Shown here in pieces: positions 1 to 64,000 of a stretch of DNA of 64,000 nucleotides (position 1 is its first letter; each line of letters opens with the position of its first letter). The notes beneath the pieces were generated by a model, which was not told the DNA's origin, did no database searches, and was given only the letters and a program-made list of their open reading frames with translations. The translations under genes and the position numbers were made by a program. Location: contig NZ_JAJOMA010000003.1 of assembly GCF_021129235.1 (NCBI RefSeq), positions 1-64,000 on the forward strand. The letters run 5' to 3'. The DNA comes from Kineosporia mesophila (lineage in GTDB: Bacteria > Actinomycetota > Actinomycetes > Actinomycetales > Kineosporiaceae).

Positions 1-354
1 GTCCTGCCTTTCGGCGTTCCGTCCTGGCGACGTTGTAAACAGTAGACCCTGTGTTGCTCGCCGGTCAAATCCGTGTTTCGCGATTTGAAAAGCGATAGAG
101 CATTCCCCTGAATGCGTTAGCAATGGCCGATGAAGGTCACTCCTGAGAGTGCACAACAATTGGCTTAAGCCTTGGCAGAGGAAAGAGTTTTTATCACCCC
201 GGAACCGGCCACGTGTGTGTCCGTTGCTTCCGGGGAGCCGGCGTCCGCGTGAGCGACCCGCCGAAAACCCTTGGAGAACACTACCAGCACTCTGGTACGC
301 CTCCGACCACAACACCGTCACCGTCGTGAAGCAGTGGCCTCGCGCCTTGCCTTC
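1..354. other. Intergenic edge region, no supported gene
   Basis: No open frame here has codon use like the neighbouring genes. The first 200 bases are clearly richer in A+T than the rest of the window, which fits a promoter region for something to the left. I see no hairpin, RNA gene or repeat that I can name. Confidence 0.5.
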
Positions 355-1080
355 CTACTCATCGGCCACCCGGGCGACGACCTGAGCCTGTCGTTCACGT
401 TCTCCGCCCGAGGCTGCCACCACCGTGCTGCTGACGACCTCGAAGCCCGCCGCGACCAGCACCTCCTCGTACTCGGCCACCGTGCGGCGGTGCAGCGTCA
501 GGGACAGGTCGTCATGCCCGTAGGCCTGCGTGATGTGCCGGGTCTGCTCCCCCTCCTGGAAGGCGAGCAGCAGGTAACCGCCCGGCATCAGCACCCGGCG
601 GAACTCCGCGAGCGCGACCGGGATCAGCCGGCCGGGCAGATGGATCAGCGAGTACCAGCCGAGGGCCCCGGCGAGCGAGGCCGTCGCGATGTCGAGAGCG
701 GTCATGGTGCCGACCTCGAACCGCAGCTGCGGATGCTCACGCCGGGCCACATCGATCATGGCCGGGGACAGGTCCACCCCGAACACGTCCAGACCGAGAT
801 CGGCCAGATACCCGGTGATCCGCCCCGGACCGCACCCGATGTCACCGACCGGACCGCGTCGTCCCTCTGCTCGCACCAGGTCGGCGAAGAGACCGAGCAC
901 GGCCCGGGAGGTCCAATTGGTGGCGAGGTGGTCGCGCAGCCGGTCGGCGTAGTCGCCGGCAACCTGGTCGTACGTGGCCCGGACGGGGCGGAGGGCGGGA
1001 TCGAGGCCGGCGCTCGGACCGGCGGGCTCCCTGAGGTCGGCGGTCCTTTCGCCCCGAACTCTAGGAACGGGGTCCGACAT
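355..1080 (-). CDS. Class I SAM-dependent methyltransferase
   Basis: This is a cytosolic Rossmann-fold methyltransferase of about 241 residues, with an unknown small-molecule substrate. Motif I is clear (VGDIGCGPGRIT) and is followed by the acidic strand end GVDLSPAMIDVARRE. The post-motif region LPGRLIPVALAEFRRVLMPG is typical of the Methyltransf_11/25 families. I chose the ATG at 1080; an ATG at 1101 would add seven residues. The start lies inside the end of the upstream YchJ-like gene (20-base overlap), so the two are probably co-transcribed and coupled. It is the last gene of a three-gene leftward unit. The family is certain; the substrate cannot be read from the sequence. Confidence 0.85.
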   Translation of the reverse strand: MSDPVPRVRGERTADLREPAGPSAGLDPALRPVRATYDQVAGDYADRLRDHLATNWTSRAVLGLFADLVRAEGRRGPVGDIGCGPGRITGYLADLGLDVFGVDLSPAMIDVARREHPQLRFEVGTMTALDIATASLAGALGWYSLIHLPGRLIPVALAEFRRVLMPGGYLLLAFQEGEQTRHITQAYGHDDLSLTLHRRTVAEYEEVLVAAGFEVVSSTVVAASGGERERQAQVVARVADE

Positions 1081-1456
1081 AAACCCATCGTCCCTGTTCA
1101 CGGCGGAAGGATGAGTCCTCGTGCTGGACCTCGCGGGTTCCCTGGTGGCGGTAGTGGGCCTCGAACTCGACGGTGCCCTCGGTGCCGAACGGTCCGCCGC
1201 CGGTGCGGTCCAGCACGATCAGGCGCTGCCAGATGACGTCCTCGTCGAGGTCCAGGCTCTCCGGGCGGTTCTCCGGGGCCCAGGTGCGCAGCAGGTAATC
1301 GCTGTCCCCGACGACGAAGGCGCAATAGCGGCTGCGCATGAGCGCCTCGGCCGTCGGGGCTGCCTCCCCGCCGTGATAGCGCCCGCAGCACTGCGGGTAG
1401 GGGTCGCCCCATCCGCACGGGCAGCGGTCGTTCTTCTCTCTGGTCGGTTCGCTCAT
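1061..1456 (-). CDS. YchJ-family SEC-C motif protein
   Basis: A small protein (131 residues) of the YchJ/UPF0225 family. An N-terminal SEC-C-type zinc-binding segment (CPCGWGDPYPQCCGRYH) is followed by the family signature APTAEALMRSRYCAFVVGD and an NTF2-like body. The family is widespread, but its biochemical role is not established. The ATG at 1456 overlaps the stop of the upstream gene as ATGA, a sign of translational coupling. A longer frame upstream is only the shadow of that neighbour. Family membership is secure. Confidence 0.88.
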   Translation of the reverse strand: MSEPTREKNDRCPCGWGDPYPQCCGRYHGGEAAPTAEALMRSRYCAFVVGDSDYLLRTWAPENRPESLDLDEDVIWQRLIVLDRTGGGPFGTEGTVEFEAHYRHQGTREVQHEDSSFRREQGRWVYVGPRS

Positions 1457-1941
1457 GACTGTGCCTCCGGCACCACGAAGGGCGTGTAGCCCGCTTCCAG
1501 ATCGGTGACCGTCAGGTCGGAGAACAGCAGGTGCAGCTCGTGGCCGTTGCCCTCCAGCCTGACCTCGTAGAACGAGACGCCCAGGCGCGAGGACCAGCGT
1601 TTCGTCTCCCGGGAGGTCTCGGCCCGGCCCGCGCCCGGGTAGAGCGCCTGCCGGCGCATTCCCCAGGCGTAGACGTCGTTGCTCTGCGGTGTCTGCTGAT
1701 GGACGAGGGACTCGTCCAGCGAGCGCGCCCACACGTCGGTGCCGACGCTCGAGGTGACCGAGACCTTGGGGCAGTGCCGGAACAGGTAGCGCCGGTACCC
1801 CTGCCCGGCGGCCGGGTCGGCGCTGCCCTGGACGACCATCTCGTAGTCCCGCATGTAGTCGGTGTACCCGTGGTACACGAGGGCCTGGTCGAAAAGGTCG
1901 TCGAGGGCCTGCTCGATCTCGTCCGCGTTCACGGCGGACAT
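1453..1941 (-). CDS. Conserved hypothetical protein, first gene of a three-gene unit
   Basis: A 162-residue soluble protein that I do not recognise. It starts MSAVNADEIEQALDDL, has a mixed alpha/beta-looking body rich in aromatic residues, and shows no signal peptide or membrane segment. ATG 1941 is preceded by a G-rich stretch. Codon use (strong GC at third positions) matches a real gene. The stop overlaps the next start (ATGA), so it heads the operon with the YchJ-like protein and the methyltransferase. It is divergent from the flavin-dependent oxidoreductase at 2014, leaving about 72 bases for both promoters. Confidence 0.75.
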   Translation of the reverse strand: MSAVNADEIEQALDDLFDQALVYHGYTDYMRDYEMVVQGSADPAAGQGYRRYLFRHCPKVSVTSSVGTDVWARSLDESLVHQQTPQSNDVYAWGMRRQALYPGAGRAETSRETKRWSSRLGVSFYEVRLEGNGHELHLLFSDLTVTDLEAGYTPFVVPEAQS

Positions 1942-2013
1942 CCCATCACGCCGCCCGGCCCCGGCCCGCCCCGACCGGCCAGGACTGTCGGTGGGCGCTG
2001 TTATCACTGGAGC

Positions 2014-2856
2014 ATGACCAACGAGAGCATGCGCTTCGGCTTCATCCTCCCCGGTGGTTCGGCGACCGAACAGCTCCGGCAGGCCGTCCTGGCCGAGCGG
2101 GCGGGGTGGGACGGCGTCTTCGTCTGGGAAGTGGCCTACGGGGTGGACGCGTGGGGTCTCCTCAGTGCGATGGCCGCCTCGACGTCCCGGATCCGGCTGG
2201 GCACCATGCTCACCCCGTTGCCGTGGCGTCGTCCGTGGAAACTCGCGTCCCAGGTGGCCACGCTGGACGATCTCTCGGGTGGGCGGGCCGTCGTCGGTCT
2301 TGGTCTGGGGGCACTCGATCCGGTACTGCCCACCGGCAGCGGTGAGGTCACCGACCGCAGGCAGCGGGCGGCCATGCTCGACGAGGGCATCGACCTCCTG
2401 CGTGAGCTCTGGCGAGGTGGGCGGTCCTACGCCGGTGAGCACTATCAGTTCGACGCCGGCACCGGAGGTCTCGGCAGTGGCGGTCTGAGGCCGGTGCAGC
2501 AGCCGATCCCGATCTGGGCGGTCGGGGCCTGGCCGCGGCCGAAATCGATGGCCCGCATCCTGCGCTGCGACGGCGTGATCCCGGAGTACCACCGCGGCGA
2601 CGGCCAGGAGGCCCTGCCCGACGACCAGCGTGAGCTCATCGCCTGGCTGGCCGAGCGCGGCCGTACGGATCTCGACGTCGTGCACGAGGGCGAGACCCCG
2701 GCCGACGACCGCGCCGCCGCGATCGCGAAGGTGACCCCGTGGGCCGAGGCCGGCGCCACCTGGTGGCTGGAGTCACGGTGGGGCGGGGATCAGCACAGGG
2801 AAAAGAAGATGCACGAGGTCATGAAGCGTCTGGAGGCCGGACCGCCACGGGTCTGA
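2014..2856 (+). CDS. LLM-class (luciferase-like) flavin-dependent oxidoreductase
   Basis: A 280-residue TIM-barrel monooxygenase or F420-dependent reductase of the bacterial luciferase-like family. The N-terminus MRFGFILPGG, the segment AERAGWDGVFVWE and the block TSRIRLGTMLTPLPWRRPWKLASQVATLD are characteristic, as is the cofactor-loop region GGRAVVGLGLG. Actinobacterial members often use F420H2 rather than FMNH2; the sequence alone does not decide. I chose ATG 2014; ATG 2029 (MRFGF) is also possible. The substrate is unknown. Confidence 0.87.
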   Translation: MTNESMRFGFILPGGSATEQLRQAVLAERAGWDGVFVWEVAYGVDAWGLLSAMAASTSRIRLGTMLTPLPWRRPWKLASQVATLDDLSGGRAVVGLGLGALDPVLPTGSGEVTDRRQRAAMLDEGIDLLRELWRGGRSYAGEHYQFDAGTGGLGSGGLRPVQQPIPIWAVGAWPRPKSMARILRCDGVIPEYHRGDGQEALPDDQRELIAWLAERGRTDLDVVHEGETPADDRAAAIAKVTPWAEAGATWWLESRWGGDQHREKKMHEVMKRLEAGPPRV

Positions 2857-2913
2857 GGAAGCCGCCGCAGGCCTGAGGAACAGGTGCACAGCCTGAGGAA
2901 CAGGCCTGAGGAA
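2853..2913 (+). repeat. Short direct repeats of GCCTGAGGAA
   Basis: The 10-mer GCCTGAGGAA occurs at 2871, 2891 and 2904, and its last eight bases (CTGAGGAA) also at 2853, overlapping the stop codon of the oxidoreductase gene. CAGG follows two of the copies. It looks like a slippage-derived tail duplication of the end of the coding region. Confidence 0.75.
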
Positions 2914-2963
2914 AACGTGCGCACCGCCCGAGAACGAGGGACGGGACAGTGACGCCGGGAAGG

Positions 2964-2978
2964 TTTGCATGATCACGG
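2964..2978 (+). repeat. Dispersed GCATGATCACG repeat, single arm
   Basis: TTTGCATGATCACGG preceded by GGGAAGG: one isolated arm of the window's dispersed intergenic repeat. No inverted partner lies nearby. A second arm in the same orientation follows at 3043, 79 bases on. Confidence 0.85.
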
Positions 2979-3042
2979 CAAGCGGGAGGCGGCCCGGGGG
3001 CGCTCCCCCTCGTGGCACCGGGACGGAAGGGGCCGGGGACAC

Positions 3043-3057
3043 TTTGCATGATCACGG
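3043..3057 (+). repeat. Dispersed GCATGATCACG repeat, single arm near the Nudix gene
   Basis: TTTGCATGATCACGG preceded by GGGGACAC. The ATG inside it (3048) is in frame with the Nudix gene and could act as an upstream start, adding 24 residues beginning MITEGKGQ. The better-spaced site is the GTG at 3120. Confidence 0.85.
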
Positions 3058-3119
3058 AGGGGAAGGGGCAGTCGGTGTCCGCCAACCTCTTCACGAGGAA
3101 CTGGGGTCGGAGGTCTGAC

Positions 3120-3533
3120 GTGGAGTTGCGGGGTCCCCTGGTGGGGGTGAGCGCGGTCGTGGTGCGGGACGGGGCGGTGCTGCTCGGGCGGCGGCTCGGG
3201 GCGCACGGGGAAGGGACCTGGTCGTTCCCGGGCGGGAAGGTGGATCCGGGCGAGAATCCGGGGGTGACCGCGGCCCGTGAGCTGGCGGAGGAGACGGGGC
3301 TGCGGGCCGTGCGGGTGTCACCGATCCTCTGGACCAGCGACGTGTTCGCCGACGCCGGGCTGCACTACATCACGCTGCATCACCTGGTCGAGGCCGAGGG
3401 TGAGCCGCAGGTGATGGAGCCGGAGAAGGCCCAGGAGTGGGTCTGGTGGCCGGACGCCGAGCATCTGCCCTCCCCCATGTTCGGCCCGGCGCAGGCGTTG
3501 TGGGCCACGGGGTGGCGTCCGCGAGCGCGCTGA
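3120..3533 (+). CDS. Nudix hydrolase (MutT-like)
   Basis: A 137-residue Nudix pyrophosphohydrolase that would clean or hydrolyse nucleoside-diphosphate-X substrates. The Nudix box is complete: G(K)VDPGE, then seven residues, then RELAEETGL, giving GX5EX7REUXEEXGU. The N-terminal strand PLVGVSAVVVRDGAVLLGRR and the C-terminal QEWVWWP resemble the small MutT/YvcI type. GTG 3120 has GGAGG six bases upstream (3109-3113). An ATG at 3048 lies in the repeat arm and is in frame. The substrate (8-oxo-dGTP, CTP or another) cannot be told. Confidence 0.9.
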   Translation: MELRGPLVGVSAVVVRDGAVLLGRRLGAHGEGTWSFPGGKVDPGENPGVTAARELAEETGLRAVRVSPILWTSDVFADAGLHYITLHHLVEAEGEPQVMEPEKAQEWVWWPDAEHLPSPMFGPAQALWATGWRPRAR

Positions 3534-3556
3534 GGCCTCCCGACATACTCGTCCCC

Positions 3557-4639
3557 ATGTCAGTCAGGAACGAGTTTTACGATCTCTTCGTCGGCACCTA
3601 CACCGAGCGCCTGCCCCACGTGGATGGGCAGGCCCCGGGCATCATGCGCGCCCGCTGGACCGGCGAGGGCGGGCCGGGCGAGGCGACCCTGGCGGCGGTG
3701 TTGCGGAACCCTTCCTGGGTCACGATTTTCAAGAACGTTCTGTACGCGGTCTCGGAGACCCGGTCGGACAACGGCGAGGGTGACGTCAGTGCCTACCGCA
3801 TCGACGAGGAGTCGCACCGGCTGGTGCTGCTGGGCATGCAGCCCTCGGGCGGCGCCGACCCGGCGCACCTGGCGGTCTCTCCCGACGGCCGGTACCTGGC
3901 GGTGGCGAATTACAGCGGCGGCTCGGTGGCCCTGTTCGCCCTGGAGGAGGGGGCGGGGCGGATCGGCGAGCGCCTCGACGTCGTCCGGCACGAGGGCTCG
4001 GGCACCGACCCGTCCCGCCAGGAGGCCCCGCACCCGCACATGGCCGCCTTCGACCCGCAGCGGCAGGACCTCTACGTGCCCGACCTCGGCCTGGACGCCG
4101 TGCTGGTGTACCGGGTCGACGAGGGACGGCTGGTGCCCAAGGGCCGCATCGACTGCCCGGCGCGGACCGGCCCGCGGCACCTGGCCTTCCACCCCTCGGG
4201 CGACGTGTTCTTCCTCGTCGGTGAGCTGGGCAACACCCTGTCGACGTTCCGGCGGTCCGAATCCGGTTTCGTCCCGGTGGGTTCGGTGCCGCTGCTGCCG
4301 CAGGCCGAGCGTGAGCGGGGCACGGAGAGCTCCGCCGCCGCGGTCCGCGTGCACTCGTCGGGCACCCTGGTGTTCGCGAGCAACCGCGGACACGACAGCG
4401 TCAGCATCTTCCGGTACGGCAACGGCGATGCACTCGAGCTGATCGGGTGCGTGCCCACGCAGGGGCAGCAGCCGCGGGACATCGCATTCACCCCGGACGA
4501 GCAGCATCTGCTGGTCGCGCATCAGAACAGCGGGTCGGTCGCGGTGTTCGCCGTGGACGCCGGGGCGCAGGGCGAGAAGGTGCTCTCCTATGTGCGGGAC
4601 TACCAGGTTCCTACGCCGGTGTGCCTGGCCTGGGCCTGA
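3557..4639 (+). CDS. Lactonase family protein (6-phosphogluconolactonase-like beta-propeller)
   Basis: A 360-residue seven-bladed beta-propeller of the lactonase family (Pgl type), which opens sugar lactones such as 6-phosphogluconolactone in the cytosol. Repeated blades are visible: GGADPAHLAVSPDGRYLAVA, ARTGPRHLAFHPSGDVFFLV and GQQPRDIAFTPDEQHLLVA, each with the H/R-x-(I/L)-A-F-x-P core. The N-terminal LFVGTYTERL is the family opening. Length is normal. I chose ATG 3557 over longer in-frame starts because it precedes the first strand directly. The role in the pentose phosphate pathway is inferred from the family. Confidence 0.85.
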   Translation: MSVRNEFYDLFVGTYTERLPHVDGQAPGIMRARWTGEGGPGEATLAAVLRNPSWVTIFKNVLYAVSETRSDNGEGDVSAYRIDEESHRLVLLGMQPSGGADPAHLAVSPDGRYLAVANYSGGSVALFALEEGAGRIGERLDVVRHEGSGTDPSRQEAPHPHMAAFDPQRQDLYVPDLGLDAVLVYRVDEGRLVPKGRIDCPARTGPRHLAFHPSGDVFFLVGELGNTLSTFRRSESGFVPVGSVPLLPQAERERGTESSAAAVRVHSSGTLVFASNRGHDSVSIFRYGNGDALELIGCVPTQGQQPRDIAFTPDEQHLLVAHQNSGSVAVFAVDAGAQGEKVLSYVRDYQVPTPVCLAWA

Positions 4640-4765
4640 TCCCGGCCGGGCCGGAGCCGGACCGGGCCGCCCGGAGTCGATCACTCAGACCGCCCGAGGA
4701 GGCGACGCTGTGCAGCGGCCGGGGCCGGAACGGCGGGATTCCGCTACCTTCTGAATACGGCCGCT

Positions 4766-4794
4766 CACCCGGTGCTGTCTTACTGTACCGGGTG
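4766..4794. promoter_or_regulatory. Inverted repeat upstream of the LuxR-type regulator
   Basis: CACCCGGT (4766-4773) and ACCGGGTG (4787-4794) form a perfect 8-base inverted repeat with a 13-base spacer. No T-tract follows, so an operator is as likely as a terminator for the lactonase gene. It lies 140 bases before the LuxR-type gene. Confidence 0.45.
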
Positions 4795-4933
4795 TCGCCT
4801 TCGTGCGGATCTTCGGTGCGGAGCATGTATCTGAGCCGATTCTTGCGTCTCCTACCACTGGGACCCCGCCGGACGGCATCATCACGTCTACGTTCTCGGG
4901 CGGGGGATGCCCGGCAGCGACGGAGGAGTCTCG

Positions 4934-5779
4934 ATGCATACCGGCAACAGCACGGGGATCAGTCTGGCGACCGGCCTGAACCGGCCCAGGGTACTCACGC
5001 AGCACGGAAAGCAACGCCCCGACCAGTACCCGAATCAGGCCGGGGCGCAGAACGCGGGCCGCGGCCCCGGCACGGTGCCGGGCGCCGGCCCGCTCCCGCA
5101 GACGGGTCAGCCGGGCGGAGCCCGCTCGACGAAGGTGTTCGTGTTCGGCTGCGACCGGTTGTCGCAGGCCGGGATGGTCGCCTACCTGCGCGACTGCCCG
5201 GGCATCGAGCTGGTGCCCGAGGCGGGGATGTCCACGGCCGACGTGACGGTGGTGGCGGCCGAGTCGATGGACGAGCCCAGCCTGCTGGCGCTACGGGCGG
5301 TGCAGGAGTCCGGCGCCCGGCGCACCCTGCTGGTGGTGGGCGAGATCGACGCCCGCGGCATGGCCGACGCGTTCGACGCCGGGGTCATCGGCATCCTGCG
5401 GCGCTCGGCGATCACGACGCGCTCGCTGACCCGGGCCATCTCCTGCACGCAGGCCGACGAGAGCGTGCTGCCGGCCGAACTGCTGAGCCGGCTGGTGCGG
5501 CAGGTGCGCGCACCGCGTCCCCGGGTGTCACCGCTGAAGGAGGGCGATCACCTCGGCGCCAGCTCGACGGTGCAGGTGCCCGCGGCGCAGCCGCACACCG
5601 AACGCGAACTGGAGGTGCTGCGGATGCTCGGGGAGGGCTGCGACACCCGGGAGATCGCCCGGCGCCTGGCCTACTCCGAGCGCACGGTGAAGACGGTGAT
5701 CCAGGACCTGTCCCAGCGTCTGGGTCTACGTAACCGCTCGCACGCGGTCGCCTACGCGGTGCGCAACGGCCTGATCTGA
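4934..5779 (+). CDS. LuxR/NarL-type regulator with degenerate receiver domain
   Basis: A 281-residue DNA-binding regulator. Residues 1-65 are a disordered Gly/Pro/Gln-rich tail. Residues 67-190 look like a receiver domain (TKVFVFGCDRLSQAGMVAYL). The C-terminal 65 residues are a LuxR-type HTH (HTERELEVLRMLGEGCDTREIARRLAYSERTVK is contiguous in the protein). At the strand where NarL-type receivers carry the phosphoacceptor Asp, the sequence is ADVTVVAAESMDE, so the acceptor appears to be lost and phosphorylation is doubtful. ATG 4934 has GGAGGA at 4922-4927. Confidence 0.85.
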   Translation: MHTGNSTGISLATGLNRPRVLTQHGKQRPDQYPNQAGAQNAGRGPGTVPGAGPLPQTGQPGGARSTKVFVFGCDRLSQAGMVAYLRDCPGIELVPEAGMSTADVTVVAAESMDEPSLLALRAVQESGARRTLLVVGEIDARGMADAFDAGVIGILRRSAITTRSLTRAISCTQADESVLPAELLSRLVRQVRAPRPRVSPLKEGDHLGASSTVQVPAAQPHTERELEVLRMLGEGCDTREIARRLAYSERTVKTVIQDLSQRLGLRNRSHAVAYAVRNGLI

Positions 5780-5899
5780 TGCCATCGGCAACCCGGTAAC
5801 GAAAGGATGACCGGACGAGGGGCATTCATTCGTCTCTCATCCGTTACAGGTAGATTCGCCGGTCAGTGATCGCCCGACCGCCGAACCTCAGGAGAAGCT

Positions 5900-7702
5900 G
5901 TGCCGTTGTCGCCCCTGCGGGCCGGTGACCCGGCGACGATCGGGACCTTCCGGCTCGTCGCCCGTCTGGGAACCGGCGGTATGGGAGTCGTCTACGTCGG
6001 CACCGACGCCGCGGGCCGACCCGCCGCGGTGAAGGCGGTCAAGGCCGAGTACGCCGCCGACCCGAGATTCCGCTCGCGGTTCCGCCGCGAGGTCGAGGCG
6101 GTCCGCGCGGTCACGGGGGCGTGCACGGCCCGCGTGCTGGACGCCGACCCGGACGCCGACGAGCCCTGGCTGGCCACCGAGTACGTCGGCGGCGCGAGCC
6201 TGGACGACGTGGTGAACGCCGACGGTCCCCTCACCCCCGAACTGCTGCACGCGCTGGCCTCCGGACTGGCCGAGGCGCTGTGCGCGATCCACGCGGCCGG
6301 AGTGGTGCACCGCGACCTGAAACCGGCCAACGTGCTGCTGGCCCCGGACGGCCCGAAGGTCATCGACTTCGGCATCGCGGCGCTGGAGACGGCCACGCTC
6401 TCGTCGCGCACCGGGGTCGGGATGGGCAGCCCGGGCTACATGGCGCCGGAGCAGATCACCGGCACCACCGCGATCGGCCCGCCCGCCGACGTGTACGCCT
6501 GGGGCCTGACCGTGCTCTTCGCGGCGACCGGCCACCCGCCGTTCGGCTCCGGGCCGGCGCCGGCCCTGATGTACCGGGCCGTGCACGCCGACGTGGACCT
6601 GTCCGGCCTGCCGCAGTGGATCGAGCCGCTGGTGCGCGCCACCCTCGACCCCGAGCCGGCCCGACGGCCCGACGCCGGGCAGGTCCTGGCCGGGCTGGTC
6701 GACGAGAACGAACGGACGAGGTCCGCCGGCCGGGGCGCGCAGGCTGCCGAACCGGGCAGTCGCCGGGGCCGGCGGGCGGCCCGCGAGGCCGCCGCGGCGC
6801 CCGGCCCCGCAAACGCCCGGGAACCGTGGAACCCCGACGAGCCCGCCGTCGCCCGCACCGCCCTGTTCCCGGCCGAGCCAGCAGCGGCAGAAACCGGCGC
6901 CACCCAGCGCGTCCTGCGCCGGGAATGGCACCAGCCCGCCGCGGCCCAGGCCCCGAGCCTGCCCTCCCAGCCGCTGTACGCACCGGGCCCGACCCAGATG
7001 ACCGGCCCCGACAACCACCGCTCCCGGGTCGCCCTGGCCCTGACCAGCGCCGCCGTCGTCGTCCTGGCCGGCGCCCTGGTCTGGATCCTGTTCCTCGCCC
7101 CGGACGGCCAACCCGACGACAGCGCGGACCCGGCGCCGACAGCCTCGGTGACATCGACGTCCTCAAGCTCGCCCGAGGAGACCACCACCCCGGGCGAGAC
7201 ACCGACGCCCGAGGCGACCGAGACGTCCTCAAGTACCGAGGAAACCACCCCGGCGACCACGTTCGACGAGAACGGGATCGCCTCGTACAGCACCGAACTG
7301 GGTGACCTCGACCTGGCGTCGAGCTTCAGCACCTTCATCGTGTCGCACAACCAGCAGGTGGTGCGGATCGATGCCTCGGCGCCGAACTCCGACCACATCG
7401 ACAAGAACTTCGTCGAGCACCCGGGTGACGACGACGAGCACGACGAACCGCACTTCACGCTCTTCGAGTGCAACGGGCTCGCCGACGGGCAGGAGCCGGA
7501 CTACGCGCCGGACGCGCCCTGCGCCGCGGCCACCTACCTGCTCGACCTGGACGACGACGGCGAGGCGACGTTCGACTTCAGCAAGGGCGCCTACCACCTG
7601 GACGGCTACTTCGAGGTGGACATCGACGGCGACCCCGACGACCGCGGTGCGACCGTGGTGACGCTGTCAGGCGTCAGCACCGAAGACGCCGTGGAGAACT
7701 GA
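5900..7702 (+). CDS. Transmembrane Ser/Thr protein kinase (Hanks type, PknB-like)
   Basis: A 600-residue eukaryotic-type kinase. Residues 15-275 form the kinase domain: glycine loop LGTGGMGVVY (23-32), catalytic-spine Lys45, HRDLKPAN (138-145), DFG (156-158) and an APEQ motif. A Pro/Ala-rich linker leads to one membrane helix (about 375-395, VALALTSAAVVVLAGALVW), then a Thr/Ser/Glu-rich stalk and an acidic extracellular domain of about 150 residues that I do not recognise (no PASTA repeats). GTG 5900 has AGGAG at 5890-5894. Its 3' end overlaps the convergent flavoenzyme gene by 36 bases. The external domain probably senses an unknown ligand. Confidence 0.93.
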   Translation: MPLSPLRAGDPATIGTFRLVARLGTGGMGVVYVGTDAAGRPAAVKAVKAEYAADPRFRSRFRREVEAVRAVTGACTARVLDADPDADEPWLATEYVGGASLDDVVNADGPLTPELLHALASGLAEALCAIHAAGVVHRDLKPANVLLAPDGPKVIDFGIAALETATLSSRTGVGMGSPGYMAPEQITGTTAIGPPADVYAWGLTVLFAATGHPPFGSGPAPALMYRAVHADVDLSGLPQWIEPLVRATLDPEPARRPDAGQVLAGLVDENERTRSAGRGAQAAEPGSRRGRRAAREAAAAPGPANAREPWNPDEPAVARTALFPAEPAAAETGATQRVLRREWHQPAAAQAPSLPSQPLYAPGPTQMTGPDNHRSRVALALTSAAVVVLAGALVWILFLAPDGQPDDSADPAPTASVTSTSSSSPEETTTPGETPTPEATETSSSTEETTPATTFDENGIASYSTELGDLDLASSFSTFIVSHNQQVVRIDASAPNSDHIDKNFVEHPGDDDEHDEPHFTLFECNGLADGQEPDYAPDAPCAAATYLLDLDDDGEATFDFSKGAYHLDGYFEVDIDGDPDDRGATVVTLSGVSTEDAVEN

Positions 7703-8794
7703 CCCGGCCTGCGGGATCAGCACCTCCGGGGTCAGGTCACGCACCCCGCCACGCCCCAGAAGCGTGAGCACCGTGCGGATCTCGTCGTACAGCAGCGAGT
7801 GCACCCGCTCCACCCCGGCCTGCCCACCGGCGGCCAGCCCGTACGCCGCGAGCCGGCCGATCACCGCCACGTCCGCGCCCAGGGCCAGGGCTTTGACCAC
7901 GTCGGCGCCGCGCCGCACACCGCTGTCGAACACGATCGGCAGGCGCCCGTCGATCGCCCGGCGCACCTCGACCAGGGCATCCAGCGCCGCCGGGACGCCG
8001 TCGAGCTGACGTCCACCGTGGTTGGAGACGTAGACCGCGTGGGCACCGGCGGCCTCGGAGGCCAGGGCGTCGTCGGCGGTCATGATGCCCTTGGCGAACC
8101 AGGGCAGGCGGGTGTGGGACATCAGTGACGCCAGGCGGTCCCACGACCACACCGTGGCGCTGCGCTCGAAGAGCTGCCCGAACACCTGGATCAGGGTGGT
8201 CTCCCCGCTGTCGGGGTAGTTGCCGCCGACGTACCGGGCGTCCAGGTCGAAGGAGTTGCGCAGCACCCGTTCGCGCCAGCCGCCGGTCGGGCAGTCGACG
8301 GTCAGGCAGATCGCCGCGCACCCGGCGTCCTCGATCCGGGCCAGCATGGTCAGGAAGTTCTTCTCCGGACCCATCGGGTGCAGCTGCGCGATGCGGGTCG
8401 CCTCCGGGGCCGCCTGCACCACCTCCTCCAGGCCGAAGGTGCCGGCCTCGGGCACGATGCTCGTGATCCCGGCCATCCGGTTCGCCCGGGCGACCGCCTT
8501 CTGGCCCTCGGGGTGGAACAGGCCGTCGGCACCGAACGGGGCGGTCATCACCGGCATGGCCAGATCGATGCCGAGGAAGGTCGCCGACAGGTCCGGGCCG
8601 GCCAGGCCGCTCATCACCCGCTGCCGGAAACCCCAGTGGGAGAAGGCGGACCGGTTGGCTAACAGGGTGCTCTCGTCGCCCGCACCGCCCTCGAGGAAAT
8701 CGGCGACCTCGGGGGCGAGACGGGACAGGGCGGTCTGACGGATCACCGGGAGCGTGGCCACCTCGGGGGCCGCGACCGATTTGAATGCGACCAT
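7667..8794 (-). CDS. FMN-dependent 2-hydroxyacid oxidase / L-lactate dehydrogenase family
   Basis: A 375-residue flavoenzyme that oxidises L-2-hydroxyacids (lactate, glycolate or mandelate type) to 2-oxoacids. The active-site signature SNHGGRQLDG with its catalytic His is present. So are the N-terminal SHWGFRQRVMSGL, the FMN-phosphate region VFDSGVRRGADVVKALALGA and the strand MPVMTAPFGADGL. ATG 8794 has GGAGGG seven bases upstream; another ATG lies 18 bases further out. Whether it is an oxidase, a monooxygenase or a quinone-linked dehydrogenase is not decided. It is divergent from a TetR gene with two operator-like palindromes between, so TetR control is likely. Confidence 0.9.
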   Translation of the reverse strand: MVAFKSVAAPEVATLPVIRQTALSRLAPEVADFLEGGAGDESTLLANRSAFSHWGFRQRVMSGLAGPDLSATFLGIDLAMPVMTAPFGADGLFHPEGQKAVARANRMAGITSIVPEAGTFGLEEVVQAAPEATRIAQLHPMGPEKNFLTMLARIEDAGCAAICLTVDCPTGGWRERVLRNSFDLDARYVGGNYPDSGETTLIQVFGQLFERSATVWSWDRLASLMSHTRLPWFAKGIMTADDALASEAAGAHAVYVSNHGGRQLDGVPAALDALVEVRRAIDGRLPIVFDSGVRRGADVVKALALGADVAVIGRLAAYGLAAGGQAGVERVHSLLYDEIRTVLTLLGRGGVRDLTPEVLIPQAGSVLHGVFGADA

Positions 8795-8814
8795 CGGGCA
8801 TCCCTCCATCAAAG

Positions 8815-8830
8815 TGAGAAGATTTTCTCA
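8815..8830. promoter_or_regulatory. Operator-like palindrome O1 (TetR/2-hydroxyacid oxidase)
   Basis: TGAGAA-GATT-TTCTCA, perfect 6-base arms, just upstream of the flavoenzyme start. Together with the matching site at 8867 it is the best candidate binding site for the adjacent TetR regulator. Confidence 0.7.
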
Positions 8831-8866
8831 ACTATAGTGCTCAAATAACCACATATCACCCAGACC

Positions 8867-8882
8867 CGAGAAGTTTTTCTCG
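8867..8882. promoter_or_regulatory. Operator-like palindrome O2 (TetR/2-hydroxyacid oxidase)
   Basis: CGAGAA-GTTT-TTCTCG. The GAGAA-N4-TTCTC core is the same as at 8815, with centres 52 bases apart (about five helical turns), in the divergent promoter region. Confidence 0.7.
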
Positions 8883-8947
8883 TCTTTACTGCGCTTAACG
8901 GATGCGAAATCATCAGAGAGAAGCCCGGGATGGGAGGATCGTCGGCA

Positions 8948-9565
8948 ATGGCAGGCGACAACCTCCGGGCCGACACACTGAGAACCCGGCAGAAACTGCT
9001 GGACGCCGCGGGCGATCTGCTCCGCGAACGCGGCCTGGCCTTCAGCCTGCCCGACCTGGCCCGGCACTCGGGCGTCTCGACGGCCACCACCTACCGGCAC
9101 TTCGACGACGTGCACGCGGTGCACGACGCGTTCTACCGGCGCATCCAGAACGCCCTGCTGGCCCGGCTGCACGCGGCCGGCGAAGACCCCGACCCGCTGC
9201 GCTCGTTCGAGATCGTCTGTCACGAGTGGGTGCTCAGCGCGATGACCTGGGGCCGCGCGGCCACCCACATCCGCAGCGCCCGCGGTTACCTGGAGCGCGT
9301 CCACGACGGCTCCGACCCCCTGCTCTCCGAGCTCGACACCACCTTGACCCGGGCGGTGACACGGCTCGTGGAGGCCGGCGAGATCCCGCCCGTGGACCGG
9401 CGCTACTCGGTGCTGCTGTGGATCACGACGTTCGACGAACGGGTGATCGTCGACCTGTCCGAGACGCTGCGCTGGCCTCCGGAGAAGATCGCGCAGATGC
9501 TCGGGCATTCGGTGCGGGCCGCCTGGACAGCCACCCTTTCGGCGCAGTCCGATCACTCGACGTGA
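8948..9565 (+). CDS. TetR/AcrR-family transcriptional regulator
   Basis: A 205-residue repressor. The N-terminal HTH reads LLDAAGDLLRERGLAFSLPD then LARHSGVSTATTYRHFDDVH, the typical TetR DNA-binding module ending in YRHF. The rest is the all-helical ligand and dimer domain. ATG 8948 has GGGAGGA at 8932-8938; ATG 8930 would overlap that Shine-Dalgarno. It is divergent from the 2-hydroxyacid oxidase, with twin GAGAA-N4-TTCTC palindromes between. It probably represses that gene and itself and responds to a 2-hydroxyacid or related ligand (inferred). Confidence 0.9.
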   Translation: MAGDNLRADTLRTRQKLLDAAGDLLRERGLAFSLPDLARHSGVSTATTYRHFDDVHAVHDAFYRRIQNALLARLHAAGEDPDPLRSFEIVCHEWVLSAMTWGRAATHIRSARGYLERVHDGSDPLLSELDTTLTRAVTRLVEAGEIPPVDRRYSVLLWITTFDERVIVDLSETLRWPPEKIAQMLGHSVRAAWTATLSAQSDHST

Positions 9566-9639
9566 GCGCTCGGGCACAGATCAGGATGTTGAAATTCAGT
9601 GTGCGTGAACGGATCTGAGCATTTGGGAAGACGGTTCAG

Positions 9640-9671
9640 ATGCAGGGCGGGAAATTTCCGCAGTCCTGCAT
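9640..9671. other. Nested inverted repeat between tetR and queE
   Basis: ATGCAGG (9640-9646) pairs with CCTGCAT (9665-9671) around an inner palindrome GGAAATTTCC (9650-9659). It can fold as a stem-loop. It may terminate the tetR transcript or be an operator. I see no preQ1 riboswitch consensus in it. Confidence 0.45.
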
Positions 9672-9790
9672 TAACCACCGCTTAGACATGTGATGATGCT
9701 CCCCGGAGGGCCGCGCATCGTTACAGGAGGGTCGCCATCAGTACCGCCAGCGAACTGCCGCTGACCGCGGTCCGAGCACGTCCGTCGCTC

Positions 9791-10468
9791 GTGATCGCCG
9801 GCGTCGTCGGACCGACAGTCCATCCCCAGGGACGCTCGGCCGGGCGTCGCTGTGTCGTCGTCCAGATGGGCGGATGCAATCTCTCCTGTACCTGGTGCGA
9901 CTCGGCCTTCACCTGGGACACGTCGCGCTTCGACCTGGCCCGCGAGGTCGGCTACTGGCGGATCGAGGAGATCGCCGAGACGGCCCGCTCGGCCAACACA
10001 CCCCTCATCGTGATCAGCGGCGGCGAGCCCCTGCAGCAGCAGAACTCCCCCGCCTGGCCACAGTTCCTCGAACTGCTCGGCGGTTACGAGATCGGGGTGG
10101 AGACCAACGGCACCTTCCCGCCGACCGAACTCACCCTGCAGCGCGTCAGCTGGGTCACCGTCTCGCCGAAGCTGGCCCACTCCGGCGACCCGGCCTGGTC
10201 GCGCATCAACCGCGAGTCGCTGGTCGCCTGGGGCCAGGTCGCCCTCCAGTACGACATCGACTTCTCCTTCGCCGTCCGGGATCTCAGCGACATCGAGTCC
10301 GCCGTGCAGATCGCCAAGCTGCACGAGCTGCCGATCGACCGGATCTGGATCGTGCCCGAGGCGACCACCGCCGCTCTGTCGGCCAGCCGCCTCGCGGCCG
10401 TCTCCGAGGCCGCGGTACAGGCGGGCTTCAACCTCTCCGCACGGCTGAGTGCCCTGACGAACCTGTAG
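9791..10468 (+). CDS. queE: 7-carboxy-7-deazaguanine synthase QueE (radical SAM)
   Basis: Converts 6-carboxytetrahydropterin to 7-carboxy-7-deazaguanine on the way to preQ0/queuosine. The radical-SAM cysteines are in CNLSCTWCDSAFTWDTS, close to the QueE consensus, followed by ISGGEPLQQQ and VETNGT. The product from GTG 9791 is 225 residues. A strong Shine-Dalgarno AGGAGGG (9725-9731) instead sits five bases before an in-frame ATC (9737). Starting there gives 243 residues beginning (M)STASELPLTAVRARP. No ATG, GTG or TTG is in frame near that site. queC, queD and folE are not adjacent. Confidence 0.88.
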   Translation: MIAGVVGPTVHPQGRSAGRRCVVVQMGGCNLSCTWCDSAFTWDTSRFDLAREVGYWRIEEIAETARSANTPLIVISGGEPLQQQNSPAWPQFLELLGGYEIGVETNGTFPPTELTLQRVSWVTVSPKLAHSGDPAWSRINRESLVAWGQVALQYDIDFSFAVRDLSDIESAVQIAKLHELPIDRIWIVPEATTAALSASRLAAVSEAAVQAGFNLSARLSALTNL

Positions 10469-10522
10469 GACGGGTCCGCCGAAGGCGCATTCGGCGCCCC
10501 GGCCCGATTAAAGTTCATCCTC

Positions 10523-11170
10523 GTGAGTTCGAACCAGGCCTTCAGCTACCTCCGCACCCGTGAATGGCACCTCAACCTCGGTGTGGGAGGTGGTGGCCGA
10601 GGGCAACTGGAGCTGATGGCCGAGGACCGGGAACGGTGGAGCGCGGCCGACGGCCGGGTGCGGGTGATCGAGCAGCGGCCGAACACGGCGCTCAGCGACA
10701 CCACCGACACCGCGCAGGTCGAGTGGGCCGCCGACCTGCCGAACGACCCCGGCCAGCTGCGGGCCTACCTGCTCAAGGGCGCTCCCTCACCGCAGCACAA
10801 CGTGCCCGAGACCCTGGTGCTCATCGCCTCGGTGCAGCGTCTGCACACCCAGGCGATCCCGGCCGAGCTGGCCGCCGCGTTCCACGAGATCCTCATCGGT
10901 CAGCCCGATCTCGTGGCGCTGGGCGAGACGGTGGACCGGGCCGGGCGCACCGGGCCGGGCTACTCGTTCGAGTTCACCTTCGGGCCGGCCCGGCGGCTGA
11001 CGCTGATCTTCGACCCGGCGTCGAAAGCACTGCTGGCCACCGAGGAGATGCTGATCGAGCCCGGCCGCCTGGCCGTCGAGGTCCCGGCCGTGGCCAGCTA
11101 TGTGCTCTACCTGGAGCAGGGACGCGTCGCGAGCACCGACGAGCGGCCCTCCGCGGTACTGCCGGGGTAG
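10523..11170 (+). CDS. CU044_5270-like domain protein of unknown function
   Basis: A 215-residue protein. The pattern of YLRTREWHLNLG, then a central block PNDPGQLRAYLL, then LIGQPDLVALGETVDRAGRTG and TLIFDPASKALLATEE, resembles the C-terminal part of the actinobacterial CU044_5270 family. Members usually carry an N-terminal cytosolic region and a membrane helix, often beside sigma-factor genes. Here both are absent and the protein looks soluble, with no signal peptide. GTG 10523 is the first start. It ends nine bases before the phosphoesterase gene, so the two are probably co-transcribed. Family assignment is from memory of the pattern and moderate; function unknown. Confidence 0.65.
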   Translation: MSSNQAFSYLRTREWHLNLGVGGGGRGQLELMAEDRERWSAADGRVRVIEQRPNTALSDTTDTAQVEWAADLPNDPGQLRAYLLKGAPSPQHNVPETLVLIASVQRLHTQAIPAELAAAFHEILIGQPDLVALGETVDRAGRTGPGYSFEFTFGPARRLTLIFDPASKALLATEEMLIEPGRLAVEVPAVASYVLYLEQGRVASTDERPSAVLPG

Positions 11171-11179
11171 CGTGGCGGG

Positions 11180-12097
11180 GTGTCCGAAACGCCAAAACTT
11201 CTTGCCGTCAGTGACCTGCACATCGGTTACCAGGAGAACCGGAAGATCACCGAGTCGCTGTACCCGGACGGTCCCGGCGACTGGCTGATCGTCGCCGGCG
11301 ACGTCGCCGAGAAGGTCGAGGACGTCGAGTGGGCGCTCCGGCTGCTCGCGGGGCGCTTCGCCCGGGTGATCTGGGTTCCCGGCAACCACGAACTGTGGAC
11401 GCATCCCAGCGACGAGGTCACGTTGCGCGGGCTCGCGCGGTACGAGCGTCTGGTGGAGCTGTGCCGCGAGATCGGCGTGCTCACGCCGGAGGACGAGTTC
11501 CCGGTGTGGACCGGCGACGGTGGCCCGGTGACGATCGTGCCGATGTTCCTGCTGTACGACTACTCGTTCCTGGCCCCGGGTACGACGACCAAGGAGGCCT
11601 CGCTCAAGCGGGCCTACGACACCGGCGTGGTCTGCTCGGACGAGCGCTTCCTGCATCCCGACCCCTATCCGGAGCGGGAGGACTGGTGCCGCGCCCGGAT
11701 CGAGTACACCCAGGCCCGGCTCGAGGCCCTGGCTCCCGACGTGCGCACGGTGCTCATCAACCACTGGCCGGTGGAGAAGCACCCGAACGACATCTTGCGG
11801 TACCCGCAGTTCGCGCAGTGGTGCGGCACCTCGCTCAGTGGTGACTGGCACCGGCGCTACCGGGCCGACGTGGTGGTCTACGGCCACCTGCACATCCCGC
11901 GGCGCACCTGGGTGGACGGCACGCGCTTCGAGGAGGTCTCGGTGGGTTACCCGCGCGAGTGGCGGATGTGGGGGCAGCGTGCGTGGCTACGCCAGGTGCT
12001 GCCGGTGCCCGAGGGGGTAATGGCGCCGGAGGGCGGCACGGACACCACATTTCACCGGTTGTGGCCCAAGCCCGAAGACGACGCCGCCCACGCCTGA
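11180..12097 (+). CDS. Calcineurin-like metallophosphoesterase
   Basis: A 305-residue cytosolic binuclear metal phosphoesterase. All family metal motifs are visible: DLHIG (10-16 region), GDV (about 41), GNHE (about 70), a central H in LINHW and GHLH near residue 235. The substrate is not known. In several actinomycetes a protein of this type sits next to a phosphopantetheinyl transferase, but none is found here. GTG 11180 follows the upstream stop by nine bases. Confidence 0.9.
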   Translation: MSETPKLLAVSDLHIGYQENRKITESLYPDGPGDWLIVAGDVAEKVEDVEWALRLLAGRFARVIWVPGNHELWTHPSDEVTLRGLARYERLVELCREIGVLTPEDEFPVWTGDGGPVTIVPMFLLYDYSFLAPGTTTKEASLKRAYDTGVVCSDERFLHPDPYPEREDWCRARIEYTQARLEALAPDVRTVLINHWPVEKHPNDILRYPQFAQWCGTSLSGDWHRRYRADVVVYGHLHIPRRTWVDGTRFEEVSVGYPREWRMWGQRAWLRQVLPVPEGVMAPEGGTDTTFHRLWPKPEDDAAHA

Positions 12098-12236
12098 GTT
12101 TTGGCCCCGGCGGCAGTGACGGCGGCTCTCGCCGCACCCTGACATACGGCGACCTCCGCCGCGCACCACCGCCGGGTATCCATTCAGACTCACCAAGGCC
12201 CCGTTCGGTTCCCCGGTTTCTCGAAATTCTTCCGAG

Positions 12237-13319
12237 TCACGCGTACCGCACCCGGGCGTCGTCGGCGCCACGGGCCGGGGCGATCAGCCGGGCCTCCTGC
12301 GCGACCTGCTGTTTCACCCCGGAGGACAGGTCGCCGAACGCCGTGATCTCGAGGTCCAGGACCTTCCCGGCGCGTTTCGCCCGCCAGGTGCCGGCCACGT
12401 CGCCGTCCACCAGCACCACCCCCGGGTTGCTCAGCGCCTTGTAGACCACCCGGTGACGCTCCGCCTCCGGCACCACCAGCTCCCGGTCGCGCACCGTCAG
12501 CCAGGGGTCCCCTCCGGGCAGCAACCGCACTGCTTGAGGACGCGCATCACGGCGCAGATCCTCCAGGTCGCCTTCCGGCGCCCAGGCTTTCCCGGTGGTC
12601 CCGGCGCTCACCCCGGCCAGGCCGGCGGGCAGGTACGGCTTCAGCGCGGTCGCCGACATCCCGGCGTGGGCCGCGAGCGCCGCCGTCGACGCCGGGCCGT
12701 TGACGCGCAGGTACCGCAGCAGCATCTCGTCCAGACCGCTGCCGGCCTTCGGGATCTCTTGTCGGCGCAGGGCGGCCGGCAGGGGCTGCAGGAAGGTGGA
12801 CCGGCCTTCGGTGACCACCTCGACGCCGGCCGCGACCCCGACGAGCTGGAACAGGCCCCCGCTGATGTGCCGGGCCTCGCAGGTGGGGCAGTCGAAGTTC
12901 AGGTCGTCGGGCACGGTGGCGCTGACCCGGCGGCTCACCTCGCCCTTCGGCAGCTTCTCGGTGACGGCCTCGCGCAGGGCCGTGGCCGCGGCGACGAAGG
13001 CGCCGAGCCCCCGCCGGGCGCCCTCCTTGATCCGGGGGTTGGAGATGCGGCGTGTGGCGTCGGCGTCGTCCACCGGCCAGGTGGCTGCGGCGAGCCGTTT
13101 CAGGTCGGCCTCGGCGTGCACGTGCGGAGCCCCGCGCCACGACCAGACAATGCGGGTGCCGGGCGGGCGTTCGGCGTCCCGGGACGCGAGCGCGGTGGCG
13201 GCCGTGCCGGCGGGCGTGTCCTGGATGCCGAGACCCAGCAACCCGCCGACCCCCGAGCTGCGATCGAGCCCCTGCCCCCGGAACCGGTACCCGAGCACGT
13301 TCTCCCTGGTCAGGTTCAT
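12237..13319 (-). CDS. Winged-helix DNA-binding domain protein (HTH_42, AlkZ/YcaQ-like superfamily)
   Basis: A 360-residue protein of the HTH_42 family, which contains the DNA crosslink glycosylases AlkZ and YcaQ/AlkX as well as many uncharacterised members. Visible marks are GLGIQDTPAGTAATAL near the N-terminus, the LLRYLRVNGPASTAALAAHAG winged-helix segment (residues about 195-220) and a C-terminal VLVDGDVAGTWRAKR strand typical of the family. An internal CPTC pair (about residue 145) is less usual. Glycosylase activity is not shown by the sequence. It is a single gene, with a repeat element just upstream. Confidence 0.78.
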   Translation of the reverse strand: MNLTRENVLGYRFRGQGLDRSSGVGGLLGLGIQDTPAGTAATALASRDAERPPGTRIVWSWRGAPHVHAEADLKRLAAATWPVDDADATRRISNPRIKEGARRGLGAFVAAATALREAVTEKLPKGEVSRRVSATVPDDLNFDCPTCEARHISGGLFQLVGVAAGVEVVTEGRSTFLQPLPAALRRQEIPKAGSGLDEMLLRYLRVNGPASTAALAAHAGMSATALKPYLPAGLAGVSAGTTGKAWAPEGDLEDLRRDARPQAVRLLPGGDPWLTVRDRELVVPEAERHRVVYKALSNPGVVLVDGDVAGTWRAKRAGKVLDLEITAFGDLSSGVKQQVAQEARLIAPARGADDARVRYA

Positions 13320-13351
13320 GGATGACGTTCTATCCGAGATGCGGGCATCTC

Positions 13352-13415
13352 GGGGAAAGTTTGCATGATCACGAAGAAGCTCATCTCTTTGTCCGTGATC
13401 ATGCGAACCTTCCCC
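13352..13415. repeat. Dispersed GCATGATCACG repeat, inside-out pair
   Basis: Left arm 13352-13373 runs GGGGAAAG to GATCACG. Right arm 13394-13415 is its inverted copy, with two base changes. Here the GGGG ends point outward and the GATCACG ends face each other across a 20-base spacer, the reverse of the copies at 16078 and 52015. A separate hairpin, CCGAGATGC/GCATCTCGG (13334-13353), touches its left end. The element lies between two leftward genes. Confidence 0.88.
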
Positions 13416-13431
13416 GTCACACCCTGCCGTG

Positions 13432-14808
13432 TCAGAGCACGGCGCCGGGGTTCATGATGCCCAGCGGGTCGATCGCGGCCTTGATGCGGCGGCTCAGGTC
13501 GATGACGTCCTCCCCCAGCTGAGTGGCCAGCCAGGGTTGTTTCAGCCGTCCCACGCCGTGCTCGCCGGTGATGGTGCCGTCCAGGGCGATGGCCAGGTCC
13601 ATCACCTCGCCGAAGGCCAGGCCGGCGCGGGCCGTGGCCTCACTGTCGGCCGGGTCGAAAACGATGAGGGGATGGGTGTTCCCGTCACCGGCGTGGGCGA
13701 TCAGCGCGATCGTGACCTCGCGCGCGGCCGCGATCTGCTCGATCCCCGCGACCAGGGCGGGCAGCGCGGCCACGCCGACACCGACGTCCTCCAGCAGCAG
13801 TTTGCCCTTCTTCTCCAGCGCCGGGATGGCCTGCCGCCGGGCCACCGTGAACGCCTCGCCCTCGGCCGGGTCGTCGGTGGCGAGAACCTCGGTCGCGCCG
13901 TGACGTTGGCAGGCCTCGACGATCGCGGCGAGCTCCCGGTCGGCGGTGGAGCCCTCGGCGTCGGTCTGCGCGACGAGCAGCGCGGCCGCGGAACGGTCCA
14001 GGCCCATCCGCAGATGGTCCTCGACCGCGTTGACGGTGGTGCGGTCCAGGTACTCCAGCATGGACGGGCGCAGGCCCGCGGTGATGGCGACGACCGCCCC
14101 GGTCGCGGCCCGGGTGTCGGCGAAACCGGCCACGACGGTGCGCGGCGGGGACTGCGGTGGCATCAGGCGCAGGGTCGCCTCGGTGACGATGCCGAGAGTG
14201 CCCTCACTGCCGACGAACAGCTTGGTCAGCGACAGGCCGGCGCAGTCCTTCAGCCGGGCCCCACCCAGGCGCAGCGCCCGGCCGTCGGGCAGCACCACCT
14301 CCAGGGCCAGCACGTAGTCGGTGGTCACGCCGTACTTCACGCAGCACAGACCGCCCGCGTTGGTGGCGATGTTGCCACCGATGGAACAGATCTCGAAGGA
14401 CGACGGGTCGGGCGGGTACCACAGGCCACACTCCGCCACCGCCTGCTTGACCTCGGCGTTGAGCAGGCCGGGCTGCACCACCGCGACCCGGCCGGGCCGG
14501 TCGACACGGATGTCCCGCATCCGTTCGGTGGAGAGCACGATCCCACCGGAAACCGCTGTGCTGCCGCCCGACAGACCCGTCCCGGCACCCCGCGGCACCA
14601 CGGCCACCCGGTGTTCCGAGGCCCACCGCAGAGCCGTCTGCACCTGCCCGGTGCTCTCCGCCCGCACCACCGCCGCGGGCGTGCCCGCATCCGGGTCGGC
14701 CGCCCGGTCGAAGCGATACTTGTCGGTGCGCACGGGATCGGTGATCACCACGCCCTCCGGCAGCGAGGCCACCAGCTCGTCGAGGGCGGACGGGGTCGGT
14801 GCCGGCAT
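13432..14808 (-). CDS. FAD-linked oxidase, GlcD type (glycolate/D-lactate dehydrogenase subunit)
   Basis: A 458-residue FAD_binding_4 / FAD-oxidase C-terminal protein. The flavin-binding block VVPRGAGTGLSGGSTA, the SSFEICSIGGNIATNAGG segment and the C-terminal TGEHGVGRLK are diagnostic of GlcD and D-lactate dehydrogenases. It oxidises a D-2-hydroxyacid to a 2-oxoacid. No glcE or glcF lies next to it, so it may work as a stand-alone D-lactate or D-2-hydroxyglutarate-type enzyme. It is followed on the same strand by the HTH_42 gene and preceded, nine bases upstream, by the YjeH-like permease, so co-transcription with the permease is likely. Confidence 0.9.
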   Translation of the reverse strand: MPAPTPSALDELVASLPEGVVITDPVRTDKYRFDRAADPDAGTPAAVVRAESTGQVQTALRWASEHRVAVVPRGAGTGLSGGSTAVSGGIVLSTERMRDIRVDRPGRVAVVQPGLLNAEVKQAVAECGLWYPPDPSSFEICSIGGNIATNAGGLCCVKYGVTTDYVLALEVVLPDGRALRLGGARLKDCAGLSLTKLFVGSEGTLGIVTEATLRLMPPQSPPRTVVAGFADTRAATGAVVAITAGLRPSMLEYLDRTTVNAVEDHLRMGLDRSAAALLVAQTDAEGSTADRELAAIVEACQRHGATEVLATDDPAEGEAFTVARRQAIPALEKKGKLLLEDVGVGVAALPALVAGIEQIAAAREVTIALIAHAGDGNTHPLIVFDPADSEATARAGLAFGEVMDLAIALDGTITGEHGVGRLKQPWLATQLGEDVIDLSRRIKAAIDPLGIMNPGAVL

Positions 14809-14817
14809 GCGTGCTCC

Positions 14818-16086
14818 TCAGCGTCGAGGGACCTTCCGGCCACCATAGGCGAGCGCGGCCGCCGCGACGAGGAGCGCCCAGAGCAGATGCACCCCGGTCA
14901 TCGCCAGAAGGGCGAGCACGGTCAGCATCGCGGTCCCGGCGACCACACGGCGCTCGAGCAGGCGCAGGGCCGCCGCCACCCCGACGGCGTACACGGTGAC
15001 GAACAGGCCGCTGGTGGCCAGCACGATCGAGCCGAGGTCCAGGTCGAGCGCACTGACCACCCCCAGCACCGCGAGCGACGCGGCCACGTTCACCGCGAGA
15101 CTGCGGCGCGGCACCTCACCCGCCCGGCTTCCCCTCCCCAGCCAGGCGGGCAAGGCCCCGTCGCGGCCCAGCGCGGCGCCGAGCTTGGCCGCGCCGGCGT
15201 AGTAGGCGTTCATCGTGCCCAGGGTCAGCAGCACCGCCGCGACCGCCGCCAGTACCCGGGCATTCCCGCCGAACGCCGTGGCCAGCAGCTCACCCAGCGG
15301 TGCGGCCGAGTCGGCCGCGGCCGGGCCGAGCACGAGGATCACGGTCAGCGCCACCGCCAGATAGATCACCCCGACAATCACCACGGCCGCCGCCGTGGCC
15401 CGGGCCAGGTCCCGGCCCGGGTCGCGGAACTCCCCCGTCAGATGAGTGATCGCCTCCCAGCCGACGAAACTCCAGACCAGCAGGGCCGTGGCCGGGGCGA
15501 TCGCCGTGAACCCCTGCGGCGCGAAGGGTTCCAGGCGGCCCGGATCGGCGTGAGGCAGTGCGAAGAGCACCGCGACCAGCAGGAACCCGACCAGCAGCAC
15601 CGACAGGGCCAGCTGCACCCGGCCCGACACCCGCACCCCGAACCCGTTCACCCCCGCCGCGGTGAGCACCATCGCGAAGGCCGTGACGATCGCGGTGGCC
15701 CGTCCTCCCCCGACAGCCGACTCGACGTAGTACCCGGCGAAAAGCGCTGCGGCGGAAGAACCCGGCGGCACCGCGGCGTAGAAGCACCAGCCCACCACGG
15801 CCGAGGCCCGGGGCCCGAACGCCAGGCGGGCGTAGTGGGCCACCCCGCCCGCGTCCGGATGCCGGGCCCCCAGTGCCGCGAACGTGAAGGCCAGGGGCGC
15901 GGAGGCCACGACCATGAACACCCAGCCGATGAGGGACGCGGGTCCCGCCGCCTTCGCGGCGAGGGCGGGCAGGGCAATCACCCCGGTCCCCAGCACCGCC
16001 CCGACGTAAAGAGCTATCCCCTGCCCCAGCCCCAGCCCGACCACCCGTTCCGCGCCGGGCGTCCCCAAAACCTTGTCCGTGATCAT
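14818..16086 (-). CDS. YjeH-like APC-family amino acid permease/exporter
   Basis: An inner-membrane APC-superfamily transporter of 422 residues with 11-12 helices. The opening GLGQGIALYVGAVLGTGVIALPALAA and the segment HPDAGGVAHYARLAFGPR match the E. coli YjeH type (export of methionine and branched-chain amino acids). WSFVGWEAITHLTGEFRDP is also shared. The ATG at 16086 lies inside a dispersed repeat arm, which also provides GGGGAGG six bases upstream. The first residues MITD are thus repeat-encoded. A TTG at 16068 is the alternative start. Substrate inferred only from family resemblance. Confidence 0.85.
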   Translation of the reverse strand: MITDKVLGTPGAERVVGLGLGQGIALYVGAVLGTGVIALPALAAKAAGPASLIGWVFMVVASAPLAFTFAALGARHPDAGGVAHYARLAFGPRASAVVGWCFYAAVPPGSSAAALFAGYYVESAVGGGRATAIVTAFAMVLTAAGVNGFGVRVSGRVQLALSVLLVGFLLVAVLFALPHADPGRLEPFAPQGFTAIAPATALLVWSFVGWEAITHLTGEFRDPGRDLARATAAAVVIVGVIYLAVALTVILVLGPAAADSAAPLGELLATAFGGNARVLAAVAAVLLTLGTMNAYYAGAAKLGAALGRDGALPAWLGRGSRAGEVPRRSLAVNVAASLAVLGVVSALDLDLGSIVLATSGLFVTVYAVGVAAALRLLERRVVAGTAMLTVLALLAMTGVHLLWALLVAAAALAYGGRKVPRR

Positions 16087-16160
16087 GCAAAACCTCCCCG
16101 GAGTTCTAGAACTGTGATCTCGAGAGTTCTAGAACACTGGGGAGGTTTTGCATGATCACG
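16078..16160. repeat. Dispersed GCATGATCACG repeat, stem-loop copy
   Basis: Left arm 16078-16099 and right arm 16139-16160 are perfect 22-base inverted copies (CGTGATCATGCAAAACC... and its complement) around a 39-base loop. Each arm, read outward from the loop, gives GGGGAGG-TTTTGC-ATG. On the minus strand this starts the permease; on the plus strand it starts a 43-codon leader before the GlxA-type gene. Confidence 0.92.
16103..16135. promoter_or_regulatory. Two GTTCTAGAAC palindromes between divergent genes
   Basis: GTTCTAGAAC occurs at 16103-16112 and 16126-16135, centres 23 bases apart, inside the loop of the repeat element. They look like paired operator sites in the permease/GlxA intergenic region. 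Which protein binds is unknown. Confidence 0.6.
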
Positions 16161-16283
16161 GAGGGTTGGGGGGCGGCGGCCGAAGGGTGGGCGCGTTGTC
16201 ATGCGCCCACTGTGGGCCGGGCGGGGTGGGCCTCGACAGTGGCAGAAATGCCTTCCGGCGCTGGATTCCTGCCAGTACCGTGA
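16152..16283 (+). CDS. Possible 43-residue leader peptide upstream of the GlxA-type gene
   Basis: Starts at the ATG of the right repeat arm (GGGGAGG six bases before) and runs to a TGA at 16281-16283, which overlaps the GTG start of the next gene (GTGA). The protein begins MITEGWGAAAEGW. About one third of its third codon positions are A or T, so codon use is weaker than in neighbours. It may be a coupling leader or chance. Confidence 0.3.
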   Translation: MITEGWGAAAEGWARCHAPTVGRAGWASTVAEMPSGAGFLPVP

Positions 16284-17260
16284 ACCGTGTGCACACGGTC
16301 GCGCTCGCCCTCACCGACGGCATGCCGATGTTCGAGTTCGCCGTGCCCTGCGAGGTGTTCGGGCTCGACCGGTCCGATCTCGCCGACCCCTGGTACGAGC
16401 TGCGGTTCTGCGGTGCGCAGCCGAAATACCGCACGGCGGCGGGTCTCACCCTCACCCCGGACGGCGATCTGGACACCCTGGAGCACGCCGACACCGTGCT
16501 GGTCCCGGCCCTGAACCGGGCCCATCAGCTGAAGCCCCCGCCCGACCTGGTCGACGCCGTGCGCCGGGCCCACGATCGCGGGGCACGGATCGTCTCCATC
16601 TGCGCGGGCTCGTACCTGCTGGCCGAGGCCGGGATTCTCGAAGGGCGCCGGGCCACCACGCACTGGATGCACGCCGTCGACTTCACCCACCGCTTCCCCG
16701 GGGTGCGGTTCACCCCCGACGTGCTCTACGTCAGCGACGGCGACGTGCACACCAGCGCCGGCACCGGCGCGGCCATCGACCTGTGCCTGCACCTGGTACG
16801 CCTCGACCACGGGGCGGCGGTCGCGAACGAGGTGGCCCGGCGCATGGTGGTGCCCCCGCACCGCGACGGGGGCCAGCGCCAGTTCGTGCCCCCGGCCCAG
16901 ATCGGTACCACCGGCGACGACCCGCTCGGCGTGGCCCTGGGCTGGGCGCTGGAGCGCCTGCACGAGCCCCTGACCGTCGCCGATCTCGCCGCCCGGGCCC
17001 ATCTGTCCCCGCGCACGTTCGCCCGGCACTTCCGCGCACGCACCGGCGTCACCCCGTTGCAGTGGCTGATCCAGCAACGGGTGCGCCTGGCCCAGGAACT
17101 GCTCGAGACCACCGACGAGCCGATCGAAGCAATCGCGGTCAGAACCGGTTTCGGCTCACCGGCCGGTCTGCGTCAGCACTTCCAGAGGGTCACGACGATC
17201 TCGCCGTCCAGCTACCGGCACCTCTACCGACCCCGTCAGGGAGCCGTGCGGGCGTCATAG
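16280..17260 (+). CDS. GlxA-family AraC-type regulator with DJ-1/PfpI-like domain
   Basis: A 326-residue regulator. Residues 1-175 form a DJ-1/PfpI-like domain (VALALTDGMPMFEFAVPCEVFG; nucleophile-elbow region ARIVSICAGSYLLAEAGILEGRRATTHW, read in pieces). Residues 215-320 carry the AraC double HTH (LTVADLAARAHLSPRTFARHF and AVRTGFGSPAGLRQHFQRV). Cys is retained in SICAGSY. GTG 16280 or 16289 are the candidate starts. Members sense small metabolites and activate neighbouring catabolic or transport genes. The divergent YjeH-like permease is the obvious target. It overlaps the convergent HxlR gene by 25 bases. Confidence 0.9.
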   Translation: MNRVHTVALALTDGMPMFEFAVPCEVFGLDRSDLADPWYELRFCGAQPKYRTAAGLTLTPDGDLDTLEHADTVLVPALNRAHQLKPPPDLVDAVRRAHDRGARIVSICAGSYLLAEAGILEGRRATTHWMHAVDFTHRFPGVRFTPDVLYVSDGDVHTSAGTGAAIDLCLHLVRLDHGAAVANEVARRMVVPPHRDGGQRQFVPPAQIGTTGDDPLGVALGWALERLHEPLTVADLAARAHLSPRTFARHFRARTGVTPLQWLIQQRVRLAQELLETTDEPIEAIAVRTGFGSPAGLRQHFQRVTTISPSSYRHLYRPRQGAVRAS

Positions 17261-17634
17261 TCCTTCTGCCGCTGCCGGATCTCGCCGGCGTGCTCGACGG
17301 TCCAGCGGTAGAGCACACCGAACGGCTCCTGCAGCGAACGGCCCAGCGGGGTCAGCGAGTACTCCACCCCGACCGGCGAGGTGGGCAGCACACGGCGCTC
17401 GATCATGCCGTTGCGCTCCAGTTTCCGCAGGGTCTGGGTGAGCACACGCTGGGTGATGCCCTCCATCCGGCGCTTGATCTCGTTGAACCGGCGGGGTTCC
17501 TCCAGCACCGCCATCGCCATCACCGACCACTTGTCGGCGATCTGGTCGAGGATCGGCCGGCTCGGGCAGTCGACCCGGAAAACCCAGTCCGGGTCGGTGA
17601 TGTCGAACGTCGCATCGGTCATCGCGTCGGTCAT
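17236..17634 (-). CDS. HxlR-family winged-helix transcriptional regulator
   Basis: A 132-residue regulator of the HxlR/YodB type. Family marks are DCPSRPILDQIADKWSVMAM near residue 25, RFNEIKRRMEGITQRVLTQT (recognition helix) and PVGVEYSLTPLGRSL (wing). One Cys sits at the classical position (about residue 20) used by thiol-sensing HxlR members. ATG 17634 has GGAGGA at 17641-17646, six bases upstream. It is divergent from an enoyl-CoA hydratase-like gene, with an AGGTAT/ATACCT repeat between. That arrangement suggests it represses that gene and itself and may respond to electrophiles. Confidence 0.9.
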   Translation of the reverse strand: MTDAMTDATFDITDPDWVFRVDCPSRPILDQIADKWSVMAMAVLEEPRRFNEIKRRMEGITQRVLTQTLRKLERNGMIERRVLPTSPVGVEYSLTPLGRSLQEPFGVLYRWTVEHAGEIRQRQKDYDARTAP

Positions 17635-17704
17635 CAGGTATCCTCCACGATCCTTACGATGCTGAAAGTGCGTTATTGACGGCTCCGTCAGCCCCTTGGA
17701 GGCT

Positions 17705-17723
17705 AGGTATACATCAGATACCT
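17705..17723. promoter_or_regulatory. Probable HxlR operator
   Basis: AGGTAT-ACATCAG-ATACCT, a perfect 6-base inverted repeat with a 7-base spacer, 25 bases before the hydratase start and 70 before the HxlR start. The related half-site AGGTAT recurs at 17637-17642 beside the HxlR ribosome-binding site. HxlR members such as YodB bind TACT-N7-AGTA-type sites of the same geometry. Confidence 0.65.
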
Positions 17724-17747
17724 GCAAGACGTCACCAGGAGATCCCC

Positions 17748-18572
17748 ATGAGTCACCCCACCCCCGAGACCCTGCACGTCACCCGTGAGAACGGCGTGAT
17801 GCGGGTCGTCATCGACAACCCGCCCGTGAACGTGCTCAGCCTGACTCTGATGGCCGAACTGGGGACGCTCCTGGCCGGGTTGCACGACGACGCGGACACC
17901 CGGGTGGTCGTGTTCGAGAGCGCCGACCCCGAGTTCTTCCTCGCGCACGTCGACTTCACCCTGGTGGACGACCCGACCGCCGGTGACCCGACCGCCGGGG
18001 CACCGGCCGGGCTCAACGTGTTCCAGGCCCTCGGCGAGGCGCTGCGCGGCCTGCCCCAGGTCTCGATCGTCAAGCTGGCCGGGCTGGCCCGCGGCGGCGG
18101 GGCCGAGTTCGTCGCGGCGGCCGACCTGAGCTTCGCGGCGATCGGCCGGGCCGGTCTCGGCCAGATCGAGGCGCTCGGCGGCATCGTGCCCGGCGGGGGC
18201 GGCACCCAGTACCTGCGGGACCGGGTCGGCCGCTCACGCGCCCTGGAGATCGTGCTCGGGGCAGACCTTTTCGACGCCGAGACGGCCGAGCGCTACGGCT
18301 GGGTCAACCGGGCCGTGCCGGCCGACGAGATCGACGCGTTCGTCGACCGGGTCGCCCGCAACATCGCGGACCTGCCCGAGGGCACCGTCGCGGCCGCCAA
18401 GAGTGCCCTGCCCCCGGCCGATCTCAGTGCGGGCATGCTGCTCGAGCACCAGGCCTGGGCCGGCCAGTTCGTGAAACCCGCCGCGGAGAAGCTGATCCGC
18501 GGCGGTCTGGCGGCCGGCGTCCAGACCCGCGAAGGCGAGCGCCGCCTGGAAGACCTGATGCGAGCGCTGTAA
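17748..18572 (+). CDS. Enoyl-CoA hydratase/isomerase family protein
   Basis: A 274-residue crotonase-fold protein. Both glutamates used by true hydratases are present: one in ARGGGAEFVAAADL and one in GLGQIEALGGIVPGGGGTQYL. The oxyanion loop DPEFFLAHVDF is somewhat altered. A short duplication GDPTAGDPTAGAPAG lies near residue 85. ATG 17748 has AGGAG at 17737-17741. It is divergent from an HxlR regulator that probably controls it. The substrate is unknown. A link to crotonyl-CoA from the lysine pathway further along the window is possible but speculative. Confidence 0.87.
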   Translation: MSHPTPETLHVTRENGVMRVVIDNPPVNVLSLTLMAELGTLLAGLHDDADTRVVVFESADPEFFLAHVDFTLVDDPTAGDPTAGAPAGLNVFQALGEALRGLPQVSIVKLAGLARGGGAEFVAAADLSFAAIGRAGLGQIEALGGIVPGGGGTQYLRDRVGRSRALEIVLGADLFDAETAERYGWVNRAVPADEIDAFVDRVARNIADLPEGTVAAAKSALPPADLSAGMLLEHQAWAGQFVKPAAEKLIRGGLAAGVQTREGERRLEDLMRAL

Positions 18573-18587
18573 CCCCCGCCCAACCCC

Positions 18588-18631
18588 CGTGATCATGCAA
18601 AGTCTCCCCGGGGAGACTTTGCATGATCACG
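18588..18631. repeat. Dispersed repeat as a perfect 44-base palindrome
   Basis: Two 22-base arms (CGTGATCATGCAAAGTC... with outer CGTGATCA and inner CCCC/GGGG) meet with no loop. It lies between the convergent hydratase and malate synthase genes and could act as a bidirectional terminator or extrude as a cruciform. Confidence 0.93.
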
Positions 18632-18639
18632 AACGAAGG

Positions 18640-20838
18640 TCAGCCCACCGCCAGCCCGTGCGCGTGGGTCATCGAGTTGACCGCCTTGGCCGCCCGCCGG
18701 CGGGCGTGCAGGATCGGCTCGGTGTACCCGCTGGGCTGCTGCGCACCGAGGAAGATCAGGTCGCTCGCGGCCAGGAAGGCCTGACTGCCGTCCAGGTCGT
18801 CGGCCATCGGCCGGTACTGCGGGTCACCCTCGTTCTGCCGGTCGACCACGGCCGCCATCCGGGCCAGGCTCTCGCGCACCTGCTCCGGCGAGATCACCTC
18901 GTGGCGCAGCCAGTTCGCCAGCAACTGGCTCGAGATACGCAGGGTGGCACGGTCTTCCATCAGACCGACGTCGTGGATGTCGGGCACCTTGGAACAGCCG
19001 ACGCCCTGGTCGACCCAGCGCACCACATACCCCAGGATCGACTGGCAGTTGTTGTCGACCTGCTCGGCCCGCACCGCGTCGTCCCACTCCTGAGGCGACC
19101 CGAGCGGGAGCTGCAGGAGATCCGTGACCGAGGTACGTCGTCCTCTGCTCGAAAGCTCTTCCTGCACCGCCCGCACATCCACCTCGTGGTAGTGCAGGGC
19201 GTGCAGCGTGGCGGCGGTCGGCGAGGGCACCCAGGCCGTGGTGGCACCGGCGCGGGGCTGATTCACCTTCTGCTGCAGCATGTCGGCCATCAGGTCGGGC
19301 ATGGCCCACATGCCCTTGCCGATCTGGGCGCGCCCGGAGAACCCGGCGGCCAGGCCGATGTCGACGTTCTGGGTCTCGTACGAGGCCAGCCAGTGCTGCG
19401 AGCGCAGGTCTTCCTTGCGCACGATCGGGCCGGCCTCCATCGAGGTGTGGATCTCGTCACCCGAGCGGTCGAGGAAGCCCGTGTTGATGAACACGATGCG
19501 GTCCTTCGCGGCGTCGATGCAGGCGGCGAGGTTGAGCGACGTGCGCCGTTCCTCGTCCATCAGGCCGAGCTTGACGGTGTTGCCCGGCAGCTGCAGCAGT
19601 TCTTCGGTACGCTCGAAAAGGCGGACGGCGAAGGCCACCTCGTCGGGCCCGTGCATCTTCGGCTTGACGATGTAGACCGAGTTGGTGCGACTGTTGGAGG
19701 CCGACTGCAGGCCGGGCAGCGCGGCGAGCGTGGTGATGACGGCGTCCAGGATGCCCTCGGGAACCTGCTGGCCGTCGGCGTCGAGCACGGCATCGGTGGT
19801 CATCAGGTGCCCGACGTTGCGCACGAACATCAGGGCCCGTCCCGACACCGTGAGCTGCTCACCGTGGTTGCGGGGCACGGCGTAGGCGCGGTCGCGGTTC
19901 AGGGTGCGCTCGAACGTTTTTCCGCCCTTGCTCACCGGGGCGGTGAGATCGCCCCGGCTCAGGCCGAGCCAGGTGCGGTAGTCACGCACCTTGTCCTCGA
20001 CGTCGACCGCGGCGACCGAGTCCTCGAAGTCGACGATGGTGGTGACGGCCGACTCCAGCACGATGTCCTGCACGCCGGCGTCGTCGGTGCGACCGATCGG
20101 GCCCTGGCGGTCGATGACGATCTCGACGTGCAGCCCGTGGTGCACCAGCAGCAGGCGGTCCGGCTCGACCGCGGTGCCGGTGTACCCGGCGAAGGCGGCC
20201 GGGTCGGACAGGGTTGTCTTGCCCGACGGCACGTGCACGACCAGCTCACCGCCGGAGACCGAGTAGCCGCCCGCCTCGCTGTGGCTGCCCGTCACGAGAG
20301 GGGCGACCCGGTCGAGGAAGTCCCGCCCGAACGCGATCACCCGGGCGCCGCGGGCGGGGTCGTAGCCGGTGGCGGTGCCGTCCTCCTCGTGGCTGATCGC
20401 GTCGGTGCCGTAGAGCGCGTCGTACAGCGAGCCCCAGCGGGCGTTCGCGGCGTTCAGCGAGTACCGGGCGTTCGACACCGGCACCACCAGCTGGGGACCG
20501 GCGATGCGGGCGATCTCCTCGTCCACACCGGTCGTGCCGATCCGCACCGACTCCGGTTCCGGCACCAGGTAGCCGATCTCCCGCAGGAAGGCCTCGTACG
20601 CGATGACGTCGAAGGTCTGACCGGCCCGTTCCCGGTGCCAGCCGTCGATCGCGACCTGGAGGCGGTCACGCTCGGCCAGCAGCTCACGGTTGCGGGGCGC
20701 CAGGTCGGCGATGAGCCTCTCGAGCCCGGCCCAGAACGCATCGGCCCGTACGCCGCCGGCGGACAGGGCCTCGCCCTCGACGAACTCCTTCAGAAGGGTC
20801 GCGACCTGCAGCGACCCCAGGGAGGTGTACTCGGTCAT
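18640..20838 (-). CDS. glcB: Malate synthase G
   Basis: Condenses glyoxylate and acetyl-CoA to malate. At 732 residues it is the long G isoform rather than the ~530-residue A form. Recognisable segments are [34 protein letters not shown] (the Mg-binding acidic region), [37 protein letters not shown] and [23 protein letters not shown] 20838 gives the normal N-terminus. With the GlcD-type and lactate-oxidase-like enzymes in the same 13 kb it points to use of glycolate/glyoxylate. Its 3' end faces a perfect palindrome repeat. Confidence 0.96.
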
Positions 20839-21082
20839 GCATCCGCCTCACGTGCCGGGGTTTTCTGGGCCGCACACCACTTTATGGCGTGATCCGGGGC
20901 TGTCGAGGGCTTGGGTCCACCGCGCGTTCGGCCATCGGTCACCGGTTCGCCGCCGGAAGTCCTCTGGGCCGCCCGGGTGACAGCCGCCTCCCCCGGGGTC
21001 CTGCCCGTTCAGCCGCCCGTTCACCGGGCCGAACCCACATCCGGCAGGTACGGATCAGGGACGCATCAGGAGGACGCAGCAG

Positions 21083-22330
21083 GTGAGTTCCGGACGTCGT
21101 ACTGCTGCTCCCCTGCTCGGGGCTCTCGTGACGGTCCTGGCCGTCCTCGTGCCCGGCACCGCTGCTGCCGCCCCCTCCGCGAGCGGACCGACGTCCTCAG
21201 GCGGTGCCGAACGGGAGCCGACCCCCGCGGAACTGGCCGCGCAGGCGCAGAAGGTGACCACCCTGCGGGAACTGGCCCAGGCCCGGGCGGGCAGCGTGAA
21301 ATCGGCCCGGCAGGCGTCCGCGGCCGCCGCCCTGCTCGCGGGCCAGGCCCTGGAGGCCTACACCACCGCGCGCCGGGCGCTGGAGATCGCGCAGGAGCAG
21401 GAGGACCGGCTCGACGACGAGCTCAGGATCGCCACCACGCAGGCCCGGGCCGCCGGCGAGCGGGTCGGGTTCTGGGCTCGGCAGTCCTACCAGAGCGGCA
21501 GCGGCCTGAACGCGAGCCCGATGCTGAACACTCTGCTCGGCACCAACGGCGGCGGGCAGGACGCGGACGGGTTCACCACCACCCTCTACACCCTGCGGCG
21601 CATCGGGGAGAGCCGGGCGGCCGACCTGAGCGCGGGACGCCGGGCCCGGGCCCGCGCCGAGAAGGCGGCCGCCGACGCGACGCGCGCCACCGGCACGGCT
21701 CTCGCGGCGGCCCGGACGGCGGACGAGGCGCGCACGACCGCCGACAACGCCGTCGCCCGGCAGCAGCGGATCCTGGACGACGCGCAGGCCGCTCTCGGCT
21801 CGAGCCGGGGCCGGGTGCGCACGGCGGAGAAGAAGGAACGGCAGTTGCGGGCGGCCCTGCAGTCGGAGCGGTCCCCGGACCCGGCGGCGAACGTCGTCAC
21901 CGGCGTCACCGGGTCGTGCACGGCCGACGTCACCGGCTACCCCAACGGCGAGATCCCGCTCACGGCGCTGTGTGCCCTGGCCACCGCGCCCGGGCAGTAT
22001 CTGCGGGCCGATGCCGCCTACGCGTTCGACCAGCTCAGCACCGCCTACGCGCAGCAGTTCGGCACCCCGATCTGCGTCACCGACTCCTACCGGGACTACG
22101 CGACCCAGGTGCGGCTCTACGCCACCAAGCCCCAGCTGGCGGCCCGGCCCGGCACCAGCAACCACGGCTGGGGCACCGCGACCGACCTGTGCGGCGGCGT
22201 CCAGCACTTCGGCACGCCGGAGCACGAGTGGCTGTTCGTCAACGCCCCGGTGTTCGGCTGGTTCCACCCGGCCTGGGCCCAGCCGGGCGGCTCCCGGCCG
22301 GAGCCGTGGCACTGGGAGTTCGGCGGCTAG
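21083..22330 (+). CDS. Secreted coiled-coil M15-family D-Ala-D-Ala carboxypeptidase
   Basis: A 415-residue exported protein. The Sec signal peptide (about residues 1-30) ends in PGTAAAAPSA. A long Ala/Arg/Glu-rich coiled coil (about 50-270) follows, resembling NlpC/P60-type spacer coils. The C-terminal VanY-like M15B domain has SYRDYATQVRLY, the zinc site TSNHGWGTATDL (His and Asp) and EPWHWEF (Glu, His). It probably trims peptidoglycan stem peptides outside the membrane. GTG 21083 has AGGAGG at 21068-21073. It stands alone, with a 240-base leader region upstream in which I see no other feature. Confidence 0.9.
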   Translation: MSSGRRTAAPLLGALVTVLAVLVPGTAAAAPSASGPTSSGGAEREPTPAELAAQAQKVTTLRELAQARAGSVKSARQASAAAALLAGQALEAYTTARRALEIAQEQEDRLDDELRIATTQARAAGERVGFWARQSYQSGSGLNASPMLNTLLGTNGGGQDADGFTTTLYTLRRIGESRAADLSAGRRARARAEKAAADATRATGTALAAARTADEARTTADNAVARQQRILDDAQAALGSSRGRVRTAEKKERQLRAALQSERSPDPAANVVTGVTGSCTADVTGYPNGEIPLTALCALATAPGQYLRADAAYAFDQLSTAYAQQFGTPICVTDSYRDYATQVRLYATKPQLAARPGTSNHGWGTATDLCGGVQHFGTPEHEWLFVNAPVFGWFHPAWAQPGGSRPEPWHWEFGG

Positions 22331-22380
22331 GGGCTGTTTGATCCCTGTTCGCCCATCCGGGGCACCGGTGCCGCCATGAT

Positions 22381-23763
22381 GTGCCGGTGACCACTGATCC
22401 GGGCGTCAGCAACGCCGCCGAGAGCCGCCGACAGCAACGCGCCTGGTACGTCTACGACTGGGCCAACTCGGCGTTCCTCACCACCACGCTGACGGTGCTG
22501 CTGGGCCCGTACCTGACCGTGCTGGCCAAGCGGGACGCCTGCCCGGGCCGGGACACCGACCTGGCCTGCGACACCTCGCTGCACGTGCTCGGGGTGCCGG
22601 TCTCGCCCGGTTCGCTGTCGCTGTACACCGTGACCTTCGCGACCCTGTTCTCGGCGCTGCTGCTGCCCCTGGTGGGCGCGCTGGCCGACCGCTCGGGGCG
22701 CAAGCGCTCGATGCTGGCGTACTTCGCCTGGACCGGCTCGGCGGCCGGGGCGGCCATGGTCTTCCTCAGCGGCGACAACTGGCAGCTGGGGGTCGTGCTG
22801 CAGCTGATCGCCACCCTGGCCTACGCCTGCTCGATCGTGGTCTACGACTCCCTGCTCATCGACGTGGCCGGCCCGGACGAGCGCGACCGGGTCTCCAGCC
22901 GGGGCTGGGCGATCGGCTACGTCGGCGGCACCCTGCTGCTGGTGGTCAACCTGGTGCTGGTCACCGCCCACGACGCGGTGGGCCTGTCCACCGAGGGCGC
23001 GGTACGGCTCAACCTGCTGCTCGCCGGCCTGTGGTGGGGCCTGTTCACGATCGTCCCGTACCGGCGGCTGCGTGACCGCCCGCCGGTCGACCCGGTCCCG
23101 ACCGACGTCTCGTCGGGCGCCCGGGCCGCGTTCCGCCAGCTCGGCGACACGTTGCGGCACCTGCGCGGCTACCCGCAGACGATGGCCTTCCTGATCGCCT
23201 ACCTGGTGTTCAACGACGGCATCCAGACCATCATCTACGCCTCCGGCATCTACGCCCAGGAACAGCTCGGCCTGAGTTCCGACCAGCTCATCCTGGCCAT
23301 CCTGATCGTGCAGTTCGTGGCCGTGATCGGCGCCCTGTCGTTCGGCCGGATCGCGGCCCGGATCGGCGCCTACGCCACCGTGCGCGGCAGCCTGGTCGTC
23401 TGGTGCGGCGTCATCGGCATCGGCTACTTCCTGCCGCACGGCCAGTTCCTGCCGTTCGCCTTCCTCGCCGCCCTGATCGGTCTCACCCTGGGCGGCACCC
23501 AGGCGCTGTCCCGGTCGTTGTACAGCCACCTGATCCCGCGGGGCCGGGAGGCCGAGTACTTCAGCCTCTACGCGGCCTGCGAGCGCGGCACGAGCTGGCT
23601 CGGCACGCTGGCCTTCGGGCTGACGTTCCAGCTGACCCACTCCTACCGGTACGCCATCATCGTGCTCATCGCGTTCTTCGTGGTGGGCGGCCTGCTGCTC
23701 AACCGGGTGAATGTCGGCAAGGGCATCACCCAGGCCGGGAACCCGGTACCCGCAGTCATCTGA
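22381..23763 (+). CDS. MFS transporter, UMF1 (Atg22-like) family
   Basis: A 460-residue membrane protein with about 12 helices. The N-terminal QQRAWYVYDWANSAFLTT is the hallmark of the UMF1 family (relatives of yeast Atg22). The loop GALADRSGRKRSMLAYFAW is the MFS cytoplasmic signature. SSRGWAIGYVGGTLLL and LGGTQALSRSLYSHLIPRGREAEYF are also family-typical. The substrate is not known; Atg22 exports amino acids. Starts GTG 22381 and GTG 22387 are both possible. Confidence 0.9.
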   Translation: MPVTTDPGVSNAAESRRQQRAWYVYDWANSAFLTTTLTVLLGPYLTVLAKRDACPGRDTDLACDTSLHVLGVPVSPGSLSLYTVTFATLFSALLLPLVGALADRSGRKRSMLAYFAWTGSAAGAAMVFLSGDNWQLGVVLQLIATLAYACSIVVYDSLLIDVAGPDERDRVSSRGWAIGYVGGTLLLVVNLVLVTAHDAVGLSTEGAVRLNLLLAGLWWGLFTIVPYRRLRDRPPVDPVPTDVSSGARAAFRQLGDTLRHLRGYPQTMAFLIAYLVFNDGIQTIIYASGIYAQEQLGLSSDQLILAILIVQFVAVIGALSFGRIAARIGAYATVRGSLVVWCGVIGIGYFLPHGQFLPFAFLAALIGLTLGGTQALSRSLYSHLIPRGREAEYFSLYAACERGTSWLGTLAFGLTFQLTHSYRYAIIVLIAFFVVGGLLLNRVNVGKGITQAGNPVPAVI

Positions 23764-23845
23764 TGTCACTTCCGGCAATATTGTCACTCCGCGCAACCGA
23801 CCATTGACTACATGCTGAGATATTTCGCCCAGCCTCTATCTCAAT

Positions 23846-23871
23846 GGAATAACGCTCTGTACGCTCAGGTT
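23846..23871 (+). promoter_or_regulatory. Sigma-R-type promoter of rbpA
   Basis: GGAAT (23846-23850), an 18-base spacer, then GTT (23869-23871), followed by G. This matches the actinobacterial SigR/SigH thiol-stress consensus GGAAT-N18-GTT. It lies 114 bases before the rbpA start. In Streptomyces coelicolor rbpA is known to have a sigma-R promoter, so the match is expected biologically. Confidence 0.8.
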
Positions 23872-23984
23872 GACGAAATGAGTCGTCCGATGAGCGGATC
23901 ACGACGACACATCACAGGAACATCTCGCCGGACCCCGGCGTTGTGCGAGTGTGAGACTGGCCGTCAGTCGCGGAGGGAGCCGTC

Positions 23985-24335
23985 ATGGGTGAGCGGAGCA
24001 TGCGCGGGACGCGCCTTGGAGCCTCGAGCCTGGAGAGCGAGTCGGGAATTCAGCCGGCCGCCCGTCAGGACATCACGTACCACTGCAAGAACGGGCACTC
24101 CATCGTTGTTCCGATGGCGATGGAAGCTGATGTGCCTCCGCTCTGGGAATGCCGCTGTGGCGAGTTCGCACTACGCGAAGACGCCGAGCTCCCGGAACCG
24201 AAGGCCACCAAGCCCGCGCGTACGCACTGGGACATGCTGATGGAACGTCGCACCACTGCCGAACTGGAGACCCTGCTCGAAGAACGGCTGGCGCTACTGC
24301 GCTCCGGCCGCTTCAACGGACGTCGTTCGGCATAA
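23985..24335 (+). CDS. rbpA: RNA polymerase-binding protein RbpA
   Basis: An essential actinobacterial transcription factor (116 residues) that binds the housekeeping sigma factor and stabilises open complexes. The N-terminal tail MRGTRLGASSLESESGI is followed by the RbpA core (YHCKNGHSIVVP and WECRCG), then the basic linker PARTHWDMLMERRT and the sigma-interaction helix ELETLLEERLALLRSGR. The Cys/His pattern of the zinc-type core is kept. ATG 23985 is the annotated-type start; ATG 24000 (MRGTRL) is an alternative. It has a sigma-R promoter upstream and a strong terminator downstream. Confidence 0.97.
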   Translation: MGERSMRGTRLGASSLESESGIQPAARQDITYHCKNGHSIVVPMAMEADVPPLWECRCGEFALREDAELPEPKATKPARTHWDMLMERRTTAELETLLEERLALLRSGRFNGRRSA

Positions 24336-24363
24336 CGCGCGCGAAGCGCCACTACACGAGCAG

Positions 24364-24401
24364 AGCCCGGCATCTCCCCCGAGGGGGAGGCCGGGCTTTC
24401 T
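24364..24401 (+). terminator. Intrinsic terminator of rbpA
   Basis: AGCCCGGC-AT-CTCCCCC, a GAG loop, then GGGGAGGCCGGGCT followed by TTCT. A strong GC stem with a short T-rich tail, 29 bases after the rbpA stop. Confidence 0.85.
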
Positions 24402-24703
24402 CGTGTCCGGTCCCCGATTGAGGACGACGTTGAGCCCCCCGCTCAAAGGTCGCGGCATGCAGGTGGCCGGCCGAGCAACACCGGGCGCGACACTGAACTC
24501 CCCAGCTCCCGGCAAGCGAGCCAATGGCCGGCGAGCCCACCTCGAAGCCAAGCCACCTGCTGGCTCACCGCGGCTGGCTCACCGCCGTTCGGCTCACCGA
24601 ATTCGGCCCACCGCCGGCGGGGCCGCCACAGTTCGCTCACCTAGCTCACCGCAGTCACATCACCGCTCCCGACCGTCTCTCGATCCCTTGCTTCCCGCAG
24701 GGG
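24402..24703. other. Non-coding stretch between rbpA and fxsA with degenerate repeats
   Basis: No gene supported. The left half is featureless. The right half holds the GGCTCACCG repeat described separately. Both flanking genes end here (convergent). Confidence 0.6.
24562..24651. repeat. Degenerate GGCTCACCG short repeat
   Basis: GGCTCACCG occurs at 24562, 24576 and 24591 (14-15 base period), then as variants GGCCCACCG (24605), CGCTCACCT (24634) and AGCTCACCG (24643). Too short and irregular for a CRISPR array. Confidence 0.7.
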
Positions 24704-25405
24704 TCAGGGGCGCCCGTCGCCCTCGTCCACGACCTCGCCCTGGATCACGTCGTCGCGGCCGAAGCCGGCGCCGAAGCGGCCCGGAGCACCGGCTGTCGGG
24801 CCAGTCGCTCCCGGGGCCCCCGGGGCCCCCGGGGCCCCCGGGGCTCCGGGGCCGAACTGGACGCGGTTGACGTAGGCGCTGCGCATGCTGACCTGATCGG
24901 CAGCGGCCCGGCGGAAGTAGCGTTCCAGCGGCCGGCGGGCCAGGGGCCGGGTGAACGGCAGCACCAGGAGCAGCGCCGCCACGTCGGTGACGAAGCCCGG
25001 GAAGGTGAACAACAGGCCCGCGAGGATGAGGATCGTCGCATCGGCCAGGTCACGGCTGGGGGGCGTGCCCGAGCGCACCGACGAGGTCAGCGCGCGCCAG
25101 GCGGCGACACCCTGACGCCGCACAACGGTCATGCCGACGACCGAGCCGAGCAGGAACAGGCCCCACACGGCCAGGCCACCGATCACGGTGCCGACCTCGA
25201 TCGCGATGATCAGTTCCAGCAGCGGCAGCAACAGGGCCGCCGCCAGGAACCACCTCAGTCGGCCGCCGGGCCGCCGGCGCTGCTGGGGTCGTGCGCCTGC
25301 TTCTCCGGCTCCTGGGGCAGCCCGGGTGTACGCCCCACCGCCCGGTTGGCCAGCCTGCTGACCTGGGCGCTCCGGTACCGGACGCCCCACCGTGTCACTT
25401 GCCAC
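24704..25405 (-). CDS. FxsA-family membrane protein with collagen-like tail
   Basis: A 233-residue inner-membrane protein. The FxsA core has three to four hydrophobic segments ([40 protein letters not shown] and [20 protein letters not shown]). It continues into a Gly-Pro-Ala repeat ([18 protein letters not shown]) and an acidic C-terminus. E. coli FxsA eases F-plasmid exclusion of phage T7; its normal role is unclear. GTG 25405 has GGAGG four bases upstream, but this puts the first 50 residues over the end of the ppm gene (151-base overlap). A CTG at 25258 overlapping the ppm stop is the alternative. Confidence 0.85.
24810..24848. repeat. Tandem 9-base repeat encoding Gly-Ala-Pro
   Basis: About four copies of CCCGGGGCC in the fxsA gene, giving GAP repeats. 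Likely to vary in copy number between strains in units of three residues. Confidence 0.8.
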
Positions 25406-26094
25406 AACGCCTCCACCACGATCGCCTGGTCCATCTTGCTCGTACCGTGCTCTCGTTCAACGAACGTGATCGGTACTTCGTCCACGCGCAGACCCTGCCG
25501 AATTGCCCGCCTGGTCAGATCGACCTGGAAGCAGTAACCCTGCGAGTCCACGTCGTGCAGGTCGAGCTTCTCCAGGGTGGTGCGACGGAACGCGCGGAAC
25601 CCCGCGGTCGAGTCCTTCACGTGCAGATTCAGGGCCAGGGCGACATAGGTGTTGGCGCCCTTGCTGAGCAGCTGACGACGGCGCGGCCAGTTCACCGAGC
25701 TGCCGCCGTCCACGTACCGGGAGCCGATCGCGAGGTCCGCGCCGGCCTCCACCCGGTCGAGCAGGTCGGGGAGTTGCTCCGGGGGGTGCGAGCCGTCCGC
25801 GTCCATCTCCACGAGCACGTCGTAGCCCTGCTCCAGGCCCCATTCGAAGCCCGCGATGTAGGCCGCGCCCAGCCCCTGTTTCCCGGCCCGGTGCATCACG
25901 TGCACGTGGTCGTCGGCGGCGGCCAGCTGGTCGGCGAGCTCACCGGTGCCGTCCGGGCTGTTGTCGTCGGCGACGAGCACGTGGGCCTCGGGCTCCGCCG
26001 CGCGCAGGCGGCGAAGGATGAGGGGCAGGTTCTCGAGCTCGTTGTAGGTCGGGATGATCACCAGCACCCGGCCGGACCGGGCCTGCGAAGTCAT
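25255..26094 (-). CDS. ppm1: Polyprenol monophosphomannose synthase (GT2)
   Basis: Transfers mannose from GDP-mannose to polyprenol phosphate on the inner face of the membrane, for lipoglycan and protein O-mannosylation. It is a 279-residue GT-A glycosyltransferase. [49 protein letters not shown] (DxD-type) and [11 protein letters not shown] are all typical. It has only the catalytic domain. It lies directly behind lnt: GTG 26130 would overlap the lnt stop, and ATG 26094 leaves a 19-base gap. The pair mirrors M. tuberculosis Ppm1, where Lnt and the synthase are fused. Confidence 0.93.
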
Positions 26095-26113
26095 GCGGGG
26101 AAGTTCGCCTCTC

Positions 26114-27835
26114 TCAGCTGGTCTTTTCACGACGGCTCAGCGCGGTGCCGAGCACCAGGCCGAGCGCGAGCGCGGTGAGGATCCACTCCGGCCACTCCCC
26201 CACCCGGGTCGCGATCGTCAGCTCGGTCCGCAGCGGGACCGTGGCCTCCAGAACGTCCTGGGTGTAGTGCCCGGAACGTGCCACCACCGTTCCGTCCGGG
26301 AGAATGATGCCACTGACTCCGACGGTGCTGATGTTGACCACCGTCCGCCCCGACTCGATGGCCCGCAACTGCGACTGGGCCAGCTGCTGCACGCTCTCGT
26401 CGGTGTAGCCGAACGTGGCGTTGTTGGTCTGCACCGCGAGCATGGTGGCGCCGGCCTTGACCGAGTCGCGCACCAGGCTGTCGTAGGCGACCTCGAAGCA
26501 GATCACGTCGCCGACCCGGACCTGGCCCTCGGTGCCCATCCGCATCACCCCGACCGGGTTGTCCCGCAGCTTGTCGCCGGAGACGAAGTCCTTGGAGATC
26601 AGGTCGACCTTGCTGCTGAAGAGCCGGAAGAAGTCGCGGTAGGGCATGTACTCGCCGAACGGCGCCGGGTGCCGCTTCACGTAGGTGCTGTCGTCACCGG
26701 TGCCGGCGCCCTCGTCGGGCCGCCAGACGATGCCGGTGTTGGACACGTAGTCGCCCGGGCCCTGCACGACGGCACCGATCAGGATCGGGACGCCGATGGC
26801 GTCGGTCGCGGCGCTGATCTCGGCCGCGGCGTCGGCGTTGATGTACGGGTCGATGTCGCTGGCGTTCTCCGGCCAGAGCACGACATCGGGTGGCTCGGCC
26901 TCACCGGTCGCCACCTTCTGGGCCAGTTGCATGGTGGCGTTGACATGGTTGTCGAGCACGGCCCGGCGCTGGGAGTTGAAGTCCAGACCGGCGCGGGGCA
27001 CGTTGCCCTGCACGGCGGCCACGCGGGTGGTGCTGTCGCCCTCGGTGGGGAGCGGGATCAGCGTGCCCAGGCCCATCACGGCCAGGGCGAGCGCCACGCC
27101 CAGGGCGGGCAGGGCCAGCTGCCGTACGGCGCGCGACCGCAGCACCGGCCCGGCCTTCACCACGGCCCAGGCCAGCAGGGTGCCGGCGACCGCGACGGCG
27201 AAGGAGACCAGCGGGGCGCCACCGATCGAGGCCAGGGGGGCGGTCGGGGCGTCGGACTGGGAGAACGCCAGGCGACCCCAGGGGAAGCCGCCGAACGGCC
27301 AGCGGCCCCGTACGGCCTCCTGCGCCACCCACAGCCCACCGGAGGCCAGGAGCAGGCCGGGCAGGCCGCCACGGGCCCGCCAGACGCGCGGCAGCAGGGC
27401 TCCCATCGCCGCCACGTACAGCGCCTCGGTGATGCTGAGGGCGACCCACGGCAGGGCGCCGACGTAGATGCCGATCCACGGGATCAGGCGCAGGAAGAAG
27501 ACCAGGCCGAAGACGAAGCCGAGCAGGGCGCCGAACCGGCCACTGACGCCGCGGGTGGCCACGGCCAGGCCGGCCACGCCGACGGGGGCCAGCGGCCAGA
27601 TGCCGATGCCCGGGAAGGCCAGGTGGAGCACGTAGCCGCTGACACCCGCGAGCAGGAGGCGGGCCCAGGCCAGACGGCCGGACGAGGTGCGCAGGGAGGC
27701 GGCCAGGGCGGGACCCGCCTGCCGGAGCCGGGTGACCGGGCCACGCCGGGCCCGGGCCTTAACCGGATGAGCGATGCCGGCCTCGCGGCCCAGATTGGTG
27801 CCGACGCCGGGCTCGACCACGGCCGAATCGCTCAT
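26114..27835 (-). CDS. lnt: Apolipoprotein N-acyltransferase Lnt
   Basis: Adds the third acyl chain to the N-terminal Cys of lipoproteins. A 573-residue protein with about seven helices, then a periplasm-facing carbon-nitrogen hydrolase domain, then a last helix. The catalytic triad residues are all visible: Glu in [12 protein letters not shown], Lys in [15 protein letters not shown] and Cys in [11 protein letters not shown]. The N-terminal 40 residues are basic and cytosolic. ATG 27835 is followed by the acidic-to-basic tail. It is co-transcribed with ppm downstream, the usual actinobacterial pairing. Confidence 0.94.
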
Positions 27836-28288
27836 CCCGCAAGAGTACGGGAGCCCACCGGAGCATCGAACGGGCGCTGGCCAGGGTCAGGGCCGTCTGG
27901 CGTGACGGCCAACCCCGGACCAGCGGTCCCGAACCACTGTGGAACCGACGTGGCTGCCTGACCGGCAGGTGCCCGGCCGGATCCGCACCACCCTTCGGAC
28001 CGCCACTGCCCGCACTGGATGCACGGACAACACCGTTGTCTACTGAGTGGCGCCGGACCCGGCCGACGTCCCTGGCCATCGCTGTGATCGTAGCGATCGC
28101 GCCGTCGAGGCTAGTGAACTCGGGCCCCTTCATCAATTCGACGCGCTGACCTGCGGATTTTCTCTATATCCGCAGGCCAGCGCGTTAAATCTGAGACTAG
28201 AGAGGTGATCGGCCAAACAGGCCGTTTCCCAGAGTCACGGCGTGTTGACCTCGAGTAATGACACGGATGAGTTTTCGGCATCACATCG
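27836..28288. other. 453-base intergenic region between kal and lnt
   Basis: No gene supported. A leftward frame across 27759-28136 has an Arg/Gly/Ser-rich, shadow-like translation. It contains the hairpin at 28141-28185 and presumably the lnt-ppm promoter. The part near 28140-28280 is richer in A+T. Confidence 0.6.
28141..28185 (-). terminator. Long hairpin after the kamDE-kal operon
   Basis: Arms 28141-28158 and 28168-28185 (ACGCGCTG-A-CCTGCGGAT and its complement, one mismatch in 18) around a 9-base loop, 104 bases past the kal stop. A very stable stem, but with no T-tract on the minus strand, as is common in actinomycetes. Confidence 0.65.
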
Positions 28289-28777
28289 TTATCCGGGCAC
28301 TACCACCGTCCCCCGGGCCCGGATCGCCACGATCGGTTCCGGCAGCACCTGTGACGCGGAGATCCCCAGATCAGGACGAAGACGGCAGAGGACGACGGCG
28401 GTGAAGTCGATCTCCCGCGACCGCCGGCCGATCCGGGTCACCGTGCCCGTCGTCCGCAACACATCCCCGGCCCGGATCGGCCCGAGGAACTGGATGTCCG
28501 CGTACGAGGCGAACAGCCCCTCGTCCCCGTCGGTGCGGATGCAGATCTCGGTGGCCACGTCGCCGAAGCAGGCCAGGCCGAACGCGCCGTCCACCAGGTC
28601 CCCGGCGTAGTGGGCGTGGGCCGCGGACACGTATCGCTGATGGACGACCACCAGACCCAGTCGCGGATCGGCACCTTCGCGGTCGTCCCCGACCGGGCCG
28701 CCCCGGGACCGGGCGCTCCCCGTCCGCGTGCCCACCTCGTCGTTGATCGACTCAGAAAACAGTCCGCCGTCAGTCAC
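28289..28777 (-). CDS. kal: 3-aminobutyryl-CoA ammonia lyase (Kal), hotdog fold
   Basis: Removes ammonia from L-3-aminobutyryl-CoA to give crotonyl-CoA, a late step of lysine fermentation. A 162-residue hotdog protein. SAAHAHYAGDLVDGAFGLACFGDVATE and DGDEGLFASYADIQFLGPIRAGDVL (read in segments) closely follow clostridial Kal. It has an extra, low-complexity N-terminal tail of about 45 residues compared with the ~128-residue clostridial enzyme. GTG 28777 overlaps the kamE stop by eight bases (GTGACTGA). Position in the kamD-kamE operon strongly supports the call. Confidence 0.88.
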   Translation of the reverse strand: MTDGGLFSESINDEVGTRTGSARSRGGPVGDDREGADPRLGLVVVHQRYVSAAHAHYAGDLVDGAFGLACFGDVATEICIRTDGDEGLFASYADIQFLGPIRAGDVLRTTGTVTRIGRRSREIDFTAVVLCRLRPDLGISASQVLPEPIVAIRARGTVVVPG

Positions 28778-29531
28778 GCTTCGCCCCTCCCGCCGGTACC
28801 AGTGCATGCGCCAGGTACGACGCCACCTCGCCCGGGGTGGTGCCGCGGCCGAAGATCCGGTCGACCCCCAGGGCCGTGGCCGCGCCCTCGTCGAAGCGCG
28901 GCCCGCCGGCCACCAGCAACGGCCGCCGCCCCGCCGGGTAGGCCTCGGAGAACGCCGCGGCCACCTCCCGGGTGGTCGTGAGGTGCGCGTCCTTCTGCGT
29001 GACCACCTGGGAGATCAGCACCGCGTCGGCCCGCTCGGCCCGGGCCCGTTCCACCAGCTGCGGCACGGCCACCTGGGCGCCCAGGTTCACCACCCGCATC
29101 TCCCGGTAGTACTCCAGGCCCTTCTCCCCGGCGAAACCCTTGATGTTCAGGATCGCGTCGATGCCCACCGTGTGGGCGTCCGTGCCGACGCAGGCCCCCA
29201 GCACCACCAGCTTGCGGCGCAGACCCTGCCGGATGCCCGCGTTCACGTCTTTCGGCGTCAGCAGCGGGTAGTCGCGCTCGGTCACGGTGACCGCGGAGAG
29301 ATCGACCAGGTGCCGCACCGGCCCGTAGACCACGAAGAAGGTGTGCTCCGGCCCCAGGGCCTTGGAGTGCACCACCATCGCCGGCTCGATCCCCATCGAG
29401 ACCGCCAGCTGGGCCGCGGCCCCCTCGGCGAGTTTCCCGGCGGCCACCGGCAGGGTGAACGACACCTGCACCATCCCGTCACCGGTGGTGTCGCCGTAGG
29501 GCCGCACCAGCCGCTTCTCCCCCGCGCTCAC
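28770..29531 (-). CDS. kamE: Beta-lysine/D-lysine 5,6-aminomutase, beta subunit (B12-binding)
   Basis: Small subunit (253 residues) of the adenosylcobalamin- and PLP-dependent aminomutase that moves the terminal amino group of beta-lysine to C5, giving 3,5-diaminohexanoate. The base-off cobalamin motif D118-A-H120-T-V-G123 lies in CVGTDAHTVGIDAILNIKG. Lys131, eleven residues after the His, matches the PLP-binding lysine of the clostridial enzyme. The segment LISQVVTQKDAH is also family-specific. ATG 29531 overlaps the kamD stop as ATGA, so synthesis of the two subunits is coupled. Confidence 0.95.
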   Translation of the reverse strand: MSAGEKRLVRPYGDTTGDGMVQVSFTLPVAAGKLAEGAAAQLAVSMGIEPAMVVHSKALGPEHTFFVVYGPVRHLVDLSAVTVTERDYPLLTPKDVNAGIRQGLRRKLVVLGACVGTDAHTVGIDAILNIKGFAGEKGLEYYREMRVVNLGAQVAVPQLVERARAERADAVLISQVVTQKDAHLTTTREVAAAFSEAYPAGRRPLLVAGGPRFDEGAATALGVDRIFGRGTTPGEVASYLAHALVPAGGAKRD

Positions 29532-31099
29532 TGCGGTGCCTCCAACGCCTCGATGGCCGGATTGAGATACGTCTCGGCCCTTTTCACCACACCGTCCAGT
29601 CCCCGGCCGCCGTCGGCCGGCCGTTTCATCCCGGCGAACGTGCCGTGCCCGATCGCGGTGAGCAGACCCTCGTCCACCATCGACTCCAGCAGCCCGACCG
29701 CCTCACCCAGCACCTCGCGCGCCCGGGTGGCGATGAAACCGTCCGGCGGGGGCCGGAAGTCCTCGGTCAGGCCGGAACACGCGTCGAGCACGTAGCGGAC
29801 GTTGTCGAGAGCCAGGTCGCGATCGCTCAGCCAGGGCGTCACCACCGCCTCGGTCATCATCCCGACCAGCAGAATGCCCTGCCCCGTCAGCACTCCCGCG
29901 AGATTGAAGAACCCGTCGAGCAGATACCCGCGAAACACGTCGCCGGTCATGTGGCGGGTCGGCGGCATCCACTTCAGCGGGGCCGCCGGGAACAGCGTGC
30001 GGGCCAGCAGGGCGTGCGCCAGCTCCAGCCGGAACGACTGCGGCACCGCGGGATCGATCTCGAACGCGTGCCCCAGCCCGATCAGCTCGTCGGGCAGGCC
30101 CGCCTCTTTCGCGAAGAACTCGTTGAGCAGCTGCGACACCGTCACGGTGTGCGCCGCCTCGACCGCATCGGCGGTGGTGAGGTAGTTGTCTTCCCCGGTG
30201 TTGATGACAATGCCCGCCCGGGCGTGGATCTGGCGGCTGAACCGCTGGTCGACGAACGTGCGCACCGGGTTGATGTCGCGGAACAGGATCCCGTACATCG
30301 AGTCGTTGAGCATCATGTCGAGCCGCTCCAGGCCCGCGAGCGCCGCGATCTCCGGCATGCACAGCCCGGACGCGTAGTTCGTCAGCCGCACGTACCGGCC
30401 CAGCTCCCGGCTCACCTCGTCGAGCGCGGCCCGCATCAGCCGGAAGTTCTCACCGGTGGCGTAGGTTCCGGCGTACCCCTCGCGGGTCGCCCCCTCGGGC
30501 ACGTAGTCGAGCAGGCTCTGCCCGGTCGAGCGGATCACCGCGATCACATCGGCCCCGGCCCGCGCCGCGGCGCAGGCCTGCGGGATGTCCTCGTAGATGT
30601 CGCCCGTCGCCACGATCAGGTAGATCCACGGCCGGCGCGGGGCGTCACCGTACCGGCGGACCAGGCGCTCACGCTGCTTGCGGCTGGTGTCGATGCGCCG
30701 GATCCCGGTGCCGACGGCCTTGCGGGCCGCCGACCGGGCCCGCACCAGGTCACGCCCGGCCGGGATCCGGAACCCGCCCCCGCCGGTGGACGCCTTCTGC
30801 GCCAGGGTCAGCAGGTCGGGGGCCTGGCCGCGCACGAGCGCGTCCCAGATCGGAAGGGCCACACCGTGTTCCAGCCCCACCTCAGTGCGGACCGCGTCGA
30901 CCAGCCGGTTCACCCAGGGCACACGCTCGCTGTCGGCGCCCTCCAGCCCGGCCAGGCGCACCGTGGCCCGCTCGACCGAGACCGTGGTGTGCGTGGTGGC
31001 GAGCTGCACGATCGGGCGCCCGGCCTTGCGGGCCAGGGTCCGGGCTCGGCGTACCTGGGCGGGATCCAGGCGAATCAGCGCACTCTGGCTCGTTTCCAC
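29528..31099 (-). CDS. kamD: Beta-lysine/D-lysine 5,6-aminomutase, alpha subunit
   Basis: Large TIM-barrel subunit (523 residues; clostridial KamD is about 516). Long stretches match the family: YLIVATGDIYEDIPQACAAA, GADVIAVIRSTGQSLLDYVP, GYAGTYATGENFRLMR, LCMPEIAALAGLERLDMMLN, GILFRDINPVRTFVDQRFSR, INTGEDNYLTTADAVE and FAGMKRPADGGRGL. GTG 31099 matches the usual N-terminus (VETSQSALIRLD); no clear Shine-Dalgarno precedes it. It is the first gene of kamD-kamE-kal and divergent from add across 72 bases. Confidence 0.96.
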   Translation of the reverse strand: METSQSALIRLDPAQVRRARTLARKAGRPIVQLATTHTTVSVERATVRLAGLEGADSERVPWVNRLVDAVRTEVGLEHGVALPIWDALVRGQAPDLLTLAQKASTGGGGFRIPAGRDLVRARSAARKAVGTGIRRIDTSRKQRERLVRRYGDAPRRPWIYLIVATGDIYEDIPQACAAARAGADVIAVIRSTGQSLLDYVPEGATREGYAGTYATGENFRLMRAALDEVSRELGRYVRLTNYASGLCMPEIAALAGLERLDMMLNDSMYGILFRDINPVRTFVDQRFSRQIHARAGIVINTGEDNYLTTADAVEAAHTVTVSQLLNEFFAKEAGLPDELIGLGHAFEIDPAVPQSFRLELAHALLARTLFPAAPLKWMPPTRHMTGDVFRGYLLDGFFNLAGVLTGQGILLVGMMTEAVVTPWLSDRDLALDNVRYVLDACSGLTEDFRPPPDGFIATRAREVLGEAVGLLESMVDEGLLTAIGHGTFAGMKRPADGGRGLDGVVKRAETYLNPAIEALEAPQ

Positions 31100-31171
31100 G
31101 GAAGAATCATCGCATCGAGGGTCCTTTTCAGGAAGACTTACAGCCGTTCCGATGCGACTAAGGTCCCTCGT

Positions 31172-32200
31172 ATGCATTCTGGAGGTAAGCCCCTGACCCT
31201 GACGGACGACACGCTGCTCCGCCTGCCCAAGGCCGAGCTCCATGTCCACCTCGAGGGTTCCATGCCGCCGGAGACCCTGCTGGCCCTCGGCGAGCGGCAC
31301 GGCATCGACGACGTTCCGCGCACGCTGGACGAGGTGCGGCGGTTCTTCGAGTTCCGCGACTTCGCCCATTTCATCGAGGTCTACCTGACCATCGTCCAGG
31401 TGCTGCGCCAGGGTGAGGACTTCTCCGCCCTGGCCTACGGCAAGGGCGCCGAACTGGCCCGGCACAACGTGCGTTACGCGGAGGTCTTCTTCACCCCGCC
31501 GCTGCACACCCGCCGGGGCGTGCCCGCCGACGAGATCTTCGAGGGCCTGGAGGAGGGCCGGCAGCGGGCCCTGGCCGAGCACGGCGTGGAGATGGTCTGG
31601 ATGGCCGACATCCCCGGCGAGGACGGGCAGGCCGGGGCCGACCTCACCTTGCAGCAGCTGCTCGACCACCGCCCGCCCGGATTCGTGGCGCTCGGCCTCG
31701 GCGGCCCGGAGATCGGTACGCCGCGCCCGCAGTTCGCCCCGCACTTCGACGCCGCGATCGCGGCCGGGTACCACAGCGTCGTGCACGCCGGGGAGACCAC
31801 CGGCCCGCAGACGATCCGGGACGCCCTGGAGTACCTGCACGCCGAGCGGATCGGCCACGGGACCAGCCTGATGCAAGACCCCGCGCTGGTCGAGCACGTG
31901 GTGCGCGAGCGGATCCCGGTCGACGTCAGCGTGACCTCGAACCTGTGCACCCGGGCCGTGGCGAGTCTGGACACCCACCCGCTGCCGCAGATGGCCGCGG
32001 CCGGGGTCAACGTCACGATCAACTCCGACGACCCGCCGATGTTCGGCACCGACCTGAGCGCCGAGTACCGGATCGCCCGCGACCTGCTGGACGCCCCGGC
32101 ACTGTTGCGGGCCACCCGGGCCGGTTTCGAGAACTCCCTGCTCCCGGAGGACCGGAAGGCGGCCTACCTGATGGAGTTCGACGCCGTCATCGGCGGGTGA
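31172..32200 (+). CDS. add: Adenosine deaminase family protein
   Basis: A 342-residue zinc amidohydrolase that deaminates adenosine or a related 6-aminopurine compound. The metal and catalytic motifs are complete: AELHVHLEGSM near residue 20, VVHAGETTGPQ (His, Glu), HGTSLMQDP, SVTSNLCT and NSDDPPMFGT (two Asp). Length is normal. ATG 31172 begins MHSGGKPLTLTDD. Adenine and aminodeoxyfutalosine deaminases share these motifs, so the exact substrate is open. It overlaps the convergent amidohydrolase by 14 bases and is divergent from kamD. Confidence 0.88.
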   Translation: MHSGGKPLTLTDDTLLRLPKAELHVHLEGSMPPETLLALGERHGIDDVPRTLDEVRRFFEFRDFAHFIEVYLTIVQVLRQGEDFSALAYGKGAELARHNVRYAEVFFTPPLHTRRGVPADEIFEGLEEGRQRALAEHGVEMVWMADIPGEDGQAGADLTLQQLLDHRPPGFVALGLGGPEIGTPRPQFAPHFDAAIAAGYHSVVHAGETTGPQTIRDALEYLHAERIGHGTSLMQDPALVEHVVRERIPVDVSVTSNLCTRAVASLDTHPLPQMAAAGVNVTINSDDPPMFGTDLSAEYRIARDLLDAPALLRATRAGFENSLLPEDRKAAYLMEFDAVIGG

Positions 32201-33773
32201 GCACCAGCTCCGGCACCGGGTCGCCGCCGTAGAGTTCCTCGGCCAGCACGGCGAGCGTGACCGGTTCGGCCGACACGTTCGCCACCCGGAGGCCCGGTGA
32301 CGTCCAGGCGGTGAACTCGGCCCGGTCGCCCTCGCCCAGCCGGACGGTCGCCGGTCCCGGGCGGTGGGCGGCCCGGCGCCCGCCCAGGGTGTGCGCCTCG
32401 ATCGCGGTGCGCAGATCCAGTCGCTGGGCCCGGTTGTGGTGCCGCAGCGCCGCCCGCACGCCCTCCCAGGGCGCGAACGGCGTCACCGGGCTGTCCGACC
32501 CGAAGGCCAGGGCGACCCCGGCCCGCAGCATCGACAGGAACGGGTTCAGCGCCAGGGCCCGGTCGACGCCCAGCCGCTTCGCGTACATCTGGCCGTGGCC
32601 GCCCCAGAACGCGTCGAAGGCCGGCTGGACGCTGGCGATGATCCCGAGATCGGCCAGCGTGTAGACGTCCCGCCCGCTGACCCCCTCGACGTGCTCGAGA
32701 CGGTGCCCCGCCGCGGCGAGCGCGGCGTTTCCCACGATCTGCGCCGCCTGCCGCAACCCCTCCACCAGCTCGGCCACCGCATGGTCGCCGATCACGTGGA
32801 ACCCGCCCTGCACACCGACTTTCGTGCAGGCCACGATGTGGTCGCGCACCTGCTCGGTGGTGGCGTAGAGATACCCGCGATGATCGTGCGCGTCCTCGTA
32901 GCCGGCCAGCAGCCCGGCGGTGCGCGACCCGAACGCACCGTCCATCATCAGGTCTCCCGCCAGCCCGGCCAGCCGCCCGCCGAACCGGTCCAGCACCTCG
33001 CGGGCCTCGGTCTCGGTCGCGACGAGTTCCCCGCGGTAGGCCACGACGTCGGCCGGGCCGGGCTCCGCGAGATCCAGCAGCGCCAGAAGGTCTTCGTCCG
33101 GGGCGATGTGCGGGGCCGACATCTCGTGCAGCTCGACGATGCCCCGGTCCGCCGCGTGCCGCAGGGCCAGCAGTTGCAGCTCGCGCCGCTCGGCCGCGGG
33201 GATCGCGAACCGGGTCGCGTGCCGCGCGGCGTGGTGGGCGTCGCGCTCGATCCGGCCGCCCTCGTGCCAGCCCTCCAGCTCCTTCAGCCCGGCCCGGTCG
33301 GCCAGGGACCCGGAGACGACGGCCGAGTGCACGTCCACCCGCGACAGGTACACCACCGCCCCGCCACCGGCGTTGTCGAGCTCCTGCGCCGTCGGCGGGC
33401 GCCCCTCGGCCAGGTTCAGCTCGTCCCAGCCGTGCCCCAGCACCTGCCGCCCGGGCTGACGGCGGGCCAGATCGGCCACCCGGTCGAGGATCTCGGTGAC
33501 CGAGCGGGCCCCCGAGCAGTCCACCCCGGCCAGCAGCAGACCGGTGTCGGTGACGTGGGCGTGCGCATCCACGAAACCCGGCAGCAGCAAGGCCCCGTTC
33601 AGGTCGACCACCTCGTCGGCGTCGTCCGCCGCACCCTCGGGCGTGATCCGGACGATGACACCGTCGCGCACCAGCACCTCCCACCGCCGCGGCAACTCCT
33701 CGAGGAGGCCGGGTGGTTCCGGCAACTGGGCGCGTCGGTAGAGGGTCGAACTCACGGGGTCAGTGTGGCGCAT
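32187..33773 (-). CDS. YtcJ-like metal-dependent amidohydrolase
   Basis: A 528-residue amidohydrolase-superfamily enzyme (amidohydro_3/YtcJ group), acting on an unknown amide or imide. The N-terminal metal site GALLLPGFVDAHAHVTDTG is complete. GFHVIGDHAVAELVE, RLEHVEGVSG (His) and AFGSDSPVTPFAPWEGVRAA (Asp) supply the remaining metal and catalytic residues. ATG 33773 or GTG 33755 may be the start. It lies 54 bases after the GH92 gene on the same strand, but no functional link is visible. Confidence 0.88.
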   Translation of the reverse strand: MRHTDPVSSTLYRRAQLPEPPGLLEELPRRWEVLVRDGVIVRITPEGAADDADEVVDLNGALLLPGFVDAHAHVTDTGLLLAGVDCSGARSVTEILDRVADLARRQPGRQVLGHGWDELNLAEGRPPTAQELDNAGGGAVVYLSRVDVHSAVVSGSLADRAGLKELEGWHEGGRIERDAHHAARHATRFAIPAAERRELQLLALRHAADRGIVELHEMSAPHIAPDEDLLALLDLAEPGPADVVAYRGELVATETEAREVLDRFGGRLAGLAGDLMMDGAFGSRTAGLLAGYEDAHDHRGYLYATTEQVRDHIVACTKVGVQGGFHVIGDHAVAELVEGLRQAAQIVGNAALAAAGHRLEHVEGVSGRDVYTLADLGIIASVQPAFDAFWGGHGQMYAKRLGVDRALALNPFLSMLRAGVALAFGSDSPVTPFAPWEGVRAALRHHNRAQRLDLRTAIEAHTLGGRRAAHRPGPATVRLGEGDRAEFTAWTSPGLRVANVSAEPVTLAVLAEELYGGDPVPELVLTRR

Positions 33774-33827
33774 CCGGCGGTCGGGCGGTCACCCTCACAG
33801 CCTGCGAGGACGACCGCCCTGCTCCGG

Positions 33828-36719
33828 TCAGCTCACCGCGACGTCGAAGATGTGCATGATGCCCTTGTCGGTGCTCTCCGGCAGAGTCACCGACGCGACC
33901 GTCCGGCCGGCGTCGAGAGTGACCGGGGCGGAGGCGAAGACCCGGAACGTGCCGGTTCCCGCCGTGCCGTTGACGTTGTTCCGGCCGTTCAGGGTCACCG
34001 CCGCCCTCTCCCCCGCCGCCGGGCTCGCGGCCCAGTCGCTGAGGGAGAACGGCACGTCCTGGGTCGTGCCGTCCGTGTAGGTCACCACGGCCGTGCCCCT
34101 CGCCGGGCCGTTGGTGGACAGGCCGAGGAACGACAGCGGGCCCGAGCCGGTCACGGCGATCTTCTGGCCGTGCGGGATCCAGTTGTCCGGCTCGCCCGGG
34201 CCGGCGGAGGGCCAGGTGAAGTCGCCGACCGCGGACCCCGGCGTGACGCCCGCCGCGGCCAGGGAGTCACGCGACAGCGACCAGTCGCTGAGGTCGATCG
34301 AGCCCAGGTTGCCCTGACCGTCCGGGGTCGTGCCCACGCTGTTGAGGGCGTTCGAGCCCTCGGTGTAGGAGGGCGGGACGTCGGACGCGCCGGTACCCCA
34401 GGTGCCCGCGGTCGCCTTCATGGTGAAGTCGAGGGTTCCCCCGGCCTGGGCGAAAGAGCTGTCCAGCCAGGACTTCGACCGGGCCGTGCCGTTGACCTTC
34501 AGTCCGTTGACGTACTTGGCGCCCCGGGCCACACCGGAGGCGCTGATCTTGATCCTCCGGGAGACACCCACCGGCTCGATGACGATCCGGTCGAACATCG
34601 GCGCACTGACCACCAGGTCACCGGTGCCGTAGATCGCCGGGTACAGGCCGATGTTCGCCCAGACGTACCAGGCGCTCAGCGCACCCTGGTCATCGTTGCC
34701 GGGCAGCCCGCTCGGCGTGGTGTCGTACATCTCGTCGACGGCCCGGTAGAGCACGTCCGTGGTCTTCGAGGGTGCCTGGAGCCAGTTGTAGACCCACGGC
34801 GTCCCGAAAGCCGGCTGGTTGGAAAGGTAGTTGCCGGTCTGGGTGTAGGCCCCGGCGTCGAGCCGCTCCATCAGCGTGTCCAGCGCCGCCGTGGATTTCG
34901 CCACCCCACCGCGCTTCTCGATCAGCGTGGAGAGGTTGTGGGGCACCAGCCAGCCGTACTGGTAGCCGGTCGACTGGTTGAACTGACCGCGCCCGGCGGA
35001 GTCGTCGCGCCCGCGCAGGTCGAAGGTCCGGTCGAAACCGCTGCGCGAGCGCGGCCTGATGTGTTGCGTCGGCGGGTCGAAGACGTTCATCCAGTTCTGC
35101 GACCGGGCCGAGAAGAACTCGTAGGCCTTCTGGTCGCCGAGACGGGAGGCCAGCTGCGCGATGGCGAAGTCGTCGATCGAGTACTCCAGCACCCGCGACG
35201 TGGCGAAGTCACCCTTGGCGTTCTCGATCAGGCCGGTGGCGAAGTACTGGTAACCGTCGGTACGCGAGGTCTTCGTGGCGGGGAGCACCTGGGTGGCCTT
35301 CATCGACGCCAGGGCGGCTTCCCGGTCGTAGTCGGTGGCGCCCATGTCGTCGAGCGTGGCCAGAATGACCTGGTAGTTGTCGCCCTGCATGCGCGCAGCG
35401 CCCGGGGCCCACGAGTTTCGTTGCTGCGTGAGCAGAACGATCGACCGCTGGATGTCGTTCGCGACCTTCGGGTACGTCAGGGCGATCAGCTGCACCTGGC
35501 TGCGGTAGGCGTCCCAGCCCGAGCCGGCCCAGTTGATGTTCCGGTAGAAGTGGTGCCCCTTCCCGACGGTGTGCCGGGCGTTGTCGAACCCGACGTACTC
35601 GCCGTTGACGTCCTCCCGCACGTTCGGGTTGCCGAACGCGTGGTAGAGGGCCGTGTAGAACTTGGTGCGCTGCTCGGCGGTGCCGCCCTGCGCGTCCACC
35701 GTTCCCAGCGCCTCCTTCCACGCCTTCTTCGCGTCTCCCCGCACGTCGTTGAAGCCGTCGTCACCGACCTCGGTCTCGCGGTTGAGGGCCGCGTTCTCGA
35801 TGCTCACGTAACTGAAACCGGTCGTGGCGACGACCTTCGCACCCGGCTGGAAGGTCAGCCAGGCGCCGGTGTCGTGCCGGTAGTCGACCCCGACGTCCTG
35901 CGTGCTCTTCGTCGCGTGGGTGGAACCGGCGGTCATCGCGTCGTCGGTCCAGGTGCCGTACGAGGCGAAGTCGTGGTCGTACGTGGTGGAGAAGTACGCC
36001 TTGTAGTAGTTGCCGTTGTCGCAGACGTCGACACCGTACATCCAGCCCGAGACCGTGCGGGTCTTCGGGTCGATCGTCACCTCGCTGCCGAAGGTGCGGT
36101 TGTTCGGGCCGGATACGTCGAGAATGAGGGACGAGCTACCGCTCTTGGGGAAGTCGTAGCGGCTCACGGCGGTGCGGGTCGAGGAGGTCATCTCCGCCTC
36201 CACCCCGTTGTCGAGCTTCACGCCGTAGTACCCGGGCTGCGAGGTCTCGTTGGCGTGGCTGAACGGCAGGTAGTAGTCCCTGATGTTGCTCGCGGGGCTC
36301 TTCGGGAGCACGCCACCGGTCAGCTCACCCGCGTACGGGATCGTCGGGAACTCGTAGCCGCCGAACCGGCCCGTGCACCCCGTCCCCTCGTAGCGGGTCA
36401 GGCCGAAACCCCGGATCAGCGAGGCGGTGTACTCGTAACCGCCCTTCTGGCTGACGTTGGTGTTGCCCTCCCCCCAGGTCGTCGGGCTGGGCTGCACCAT
36501 GCCGAACGGCACGCTCGCCCCCGGGTAGGTGTTGCCGTAGGCGTCGTTGCTCTTGTTCTGTGTCGTGTCCAGCTCGGTGCCGATGAACTGGTTCACCGCG
36601 TCGAAGGCCGAGATCCCGGCGGCGTGAGCGGTGGTCGGCACCACCGGACCGATAGGGGCCAGGCAGACGGCGAGTGCGACGGCGGGGAGCCGGACGCGCC
36701 AGGAACTCCAAGAAGACAT
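33828..36719 (-). CDS. Secreted GH92 alpha-mannosidase
   Basis: A 963-residue exported glycoside hydrolase of family GH92 (calcium-dependent exo-alpha-mannosidases, usually alpha-1,2). A signal peptide (about 1-33) ends in PTTAHAAG. The GH92 core starts with SNDAYGNTYPGASVPFGMVQ and includes GFGLTRYEGTGC, WAGSGWDAYRSQVQLIAL and GLPGNDDQGALSAWYVWANI, the last holding the catalytic acidic pair. After about residue 760 there is a beta-rich C-terminal extension of the kind often seen in actinobacterial members. ATG 36719 has GAGGGA upstream. It would trim mannose from external mannans or glycoproteins. Confidence 0.92.
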   Translation of the reverse strand: MSSWSSWRVRLPAVALAVCLAPIGPVVPTTAHAAGISAFDAVNQFIGTELDTTQNKSNDAYGNTYPGASVPFGMVQPSPTTWGEGNTNVSQKGGYEYTASLIRGFGLTRYEGTGCTGRFGGYEFPTIPYAGELTGGVLPKSPASNIRDYYLPFSHANETSQPGYYGVKLDNGVEAEMTSSTRTAVSRYDFPKSGSSSLILDVSGPNNRTFGSEVTIDPKTRTVSGWMYGVDVCDNGNYYKAYFSTTYDHDFASYGTWTDDAMTAGSTHATKSTQDVGVDYRHDTGAWLTFQPGAKVVATTGFSYVSIENAALNRETEVGDDGFNDVRGDAKKAWKEALGTVDAQGGTAEQRTKFYTALYHAFGNPNVREDVNGEYVGFDNARHTVGKGHHFYRNINWAGSGWDAYRSQVQLIALTYPKVANDIQRSIVLLTQQRNSWAPGAARMQGDNYQVILATLDDMGATDYDREAALASMKATQVLPATKTSRTDGYQYFATGLIENAKGDFATSRVLEYSIDDFAIAQLASRLGDQKAYEFFSARSQNWMNVFDPPTQHIRPRSRSGFDRTFDLRGRDDSAGRGQFNQSTGYQYGWLVPHNLSTLIEKRGGVAKSTAALDTLMERLDAGAYTQTGNYLSNQPAFGTPWVYNWLQAPSKTTDVLYRAVDEMYDTTPSGLPGNDDQGALSAWYVWANIGLYPAIYGTGDLVVSAPMFDRIVIEPVGVSRRIKISASGVARGAKYVNGLKVNGTARSKSWLDSSFAQAGGTLDFTMKATAGTWGTGASDVPPSYTEGSNALNSVGTTPDGQGNLGSIDLSDWSLSRDSLAAAGVTPGSAVGDFTWPSAGPGEPDNWIPHGQKIAVTGSGPLSFLGLSTNGPARGTAVVTYTDGTTQDVPFSLSDWAASPAAGERAAVTLNGRNNVNGTAGTGTFRVFASAPVTLDAGRTVASVTLPESTDKGIMHIFDVAVS

Positions 36720-36920
36720 GCGATCCCTCACACATATGGACAGATACGGCGTCGTCACTTTTTCCCCCGCGAACCGTCCTAACATGGCGATCACCCGGCC
36801 TGGCGGCGTCTTGAAGATCAATTCTCGGTGCGGCGGCGGGTGGTTGTCGCCCTGAACGCGTACTGCAGTGCAGGATCGGATATTCCGCTTCGGCATCGCG
36901 TTGACCGTAATCTCACCCGC

Positions 36921-37643
36921 ATGACTGGTGAAGCGTTCGGCCCCTGGATCGGCAGACGGCGCACGGTGAGGTGCTGGGGCGCGGCCTTCGGTCTCGGCCT
37001 CCTGACCCGACGTTTCGTGAGCATGCCCCCATCCCTCGAACGGGCCGCCGTGCCCGCCGTTCTCGCCCCGCCCCTGGCCCTGCAGCTGTGGACCTGGACC
37101 CGCAACCGGCGCACCCGGCAGCGCTGGCGCCGGCAGGCCCGGCCGCAGTGGACGCCGCGGGGCCAGGTCGACGTCCACCTCGACACCCTGCTGCGGCACG
37201 GCCTGGCCGCGGCCTTCAGCCAGGACCACACCCTCCTCGCCGAGACGGTCGACGCCATCAACGCCCAGGGCCTCGACACCACCCGGCAGCTCCGCGACCT
37301 GCTGGTGGCCGTCAACGCCATGGCTCTTCACGCCGTCAGCGACGGGACCTGGCCCGGGTACCGCGAACTGAAGGCGATCGCGGAGGAATTCGCCACCGCC
37401 CGGCCGATGTTCGAGATCCCAGACCTTCAGCTGGGCCTGTTCTTCACCGGACTGCCCAAGCCCCGGCCGACATCCCTGGTGTTCTTCAGCAGCCACACCC
37501 TGTTCATCGGGTTCGCCGTCGCCGGGTGGCTGCTCGACGACGTCCCGCGCCCGGCCGGGATGACCCGGTGGCAGTTCCTCCAGGAGATCGAGAACGCCCT
37601 GAAGACCGGCGCGGGCCGCCTCGCCCGGGTGCGTCTCGTGTGA
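36921..37643 (+). CDS. Hypothetical protein, possibly membrane-associated
   Basis: A 240-residue protein that I do not recognise. It has a moderately hydrophobic stretch near residue 50 (AAVPAVLAPPLALQLWTW) followed directly by a very basic run (RNRRTRQRWRRQ), and a second one near residue 200 (FSSHTLFIGFAVAGWLL). Codon use is typical of real genes here. ATG 36921 is the first good start. It is divergent from the GH92 gene (201-base gap). Confidence 0.65.
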   Translation: MTGEAFGPWIGRRRTVRCWGAAFGLGLLTRRFVSMPPSLERAAVPAVLAPPLALQLWTWTRNRRTRQRWRRQARPQWTPRGQVDVHLDTLLRHGLAAAFSQDHTLLAETVDAINAQGLDTTRQLRDLLVAVNAMALHAVSDGTWPGYRELKAIAEEFATARPMFEIPDLQLGLFFTGLPKPRPTSLVFFSSHTLFIGFAVAGWLLDDVPRPAGMTRWQFLQEIENALKTGAGRLARVRLV

Positions 37644-37820
37644 CTCAGGGCTTTTGAGCGCGGCGACAGGCCCGTCGGCCCCCGGGCGTGGATCCGCGGC
37701 CGGGACGGCCTGGCAGTGACGCACAGCGACCGTTCGCGGTTAAGCTGGTCATTGACCGACCGTCGAGATCAGGGCAGTGGCGCGCTGATCCGGATTCGCC
37801 GATCTGAGCGGAGTCTTCTG

Positions 37821-38375
37821 GTGATCGAAACCGAGCGCGCCGAGCGCAGTCTCAACGTCACCCGGCGGGCCTCCGGCGCGCTGCTGGGAGAGACGTCCGA
37901 GGCGCTGCAAGAGGCTGCGGGCAATCTGCTGGACAAGGCCGTCGCCCGGCTGGAAGAGGGCGACGAGGTTCGGGCCCGGGCTCTCGTGGAACGGGCACTG
38001 CACCTGCCCTACGACGAGTTCGAGGAGATCCGGCCGGCCGTCTGGTGGCTCGAGCTGGAGGTGTCGACGCAGTTCAGCGACGAGGTCGAGCTTGCCGCCG
38101 AGGGCGATTCGGGCTGGCTGGCCCGGGCCGAGATCTTGCTGTCCGAGATCTCCGACCCGGTGGTGGCGGCGGTCGTGCGGGCCGCGCTGAACGACATCGC
38201 CTCGGAGTTCCGCCTTCCCCGTCGCGAGGACCGGTGGCTGCACCGGCTGATCGCCGGTGAGCCGTTCGGCCGGGAACCGCTCAGCGAGATCGACGACTTC
38301 GAGGAGCTCACCGTCGCCGTGCTCGGGGTGCTGCGGGTGCTCAACCGGCAGGCCGAGCTCTTTGCCGAGGGCTGA
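37821..38375 (+). CDS. Hypothetical soluble protein
   Basis: A 184-residue acidic, Leu/Glu/Ala-rich, probably all-helical protein without signal peptide or membrane segment. I do not recognise the family. The N-terminal half (LQEAAGNLLDKAVARLEEGDEVRARALVERAL, in pieces) resembles a TPR-like helical pair. GTG 37821 has CGGAG at 37809-37813; an in-frame GTG at 37716 is possible but lacks a good site. It ends three bases from the convergent exonuclease gene. Confidence 0.7.
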   Translation: MIETERAERSLNVTRRASGALLGETSEALQEAAGNLLDKAVARLEEGDEVRARALVERALHLPYDEFEEIRPAVWWLELEVSTQFSDEVELAAEGDSGWLARAEILLSEISDPVVAAVVRAALNDIASEFRLPRREDRWLHRLIAGEPFGREPLSEIDDFEELTVAVLGVLRVLNRQAELFAEG

Positions 38376-38378
38376 GAG

Positions 38379-39335
38379 CTACCGGGCAGCCTTCGTCATC
38401 GCCTGCACCACCCGCGAAACGCTGCTGGAGACACCCCATTGCTCCGCGAACGCCATCAGTGCGTCGTGGTCGGGCGGGGTGTCGGGCAGCGTGTCGTCCA
38501 GGCCCGGGATCGGTGCGTCGGGGGCGACCGTGACCACGGCCGGGGCGGCGTCCAGGTAGTCGGAGGCCTCGACGATCTTCTTGCGCTGGCCGGGTGAGAG
38601 GTCCGAGGCCGGATCGGCCGCCGCCGCCCGCAGAGCGGTCAGGGTGCCGAAGCGGTTGAGCATGCCGGCGGCGGTCTTCTCCCCGATGCCCGCGACACCG
38701 GGCAGACCGTCGCTCGGGTCTCCACGCAGCGTGGCCATCTCGGCGTACATCGGCCCGGTACCGACCCCGTACTTACCGGAAAGCCATTCCTGGTCGACGA
38801 TCTCGAGCCGCCGCAGCCCTCTGCCGACATAGAGCACCCGAACCCGCGCCGCATCGTCCGCCAACTGGAACAGATCCCGGTCGCCAGTGACCACGTCCAC
38901 CAGCCCCTGACCCCCGGCGACCTGCCGGGCCGTGAGGGTGCCGATCACGTCGTCCGCCTCGTACCCGGCGGCCCCGGCCCGGCAGATGCCGAGCAGCGAC
39001 AGCGCCTCGATGATCAGCGGCACCTGGGGCGTGAGCAGGTCGGGCACCTCCTCCTCGTTGGTGCGCGGGTTCGCCACCCGGTGCGCCTTGTACGAGGGAA
39101 TCGCCTCGACCCGGAACGCCGGCCGCCAGTCCTCGTCCCAGCAGGCCACCAGACGGCGCGGCCCGCGCATCGTGACCAGGTAGGCCACCGAGTCGAGGAA
39201 CCCCCGAACCGCGTTCACGACCGTGCCGTCGGGGGCGGTGAACGTGTCGGGCACGCCGTGGAACGACCGGAAGTAGAGCGACGCGGCGTCGAGCAGCATC
39301 AGCTCGGGGCGGGGGTCGGGAAACGTGGGAGGCAC
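38379..39335 (-). CDS. Stand-alone 5'-3' exonuclease (flap-nuclease family)
   Basis: A 318-residue nuclease like the 5'-nuclease domain of DNA polymerase I, without a polymerase part. MLLDAASLYFRSFHGVP (first metal Asp), WRPAFRVEAIPSYKAHR, AAGYEADDVIGTLT, VVTGDRDLFQLAD (Asp pairs) and the helix-hairpin-helix DPSDGLPGVAGIGEKTAAGML are all present. It would remove flaps or RNA primers. GTG 39335 has AGGA eight bases upstream; ATG 39299 starts exactly at MLLDAAS. It is divergent from the Lrp-type regulator. Confidence 0.92.
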   Translation of the reverse strand: MPPTFPDPRPELMLLDAASLYFRSFHGVPDTFTAPDGTVVNAVRGFLDSVAYLVTMRGPRRLVACWDEDWRPAFRVEAIPSYKAHRVANPRTNEEEVPDLLTPQVPLIIEALSLLGICRAGAAGYEADDVIGTLTARQVAGGQGLVDVVTGDRDLFQLADDAARVRVLYVGRGLRRLEIVDQEWLSGKYGVGTGPMYAEMATLRGDPSDGLPGVAGIGEKTAAGMLNRFGTLTALRAAAADPASDLSPGQRKKIVEASDYLDAAPAVVTVAPDAPIPGLDDTLPDTPPDHDALMAFAEQWGVSSSVSRVVQAMTKAAR

Positions 39336-39408
39336 GGGAAAGATCCTGCCAGGTCCGGCACCCCCCTGGTCAGGCAATTCGCTCACGCAACGGGTACATC
39401 TGAGTGAC

Positions 39409-39436
39409 GCTCTGCGATGTGGTGACATCGCAGAGC
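39409..39436. promoter_or_regulatory. Perfect 12-base inverted repeat upstream of the Lrp-type gene
   Basis: GCTCTGCGATGT, loop GGTG, ACATCGCAGAGC, 45 bases before the Lrp/AsnC start and between divergent genes. A likely operator for autoregulation; it could also fold as a hairpin in either transcript. Confidence 0.65.
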
Positions 39437-39480
39437 AAACGCTGTGCCACCTGTAACTTCCGGCCTGTAACGTTCGCCGG

Positions 39481-39921
39481 ATGGAGGAGATCGACCGACA
39501 GATTTTACGGCTGCTTTCCCAGGACGGCCGGATGAGTTTCACCGATCTGGGCCGCGCGACGGGTTTGTCCACATCTGCGGTGCATCAGCGGGTCCGGCGC
39601 CTTGAACAGCGCGGCATCATCCGGGGCTATACGGCGGTGGTGCAGTCGGAATCGGTGGACCTTCCGCTCACCGCGTTCGTCTCGGTGACGCCGCTCGACC
39701 ACGCGGCACCCGACGACGTTCCCGAGCGGCTCGTGCCGATCGGCGAGATCGAGGCCTGCTACTCGGTGGCCGGCGACGAGAACTATTTGCTCAAGGTGCG
39801 GGTGGCCACGCCGGCCGCACTGGAGGGCCTGCTCGCCCGGATCCGTGCGGTGGCCGCCGTACGCACCCGGACGACGATCGTGCTGTCCACCCCCTACGAG
39901 GCGCGTCCGCTCTCGATCTGA
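39481..39921 (+). CDS. Lrp/AsnC-family transcriptional regulator
   Basis: A 146-residue amino-acid-responsive regulator. The N-terminal HTH reads IDRQILRLLSQDGRMSFTDL then GRATGLSTSAVHQRVRRLEQ. The C-terminal RAM ligand domain includes CYSVAGDENYLLKVRV. ATG 39481. Its 3' end overlaps the convergent kamA by 28 bases, and kdd lies just beyond. Lrp members commonly sense the amino acid whose metabolism they control (LysM and mycobacterial LrpA bind lysine). Control of the kam/kdd genes by lysine is a reasonable inference. Confidence 0.92.
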   Translation: MEEIDRQILRLLSQDGRMSFTDLGRATGLSTSAVHQRVRRLEQRGIIRGYTAVVQSESVDLPLTAFVSVTPLDHAAPDDVPERLVPIGEIEACYSVAGDENYLLKVRVATPAALEGLLARIRAVAAVRTRTTIVLSTPYEARPLSI

Positions 39922-41279
39922 TCGCCCCACCACCTCTGGCCGGCGGTGGGCAGGGTGTCGATCGGGTCGTAGTAGACGTAGTCACCCGCGCCCGGATCGT
40001 CCGAGGTCTCGATGGACGTGCGGTAGTTCTTCGTCCAGGTGCTGATACCGCGCACCGGGTCGTAGCTCTCGGCCTGGTGCACCCAGCGCTTACCGACGAA
40101 CGGGACGTCGCAGACGATGCGGGGCGTGGCGAAACCGGGCAGATAGCCCATGATCGCGTGCTGGAGTTCCTGGGCCCGGGACAGTGGCAGACGCCAGTGT
40201 TCCGAGGCCGGGATCATGTCGCACATGTAGAGGTAGTACGGCGTGATCATGGCCTCGTCGAGCAGGGCGAAGCTGAGGTCGAGCAGCTGCCCGGGTGAGT
40301 CGTTCACCCCGCGCAGCAGGACCCCCTGATTGCGGACGTCCCGCACGCCGGCCTCGAGCAGGGCCTTCGCCGCCGCGGCCACCGCCGGGGTCAGCGAGTT
40401 CACCGAGTTCACGTGCGTGTGGACGGCCAGGCTCACGCCCTGCCGCCGGGCCCGGACCGCCACGCGGTGCATGCCCTCCAGCACATCGGGCTGCAGCCAG
40501 TGCTGCGGCAGTCCCATCAGTGCCTTGGTGGCCAGCCGGATGTCGCGGATCGACTCGATCTCCAGCAGATGGGTCAGGAACGACTCCAGCTGCCGCCACG
40601 GAACGTTCGCGACGTCTCCCCCGGAGACCACGACGTCCCTGATCTGGGGGTGCGCGCGCAGGTAGTCGAGCATGGCCGCGTACCGGTCGACCGGTTTGCC
40701 GGCCAGTTTCAGCTTCGTCACGGAAGGGGTGGACGTGCCGACGAGGTCCATCCGGGTGCAGTGCCCGCAGTACTGCGGGCAGGTGGAGACCAGCTCGGCC
40801 AGCACCTTCGTCGGGTAGCGGTGGGTGAGCCCTTCGGCCACCCACATGTCGTGCTCGTGCAGCGAGTCCCGGCTCGCGCGGGGGTGACTCGGCCAGAGGG
40901 CCAGCCGGTCACTCGCGACCGGGAGCATGTAGCGGCGCACCGGGTCAGTGAAAATTGAGGACGACGTGGTCACGTCGGTCAGCATGGTGTTCAGCATCTG
41001 GGGCGGGAGCAGCATCGACATCGTCGCGTGGTCCTGCTGGTCGCGGGCCAGGTCGGCGTAGAACTCCTCCGGCACCAGATCACCCAGCACGTCGTGCAGC
41101 TGCTTCGCCGACTTCACGCAGTGCGAACGTTGCCACTGGGCACTCGACCACTCCTGCGCCGACACCGTGCGCCACCCTGGGAACCGGGTCCAGTCGGGCT
41201 CGACGAGTTCACGGCGCCGGTACTCGTAAGGCTGCGCCGTTCGGTTGACCGGAGATTTTGACGCCATGAGTTCCGTCAC
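39894..41279 (-). CDS. kamA: Lysine 2,3-aminomutase (KamA family radical SAM enzyme)
   Basis: Converts L-lysine to L-beta-lysine with SAM, a 4Fe-4S cluster and PLP. It is 461 residues long. Radical-SAM cysteines are C167, C171 and C174 (CPQYCGHC). The two aspartates that hold the lysine side-chain amine in the clostridial enzyme appear conserved (D354 in YMCDM and D391 in IVCDVP). The PLP-lysine loop differs: PGGGGK of clostridia is PFVGK here, with K397 as the likely PLP lysine. GTG 41279 or ATG 41267 may start it. It is divergent from kdd, only 59 bases apart. Confidence 0.93.
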   Translation of the reverse strand: MTELMASKSPVNRTAQPYEYRRRELVEPDWTRFPGWRTVSAQEWSSAQWQRSHCVKSAKQLHDVLGDLVPEEFYADLARDQQDHATMSMLLPPQMLNTMLTDVTTSSSIFTDPVRRYMLPVASDRLALWPSHPRASRDSLHEHDMWVAEGLTHRYPTKVLAELVSTCPQYCGHCTRMDLVGTSTPSVTKLKLAGKPVDRYAAMLDYLRAHPQIRDVVVSGGDVANVPWRQLESFLTHLLEIESIRDIRLATKALMGLPQHWLQPDVLEGMHRVAVRARRQGVSLAVHTHVNSVNSLTPAVAAAAKALLEAGVRDVRNQGVLLRGVNDSPGQLLDLSFALLDEAMITPYYLYMCDMIPASEHWRLPLSRAQELQHAIMGYLPGFATPRIVCDVPFVGKRWVHQAESYDPVRGISTWTKNYRTSIETSDDPGAGDYVYYDPIDTLPTAGQRWWGDQIESGRAS

Positions 41280-41338
41280 GCCTAGAGAATAAGCAAGAAT
41301 TTCCGCTCTGAGGAGAGTTCTACGGGAGGATTTTCAGC

Positions 41339-42457
41339 ATGCCGATTTCCGCAACAGGGCCGCACTCGCCGCTGGGACTGCACCGCGTGCTCGTACCGGA
41401 GGGGGTTCTGCCGCAGGCCGCCTGGCGGCTCGACCCGTCCGGCCCCCTGGCCCCGGACGAGGTCCGCATCGACGTCGAGCGGCTGAATCTCGACGCGGCC
41501 AGCTTCCGGCAGCTCCTCCAGGAGCACGACGGCGACGGGGCGGCCGTGCGCGAGGCCGTGCGATCGATCGTCGGCGAGCGCGGGAAGATGCACAATCCGG
41601 TCACCGGATCGGGCGGCATGCTGATCGGGACGGTGGCGCAGGTGGGACCGGACTCGCCCCTGGGTCTCGTCGCGGGGCAGAGGGTCGCGACGCTGGTGTC
41701 GCTGACCTGCACGCCGCTGGTGCTGAACGATCTCGAGGCCTGGGACGGGCTCTCGGAGCAGGTGCCGTGCTCGGGCCGGGCGATCCTGTTCGGCCGGTCG
41801 ATCGCCGCGGTCCTGCCCGGCGACCTGCCGGCCGAGCAGGCCCTGGCGGTCTTCGACGTCTGCGGGGCGCCGTCACTGACGGCCCGGGTGGTGGCCTCGA
41901 CCGCGGGGCCGGGGATGACGATCGGCTACCCGTCACGAGAGACTGGCGGCTCCGGATCGGGCCGGAACGCGGGTGTGGTGTGCGTGATCGGGGCGGCCGG
42001 CAAGAGCGGCAGCCTGTCCCTGGCCGCGGCCCGGTCGGCCGGGGCGGCTCACCGGATCGGTGTGGTGCGCTCTCCCGAGGAACGTGAATCCCTGCTCGCC
42101 GCAGGCCGTCTCGACGCCCAGCCGCTGGCCACGGCAGTGGTGGTGGCCGACGCCCGCAATCCCGTTCAGCTGGCCGAGAAGGTCTGTGCCGCAGGCGGTC
42201 CGGCCGATGTCACGGTGGTCTGCGTGGACGTTCCGGGCTGCGAGCACGGCGCGGTGCTGGCCACGGCCGGGCGGGGCACGATCATCTTCTTCTCGATGGC
42301 CACGTCGTTCAGTGCGGCGGCGCTGGGGGCCGAGGCCCTGGCCGCCGACATCACGATGCTCGTCGGGAACGGCTACTCGGCCGGGCACGCCGAGCTGGCC
42401 CTGAAGGAGTTTCGCGGATCGCCGGGGGTGCGCTCACTGTTCGCCGGGCGGCTGTGA
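41339..42457 (+). CDS. kdd: L-erythro-3,5-diaminohexanoate dehydrogenase
   Basis: Oxidatively deaminates 3,5-diaminohexanoate to 3-keto-5-aminohexanoate with NAD(P). A 372-residue zinc-less MDR-type fold. A nucleotide-binding glycine motif lies in VVCVIGAAGKSGSLSLAAAR. The N-terminal HRVLVPEGVLPQAAWRLD and the HNPVTGSGGMLIGTV segment are characteristic of Kdd. ATG 41339 has GGGAGG about nine bases upstream. It shares a 59-base promoter region with kamA. It is the third activity of the 3-keto lysine pathway and links the two gene groups. Confidence 0.92.
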   Translation: MPISATGPHSPLGLHRVLVPEGVLPQAAWRLDPSGPLAPDEVRIDVERLNLDAASFRQLLQEHDGDGAAVREAVRSIVGERGKMHNPVTGSGGMLIGTVAQVGPDSPLGLVAGQRVATLVSLTCTPLVLNDLEAWDGLSEQVPCSGRAILFGRSIAAVLPGDLPAEQALAVFDVCGAPSLTARVVASTAGPGMTIGYPSRETGGSGSGRNAGVVCVIGAAGKSGSLSLAAARSAGAAHRIGVVRSPEERESLLAAGRLDAQPLATAVVVADARNPVQLAEKVCAAGGPADVTVVCVDVPGCEHGAVLATAGRGTIIFFSMATSFSAAALGAEALAADITMLVGNGYSAGHAELALKEFRGSPGVRSLFAGRL

Positions 42458-42470
42458 GGGCGGCCGGACC

Positions 42471-42500
42471 GGCCGGGCGGGGCACTTCGCCCGCCCGGCC
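42471..42500. terminator. Bidirectional terminator between kdd and helY
   Basis: GGCCGGGCGGG and CCCGCCCGGCC, perfect 11-base arms with an 8-base loop, between two convergent genes. Confidence 0.8.
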
Positions 42501-42509
42501 GATCCGTCG

Positions 42510-45305
42510 TCAGGCCCGCGTCGGACCGGAAGCCACGACCCCCCGGCTGATCGCCTCGACCGCCGAGCGCGCCGTCCGCACCAGCGCGGGATCGTCACTG
42601 GCCTGGGCGATCTGGCCGAGCAGGTCGATCACCTGCTTGCACCACCGCACGAAGTCACCCGCGGCCAGATCGGCGTCACGCAGTACGGCCTGCAACGGCT
42701 GGCCGCCCGCCCAGCGGTGGATGGCCCACGCCAGCCCCAGGTCCGGCTCGGGCGTGACGTCGAGCTTGTGCGCGCGCTCCTCGTCGTCGAGCACCGACCA
42801 GATGCGGGTCATGGTGTCCAGCGCCAATGTCGGCCCGCCCTGGGGAATCCTCGGGCTGAGCCCCTTCTCGTCCCGGCGGGACTGGTACACGGCGGCACTG
42901 ACCACGGCCGCCAGACCGGGCATGTCGAGGTCTTTCCAGACCCCCTTGCGCAGGCACTCGGAGACCAGGAGGTCCGACTCCGAGTAGATCCGGCGCAGTT
43001 GCTCCCCCGCGGGCGTCACCTTGTCGCCCGCCAGGTACCCGCGCTCGGTGAGCAGGTCGCAGACCCGGTCGAAGACCCGCGCGATCGTGTTGGTGCGCCC
43101 CTCGATCCGGCGCACCAGCGCATCGGTCTCGCGCCGGAGACGGAAGTACCGCTCGGACCAGCGGGCGTGGTCCTCGCGCTCGGCGCAGCCGTGGCAGGGG
43201 TGGCTGCGCAGCTGACGCCGCAGCCGGTTCAGCTCCTCGTCCTCGTCCACTGCCGATTTCTTGCCCTTGGGACGACGTTTCGTGACGTCGTCGTCGTGCC
43301 GCAGGGCACCCAGGGCGTTGCGCACCGACGACGCCAGGTCGCGGCGGGCGGTGGCGTCACGGCCGTTGAAGTTCTTCGGCACGGTGATGCGCGTGGTCGC
43401 CTCGACCGGGGTGGGCACGTCCATCAGCGAGAGCCGGCGCACCTGGCGCTCGATCGACAGGATCGACGGACGTGGGCCCTCGAGGCTGTCGCCACCGCCG
43501 ACGCCCGGGTCCAGCACCACGGCCCAGCCGGGCTTGCGGCCACCGGGCACCCGGATCACGTCACCGCGGCGCAGACGCTCCAGTGAGCCGATCACGTCGG
43601 AGCGCCGGTCGCGCGAAGCGCTGCGGGACAGGTGGGTCTCGCGTTCGCCGATCTTGCGGCGCAGCGACGCGTACTCGCGGAAGTCACCGAGGTGACAGTT
43701 CATCGCCTCGGCGTACCCCTCGAGCGCCTCCTCCTGCTTGCGCGCCTGCTTGGCCAGGCCCACCACCGCCCGGTCGGCCTGGAACTGCGCGAACGAGGTC
43801 TCCAGGATCTCCCGGGCCCGGGCCCGCCCGACCTGGCCGACCAGGTTCACGGCCATGTTGTAGGTGGGCCGGAAACTGGAGCGCAGCGGGAAGGTCCGGG
43901 TCGAGGCCAGACCACCGACCACCTCCGGGTCCAGACCGGGCTGCCAGAGCACCACCGCGTGACCCTCGACATCGATGCCACGACGCCCGGCCCGTCCCGT
44001 CAGCTGGGTGTACTCCCCCGGCGTGATGTCGGCGTGGGTCTCCCCGTTCCACTTGACCAGCTTCTCCAGCACCACGCTGCGGGCCGGCATGTTGATGCCC
44101 AGCGCCAGCGTCTCGGTGGCGAAGACCGCCTTCACCAGACCGCGGGTGAACAGCTCCTCGACGACCTCCTTGAAGGCCGGCAGCAGCCCGGCGTGGTGCG
44201 CGGCGACGCCCCGCGAGAGCGCCTCGGCCCACTCGTAGTAGCCGAGCACCGCGAGGTCCTCGTCCGGGATGTCCGCCGTCCGCGACTCGACCACGTGCCG
44301 GATCTCGGTGCGCTCCTCCGGGGAGGTGAGCCGCAGGCCCGAGTACAGGCACTGCTGCACCGCCGCGTCACAGCCGGCCCGGCTGAAGATGAAGCTGATC
44401 GCCGGGAGCAGCCCGGCACTGTCCAGCGCGTTGATGACCTCGACGCGGCTGGGCGTCGCACTGGGCCGGCGCGGGCCGCCCCGGGTGTAGGTGCTCCGGC
44501 TCTTGGCCCCGCGCGCCGCCGTCGTGCCCCCGCGCCGGCCGCCCACCCCCTGGAACTGCCGCTCGCGCCGGTTCGCGTCGCGGGTGATCTGCAGCAGTTC
44601 CGGGTTCAGGTTGTCGGTCGAGGAGCTCTCGGCGAACAGGTCGTAGAGCTGGCGGTTGGCCATCACGTGCTGCCACAGCGGCACGGGCCGGTCTTCGGAG
44701 ACCACGACCTCGGTGTTGCCCCGCACGGTGTCCAGCCAGGCGCCGAACTCCTCGGCGTTGCTGACGGTCGCCGAGAGACTCACCAGCAGCACGTCGTCGG
44801 GGAGGTGGATGATCACCTCTTCCCAGACGGCGCCGCGGAACCGGTCGGCCAGGTAGTGCACCTCGTCCATGACCACGTAGGCGAGGCCGTGCAGGGCCGG
44901 GGAGTCTGCGTAGAGCATGTTGCGCAGCACCTCGGTGGTCATCACGACCACCGGGGCATCGGCGTTGATGGCCGTGTCACCGGTGAGCAGACCCACGTTC
45001 TCGGCCCCGTGCATGCGGGCGAGATCGGCGTACTTCTGGTTGCTCAGGGCCTTGATCGGCGTGGTGTAGAACGCCTTGCGGCCCGAGTCCATGGCCAGGA
45101 AGACGGCGAACTCACCGACGACGGTCTTGCCCGATCCGGTGGGGGCGGCCACCAGCACGCCCCGCCCCCCGGCGAGCGCCTCACAGGCGTCCAGCTGGAA
45201 CCCGTCGAGATCGAAGGGGTACTTGCCGCGGAAGCGCGAGAGCGGTGTTTTGCTCTCCTCAGCGCGCTTTCGTGCCGCGGCAAAACGTTCGGCGGGCGAC
45301 GTCAC
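42510..45305 (-). CDS. helY: Ski2-like DEAH/DEAD-box helicase HelY
   Basis: A superfamily 2 RNA helicase of about 931 residues, similar along its whole length to M. tuberculosis HelY. Motifs visible: AAPTGSGKT (I), TTPIKALSNQKYADL (Ia), MDEVHYLADRFRG (II), VSLSATVSN (III), FATETLALGINMPARSVV and QLTGRAGRRGIDVEGHAV (VI). The Ski2/Mtr4-type C-terminal region includes a CHGCAERE segment. GTG 45305 avoids overlap with dagK; ATG 45347 is the other option. A role in RNA turnover is inferred. It closes the conserved tatA-tatC-dagK-helY row. Confidence 0.94.
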   Translation of the reverse strand: MTSPAERFAAARKRAEESKTPLSRFRGKYPFDLDGFQLDACEALAGGRGVLVAAPTGSGKTVVGEFAVFLAMDSGRKAFYTTPIKALSNQKYADLARMHGAENVGLLTGDTAINADAPVVVMTTEVLRNMLYADSPALHGLAYVVMDEVHYLADRFRGAVWEEVIIHLPDDVLLVSLSATVSNAEEFGAWLDTVRGNTEVVVSEDRPVPLWQHVMANRQLYDLFAESSSTDNLNPELLQITRDANRRERQFQGVGGRRGGTTAARGAKSRSTYTRGGPRRPSATPSRVEVINALDSAGLLPAISFIFSRAGCDAAVQQCLYSGLRLTSPEERTEIRHVVESRTADIPDEDLAVLGYYEWAEALSRGVAAHHAGLLPAFKEVVEELFTRGLVKAVFATETLALGINMPARSVVLEKLVKWNGETHADITPGEYTQLTGRAGRRGIDVEGHAVVLWQPGLDPEVVGGLASTRTFPLRSSFRPTYNMAVNLVGQVGRARAREILETSFAQFQADRAVVGLAKQARKQEEALEGYAEAMNCHLGDFREYASLRRKIGERETHLSRSASRDRRSDVIGSLERLRRGDVIRVPGGRKPGWAVVLDPGVGGGDSLEGPRPSILSIERQVRRLSLMDVPTPVEATTRITVPKNFNGRDATARRDLASSVRNALGALRHDDDVTKRRPKGKKSAVDEDEELNRLRRQLRSHPCHGCAEREDHARWSERYFRLRRETDALVRRIEGRTNTIARVFDRVCDLLTERGYLAGDKVTPAGEQLRRIYSESDLLVSECLRKGVWKDLDMPGLAAVVSAAVYQSRRDEKGLSPRIPQGGPTLALDTMTRIWSVLDDEERAHKLDVTPEPDLGLAWAIHRWAGGQPLQAVLRDADLAAGDFVRWCKQVIDLLGQIAQASDDPALVRTARSAVEAISRGVVASGPTRA

Positions 45306-45322
45306 CCGGCTTACGCTACCCG

Positions 45323-46237
45323 TCAGTGCTCCGGAGCGAGAACCCATATCGCACCCGGTACTGCCTCACATTCCACCGGGAGCGGTCCGATGCGCTCGCC
45401 GTCGGCGTACGCGGCCAGTTCCGGCGAACCCGGCAGCGTCTCGATCCGCAGGTGCCGCACCCGGCGGATCGCGACGTTCCGGTGGGAGGCGTGGGTGCCC
45501 CGGTAGAGGCGGGGGAAGATTGTCAGCAGGCGCACGGCGCGCATCGGTTCCACGGTCAGCACGTCGAGCAGACCGTCGTCGGGCCGGGCCTGCGGGCAGA
45601 TCCGCATCCCGCCCCCGTAGGAGGCGCAATTAGCGGCCGTGACCAGCATCGACGTGCGTTCCTCGGGTTCCCCGTCGAGCTGCAGACGGTAGTGCGGTGG
45701 GCGGAATCCCGGCAGTTCGCGCAGGGTCGCCAGGGCGTAGCGGGCCCGCCCCGGTGCGCGTTTCCAGCCGTTGGCGCGCTCGTTCACGAGGGCGTCCAGA
45801 CCGGCGGCGAGCACGCCGAGGAACCAGTGGGTGTCACCGGACGAGGTGGTCACCCGGCCCGCGTCGCGCACGACGGGCCGGTGCAGATGGTGGACGACGA
45901 CCGCGGCGGCGCTCTCGATGTCCCGGACCGGGAGTCCGAGTTCGCGGGCGATGTCGTTGCCGGTTCCGGCCGCGACCACCCCCAGCGGGACATCCGTGCC
46001 GGCCACCGCGTTCAGGCCGAGGTTGACCATGCCGTCGCCCCCGACGACGACCAGCGCGTCGGGTCGCTCCCGGAGGGCGACCGCGAGCACCTTCCGGGTC
46101 TCGTCAGCGTCGTGACCGGCGACTTCGTGCACCGTGAGCCCGGCCCGCCGCAGGAGCACGGAGGTCAGGGCGCCCGCGAGGAATCCTCTCCCGGCCCCGG
46201 CGACCGGGTTGACGGCGAGTATCACGGTGCCGGTCAC
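45323..46237 (-). CDS. Diacylglycerol kinase family lipid kinase
   Basis: A 304-residue DAGK-catalytic-domain protein (DgkB/YegS type) that phosphorylates diacylglycerol or a related lipid. The nucleotide site VVVGGDGMVNLGLNAVAGTD and AAGTGNDIARELGLP are diagnostic. The C-terminal strand SPELAAYADGERIGPLPV also fits the family. It sits between tatC and helY, with 17 bases to the helY start at 45305. ATG 46237 lies 35 bases after the tatC stop. Confidence 0.92.
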   Translation of the reverse strand: MTGTVILAVNPVAGAGRGFLAGALTSVLLRRAGLTVHEVAGHDADETRKVLAVALRERPDALVVVGGDGMVNLGLNAVAGTDVPLGVVAAGTGNDIARELGLPVRDIESAAAVVVHHLHRPVVRDAGRVTTSSGDTHWFLGVLAAGLDALVNERANGWKRAPGRARYALATLRELPGFRPPHYRLQLDGEPEERTSMLVTAANCASYGGGMRICPQARPDDGLLDVLTVEPMRAVRLLTIFPRLYRGTHASHRNVAIRRVRHLRIETLPGSPELAAYADGERIGPLPVECEAVPGAIWVLAPEH

Positions 46238-46272
46238 GGGGGTGGTGCCCGGGACCAGATGAAGGCGGGTCG

Positions 46273-47178
46273 TCAGGTGCGGTCGAGCCGTTCCGGTGAG
46301 TCGATCGGCGTGTCGTCACTGATCGGGGCTCGGTCGCGGATCGGGTCGTCGTCCGCGGTCAGCGGGCTCGACTCGTCGTCACCCAGGCCGAAGATCGGGT
46401 CGTCGGAGCGTTTGCGGGCCCGGCGGCGATCGTTGAACAGGGACACGAAGACCGAGATCGTGTAGAGGCCGACCAGCGGCAACGCCATGATGATCATCTG
46501 CGTCGCGTCGGGCGAGGGTGAGACGATCGCGGCGAACAGGAACGCGACGAAGACGGCCAGGCGCCAGTGCTTACCCATGTTCCGGCCGCTGACCAGGCCC
46601 ATCATGTTGAGCCCGACGAGGAACAACGGGGTCAGGAAGGCCACACCCATCGCGATGATGAGACGGCTGGCGAAGGTGATGACCGTGCCGGCGTCAGGCT
46701 GGTTGAGCGAGCCCTCGAGGGCGAAGTCGGCGCCGAAGGCCACGGCCTTGGGCAGCACCAGGATCGCCAGCCAGACGCCGGAGAGGAACAGCGGCACGGC
46801 GAACGCGACGAACCACAGCGAGGTGCGGCGTTCTTTCCTGGTCAGGCCCGGGGTGATGAACGCCCAGACCTCGTACAGCCACACCGGGCTGGAGAACACG
46901 ATGCCGGTGTAGACCGCGACCTTGACCTTGATGTTGAACGCGTCGGCGATGGCGCGGTAGGTCAGCGTGACCTTCTGGCCATGGGCCGACGCCTCGTTCA
47001 GCGGGTCGATGATCACCGCGTGCATGATCGGCTCGTACAGCCACCACCCGACGCCCGCCCCGACGATGATCGCGACGACGCTGATCACCAGCCGGCGACG
47101 TAGCTCCGCCAGGTGTTCCCGCAGGGCCATCCTGCCCTCGGGATTCTTGGGTCGCCGCTGTGGCTTCCGCACCGCCAC
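46273..47178 (-). CDS. tatC: Sec-independent protein translocase subunit TatC
   Basis: The six-helix core of the Tat export pathway, 301 residues. The N-terminal MALREHLAELRRRLVIS is the TatC signature, with VWLYEVWAFITPGLTRKERR and the conserved Glu region after it. Helices follow to about residue 245. The last 50 residues form a polar, acidic cytosolic tail typical of actinobacterial TatC. GTG 47178 starts before a basic stretch. It is followed by dagK and preceded by tatA (55-base gap). Confidence 0.97.
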   Translation of the reverse strand: MAVRKPQRRPKNPEGRMALREHLAELRRRLVISVVAIIVGAGVGWWLYEPIMHAVIIDPLNEASAHGQKVTLTYRAIADAFNIKVKVAVYTGIVFSSPVWLYEVWAFITPGLTRKERRTSLWFVAFAVPLFLSGVWLAILVLPKAVAFGADFALEGSLNQPDAGTVITFASRLIIAMGVAFLTPLFLVGLNMMGLVSGRNMGKHWRLAVFVAFLFAAIVSPSPDATQMIIMALPLVGLYTISVFVSLFNDRRRARKRSDDPIFGLGDDESSPLTADDDPIRDRAPISDDTPIDSPERLDRT

Positions 47179-47233
47179 CGACGGTCAGTTCCTCTCGCGA
47201 ATGGGGGTCGAACGGGGCCCGGAGGACCGACCG

Positions 47234-47521
47234 TCAGATGTCGTTGCGGTTCTGGTAGCCGGCCTGCTCGCGCTGCTGCTGCGGCGAGTAGACGCGACCC
47301 TCGATCGGCTCTTCGTACACCGGTGCCGTGCGGGGGTCGTCCTCGCGGCGACGGGCCGACGTGTCTTTGTCGTCGTCCTGCATCTGCTTGATCTCGGACT
47401 TGAAGATACGCATGGACCGGCCGAGACCGCGCGCAGCGTCGGGAAGACGCCGGCTGCCGAAAAGGATCACCACCACGAGGACGACGATGATGATGTGCGA
47501 AGGCTCTTTCAGAAAGCCCAT
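47234..47521 (-). CDS. tatA: Twin-arginine translocase subunit TatA
   Basis: A 95-residue TatA with one N-terminal helix ([32 protein letters not shown] includes the FG hinge and amphipathic helix, read in parts). It has a charged C-terminal tail. Many copies form the Tat pore or membrane-thinning assembly with TatC. ATG 47521 gives the family start MGFLKEPS. It is first of the tatA-tatC-dagK-helY row. Confidence 0.96.
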
Positions 47522-47573
47522 GACATGTCCTTTCCACTGAACCCGTAGCGCACAGATTGCCCAACGGTCGGTG

Positions 47574-47906
47574 TCATCGTACGCGCTGCCCCGGTCGACC
47601 GGCAGACCCTGTGCCCGCCCGGCTCACCGGTTTTGCGGCGCGGGGGGCACCCTGCGCACGCTGCGCCAGGTACCGCTCCTGCCTGAGTTCCAACGGATCG
47701 GTGAACACGGCTGGTTCCCGGGACTGGGCCTTTTCGGCGACCTGTTCCAGTTTGGTGCTGATCTCGGCGAAGCGGTCGGACGCCGTCGCGAGCTCGCGCA
47801 GCAGGGCCTTGGCCCTGCGCCACAGCGACAGGCCGATCGTCGCGAGCACACCGAGGGCGCCCAGCACCAGAACGACCCAGATCAGGACCCACACCCACAC
47901 GGACAC
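47574..47906 (-). CDS. Small single-pass membrane protein of unknown function
   Basis: A 110-residue protein. One N-terminal helix ([23 protein letters not shown]) is followed by a basic segment and a cytosolic amphipathic coiled-coil-like stretch ([20 protein letters not shown]). The C-terminus is disordered and basic. I know no function for it. GTG 47906. It lies 52 bases upstream of tatA on the same strand, so it is likely co-transcribed with the tat genes. Confidence 0.78.
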
Positions 47907-47943
47907 CCGCCAACCCTAGGGCATCCGTGGGGGTACATGACGA

Positions 47944-47975
47944 AACCGGGGTACCCGTCGGCGGATACCCCGGTT
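47944..47975. terminator. Hairpin between the zinc-ribbon gene and the tat unit
   Basis: AACCGGGGTA (47944-47953) and TACCCCGGTT (47966-47975), perfect 10-base arms, 12-base loop. It probably ends the zinc-ribbon transcript. Confidence 0.7.
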
Positions 47976-48019
47976 CCGATGCTCGGGCTCGTGTCCGAGC
48001 CCCGACCTCTAGCCCGGCA

Positions 48020-48382
48020 TCAGGCGGCTGTCTCGGGTGCCTGGGCCCGGGGCCGGGGGCCCTGGGCCGCGGCCGCCGCGGCGAGTAGGTCGGCCTGCTC
48101 CAGCCAGAGAGCGAAGTCCAGCACGTCGTCGTAGTTCAGCGTCGGCCCCTCGTGCTCCTCGAGCACCTCGGCCGGCACGTTCCACGGCTCTGCGACCACG
48201 CCACCGGAGATGAGCAGGGCGACCACGTCACGACCGGCCGGCTTGCGCACCTCCTCGTGGCAGGTGGTGCAGATGAAGGCGTAGTAGGACCAGCTCTTCA
48301 CGGAGCAGACGACGAGACGCACCTGGTGCGGGGTCAGCTCAACATCACCGCAGCTCGGGCACGACGCCTTGATCGTCGTCAT
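48020..48382 (-). CDS. Small zinc-ribbon protein, conserved in actinomycetes
   Basis: A 120-residue protein with an N-terminal zinc ribbon (CPSC near residue 8 and CTTC near residue 39), a central helix with acidic patches and a Gln/Ala/Pro-rich tail. ATG 48382 is preceded by GGAGG. The function is unknown. Its place next to pafBC and tat genes is shared by many actinobacteria as I recall, so the gene is likely conserved. Confidence 0.8.
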   Translation of the reverse strand: MTTIKASCPSCGDVELTPHQVRLVVCSVKSWSYYAFICTTCHEEVRKPAGRDVVALLISGGVVAEPWNVPAEVLEEHEGPTLNYDDVLDFALWLEQADLLAAAAAAQGPRPRAQAPETAA

Positions 48383-48553
48383 TTGCGATCCACCTCCAGC
48401 AGAGCCGCCATTCATCGTCGACCAGTTCTTCGGCCACGGCCCGCGACTCCTTAACCGCCGACAGTAATACCTAGGCCGCCCCGGTGACGCGGGGTGGATC
48501 CGCCACGCACGGCGTGTCGCCCGAGCCGGATCAACGGCCCGTATCAACGTCAG

Positions 48554-48575
48554 CCGGACGGCGTAACGCCGCCGG
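48554..48575 (-). terminator. Hairpin after pafBC
   Basis: CCGG(A)CGGCGT and ACGCCGCCGG with one bulged A and a one-base loop, about 105 bases past the pafC stop. The rest of the 296-base gap to the zinc-ribbon gene shows no gene. Confidence 0.5.
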
Positions 48576-48678
48576 ACGGGAACGATCGGGAGAATCGGCG
48601 CAGAGCGAATCGGCGCCACCATCAGCGAGTTACGGATCATGAAGGGTGGACGCCACCCGAACGAACGACCGCCGGGAC

Positions 48679-49680
48679 TCAGTGTGAGGGCTCGTGGTGC
48701 GCCGGTGACATCGCGGTGCCGTAGGCGGCCAGCGCCTCGGTGGCCGTGTCGACCACCTGCCGGGCCAGGGCGGTTGGCTCGACCACCCGCCCGGCACCGC
48801 CCAGGCGCAGGACCAGACGCGGGATCCAGTCCGGCGAGGCGACCCGCATGACCACGCGCATCCGGCCGCCGGGCAGTTCCTGCGTGTCCTCGACCGGGTA
48901 GTACTCAGCCACCCAGCGACCGCGCGGCTCGACCTCCAGGGTCACCATCAGGTCGTCCGGGGACGGCGTGAAGAGCTGCTCGTCGACGGCCCGGGAGACC
49001 GCGTCGCCGGGTGGGGTGCCGTCCACGTCGAGCAGGCGCAGCCCGGCCACCCGGTCGAAGCGGAACAGCCGCACGCCCTCGGCCCGGTGGCACCAGGCCT
49101 CCAGGTACCAGCGCCCGTCGATGCTCGTGACCTGCATCGGGTCCACGTCCCGCTCGGTGATCTCGTCCCGCGCGGGCACCAGGTACTGCAATCGCAGCCG
49201 CCGGTGCCGGCGCAAGGCCTCACGGGCGGTGCCCAGGGCCTGCTCCACACCGCTCTGCCCGGGGGTCAGGTCGATGTCGAGACGACCGGCCGCCGGCACC
49301 GCGTCCTGCGCGGCGGCCGACAGCTTCACCAGCGCGGAGTCGACGGCCCGGCGCTCGCCGGGCTCCTGGAGGTCGGACAGCGTGCGCAGACCCGCGATCA
49401 GCGCGATCGCCTCGTCCTGGTCCAGGCGCAACGGCCGGGCGATGGCATCGGCGTTGGCCAGGTAGATACGACCGCTGTCCCACTCGGCGGCGATCAGGTC
49501 GTCCGGCATGTGCCCGGGGGTCCCGCAGACGAACAGCAGCTCCAGATCCTTCACCAGCTGCTGCTCGGTGATCTTGAAGTTCCGGGCGGCCTCGCCCAGC
49601 TCGATCCCGGGCCGGTTGAGCAGCCAGGGCACCATCGTGAGGAGACGGGACAGGCGGGCGGTCGCCGCGACAGCGCTCAT
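48679..49680 (-). CDS. pafC: WYL-domain transcription factor PafC
   Basis: One half of the PafBC activator of the LexA-independent DNA-damage response in actinobacteria. It is 333 residues. The N-terminal winged helix begins RLSRLLTMVPWLLNRPGIELGE. The WYL domain includes the RRLRLQYL strand, RDVDPMQVTSIDGRWYLEAWC and a C-terminal WCX segment. ATG 49680 overlaps the pafB stop (ATGA). The two subunits form a heterodimer that responds to single-stranded DNA. Its mycobacterial homologue is also near the proteasome genes. Confidence 0.95.
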   Translation of the reverse strand: MSAVAATARLSRLLTMVPWLLNRPGIELGEAARNFKITEQQLVKDLELLFVCGTPGHMPDDLIAAEWDSGRIYLANADAIARPLRLDQDEAIALIAGLRTLSDLQEPGERRAVDSALVKLSAAAQDAVPAAGRLDIDLTPGQSGVEQALGTAREALRRHRRLRLQYLVPARDEITERDVDPMQVTSIDGRWYLEAWCHRAEGVRLFRFDRVAGLRLLDVDGTPPGDAVSRAVDEQLFTPSPDDLMVTLEVEPRGRWVAEYYPVEDTQELPGGRMRVVMRVASPDWIPRLVLRLGGAGRVVEPTALARQVVDTATEALAAYGTAMSPAHHEPSH

Positions 49681-50705
49681 GGCTGGGACACCACGTCAAT
49701 CGTCTCTTCCGGAGTGATCAGCTGTTCCGGGGCGGCCAGTTCCGCCTGGGTGGCCAGGGCGCCCTTGAGCCGGCGGACGACCTCACCGCGCAGATCGGCC
49801 GGTTCCAGGGCGATCGCGTCCGGCCCGAGGCCGGCCAGTGACTGCGCGAGCATTCCCGCGTCCCCAATTCTGATCTGCAGTTCGTCCCACCCCGGGCGCT
49901 GCGCGGACGGGACCGAGGCCACCACCTGCCGGCGCAGCCCCGCACCGCGACCGGTGCGAAGGAGCACCGTGGCGACCCGGTCGTCCACCGGGGGGACGTG
50001 CTTGCCGATCATCGACTGCGCGTCGAGGCTCTCCGGCACCCCGTAGGCCCCGGTCCGGCCCCGGCGCTTCACGTCGCTCTCGATGCGCGAGAGCCGGAAC
50101 ACCCGTGCCGCGCCCCGGCCACGATCGTTGCCGATCAGGTACCAGCGCCCGTTACGGCTGGCCACCGCCCACGGCTCCACCTCGCGCACCGCCAGGTCAC
50201 CGTTCGGCTTGCGGTAGGAGAAGGACACTGCCTGCCGGTCGCGCGTGGCCGCGTAGAGCGGGCCGAAGGCCGGTTCGGGGGTGCGGATGCGCGGTTCCAG
50301 CCCGGCACCGGCATCGTCGGTGTCCACGCCCAGCGCGGTGAGTTTGGTCAGGGCCCGGGCCGCCGGGCCCGCCAGACCGGCCTGCTGCCAGACCCGGCTG
50401 GCCAGCCCGACCACGGCGAGCTCCTGCGCGTCCAGCTCGATCGGCGGCAGCGCGTAGTCGTCGCGGTCGATGCGGTAGCCCGGCTCGTCGTCGAACCAGC
50501 GCTCGTCGGTGCCGGTGACCACCGGAATCCCGAGATCGCGCAGGTCTTCCTTGTCGCGCTCGAACATCCGGTCGAAGGCCTCGGCGGTGTCGCCGTCGGC
50601 GTACTGCGGCACGGCAGCGCGAATCTGCTCCTTCGTCAGCCACCTCCGGGTGGCCGCAAGGCAGATGACCAGATTGAGCAGCCGCTCGGTACGCCGCGAG
50701 GACAC
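49677..50705 (-). CDS. pafB: WYL-domain transcription factor PafB
   Basis: Partner of PafC, 342 residues. The N-terminal winged helix begins RTERLLNLVICLAATRRWLTKEQ and includes DRMFERDKEDLRDLGIPV. The WYL domain holds FSYRKPNGDLAVREVEPWAV and RNGRWYLIGNDRGRGAARVF. ATG 50705 lies 48 bases from the divergent DUF3866 gene, so the two share a very short promoter region. Confidence 0.95.
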   Translation of the reverse strand: MSSRRTERLLNLVICLAATRRWLTKEQIRAAVPQYADGDTAEAFDRMFERDKEDLRDLGIPVVTGTDERWFDDEPGYRIDRDDYALPPIELDAQELAVVGLASRVWQQAGLAGPAARALTKLTALGVDTDDAGAGLEPRIRTPEPAFGPLYAATRDRQAVSFSYRKPNGDLAVREVEPWAVASRNGRWYLIGNDRGRGAARVFRLSRIESDVKRRGRTGAYGVPESLDAQSMIGKHVPPVDDRVATVLLRTGRGAGLRRQVVASVPSAQRPGWDELQIRIGDAGMLAQSLAGLGPDAIALEPADLRGEVVRRLKGALATQAELAAPEQLITPEETIDVVSQP

Positions 50706-50753
50706 CGCACCAAGCTACCCGAGCCGGGGTGAGGGAGAGATATCGTCACGCGC

Positions 50754-51932
50754 GTGATTGTGTGGCGAGAGGGTCGAGTCACGTCCGAACGACGCGAATG
50801 GGACGGGGCGGTCGAGTACGAGGCCGTCGTGGAGGGGCGCACGATCCGCGCCCTGGCCTACCCGTCGCTCGTCGGGCGACCGGTCGAGGGGCAGCGGGTC
50901 CTTCTCAACGTGACCGCGCTGGAGCGGGGTCTGGGCACCGGGGGCTACGCGCTGGTCGCCGCGCTCCTCGACACCCTGCCCCCCGATCCCGAGCCCGGTC
51001 CCGGCCACCTGGTGAAGGCCCGCTACACCCCGCTGCAGGCCATGGTGCTCGGGGTGGACGAGCAGGAATCCCCCTTCCACTCCGTCCTGGCCGACGCCGA
51101 CGACCTGCAGGGCCTGCCCGTCATCGTCGCCGACCTGCACAGCTCACTGCCCGCGATCCTCGCCGGGCTCCGTCAGGCCGCACCCCAGGCCCGCGTCGCC
51201 TACGTGATGACCGACGGCGGGGCCCTCCCCGCCTGGTTCTCCCGCACCATCGCCGGCCTGCGCCAGGCCGGCTGGCTGGACACCTGCATCACCGTCGGCC
51301 AGGCGTTCGGCGGCGACCTGGAGGCCGTCAGCGTGCATTCAGGCCTGCTCGCGGCCAGACACGTCGCCCAGGTCGACGTGGCCGTCGTCAGCCAGGGCCC
51401 GGGCAACCTCGGCACCGGAACCCGCTGGGGCTTCTCCGGGGTCCAGGCCGGCGAGGTGCTCAACGCCGCCTCTGTCCTCAACGGACGCGGCATCGCCACC
51501 CTGCGCATCTCCGGCGCCGACGCCCGCGAACGTCACCGCGGCGTGTCCCACCACTCCCTGACCGCCTACGGCCGGGTCGCGCTCGCGGCGGCCGATGTCG
51601 TCGTCCCCGACTTCAGTTCCCTGCTTGAGGACGCGTCCGAGCTCGCCTTCGCAGGCGGCAACCCCGAATCGGCGGCCGTGGGTGACAACGCCCCCATCCC
51701 CCTGCCCGACCTGGCCGAGCTGGTCGACCGTCAGGTGGCCCCCCTCTTCGCCCCGGCCGGCCGGCACCGCGAGGTCCGGATCCCGGTCGACGGCCTCCTC
51801 GACGCCCTGCGCGAGAGCCCGGTGGGTCTGTCGACGATGGGCCGCAATCTCGCGGCCGACCCCGCCGCCTTCCTCGCCGCAGCAGCCGCGGGCCGTCACG
51901 CAGCAGCCCTCCTCCCCCACCCCCCTACGTGA
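50754..51932 (+). CDS. DUF3866 family protein
   Basis: A 392-residue cytosolic protein of unknown function, found almost only in actinobacteria and nearly always near pafBC. Distinct segments are KARYTPLQAMVLGVDEQESP, LPVIVADLHSSLPAILAGL, VVSQGPGNLGTGTRWGFSGV and SHHSLTAYGRVALAAADVVV. Gly-rich loops suggest a nucleotide or cofactor site, but none is proven. GTG 50754 is the start. After its stop lies a long non-coding region with a repeat. Confidence 0.88.
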   Translation: MIVWREGRVTSERREWDGAVEYEAVVEGRTIRALAYPSLVGRPVEGQRVLLNVTALERGLGTGGYALVAALLDTLPPDPEPGPGHLVKARYTPLQAMVLGVDEQESPFHSVLADADDLQGLPVIVADLHSSLPAILAGLRQAAPQARVAYVMTDGGALPAWFSRTIAGLRQAGWLDTCITVGQAFGGDLEAVSVHSGLLAARHVAQVDVAVVSQGPGNLGTGTRWGFSGVQAGEVLNAASVLNGRGIATLRISGADARERHRGVSHHSLTAYGRVALAAADVVVPDFSSLLEDASELAFAGGNPESAAVGDNAPIPLPDLAELVDRQVAPLFAPAGRHREVRIPVDGLLDALRESPVGLSTMGRNLAADPAAFLAAAAAGRHAAALLPHPPT

Positions 51933-52014
51933 CCCAGCACCCCGGGTGACCCCAACGTCCTCAGTGACCCGACGTCCCCCAACGCTCGTGGTGACCTACG
52001 CCCCCAACGCCCTT

Positions 52015-52074
52015 CGTGATCATGCAAACCCTCCCGACCGAATGGTCTGTCGGGGGAAAGGTTGCATGATCACG
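52015..52074. repeat. Dispersed GCATGATCACG repeat, stem-loop copy
   Basis: Left arm from 52015 (CGTGATCATGCAAACCCTCCC) and right arm to 52074 (GGGGGAAAGGTTGCATGATCA then CG) pair imperfectly. An inner GACC-GAAT-GGTC hairpin (52036-52047) fills the loop. It follows the DUF3866 gene and may serve as its terminator. Confidence 0.87.
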
Positions 52075-52110
52075 AAGAGATGGGTGCGGCCTTGAAAGCC
52101 CAGCCCGCCC

Positions 52111-52284
52111 CTCACCTCTCACCTCTCACCTCTCACCTCTCACCTCTCACCTCTCCCTCTCACCTCTCACCTCCCCCTCTCACCTCCCCCTCTCACCTCT
52201 GCCTCTCACCTCTGCCTCTCACCTCTTCCCCCCACCTCTTCCTCTCACCTCTCTCACATATCCCTCTTTCCCCACCTCTTCTGC
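52111..52284. repeat. Pyrimidine-rich CTCACCT microsatellite
   Basis: About 170 bases made almost wholly of C, T and A in units CTCACCT and CTCCC. The first ~50 bases are exact 7-base repeats and the rest is degenerate. The plus strand has only a handful of G. A mirror-symmetric pyrimidine tract like this could form triplex DNA or cause slippage. Confidence 0.9.
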
Positions 52285-52504
52285 CAGACCGCGGAAGCCG
52301 GCGGATCCAGAGATGTCCGCTCCCCCGAGACCCGCGTCGCCCACCACTAACTCCTCGCTGACCACCTCGTCCAAAATCATCATCGAAGTGGTCATCCCCG
52401 TGGCCTTCGTCCCTGACGCTGTAGCCTGTTATCGCCGCACCTGAGCATCGTGTGCATTTCTTACGCCCTACCCGCAAAGAGTGCGCACGATGTCTGCTGA
52501 CGGG

Positions 52505-53221
52505 TCAGTAGGCCGCTATCAGGTCCACGACGAAGATCAGGGTCTCGTTCGGGCCGATGTCCGGGCCGATGCCGCCTGCTCCGTAGGCCAGGTCCGGCGG
52601 GATCACCAGCAGGATCCGGCTGCCCACCCGCTGGCCGACGAGGCCTTCGTCCGAGCCGCGCATGACCTGCCCGGCACCGATCGTGAATTTGACCGGCTCC
52701 CGGTGGCCCCACGAGGAGTCGAACACCCGGCCGTCCCGCCAGGTCACGCCGGTGTAGTGCACGGCAATGATCTGCCGCGCCCGGATCTGCGCTCCGGTGC
52801 CCCGGATCAACGGACAGACGATCAGCGCGGTCAGGGGTTCTCCGCCAGGCACCATGATCACTGGTGAGCCGTCGTCGGCCACGGTGACTGTCGGCAGCTG
52901 GAGGCCGGACACCGGCGAGTCAGCCGGGCCCGGGCTGTCGATGTCGAGCCGCATCGGCGCACTGAACGCCCCGGAGAGTTCCGGGGCCGGGGCATCGTCC
53001 GCACCGGCCCGCAGGACGAGGGTCGCGCGGGCGCCGTAGCCGTCCTGGCCGGCCGGTTCCCAGTCGAACAGCACCTGCTCCCCCACCGCCAGCTCGCGGT
53101 ATCCCGCCGCCCGGACAGCGCTCCAGTGCGTCCACGCGGCACCGCCCGTGACGTCCGGAGACTCGATCACGCCCCTGCCCTCGTCCGGGTTCCAGCTACG
53201 CACCACCCCACGGATCGCCAT
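52505..53221 (-). CDS. Cold-shock-like domain fused to FKBP-type prolyl isomerase
   Basis: A 238-residue cytosolic protein with two domains. Residues 1-68 look like a cold-shock/OB domain: IRGVVRSWNPDEGRGVIESP, WTHWSAVRAAGYRELAVGEQV and FDWEP follow the CSD strand order, though the RNA-binding FGFI/VFVH motifs are degenerate. Residues 110-238 are a complete FKBP domain (VHYTGVTWRDGRVFDSSWGH, GSDEGLVGQRVGSRILLVIP, YGAGG, ETLIFVVDL). The fusion is unusual. It is the last of three consecutive FKBP genes in the proteasome cluster. Confidence 0.87.
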   Translation of the reverse strand: MAIRGVVRSWNPDEGRGVIESPDVTGGAAWTHWSAVRAAGYRELAVGEQVLFDWEPAGQDGYGARATLVLRAGADDAPAPELSGAFSAPMRLDIDSPGPADSPVSGLQLPTVTVADDGSPVIMVPGGEPLTALIVCPLIRGTGAQIRARQIIAVHYTGVTWRDGRVFDSSWGHREPVKFTIGAGQVMRGSDEGLVGQRVGSRILLVIPPDLAYGAGGIGPDIGPNETLIFVVDLIAAY

Positions 53222-53271
53222 GGCCCCTCCCTACCGCCGGTTGTCACGGTTCTTCGTGCGGTGAACGACGA

Positions 53272-53304
53272 AGCGCCCCTCCACCGCACAGGTGGAGGGG
53301 CGCT
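53272..53304 (-). terminator. Terminator of the FKBP gene
   Basis: AGCGCCCCTCCACC, loop GCACA, GGTGGAGGGGCGCT: perfect 14-base arms, 13 bases past the 126-residue FKBP stop. It separates that gene from the CSD-FKBP gene. Confidence 0.85.
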
Positions 53305-53316
53305 GGACGCTGGAGA

Positions 53317-53697
53317 TCAGCGGGCGTCGACGAGGTCCACGACGAAGATCAGGGTCTCGTTCGGGCCGATGGCTCCACCGGCGCCGCGGGCGCCGTAGGC
53401 CAGGTCCGGCGGGATCACCAGACGACGGCGGCCACCGACGCGCATGCCGGCGATGCCCTGGTCCCAGCCCGCGATGACCTGGCCGACGCCGAGGCGGAAC
53501 TTCAGTGCCTCGCCGCGGTTCCAGGAGGCGTCGAACTCCTCGCCGCTGGAGAACGCCACACCGACGTAGTGGGCGGTGACGGTGTTGCCGGCCACGGCCT
53601 CCGCACCCTCACCGACGACCTCGTCGGTGATCGTGAGCGTGGTGGGCGGGGTTCCCTCGGGGAACTCGATCTCCGGGCGCTTGAGCTCAGCACTCAT
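53317..53697 (-). CDS. Single-domain FKBP-type peptidyl-prolyl isomerase
   Basis: A 126-residue cytosolic FKBP. The fold motifs are complete: VTAHYVGVAFSSGEEFDASW, WDQGIAGMRVGGRRRLVIPP and AYGARGAGGAIGPNETLIFV. It matches the ~124-residue FKBP that sits near the proteasome genes in Streptomyces. ATG 53697. A strong terminator follows. It catalyses cis-trans isomerisation of proline bonds. Confidence 0.95.
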   Translation of the reverse strand: MSAELKRPEIEFPEGTPPTTLTITDEVVGEGAEAVAGNTVTAHYVGVAFSSGEEFDASWNRGEALKFRLGVGQVIAGWDQGIAGMRVGGRRRLVIPPDLAYGARGAGGAIGPNETLIFVVDLVDAR

Positions 53698-53813
53698 GGT
53701 GTTTCTCCTTAGTGACGTGCGTGGTCGTCGGCCGCACCGGGGCAGCCAGGTGGGCGACCGGGTGTCAGGGCGCCGTCAAGCTTGCTTCACGGCCGCCCCG
53801 CACTCAAATCGAC

Positions 53814-54782
53814 TCAGCCGGTGGTGTCGAGGATGTCGACGACGAAGACCAGGGTGTCGGTGCCCTTGATGCCGGCGTCCGACTGGCCCTCGGCGCCGTA
53901 GCCCTCGTCCGGCGGGATGACGAGCAGGACCTGACTGCCGACCTTCTTGCCGACCAGGCCCTTGTCCCAGCCGGAGATGACGCGGCCGGCGCCGATCTCG
54001 AAGCTGGCCGGGGAACCCTTGGTCCAGGACGAGTCGAAGACCTTGCCGCCGGGCCAGACCACACCCGTGTACTGCACGGTGATGGTCTGCCCCTTGGCCA
54101 CCTTCGCGCCGGTGCCCTCGATGAGGGGCTGCACGACGAGGGAGCCGGGGGCCTTGCCGTCGGGCAGGGTGATGGTCGGTGCGCCGGTCTTGTCGAGCTT
54201 GACCGTGGGCAGGCCCTTCTTGGCCGCGACGCTCTTGCCGGTGGCCCGCTTCAGCACGTCGGCGGCGTCTTCGATGTCGATCACGAAGATCAGCGTGTCG
54301 GTCGGCCCGATACCCGCGGACGAGACACCCTGGGTGCCGTAGCCGTCGGCCGGCGGGATCGTGATCAGGACACGAGAACCGACGGTCGCGCCCTCGAGGC
54401 CGGTGACCATGCCCTTGATGACCTGGCCGTCGTCAAGGGTGAACGCCGATGTGTCACCGTCGTAGTTGCTGTCGAACTGCTTGCCGTCGGCACCGTTGAT
54501 GCCCAGGTAATCGATGGAGACGCGCTGGCCCGCCGTGACCTTCGCACCGTCACCGGCGGAGAGGATCTTGCGGGTGGTCTTCTCGGTCGAGAACGGCGTG
54601 GGCACGTCGACCTTGGGGGTGTCACCGACCTTGCCGGTGACCTTGATCGCTTCGATGTCGGTCGTCGTACTGGACGCGGCTTTCCCCGCACTCCCGGAGG
54701 AGGCGCTGGAGCAGCCGGAAACCACGGCCGCGGCGGCTACGAGAACCGCGCCGGCGCGCAAGAGGGCTTTGCGTGAGAGCAC
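53814..54782 (-). CDS. Lipoprotein with two FKBP domains
   Basis: A 322-residue membrane-anchored lipoprotein. The N-terminal signal has a lipobox VVSGCSS near residue 23, followed by a Ser/Thr/Ala linker. Two FKBP domains follow: first about 60-175 (SIDYLGINGADGKQFDSNYD and a GYGTQGVSSAGIG loop, somewhat divergent), second about 205-322 (VQYTGVVWPGGKVFDSSWTK, canonical). It would assist folding outside the membrane. GTG 54782 has AAGG seven bases upstream. The gene lies 106 bases after pafA. Confidence 0.93.
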   Translation of the reverse strand: MLSRKALLRAGAVLVAAAAVVSGCSSASSGSAGKAASSTTTDIEAIKVTGKVGDTPKVDVPTPFSTEKTTRKILSAGDGAKVTAGQRVSIDYLGINGADGKQFDSNYDGDTSAFTLDDGQVIKGMVTGLEGATVGSRVLITIPPADGYGTQGVSSAGIGPTDTLIFVIDIEDAADVLKRATGKSVAAKKGLPTVKLDKTGAPTITLPDGKAPGSLVVQPLIEGTGAKVAKGQTITVQYTGVVWPGGKVFDSSWTKGSPASFEIGAGRVISGWDKGLVGKKVGSQVLLVIPPDEGYGAEGQSDAGIKGTDTLVFVVDILDTTG

Positions 54783-54888
54783 GTTCGACCTTCGTCGTGG
54801 GAACGGGACGCCGAACACCCTAGGGCATATAGCTGAGGGTGCCCGGCATCCGCCCAGGTGCCCGGGAGCGGCCCGGGTCACAGTTGGC

Positions 54889-56250
54889 TCACATACTCTG
54901 GATCAGTCGCTCCACGCGCTCGTCGACGGAGCGGAACGGGTCTTTGCACAGAACGGTGCGCTGCGCCTGGTCATTGAGCTTCAGGTGCACCCAGTCGACC
55001 GTGAAGTCGCGACGGCGTTCCTGGGCCCGCCGCACGAAGTCGCCGCGCAGTTTCGCCCGGGTGGTCTGCGGCGGCACCGACGTCGCCTCGAACACCTCGA
55101 TGTCGGCCCCGACCCGTTCCACCATGCCCTTTTTCATGAGCAGGTAGTGCAGTCCGCGGTCGCGATGGATGTCGTGGTACGCCAGGTCGATCCGGGCGAT
55201 GCGGGGCGAGGACAGCGGCAGGTTGTGCTTCGCCCGGTAGCGCTCGATCAGCCGGTGCTTGATCACCCAGTCCAGCTCCCGGTCCACCAGGGACAGGTCG
55301 CCGGTGCCGATGGCCCGCAGACCGCGCTCCCAGAGATCGAGAACCCGCTTCACGTTGTCGGTCTGGAGTCCGCGGCTCTCGACGAACTCCTTCGCCCGGG
55401 CCAGGTACTCCTCCTGGATCTCCAGGGCCGTGGCCTCGCGGCCGTTGGCGAGGCGGACCTTGCGCCGGCCGGTCAGGTCGTGGCTGATCTCGCGGATGGC
55501 CCGGATCGGGTTCTCCAGGGTGTGGTCGCGCAGCACCACACCGGCCTCGATCATCCGCAGCACCAGGTCGGTGGCTCCGACCTTGAGCATGGTGGTGGTC
55601 TCGGACATGTTCGAGTCACCGACGATGACGTGCAGGCGCCGGTACCGCTCGGCGTCGGAGTGCGGTTCGTCGCGGGTGTTGATGATGGGACGCGACCGGG
55701 TGGTGGCGCTGGAGACGCCCTCCCAGATGTGGTCGGCCCGCTGGGACAGGCAGTACACCGCACCGCGCGGTGTCTGCAGCACCTTGCCGGCCCCGACCAG
55801 GATCTGCCGGGTCACGAGGAACGGGATCAGGATGTCGGACATCCGGCCGAACTCACCGTGCCGCGAGACCAGGTAGTTCTCGTGACAGCCGTAGGAGTTA
55901 CCGGCCGAGTCGGTGTTGTTCTTGAAGAGGAAGACATCGCCCTGGATTCCCTCCTCGTGCAGTCTGCGCTCGGCGTCGACCAGCAGACCTTCGAGGATGC
56001 GCTCACCGGCGCGGTCGTGGACGACCAGCCGGCGGATGTCGTCGCATTCGGGGGTGGCGTACTCGGGGTGCGAACCGACATCGAGGTACAGCCGGGCACC
56101 GTTGCGGAGAAAGACGTTACTGGAACGGCCCCATGAGACGACCTTGCGGAAGAGGTACCGGGCGACCTCGTCGGGCGACAGCTTGCGCTGCCCCTCGAAG
56201 GCGCACGTGACCCCGTATTCCGTCTCCAGCCCGAAGATTCGGCGGTCCAT
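54889..56250 (-). CDS. pafA: Pup-protein ligase PafA
   Basis: Attaches the C-terminal glutamate of Pup to substrate lysines using ATP. It is 453 residues (M. tuberculosis 452). The glutamine-synthetase-like nucleotide site [18 protein letters not shown] starts the protein. [55 protein letters not shown] and [15 protein letters not shown] are hallmark segments. The Dop loop is absent, which separates it from Dop. ATG 56250 begins [13 protein letters not shown]; a longer frame is unlikely. It lies in order after prcB-prcA. Confidence 0.97.
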
Positions 56251-56381
56251 TCCCTTACTGTAGGTGCCTTCTCGCCCAATGGCACCAGTGTGGGGCAATG
56301 GGTTGATCGTGGAGTTCGTTCCGGGCTCGCCACCGTCGGGCCCGCCGGGGAGTTCTTCGGGCCCGAACGGCAGCGATCCGG

Positions 56382-57260
56382 TCATGCTCCTGCGCCCCCT
56401 GCGTCGTTCCCGGGGTGACCGGGCTCCTGGTCGGGCTCGGTCGAAACCGGGTCACCCGCCTGCGGTACAGGGTTCACCGGGCTCGGCGGTGCCTGCTCCC
56501 CGGTCAGCGTGTCGTGCGCCCCGGGCCGCGAGTCGTCGCTGCTGGGCACGTCGGTGGTGGGGTCGTCGGGGGCGAGCAGCGCCTCGAGCAGCTGCCCACC
56601 GAGCCGGCGGAAGGCCCGCCGGGGCCGGGCCCGGTCCAGCACCGCGACCTCAAGACGATCAGGCGTGAGGGCCCGGTCGGCCCCGTTGGTGCTGTCGCGA
56701 CCGAGCATCTCGACGGCCAGGGTCAGCGCCGCCGACAGCGTCAGACCGGGCCGCCAGCGTTCCTGCATGCCCGACGAGATGGTGTCGGCCTGACCACCCA
56801 TCACCACGAAACCCTGCTCGTCGGCGACGGATCCGTCGTAGGTGAGCCGGTAGATCTGGTCCTGCTCGGGGGTCGCGCCGACCTCGGCGACCGCGAGCTC
56901 GACCTCCATCGGCTTGGAGTCCTGGGTGAACACGTTGCCCAGGATCTGGGCGTAGGCGTTGGCCAGGCCCCGGGCCGTGACATCGCTGCGGTCGTAGGAG
57001 TATCCGCGCAGGTCGGCGTACCGGACGCCGGCCACGCGCAGGTTCTCGAACTCGTTGTAGCGGCCTGCGGCGCCGAAGGCCATGCGGTCGTAGATCTCAC
57101 TGATCTTGTGCAGCGAGCGCGAGGCGTTCTCGGCGACGAAGGCGATGCCGTTGTCGTAGGCGAGGACGATGACCGGCCGGCCGCGGGCGATGTTGCGCCG
57201 GGCGTAGTCGGCCCGGTCTTTCATCTGCTGTTCGGGCGGGACGTAGAACGGCATGCTCAT
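56382..57260 (-). CDS. prcA: 20S proteasome alpha subunit PrcA
   Basis: Outer-ring subunit (292 residues) that forms the gate of the 20S core. [20 protein letters not shown] and [22 protein letters not shown] are the alpha-type N-terminus. The core ends near residue 235 (LLEALLAP). After this comes a ~57-residue acidic, Pro/Ser/Gly-rich tail that makes it longer than the ~248-residue mycobacterial protein. ATG 57260 overlaps the prcB stop (ATGA); ATG 57254 is two codons on. Coupled translation should help alpha and beta subunits accumulate together. Confidence 0.97.
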
Positions 57261-58084
57261 CGGGCACTCCCTCCCTCGGCGTTCCGCGCGACGACGGCCT
57301 GGAACGCGGCCTCGGTCTCGTCCTGCGAAAGCCGCCGGTAACCCTGGGCCGTCACCACGACGAGCACCGGGTAGATGCGCCGGCCGACGTCGGAACCGCC
57401 GGTGGCCGAGTCGTCGTCCGCGGCGTCCTGCAGGGATTCCAGCACCACGCCGACCGTCTCGTCGGCGGTCAGGCCGGGACGCCAGCGTTTCTTCAGCGAG
57501 CCCTTGGCGAACAGCGAGCCGGAACCGGTGCTGTGGTAGCCGTGTTCCTCGTAGCGGGCACCGCTGACGTCGTAGGAGAAGATGCGCCCGACGTTGCGGT
57601 CGAGGTCGTAGCCGGCGTAGAGCGGCACCACGGCCAGGCCCTGCATGGCCAGCGGCAGGTTGCCCCGCAGCATGGTGGCCAGGCGGTTGGCCTTGCCCTC
57701 GAGGGACATCAGCGTGCCCTCGATCTTCTCGTAGTGCTCCAGTTCGACCTGGAACAGGCGGACCATCTCGATGGCGGGCCCGACCGTTCCGGAGATGCCG
57801 ACGGCCGAGTAGTCGTCGGCCGGATAGACCTTCTCCATCTCGCGATGGGCAATGTAATTGCCCATCGTGGCGCGCCGGTCGCCACCCATGACCACTCCGC
57901 CGTCGAACGTGGCGGCAACGATCGTGGTCGAGTGCGGCAGTTCCGGCATGACGGCTCCGGCGGGCAGATTTCGCCCGGGCAGGAGGTGTTCGGCGTGGGC
58001 GGCGAGGAAGTCCGTGAACGAGGAGTTGCCCGGAGCGAAGAACGCCTCCGGCAACCGCCCTTCACGGAAGGGATCGGCAGTCAC
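57257..58084 (-). CDS. prcB: 20S proteasome beta subunit PrcB
   Basis: Catalytic subunit (275 residues), made with a propeptide. The predicted cleavage is [14 protein letters not shown], leaving Thr53 as the N-terminal nucleophile. The conserved [20 protein letters not shown] (Asp and Lys of the active site) and [10 protein letters not shown] follow. GTG 58084. It overlaps prcA and follows pup by 175 bases. It is the peptidase of the Mpa-Pup system. Confidence 0.97.
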
Positions 58085-58259
58085 GGGCGAAACCCTATCC
58101 AGATGGACGGCGTTCGCTCATCGGCTCGGCACGAGAAGTTTTCCGCGTAGCGCGAACCGGTGGACGACGGCGTCGGGGCGATGTCCGGGGCGGTGTGAGG
58201 GCGGCATGAGGGGTTCGACCGGGCCCGCGAGGGGCCCGGTCCGCCCCGGGCGGCTGCCG

Positions 58260-58460
58260 TCACTGGCCGCCCTTCTGTACGAATCCCTTGACGAACTCCT
58301 CGGCGTTGCTCTCCAGGACGTCGTCGATCTCGTCGAGGATCGCGTCCACGTCGGCGTCCGTGGTCTGGGCCGCACCACCCGCGGGCGGCGCCGCGGGGGC
58401 GGCGTCGTCGGCGGGCTCGTCGTCGCGTCGGGTCGGGCGCTGCTGTTCCTGACCGGCCAT
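58260..58460 (-). CDS. pup: Prokaryotic ubiquitin-like protein Pup
   Basis: A 66-residue disordered tag protein. It has the Mpa-binding helical region (DADVDAILDEIDDVLESNAEEF), then VKGFVQKGGQ. The C-terminal Gln must be deamidated by Dop before PafA can ligate it. The N-terminal half is Ala/Pro/Asp-rich, as is usual. ATG 58460 has AGGAGG five bases upstream. It lies between dop and prcB. Confidence 0.97.
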   Translation of the reverse strand: MAGQEQQRPTRRDDEPADDAAPAAPPAGGAAQTTDADVDAILDEIDDVLESNAEEFVKGFVQKGGQ

Positions 58461-58690
58461 GACTGCCTCCTGCGCTCTGCGATTGCGAGCTTCCTTGCAG
58501 TGATCCTAAGCATGTGCCCGCGATTTAGGCGCGTGCCGTAGCCCACTCTGCGAAGAATTACCTGATGGACACCGTGCAGGGGACGGGAAACGGTGCGCAA
58601 CCGGGCGTGCCGGACCTGGTTCCGGGCCCAGCGCGGACACGGTCCCCGGCGGTGCTCGGTCAGCGGTCGCTCCGGGCGGGCGCTGTGCGC

Positions 58691-60211
58691 CTATTCGGCG
58701 GCCAGGGCGTCCACCAGGTCGGCCGCCGTGCGGCAGCGCTGCAGAAGGGCCTCCACGTGCTCCTTGGTGCCCCGGGACGGGTCGAGGGTGGGCACCCGCT
58801 GGAGGGCTCCCCGGCCCGGGATGTCGAAGATCACCGAGTCCCAGCTCGCCGCGGCCACGTTCTCGCCGTAGCGGGCCAGGCAGCGGCCCCGGAAGTAGGC
58901 CCGGGTGTCGTGCGGGGGCTCGTGCACGGCCTCGGAGATCTGCGCGTCGGTGACCAGCTGCTCGACCTGCCCGCGCGACGCCAGACGGTGGTAGAGCCCC
59001 TTCTCCGGGCGCACGTCGGCGTACTGCAGGTCGATCAGCTGGAGGCGCGCGGCGTCCCAGTTCAGGTTCTCGCGGTTGCGGAAGCCTTCGAGCAGACGCA
59101 GTTTGGCCACCCAGTCCAGCTCCCGGGCGCAGAGCATGGGGTCTTCGCCGAGACGGCTGAGCACGCTCTCCCAGCGGGTGAGCACCTCGGTGGTGGCCTC
59201 GTCGGCATCGTCGCCGAACCGGTCGCTCACGTAGGCGCTGGCCTGCTCGAAGTACAGCCACTGCAGTTCGAGTGCGGTCATCGAGTTGCCGTCCCGCAGC
59301 GTGACCTGCTGTTTCAGCGTCGGGTCGTGCGAGACGTCGTGCAGTGTGCCGACCGGGCGCTCGAGCGACAGGTCGCGGGTGAACGCGGCATCTTCGATCA
59401 TCGCCAGCACCAGGTTGGTGGTGCCGACCTTGAGCAGGGTCGCCACCTCGCAGAGGTTCGCGTCGCCGATGATGACGTGCAGGCGGCGGAACTTGTCGGC
59501 GCTGGCGTGGGGCTCGTCGCGGGTGTTGATGATGGGGCGCTTGAGCGTGGTCTCCAGCCCCACCTCGACCTCGAAGAAGTCGGCGCGCTGGGAGATCTGG
59601 AAACCCGTGCCGGTGCCGTCCTGCCCCAGGCCGACCCGGCCGGCCCCGGTGATGACCTGCCGCGACACGAAGAACGGCGTGAGATGACGGACGACGTCGG
59701 CGAACGGCGTGGACCGGCGCATCAGGTAGTTCTCGTGGGTGCCGTAGGAGGCGCCCTTGTTGTCGGTGTTGTTCTTGTACAGGTTGACGTCGCCCAGGCC
59801 CGGGTTCGCGGCGATGCGCCGGCAGGCCTCGAGCATGACCCGCTCACCGGCCTTGTCCCACCGCACGATGTCGCGCGGGGTCAGCACCTCGGGCGAGGAG
59901 TACTCCGGGTGCGCGTGGTCGACGTAGAGCCGGGCGCCGTTGGTGAGGATGACGTTGGCCAGGCCCGGGTCGTCGGGGGCGTCGGTGAGCTGGCTGGAGT
60001 GCGCGCTGTCGCGGCTGATCTCCCAGCCGCGGGCGTCGCGCAGCGGGGCCTCGTCCTCGTAGTCCCACCGGGCCCGCCCGGCGCGACTGCCCAGGGGCGC
60101 CGCATAGGCGTTCACCACCTGCGACGACATCAGCATCGCGTTCGCGGCGGGGTCGCCGGGGGCGGAGACCCCGTACTCGGTCTCGATCCCCATCACCCGG
60201 CGCGCGGTCAT
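58691..60211 (-). CDS. dop: Depupylase / Pup deamidase Dop
   Basis: Deamidates the C-terminal Gln of Pup and removes Pup from substrates. It is 506 residues. [16 protein letters not shown] opens the ATP site. The insertion after it (about 35-75, containing [20 protein letters not shown]) is the Dop loop, which PafA lacks. [36 protein letters not shown] and [20 protein letters not shown] match the family. ATG 60211. It heads the dop-pup-prcB-prcA-pafA row, with 230 bases to pup. Confidence 0.97.
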
Positions 60212-60388
60212 CGGGGCACCGCCCTGGTTCGGCTCATGGAACTCAGCCTAGGCGCCGGGTACGACAAGCATCCGGCCACCGGGCCCCGACACCGTCGCGG
60301 TACCGGGTTCCCCTCCGGTGAACCCGGCTCAGTGGCTACGCTGACGAGCCCGTAGTTCCGCGACGAGTGACTCCTAGGAGCGCAGGTC

Positions 60389-60907
60389 ATGATCCCCTCC
60401 ACCTCCCGCACGGCCGGTCGGGCCCTGGCGGTCACCGCACTGGCCGACCTGGTCTGCGTGCTGGTGTTCGTGACGATCGGGCGCAGTTCGCACGAGGAGG
60501 GCATCACCCTCACCGGGCTGCTCACCACCGGCTGGCCGTTCTGGCTCGGCGTGGCCGGCGGCTACGCCGGGGTGGTGGCGTTCCGCCTGGCCCCGGCGAG
60601 TCTTCCGGGCGCCGCGATGGTGCTGATCAAGACGCTGGTCATCGGCATGATCCTGCGTAGCGTCGTCCAGCACGACGGCACGCCGTTCTCGTTCGTCATG
60701 GTCGCCACGGTGTTCCTGGCCCTGACCCTGGCCGGATGGCGCACCGCGGCCCGGTTCGCCCTGCTGCGCCGGATGCGCACGGCCTCCCCGAACTCGCCCC
60801 ACGCCCTCCCGCAGCAGACCCGCACAGGCTCAACGACGTCCTCAGGCAAAAACACCGACCCGGCCGGCCCGCACGAGGCGAGCCGACCGGAATCGCTGCG
60901 CAGCTAG
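60389..60907 (+). CDS. DUF3054 family membrane protein
   Basis: A 172-residue protein with four predicted helices (ALADLVCVLVFVTIGR, FWLGVAGGYAGVVAFRL, LIKTLVIGMILRSVV and FVMVATVFLALTLAGW). The DLVCVLVFVTIGRSSHEEG segment is the DUF3054 signature. A polar tail of about 45 residues follows. The function is unknown. ATG 60389. It ends three bases before the convergent mpa stop. It is divergent from dop. Confidence 0.88.
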   Translation: MIPSTSRTAGRALAVTALADLVCVLVFVTIGRSSHEEGITLTGLLTTGWPFWLGVAGGYAGVVAFRLAPASLPGAAMVLIKTLVIGMILRSVVQHDGTPFSFVMVATVFLALTLAGWRTAARFALLRRMRTASPNSPHALPQQTRTGSTTSSGKNTDPAGPHEASRPESLRS

Positions 60908-60910
60908 GAC

Positions 60911-62650
60911 TTACAGGTACTGGCCGGTGTTGGCCACGGTGTCGATCGAGCGGCCGGGCTCGGTGCCCTGCTTACCCTGGATGATGGTGCGGATGTAGAC
61001 GATCCGCTCACCCTTCTTGCCGGAGATCCGCGCCCAGTCGTCGGGGTTGGTGGTGTTCGGCAGGTCTTCGGACTCCTTGAACTCGTCGACGCAGGCGTCC
61101 AGCAGGTGCTGCAGCCGGATGCCCCGCTGGCCGAAGTCGAGGAAGTTCTTGATCGCACCCTTCTTCGCCCGGTCGACGATGTTCTGGATCACCGCACCGG
61201 AGTTGAAGTCCTTGAAATAGAGGATCTCCTTGTCACCGTTGGCGTAGGTGACCTCGAGGAACTGGTTCTCCTCGGACTCCGCGTACATCCGCTCGACGGT
61301 GCGCTGGATCATCGCGTCGACGGTGGCGCTGCGGGAGCCGCCGTTGGCGTCCAGGTCGTCCGGGTGCAGTGGGAGGTCCTCGGTCAGGTACTTGGTGAAG
61401 ATGTCCTTGGCGCCCTCGGCGTCGGGCCGCTGCACCTTGATCTTCACGTCGAGCCGGCCGGGACGCAGGATGGCCGGGTCGATCATGTCCTCCCGGTTGG
61501 AGGCGCCGATCACGATGACGTTCTCGAGCCGCTCCACACCGTCGATCTCCGACAGCAGCTGCGGCACGATCGTGGTCTCGACGTCGCTGGACACACCCGA
61601 ACCACGGGTGCGGAACAGGGACTCCATCTCGTCGAAGAACACCACCACCGGGGTGCCCTCGCTGGCCTTCTCGCGGGCCCGGCTGAAGATCAGCCGGATG
61701 TGCCGCTCGGTCTCGCCGACGTACTTGTTCAGGAGCTCGGGGCCCTTGACGTTGAGGAAGTAGGACTTGGAGTCCTTCTGGCCCCTGGCCTCGGCGGCCT
61801 TCTTCGCCAGCGACCGGGCGACAGCCTTGGCGATCAGCGTCTTACCGCAGCCGGGAGGGCCGTACAGCAGAACACCCTTGGGCGGCTTGAGGCCGTGCTC
61901 GCGGTACAGCTCGGGGTGCAGGAACGGCAGCTCCACGGCATCGCGGATGTTGGCGATCTGCGGCCCCAGGCCACCGATGTCGGTGTAGTCGATGTCGGGC
62001 ACCTCTTCGAGGACGAGCTCCTCGACCTCGGCGCGGGGGACCTTCTCGAAGGCGAACCCGGACCGGGGATCCATGGTCAGGGCGTCGCCGACCTTGAGTT
62101 TGACCTCCGGGTCGCGCAGGGCGCCGGCCAGGTGGACGACGCGCTCCTCGTCGGCGTGCGCCATCACCAGCGCGCGCTCGCCCTCGTCGAGGATCTCCTT
62201 GACGATGACGATCTCGCCGGTCTTCTCGAACTGCCGCGCCGCCACCACGTTGAAGGCCTCGTTGAGCATCAGCTCCTGGCCCGCCCGCAGCTCGTCGACC
62301 TCGATCGACGGGCTCACCGCGACCCGCATCTTGCGACCGGAACTGATGATCTCGACCGTGCCGTCCTCGGCCTGGCCGAGGAAGACGCCGAAGGTGTTGG
62401 GGGGCTGGGCGAGCCGGTCCACCTCGGCCTTGAGCTGGACGATCTGCTCGCGAGCGTCGCGCAGGGTGCCCGCGAGACGCTCGTTCTGGGATCCGAGTTG
62501 GTTGACCTGGGCACGGAGACGCTCTATCTCGTCCCCGGCCGCCCCTGGAGTCCGTGCAGCCGAGAGTCGCTCGACCTCCTGCTGGAGGCGAACGATCTCG
62601 CGCCGTAGCGCGGCCTCGTCAAGGCCGTACCCGCTGCTGTGGTCGGTCAT
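60911..62650 (-). CDS. mpa: Proteasome-associated ATPase Mpa/ARC
   Basis: A 579-residue AAA ring ATPase that binds Pup, unfolds the substrate and threads it into the 20S core. An N-terminal coiled coil (about 8-75, [20 protein letters not shown] onward) receives Pup. Two OB domains follow. The AAA module has Walker [14 protein letters not shown], Walker [12 protein letters not shown] and the second-region-of-homology arginines. The C-terminus [10 protein letters not shown] ends in the QYL motif that opens the proteasome gate. ATG 62650. It is next to dop as usual. Confidence 0.97.
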
Positions 62651-62953
62651 GGCGGTAACCCTCCCGTCCGGCGCAAGGTCGATGCTTCGACCCTAGCCCG
62701 CCTTCACGCCCTAACGGCGGTCTGGCGTAAATCCATCCACGAGATGAAATCTCGTGCCGGCCGACACCGTCGCCGACCGGAAAGGAGTCATCCTGGCACG
62801 TGCGGAGTGACAATGGGTGTCTCAATGGTCACTTGACCGTCCGTAACCGGACAAGCAAGGTGACCGAGATCTCCCCATCGTTCCCGGACGACTGGCGCCC
62901 TTTGGCTCAGAACCATCGCCCGGGAACGCGGAAAAAGCCACCCCGCACGGGCA
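62651..62953. other. 303-base intergenic region between trmI and mpa
   Basis: No gene supported. It contains the hairpin at 62738-62756 and must carry the mpa promoter. I see no other repeat or RNA signature. Confidence 0.6.
62738..62756. promoter_or_regulatory. Inverted repeat upstream of mpa
   Basis: CACGAGAT-GAA-ATCTCGTG, perfect 8-base arms around three bases, 88 bases upstream of the mpa start. It may be an operator or a small hairpin. Confidence 0.5.
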
Positions 62954-64000
62954 TCAATTAGCGGGATCGAAACCTGGACGGGGTTCGCCGTCCTGCTCGT
63001 CGGCCGGATCGGAGTCCAGATCCTCGGCGAGCGCAAGCGCCTGGGCGGAGGCGCCGGTGACGTCGCGACGCACCTTGCGGACCTTCTTGTCGGACACCGG
63101 GCGCTCCCCCAGGTCGACGGCGGTCCACTCGCCCCAGGCCTCGGCCACGCCCACCTCACCGTCGGCGGCGGCCTTGGCCGGGCGACGGCGCCGCAGCGGC
63201 GCGGTCAGGCCGTCGGCCATGCGACGGGTGGTGAGCAGGAAGCCGGTGTGGCCGACCATACGGTGCTGCGGGCGGACCGCCAGCCCCTCCAGGTGCCAGC
63301 CGCGCACCAACGACTCCCAGGCCTGCGGCTCGGTGAAACGACCGTCCGCCCGCAGCGCCTCCGCGGTTCGGGACAGCTGGGTGGCGGTCGCCACGTAGCA
63401 GATCAGCACACCGCCCGGCACGAGCGCCTTGGCCACGGCCTCCAGGCAGTCCCAGGGGGCCAGCAGGTCGAGCACGAACCGGTCGGCGTCGGTCTCCACC
63501 ACGTCGGTGGCGACGTCACCTACGGTGATCTGCCAGGACGGGTGCTCGGCGCCGAAGAACGTCTCGATGTTCGCCTTGGCGATGGCGGCGAAGTCTTCGC
63601 GGCGCTCGTAGGAGTGCACGAGGCCGGTGTCGCCCACGGCCCTGAGCAGGGACATCGTCAGAGCGCCAGATCCTACTCCGGCCTCGACCACACGGGCCCC
63701 GGGGAAGATGTCGGCCATCTGCACGATCTGCCCGGAGTCTTTCGGGTACACCACTGCGGCACCGCGCGGCATCGACAGAACGTAGTCGGCCAGCAGGGGA
63801 CGCAGCGCCAGGTACTCGACGCCGGCGGTGTTGCGGATCACCGAGCCGTCGGGCTGCCCGATCAGCTCCTCGTGACGGAAGTAGCCACGGTGGGTGTGGA
63901 ACTCCTTGGCGGGGTCGAGGGCGATCGTGTGCAGCCGGCCCTTGGGGTCGGTGAGCTGCACCCGGTCACCGGCCCGGAACGGGCCCCGGCGGCGATCGGC
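62954..64000 (-). CDS. trmI: tRNA (adenine-58-N1)-methyltransferase TrmI, 5' end beyond the window
   Basis: Makes m1A58 in the T-loop of tRNAs. Within the window are 348 residues without a start; the frame stays open to base 64000, reading RRRGPFRAGDRVQLTDPKGRLH. It is therefore a partial gene. The SAM site is VVEAGVGSGALTMSLLRAVG, and FVLDLLAPWDCLEAVAKALVPGG is the catalytic strand with its Asp. A long acidic C-terminal tail follows position ~275. It lies upstream of mpa, as in other actinomycetes. Confidence 0.94.
   Translation of the reverse strand, partial: ADRRRGPFRAGDRVQLTDPKGRLHTIALDPAKEFHTHRGYFRHEELIGQPDGSVIRNTAGVEYLALRPLLADYVLSMPRGAAVVYPKDSGQIVQMADIFPGARVVEAGVGSGALTMSLLRAVGDTGLVHSYERREDFAAIAKANIETFFGAEHPSWQITVGDVATDVVETDADRFVLDLLAPWDCLEAVAKALVPGGVLICYVATATQLSRTAEALRADGRFTEPQAWESLVRGWHLEGLAVRPQHRMVGHTGFLLTTRRMADGLTAPLRRRRPAKAAADGEVGVAEAWGEWTAVDLGERPVSDKKVRKVRRDVTGASAQALALAEDLDSDPADEQDGEPRPGFDPAN

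Follow-up and report, generated by a model that had tools for sequence, protein, structure and literature searches.

Two palindromes that share the core GAGAA-N4-TTCTC were found in the gap between a divergent oxidase gene and tetR gene of Kineosporia mesophila, within the 64,000-nucleotide stretch of DNA analysed here (hereafter the window). These palindromes are very probably the operators of the adjacent TetR-family repressor, in which case operator 1 would repress the oxidase gene, operator 2 would repress tetR itself, and an inducer would release both. The oxidase gene runs leftward and the TetR gene rightward. Their ATG codons, which begin at 8794 on the minus strand for the oxidase and at 8948 for the TetR, are separated by 153 bases (8795-8947) with a G+C content of 47%, compared with 70% for the window. 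At this place, tetR and the oxidase gene alone were found in the window and in four congeners. The features of the locus are as follows.

7667..8794, minus strand: gene of the FMN-dependent alpha-hydroxy-acid-oxidase family, ATG at 8794, Pfam FMN_dh 344 bits
8802-8807, minus strand: RBS-like GGAGGG of the oxidase gene
8815..8830, no strand: predicted operator 1, TGAGAAGATTTTCTCA, exact palindrome, 20 bases upstream of the oxidase ATG
8831..8836, minus strand: TATAGT, candidate -10 element of the oxidase promoter, directly next to operator 1
8867..8882, no strand: predicted operator 2, CGAGAAGTTTTTCTCG, exact palindrome on the tetR side of the gap
8885..8890, plus strand: TTTACT, candidate -10 element of the tetR promoter, 2 bp past operator 2
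8948..9565, plus strand: TetR-family repressor gene, ATG at 8948, 205 aa, Pfam TetR_N

The exact motif occurs twice in the gap, as GAGAAGATTTTCTC at 8816-8829 and GAGAAGTTTTTCTC at 8868-8881, and both cores extend to perfect 6-4-6 palindromes of 16 bp (8815-8830 and 8867-8882). The initial annotation had reported two such sites at 8815-8882 in a 153-base divergent gap, and both the motif and its location proved exact. Palindromes of the 6-4-6 type are not rare as such, with 47 in the window; it is the repeated core that is rare. When 150 bp of the gap (8798-8947) were subjected to 20,000 dinucleotide shuffles, at least one exact site arose in 21/20,000 and two exact sites in 0/20,000, while two 6-4-6 palindromes of any sequence appeared in 19/20,000 and the same core twice in 1/20,000. 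With at most one mismatch allowed, the window contained three matches vs 0.61 expected, a number reached in 4 of 100 shuffles. The 7.78-Mb genome held 11 exact sites, a count independent of any grouping of loci, and the reversed-pattern control gave 5. The remaining nine genomic sites have centres richer in G+C than those of the window pair, and a crude open-frame test failed to separate these nine from the pair, whose two sites likewise fall within long stop-to-stop frames. Taken with the comparison across loci described below, the shuffles and the genome count ruled out chance palindromes.

The repressor was recognized by its TetR_N domain (Pfam 31.1 bits, cut-off 24), and its AlphaFold model is predicted to be all-helical with a mean pLDDT of 86. 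A Foldseek search with this model, in which TetR-family proteins were the best PDB matches, gave TetR-family or similar regulators by title, along with one protein of unknown function, at 13-23% identity among the best 50 of 958 matches, and no clue to the ligand was obtained from these 50. Orthologues of the repressor were present in four of five congeners with 79-96% identity, and the fifth, which lacks this TetR, also lacks an oxidase orthologue (best oxidase match 43%). Further orthologues were identified on three named MAG contigs (57, 52, and 48% identity), in a class sample of 394 genomes searched at E <= 1e-25 (20 other genomes, two of these with weak matches), in one family (7 of 201 genomes, counting G436, the centre genome, and a single weak match), and on the Rhodococcus erythropolis plasmid NZ_CP011296.1 (48.7% identity). 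The plasmid search for TetR relatives returned two records, that of Rhodococcus and a weaker one from Pantoea (32%), and the Pantoea locus contained no site of 10/12 or better. Outside the genus, a 396-genome order sample added only two weak TetR matches and a 396-genome phylum sample no further orthologue; the TetR family is therefore scattered.

The paired sites accompany this repressor over a wide range of identity. All five genus genomes carrying the TetR (that of the window and four others) possess the pair, in which the counterparts of operator 1 match at 11/12 or 12/12, the window included, and those of operator 2 at 10/12 or 11/12. Alignment of the five genus genomes showed both sites as conserved stretches within the diverged middle of the gap. 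Distant divergent orthologues of the TetR (39-57% identity) also have the pair, which was present at 16/16 divergent orthologue loci from the genome search, the window's included, a descriptive count as the loci were grouped once their sites had been seen, and on 3/3 MAG contigs; L042-L044 were counted separately from the 16-locus set. Several loci stand outside the 16-locus count, namely the g97 loci L051-L056, without a pair (L051-L054 carry one asymmetric 9/12 match); the second G192 copy, L067, without any match; L057 of G292 and six g112 loci (L058-L062 and L066), where the site occupies the distal end of the operon or a different contig; three weak homologues without a pair (L064, L065, and L098); and two further weak homologues (L088 and L089). 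As a control, 25 loci of non-orthologous TetR genes in any orientation were inspected, of which 24 contained no site, one contained a single 9/12 match, and none contained two.

The strong orthologue loci numbered 34 (5 from the genus, 3 on MAG contigs, 5 of g86, G292, 7 of g112, 6 of g97, 2 of g82, G1230, 3 of g464, and 1 on the plasmid), and 27 of them have at least one site of 9/12 or better preceding either tetR or the structural operon. A convincing site was absent from the other seven, comprising the six g97 loci and the second G192 copy, with the asymmetric 9/12 matches in four g97 loci left uncounted. The motif is degenerate in some lineages, as in the g86 sites with 9/12 and 10/12. 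The co-occurrence of motif and regulator over many lineages, together with the negative control, supports the earlier proposal that the sites are operators of this TetR.

Some loci hold one site only, and in some loci tetR is not divergent from its putative target. In the g112 clusters examined, tetR is convergent and occupies the distal end of the operon. Directly upstream of the binding-protein gene, 6/7 g112 loci have a perfect palindrome, TGAGAAGAACTTCTCA or TGAGAAGAAATTCTCA, and an 11/12 copy, TGAGAATGTCTTTTCA, is found upstream of tetR in 4/7 (L058-L061), approximately 192 bp upstream of the tetR match, where autoregulation without a divergent target is possible. The g112 locus L076 has two candidate sites about 5.4 kb apart at opposite ends of the operon. 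On the Rhodococcus plasmid, the TetR gene is convergent to the oxidase gene, and one 11/12 site precedes the oxidase ATG by 17 bases, against 20 in the window. Scanning of 12 genomes (107.6 Mb) with TGAGAAGNNCTTCTCA revealed six sites in five genomes, each directly before a binding-protein gene. Four of these sites were known beforehand and shaped the pattern, so that the scan is only in part independent of the grouping of loci, and those of G283 and G292 were new. In G292, the TetR and binding-protein genes are on separate contigs. The same pattern was found neither in the six g97 genomes nor in G192, nor did the reversed-pattern control give any match; the G192 site was missed by the exact pattern as its centre differs. 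The two g97 loci checked for gene context (L074 and L075) contain a strong TetR orthologue without a linked oxidase or transport cluster.

Related loci place the oxidase in a larger gene set. A divergent operon encoding a binding protein, a permease, an ATPase, the FMN oxidase, and RidA is present at L042, L043, L044, L118, and three g86 loci, and representative module proteins matched PF04392, PF02653, ABC_tran, and PF01042 in Pfam. Four other loci (one of g82 and three of g464) carry the oxidase and RidA further down the same side. In L117 and L119, an MFS-like gene comes first (33.2 bits in L119, slightly short of the Pfam cut-off of 33.4) and a gene for an amino-acid permease second (~171 bits), and the gene after RidA is at best weakly methyltransferase-like. 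An MFS-like gene also adjoins the TetR gene in G436 of g82 (21.8 bits, under the cut-off), at a locus where no oxidase was found, and the g112 cluster L079 gave no RidA match. An RTT motif is carried by 15/15 of the RidA proteins inspected (L119 included), and its Arg was assigned by eye to deaminase Arg105. Furthermore, the plasmid locus L090 (NZ_CP011296.1, 14340-32903) has the oxidase next to an operon that encodes RidA and subunits of a 2-oxo-acid dehydrogenase; lpdA is close by, and this Rhodococcus cluster possibly represents a route from substrate to acyl-CoA.

The binding protein, permease, and ATPase arrangement in the related loci resembles the TrpX tryptophan ABC system (PF04392), as described in the available part of PMC9382623. 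Unlike that system, a TetR operator is predicted in place of the T-box, and the binding protein reached 166.9 bits against the TrpX model, well below the 390-bit cut-off. The arrangement was not found at the window locus, and the L044 binding protein gave 0 matches in the window's own genome (G000). Most related operons encode RidA next to the oxidase, and this arrangement, together with the motif Arg in 15/15, is reminiscent of the Rid imine deaminases, whereas the partners in the available parts of PMC4433059 and PMC5619798 are FAD-dependent amine oxidases instead of an FMN_dh protein; no RidA lies beside the window oxidase.

The best solved relatives of the oxidase are L-lactate and glycolate oxidases, with which it shares the FMN_dh domain (PF01070), and its orthologues outside the genus share 47-67% identity with the copy of the window or of L042. 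Residue equivalence was taken from alignments to lactate oxidase and to glycolate oxidase, the latter with the Rhodococcus orthologue as the query. The equivalents of Asp157, Arg164, Lys230, His254, and Arg257 of glycolate oxidase are kept in 14/14 oxidases, the window's included, and the corresponding D168, R175, K236, H260, and R263 of the A3 alignment (a numbering one higher than that counted from Met) are invariant, in keeping with membership of the FMN-dependent 2-hydroxy-acid oxidase superfamily. In contrast, the equivalents of Tyr24 and Tyr129 are Phe and His in all 14 (F34 and H140 in A3 numbering). Tyr24 and Tyr129 are the substrate-contacting tyrosines of glycolate oxidase, whose residue numbers are offset by one in the PDB chain copy. 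The tyrosine pair of the glycolate/lactate oxidase substrate site is thus replaced in this oxidase subfamily. The oxidase also fell below the NCBIfam equivalog cut-offs for L-lactate oxidase and dehydrogenase (198.1 of 645.5 and 169.8 of 550 bits). An MftD-like function was considered for the window oxidase, which scored 186.1 of the required 470.85 bits to MftD. Two more FMN_dh genes of the same genome (L124 and L126, G000 contig C23, ~326-328 kb) form a divergent pair and appear MftD-like by eye.

These results bear on the ligand of the repressor, for which lactate, glycolate, or a related hydroxyacid had been put forward at the outset. An oxidase of the lactate/glycolate type, with the TetR sensing that simple 2-hydroxy acid, would agree with the fold and the five conserved residues, with lactate and glycolate oxidases as the best PDB matches, and with the 2-oxo-acid dehydrogenase operon beside the Rhodococcus oxidase, which fits a 2-oxo-acid product. 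As the carboxylate-holding Arg residues are kept, a 2-hydroxy acid may still be the substrate. The Phe and His replacements in 14/14, the scores far under the lactate oxidase and dehydrogenase cut-offs, and the RidA, TrpX-like binding protein, and amino-acid permease encoded by related operons nevertheless make this type of oxidase unlikely, and the evidence did not support lactate or glycolate as the ligand. A hydroxy-acid oxidase would yield no imine, yet in related operons the oxidase is partnered by RidA and amino-acid-type transporters; the gene context therefore suggests an amino-acid-like or imine-forming substrate. Tentatively, the subfamily might consist not of hydroxy-acid oxidases but of FMN-dependent oxidases with a glycolate-oxidase fold that act on an imported alpha-amino acid (or amine), with RidA hydrolysing the imine and the TetR sensing the substrate.

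The start-to-start distance of the window sites is 52 bp, equal to 4.95 turns at 10.5 bp per turn. The five-turn spacing noted earlier was thereby retained, and the same-face cooperative repression deduced from it was not borne out. In a cooperative operator pair, dimers on the same face would touch each other or loop the 52 bp, so that occupancy of one site would aid that of the other. The spacings at divergent loci of 52-53 bp (genus and L042) and 63-64 bp (L043, L044, and L094) are near five or six turns and speak for such a pair, but spacings of 66 bp (g86), 50 bp (g464), and 33 bp (g82) occur as well, giving a range of 33-66 bp. Similarly, helical-phase clustering was indicated by the Rayleigh test for 8 lineages (p = 0.025) but not after these were collapsed to 5 (p = 0.28). 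Four g112 loci with candidate sites at both ends of the operon, other loci with a single site, and the finding that one operator per promoter accounts for the positions further weaken the case. Cooperativity is accordingly improbable, and the same-face arrangement is compatible with the data but unproven. Since sites stand before structural operons whose tetR is not divergent, one operator per promoter suffices and is the simplest mechanism.

Hexamers resembling -10 elements adjoin both sites. TATAGT or TAGAGT abuts operator 1 in 5/5 genus genomes, and outside the genus the hexamer at operator 1 is poor in most loci. TACAAT, TACAGT, or TAGAAT is located 2 bp past operator 2 in 3/3 g464 loci, at the same offset as TTTACT of the window, and the tetR-side hexamer is poor in L003-L005, L063, and L093. 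From the observed sites, their conservation, their co-occurrence with the TetR, and their positions relative to the genes, we infer the promoter positions, binding, repression, and induction as follows. Bound to operator 1, immediately past the probable oxidase -10, a TetR dimer would block the oxidase gene, and a dimer on operator 2, beside the probable tetR -10, would block tetR in an autoregulatory manner. Both operators would be freed by an inducer, which is probably the substrate of the oxidase, the 2-imino or 2-oxo product derived from it, or some compound related to these. In relatives, operator 1 may repress the transport operon instead of the oxidase gene.

It is very improbable that some other regulator binds the sites and the TetR acts elsewhere. 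Strong g97 orthologues without a convincing site would fit this explanation, but the motif tracks this TetR over several families and over differing first targets (oxidase, binding protein, and MFS-like gene), and 24/25 loci of other TetR genes contained no match. Should TATAGT be the -10, operator 1 would fall within the 5' leader of the oxidase gene, which would fit palindromes acting as RNA or DNA hairpins of an attenuator or terminator. This explanation is nevertheless scarcely credible, as operator 2 is probably upstream of the tetR start site, the sequence itself is kept across lineages beyond its pairing, and the window gave no Rfam match at the gathering threshold.

Repression of both genes by the adjacent TetR is consistent with known systems. 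According to the available part of PMC3511530, TetR genes less than 200 bp from a divergent gene mostly repress that gene, and TetR/tetA and kindred divergent repressors share with the present locus the divergent genes and the palindromic operators in a common gap of less than 200 bp. Autoregulation combined with target repression, as in TetR/tetA, is proposed here as well. Compared with TetR/tetA, the operator sequence differs and an efflux pump is replaced by a metabolic oxidase as the putative target. Judged by sequence, the locus fits a divergent autoregulated TetR switch of the known, textbook kind.

Downstream of tetR, before a QueE-like gene at 9791, another block was observed at 9613-9628 (plus strand) and its flanks, where the sequence around ATCTGAGCATTTGGGA is nearly invariant in five genus genomes and the flanks have diverged. 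The block is its own sole match in the window at no more than two mismatches (0 expected), gave no Rfam match at the gathering threshold, and may serve the downstream gene as a promoter or operator. That gene (9791-10468, plus strand) encodes a radical SAM protein that resembles QueE but, with 63.7 bits, falls far short of the curated cut-off of 206.1. The genes that follow it encode a 215-aa protein that matched no Pfam family and a metallophosphoesterase.

No title concerning the module or its operator was present among the matches listed from the openly licensed part of PMC. The operator is well-defined and rare in the genomes searched, and it marks the likely regulon of an import-and-oxidation module in several actinobacterial lineages; this controlled module may represent a new pathway. 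The operator also offers a direct route to the substrate through inducer screening. If the substrate is truly an amino acid, the reaction would be unexpected chemistry for the glycolate-oxidase family, and if the TetR senses such an amino substrate, a catabolic pathway that is new would be reached through the twin-operator switch.
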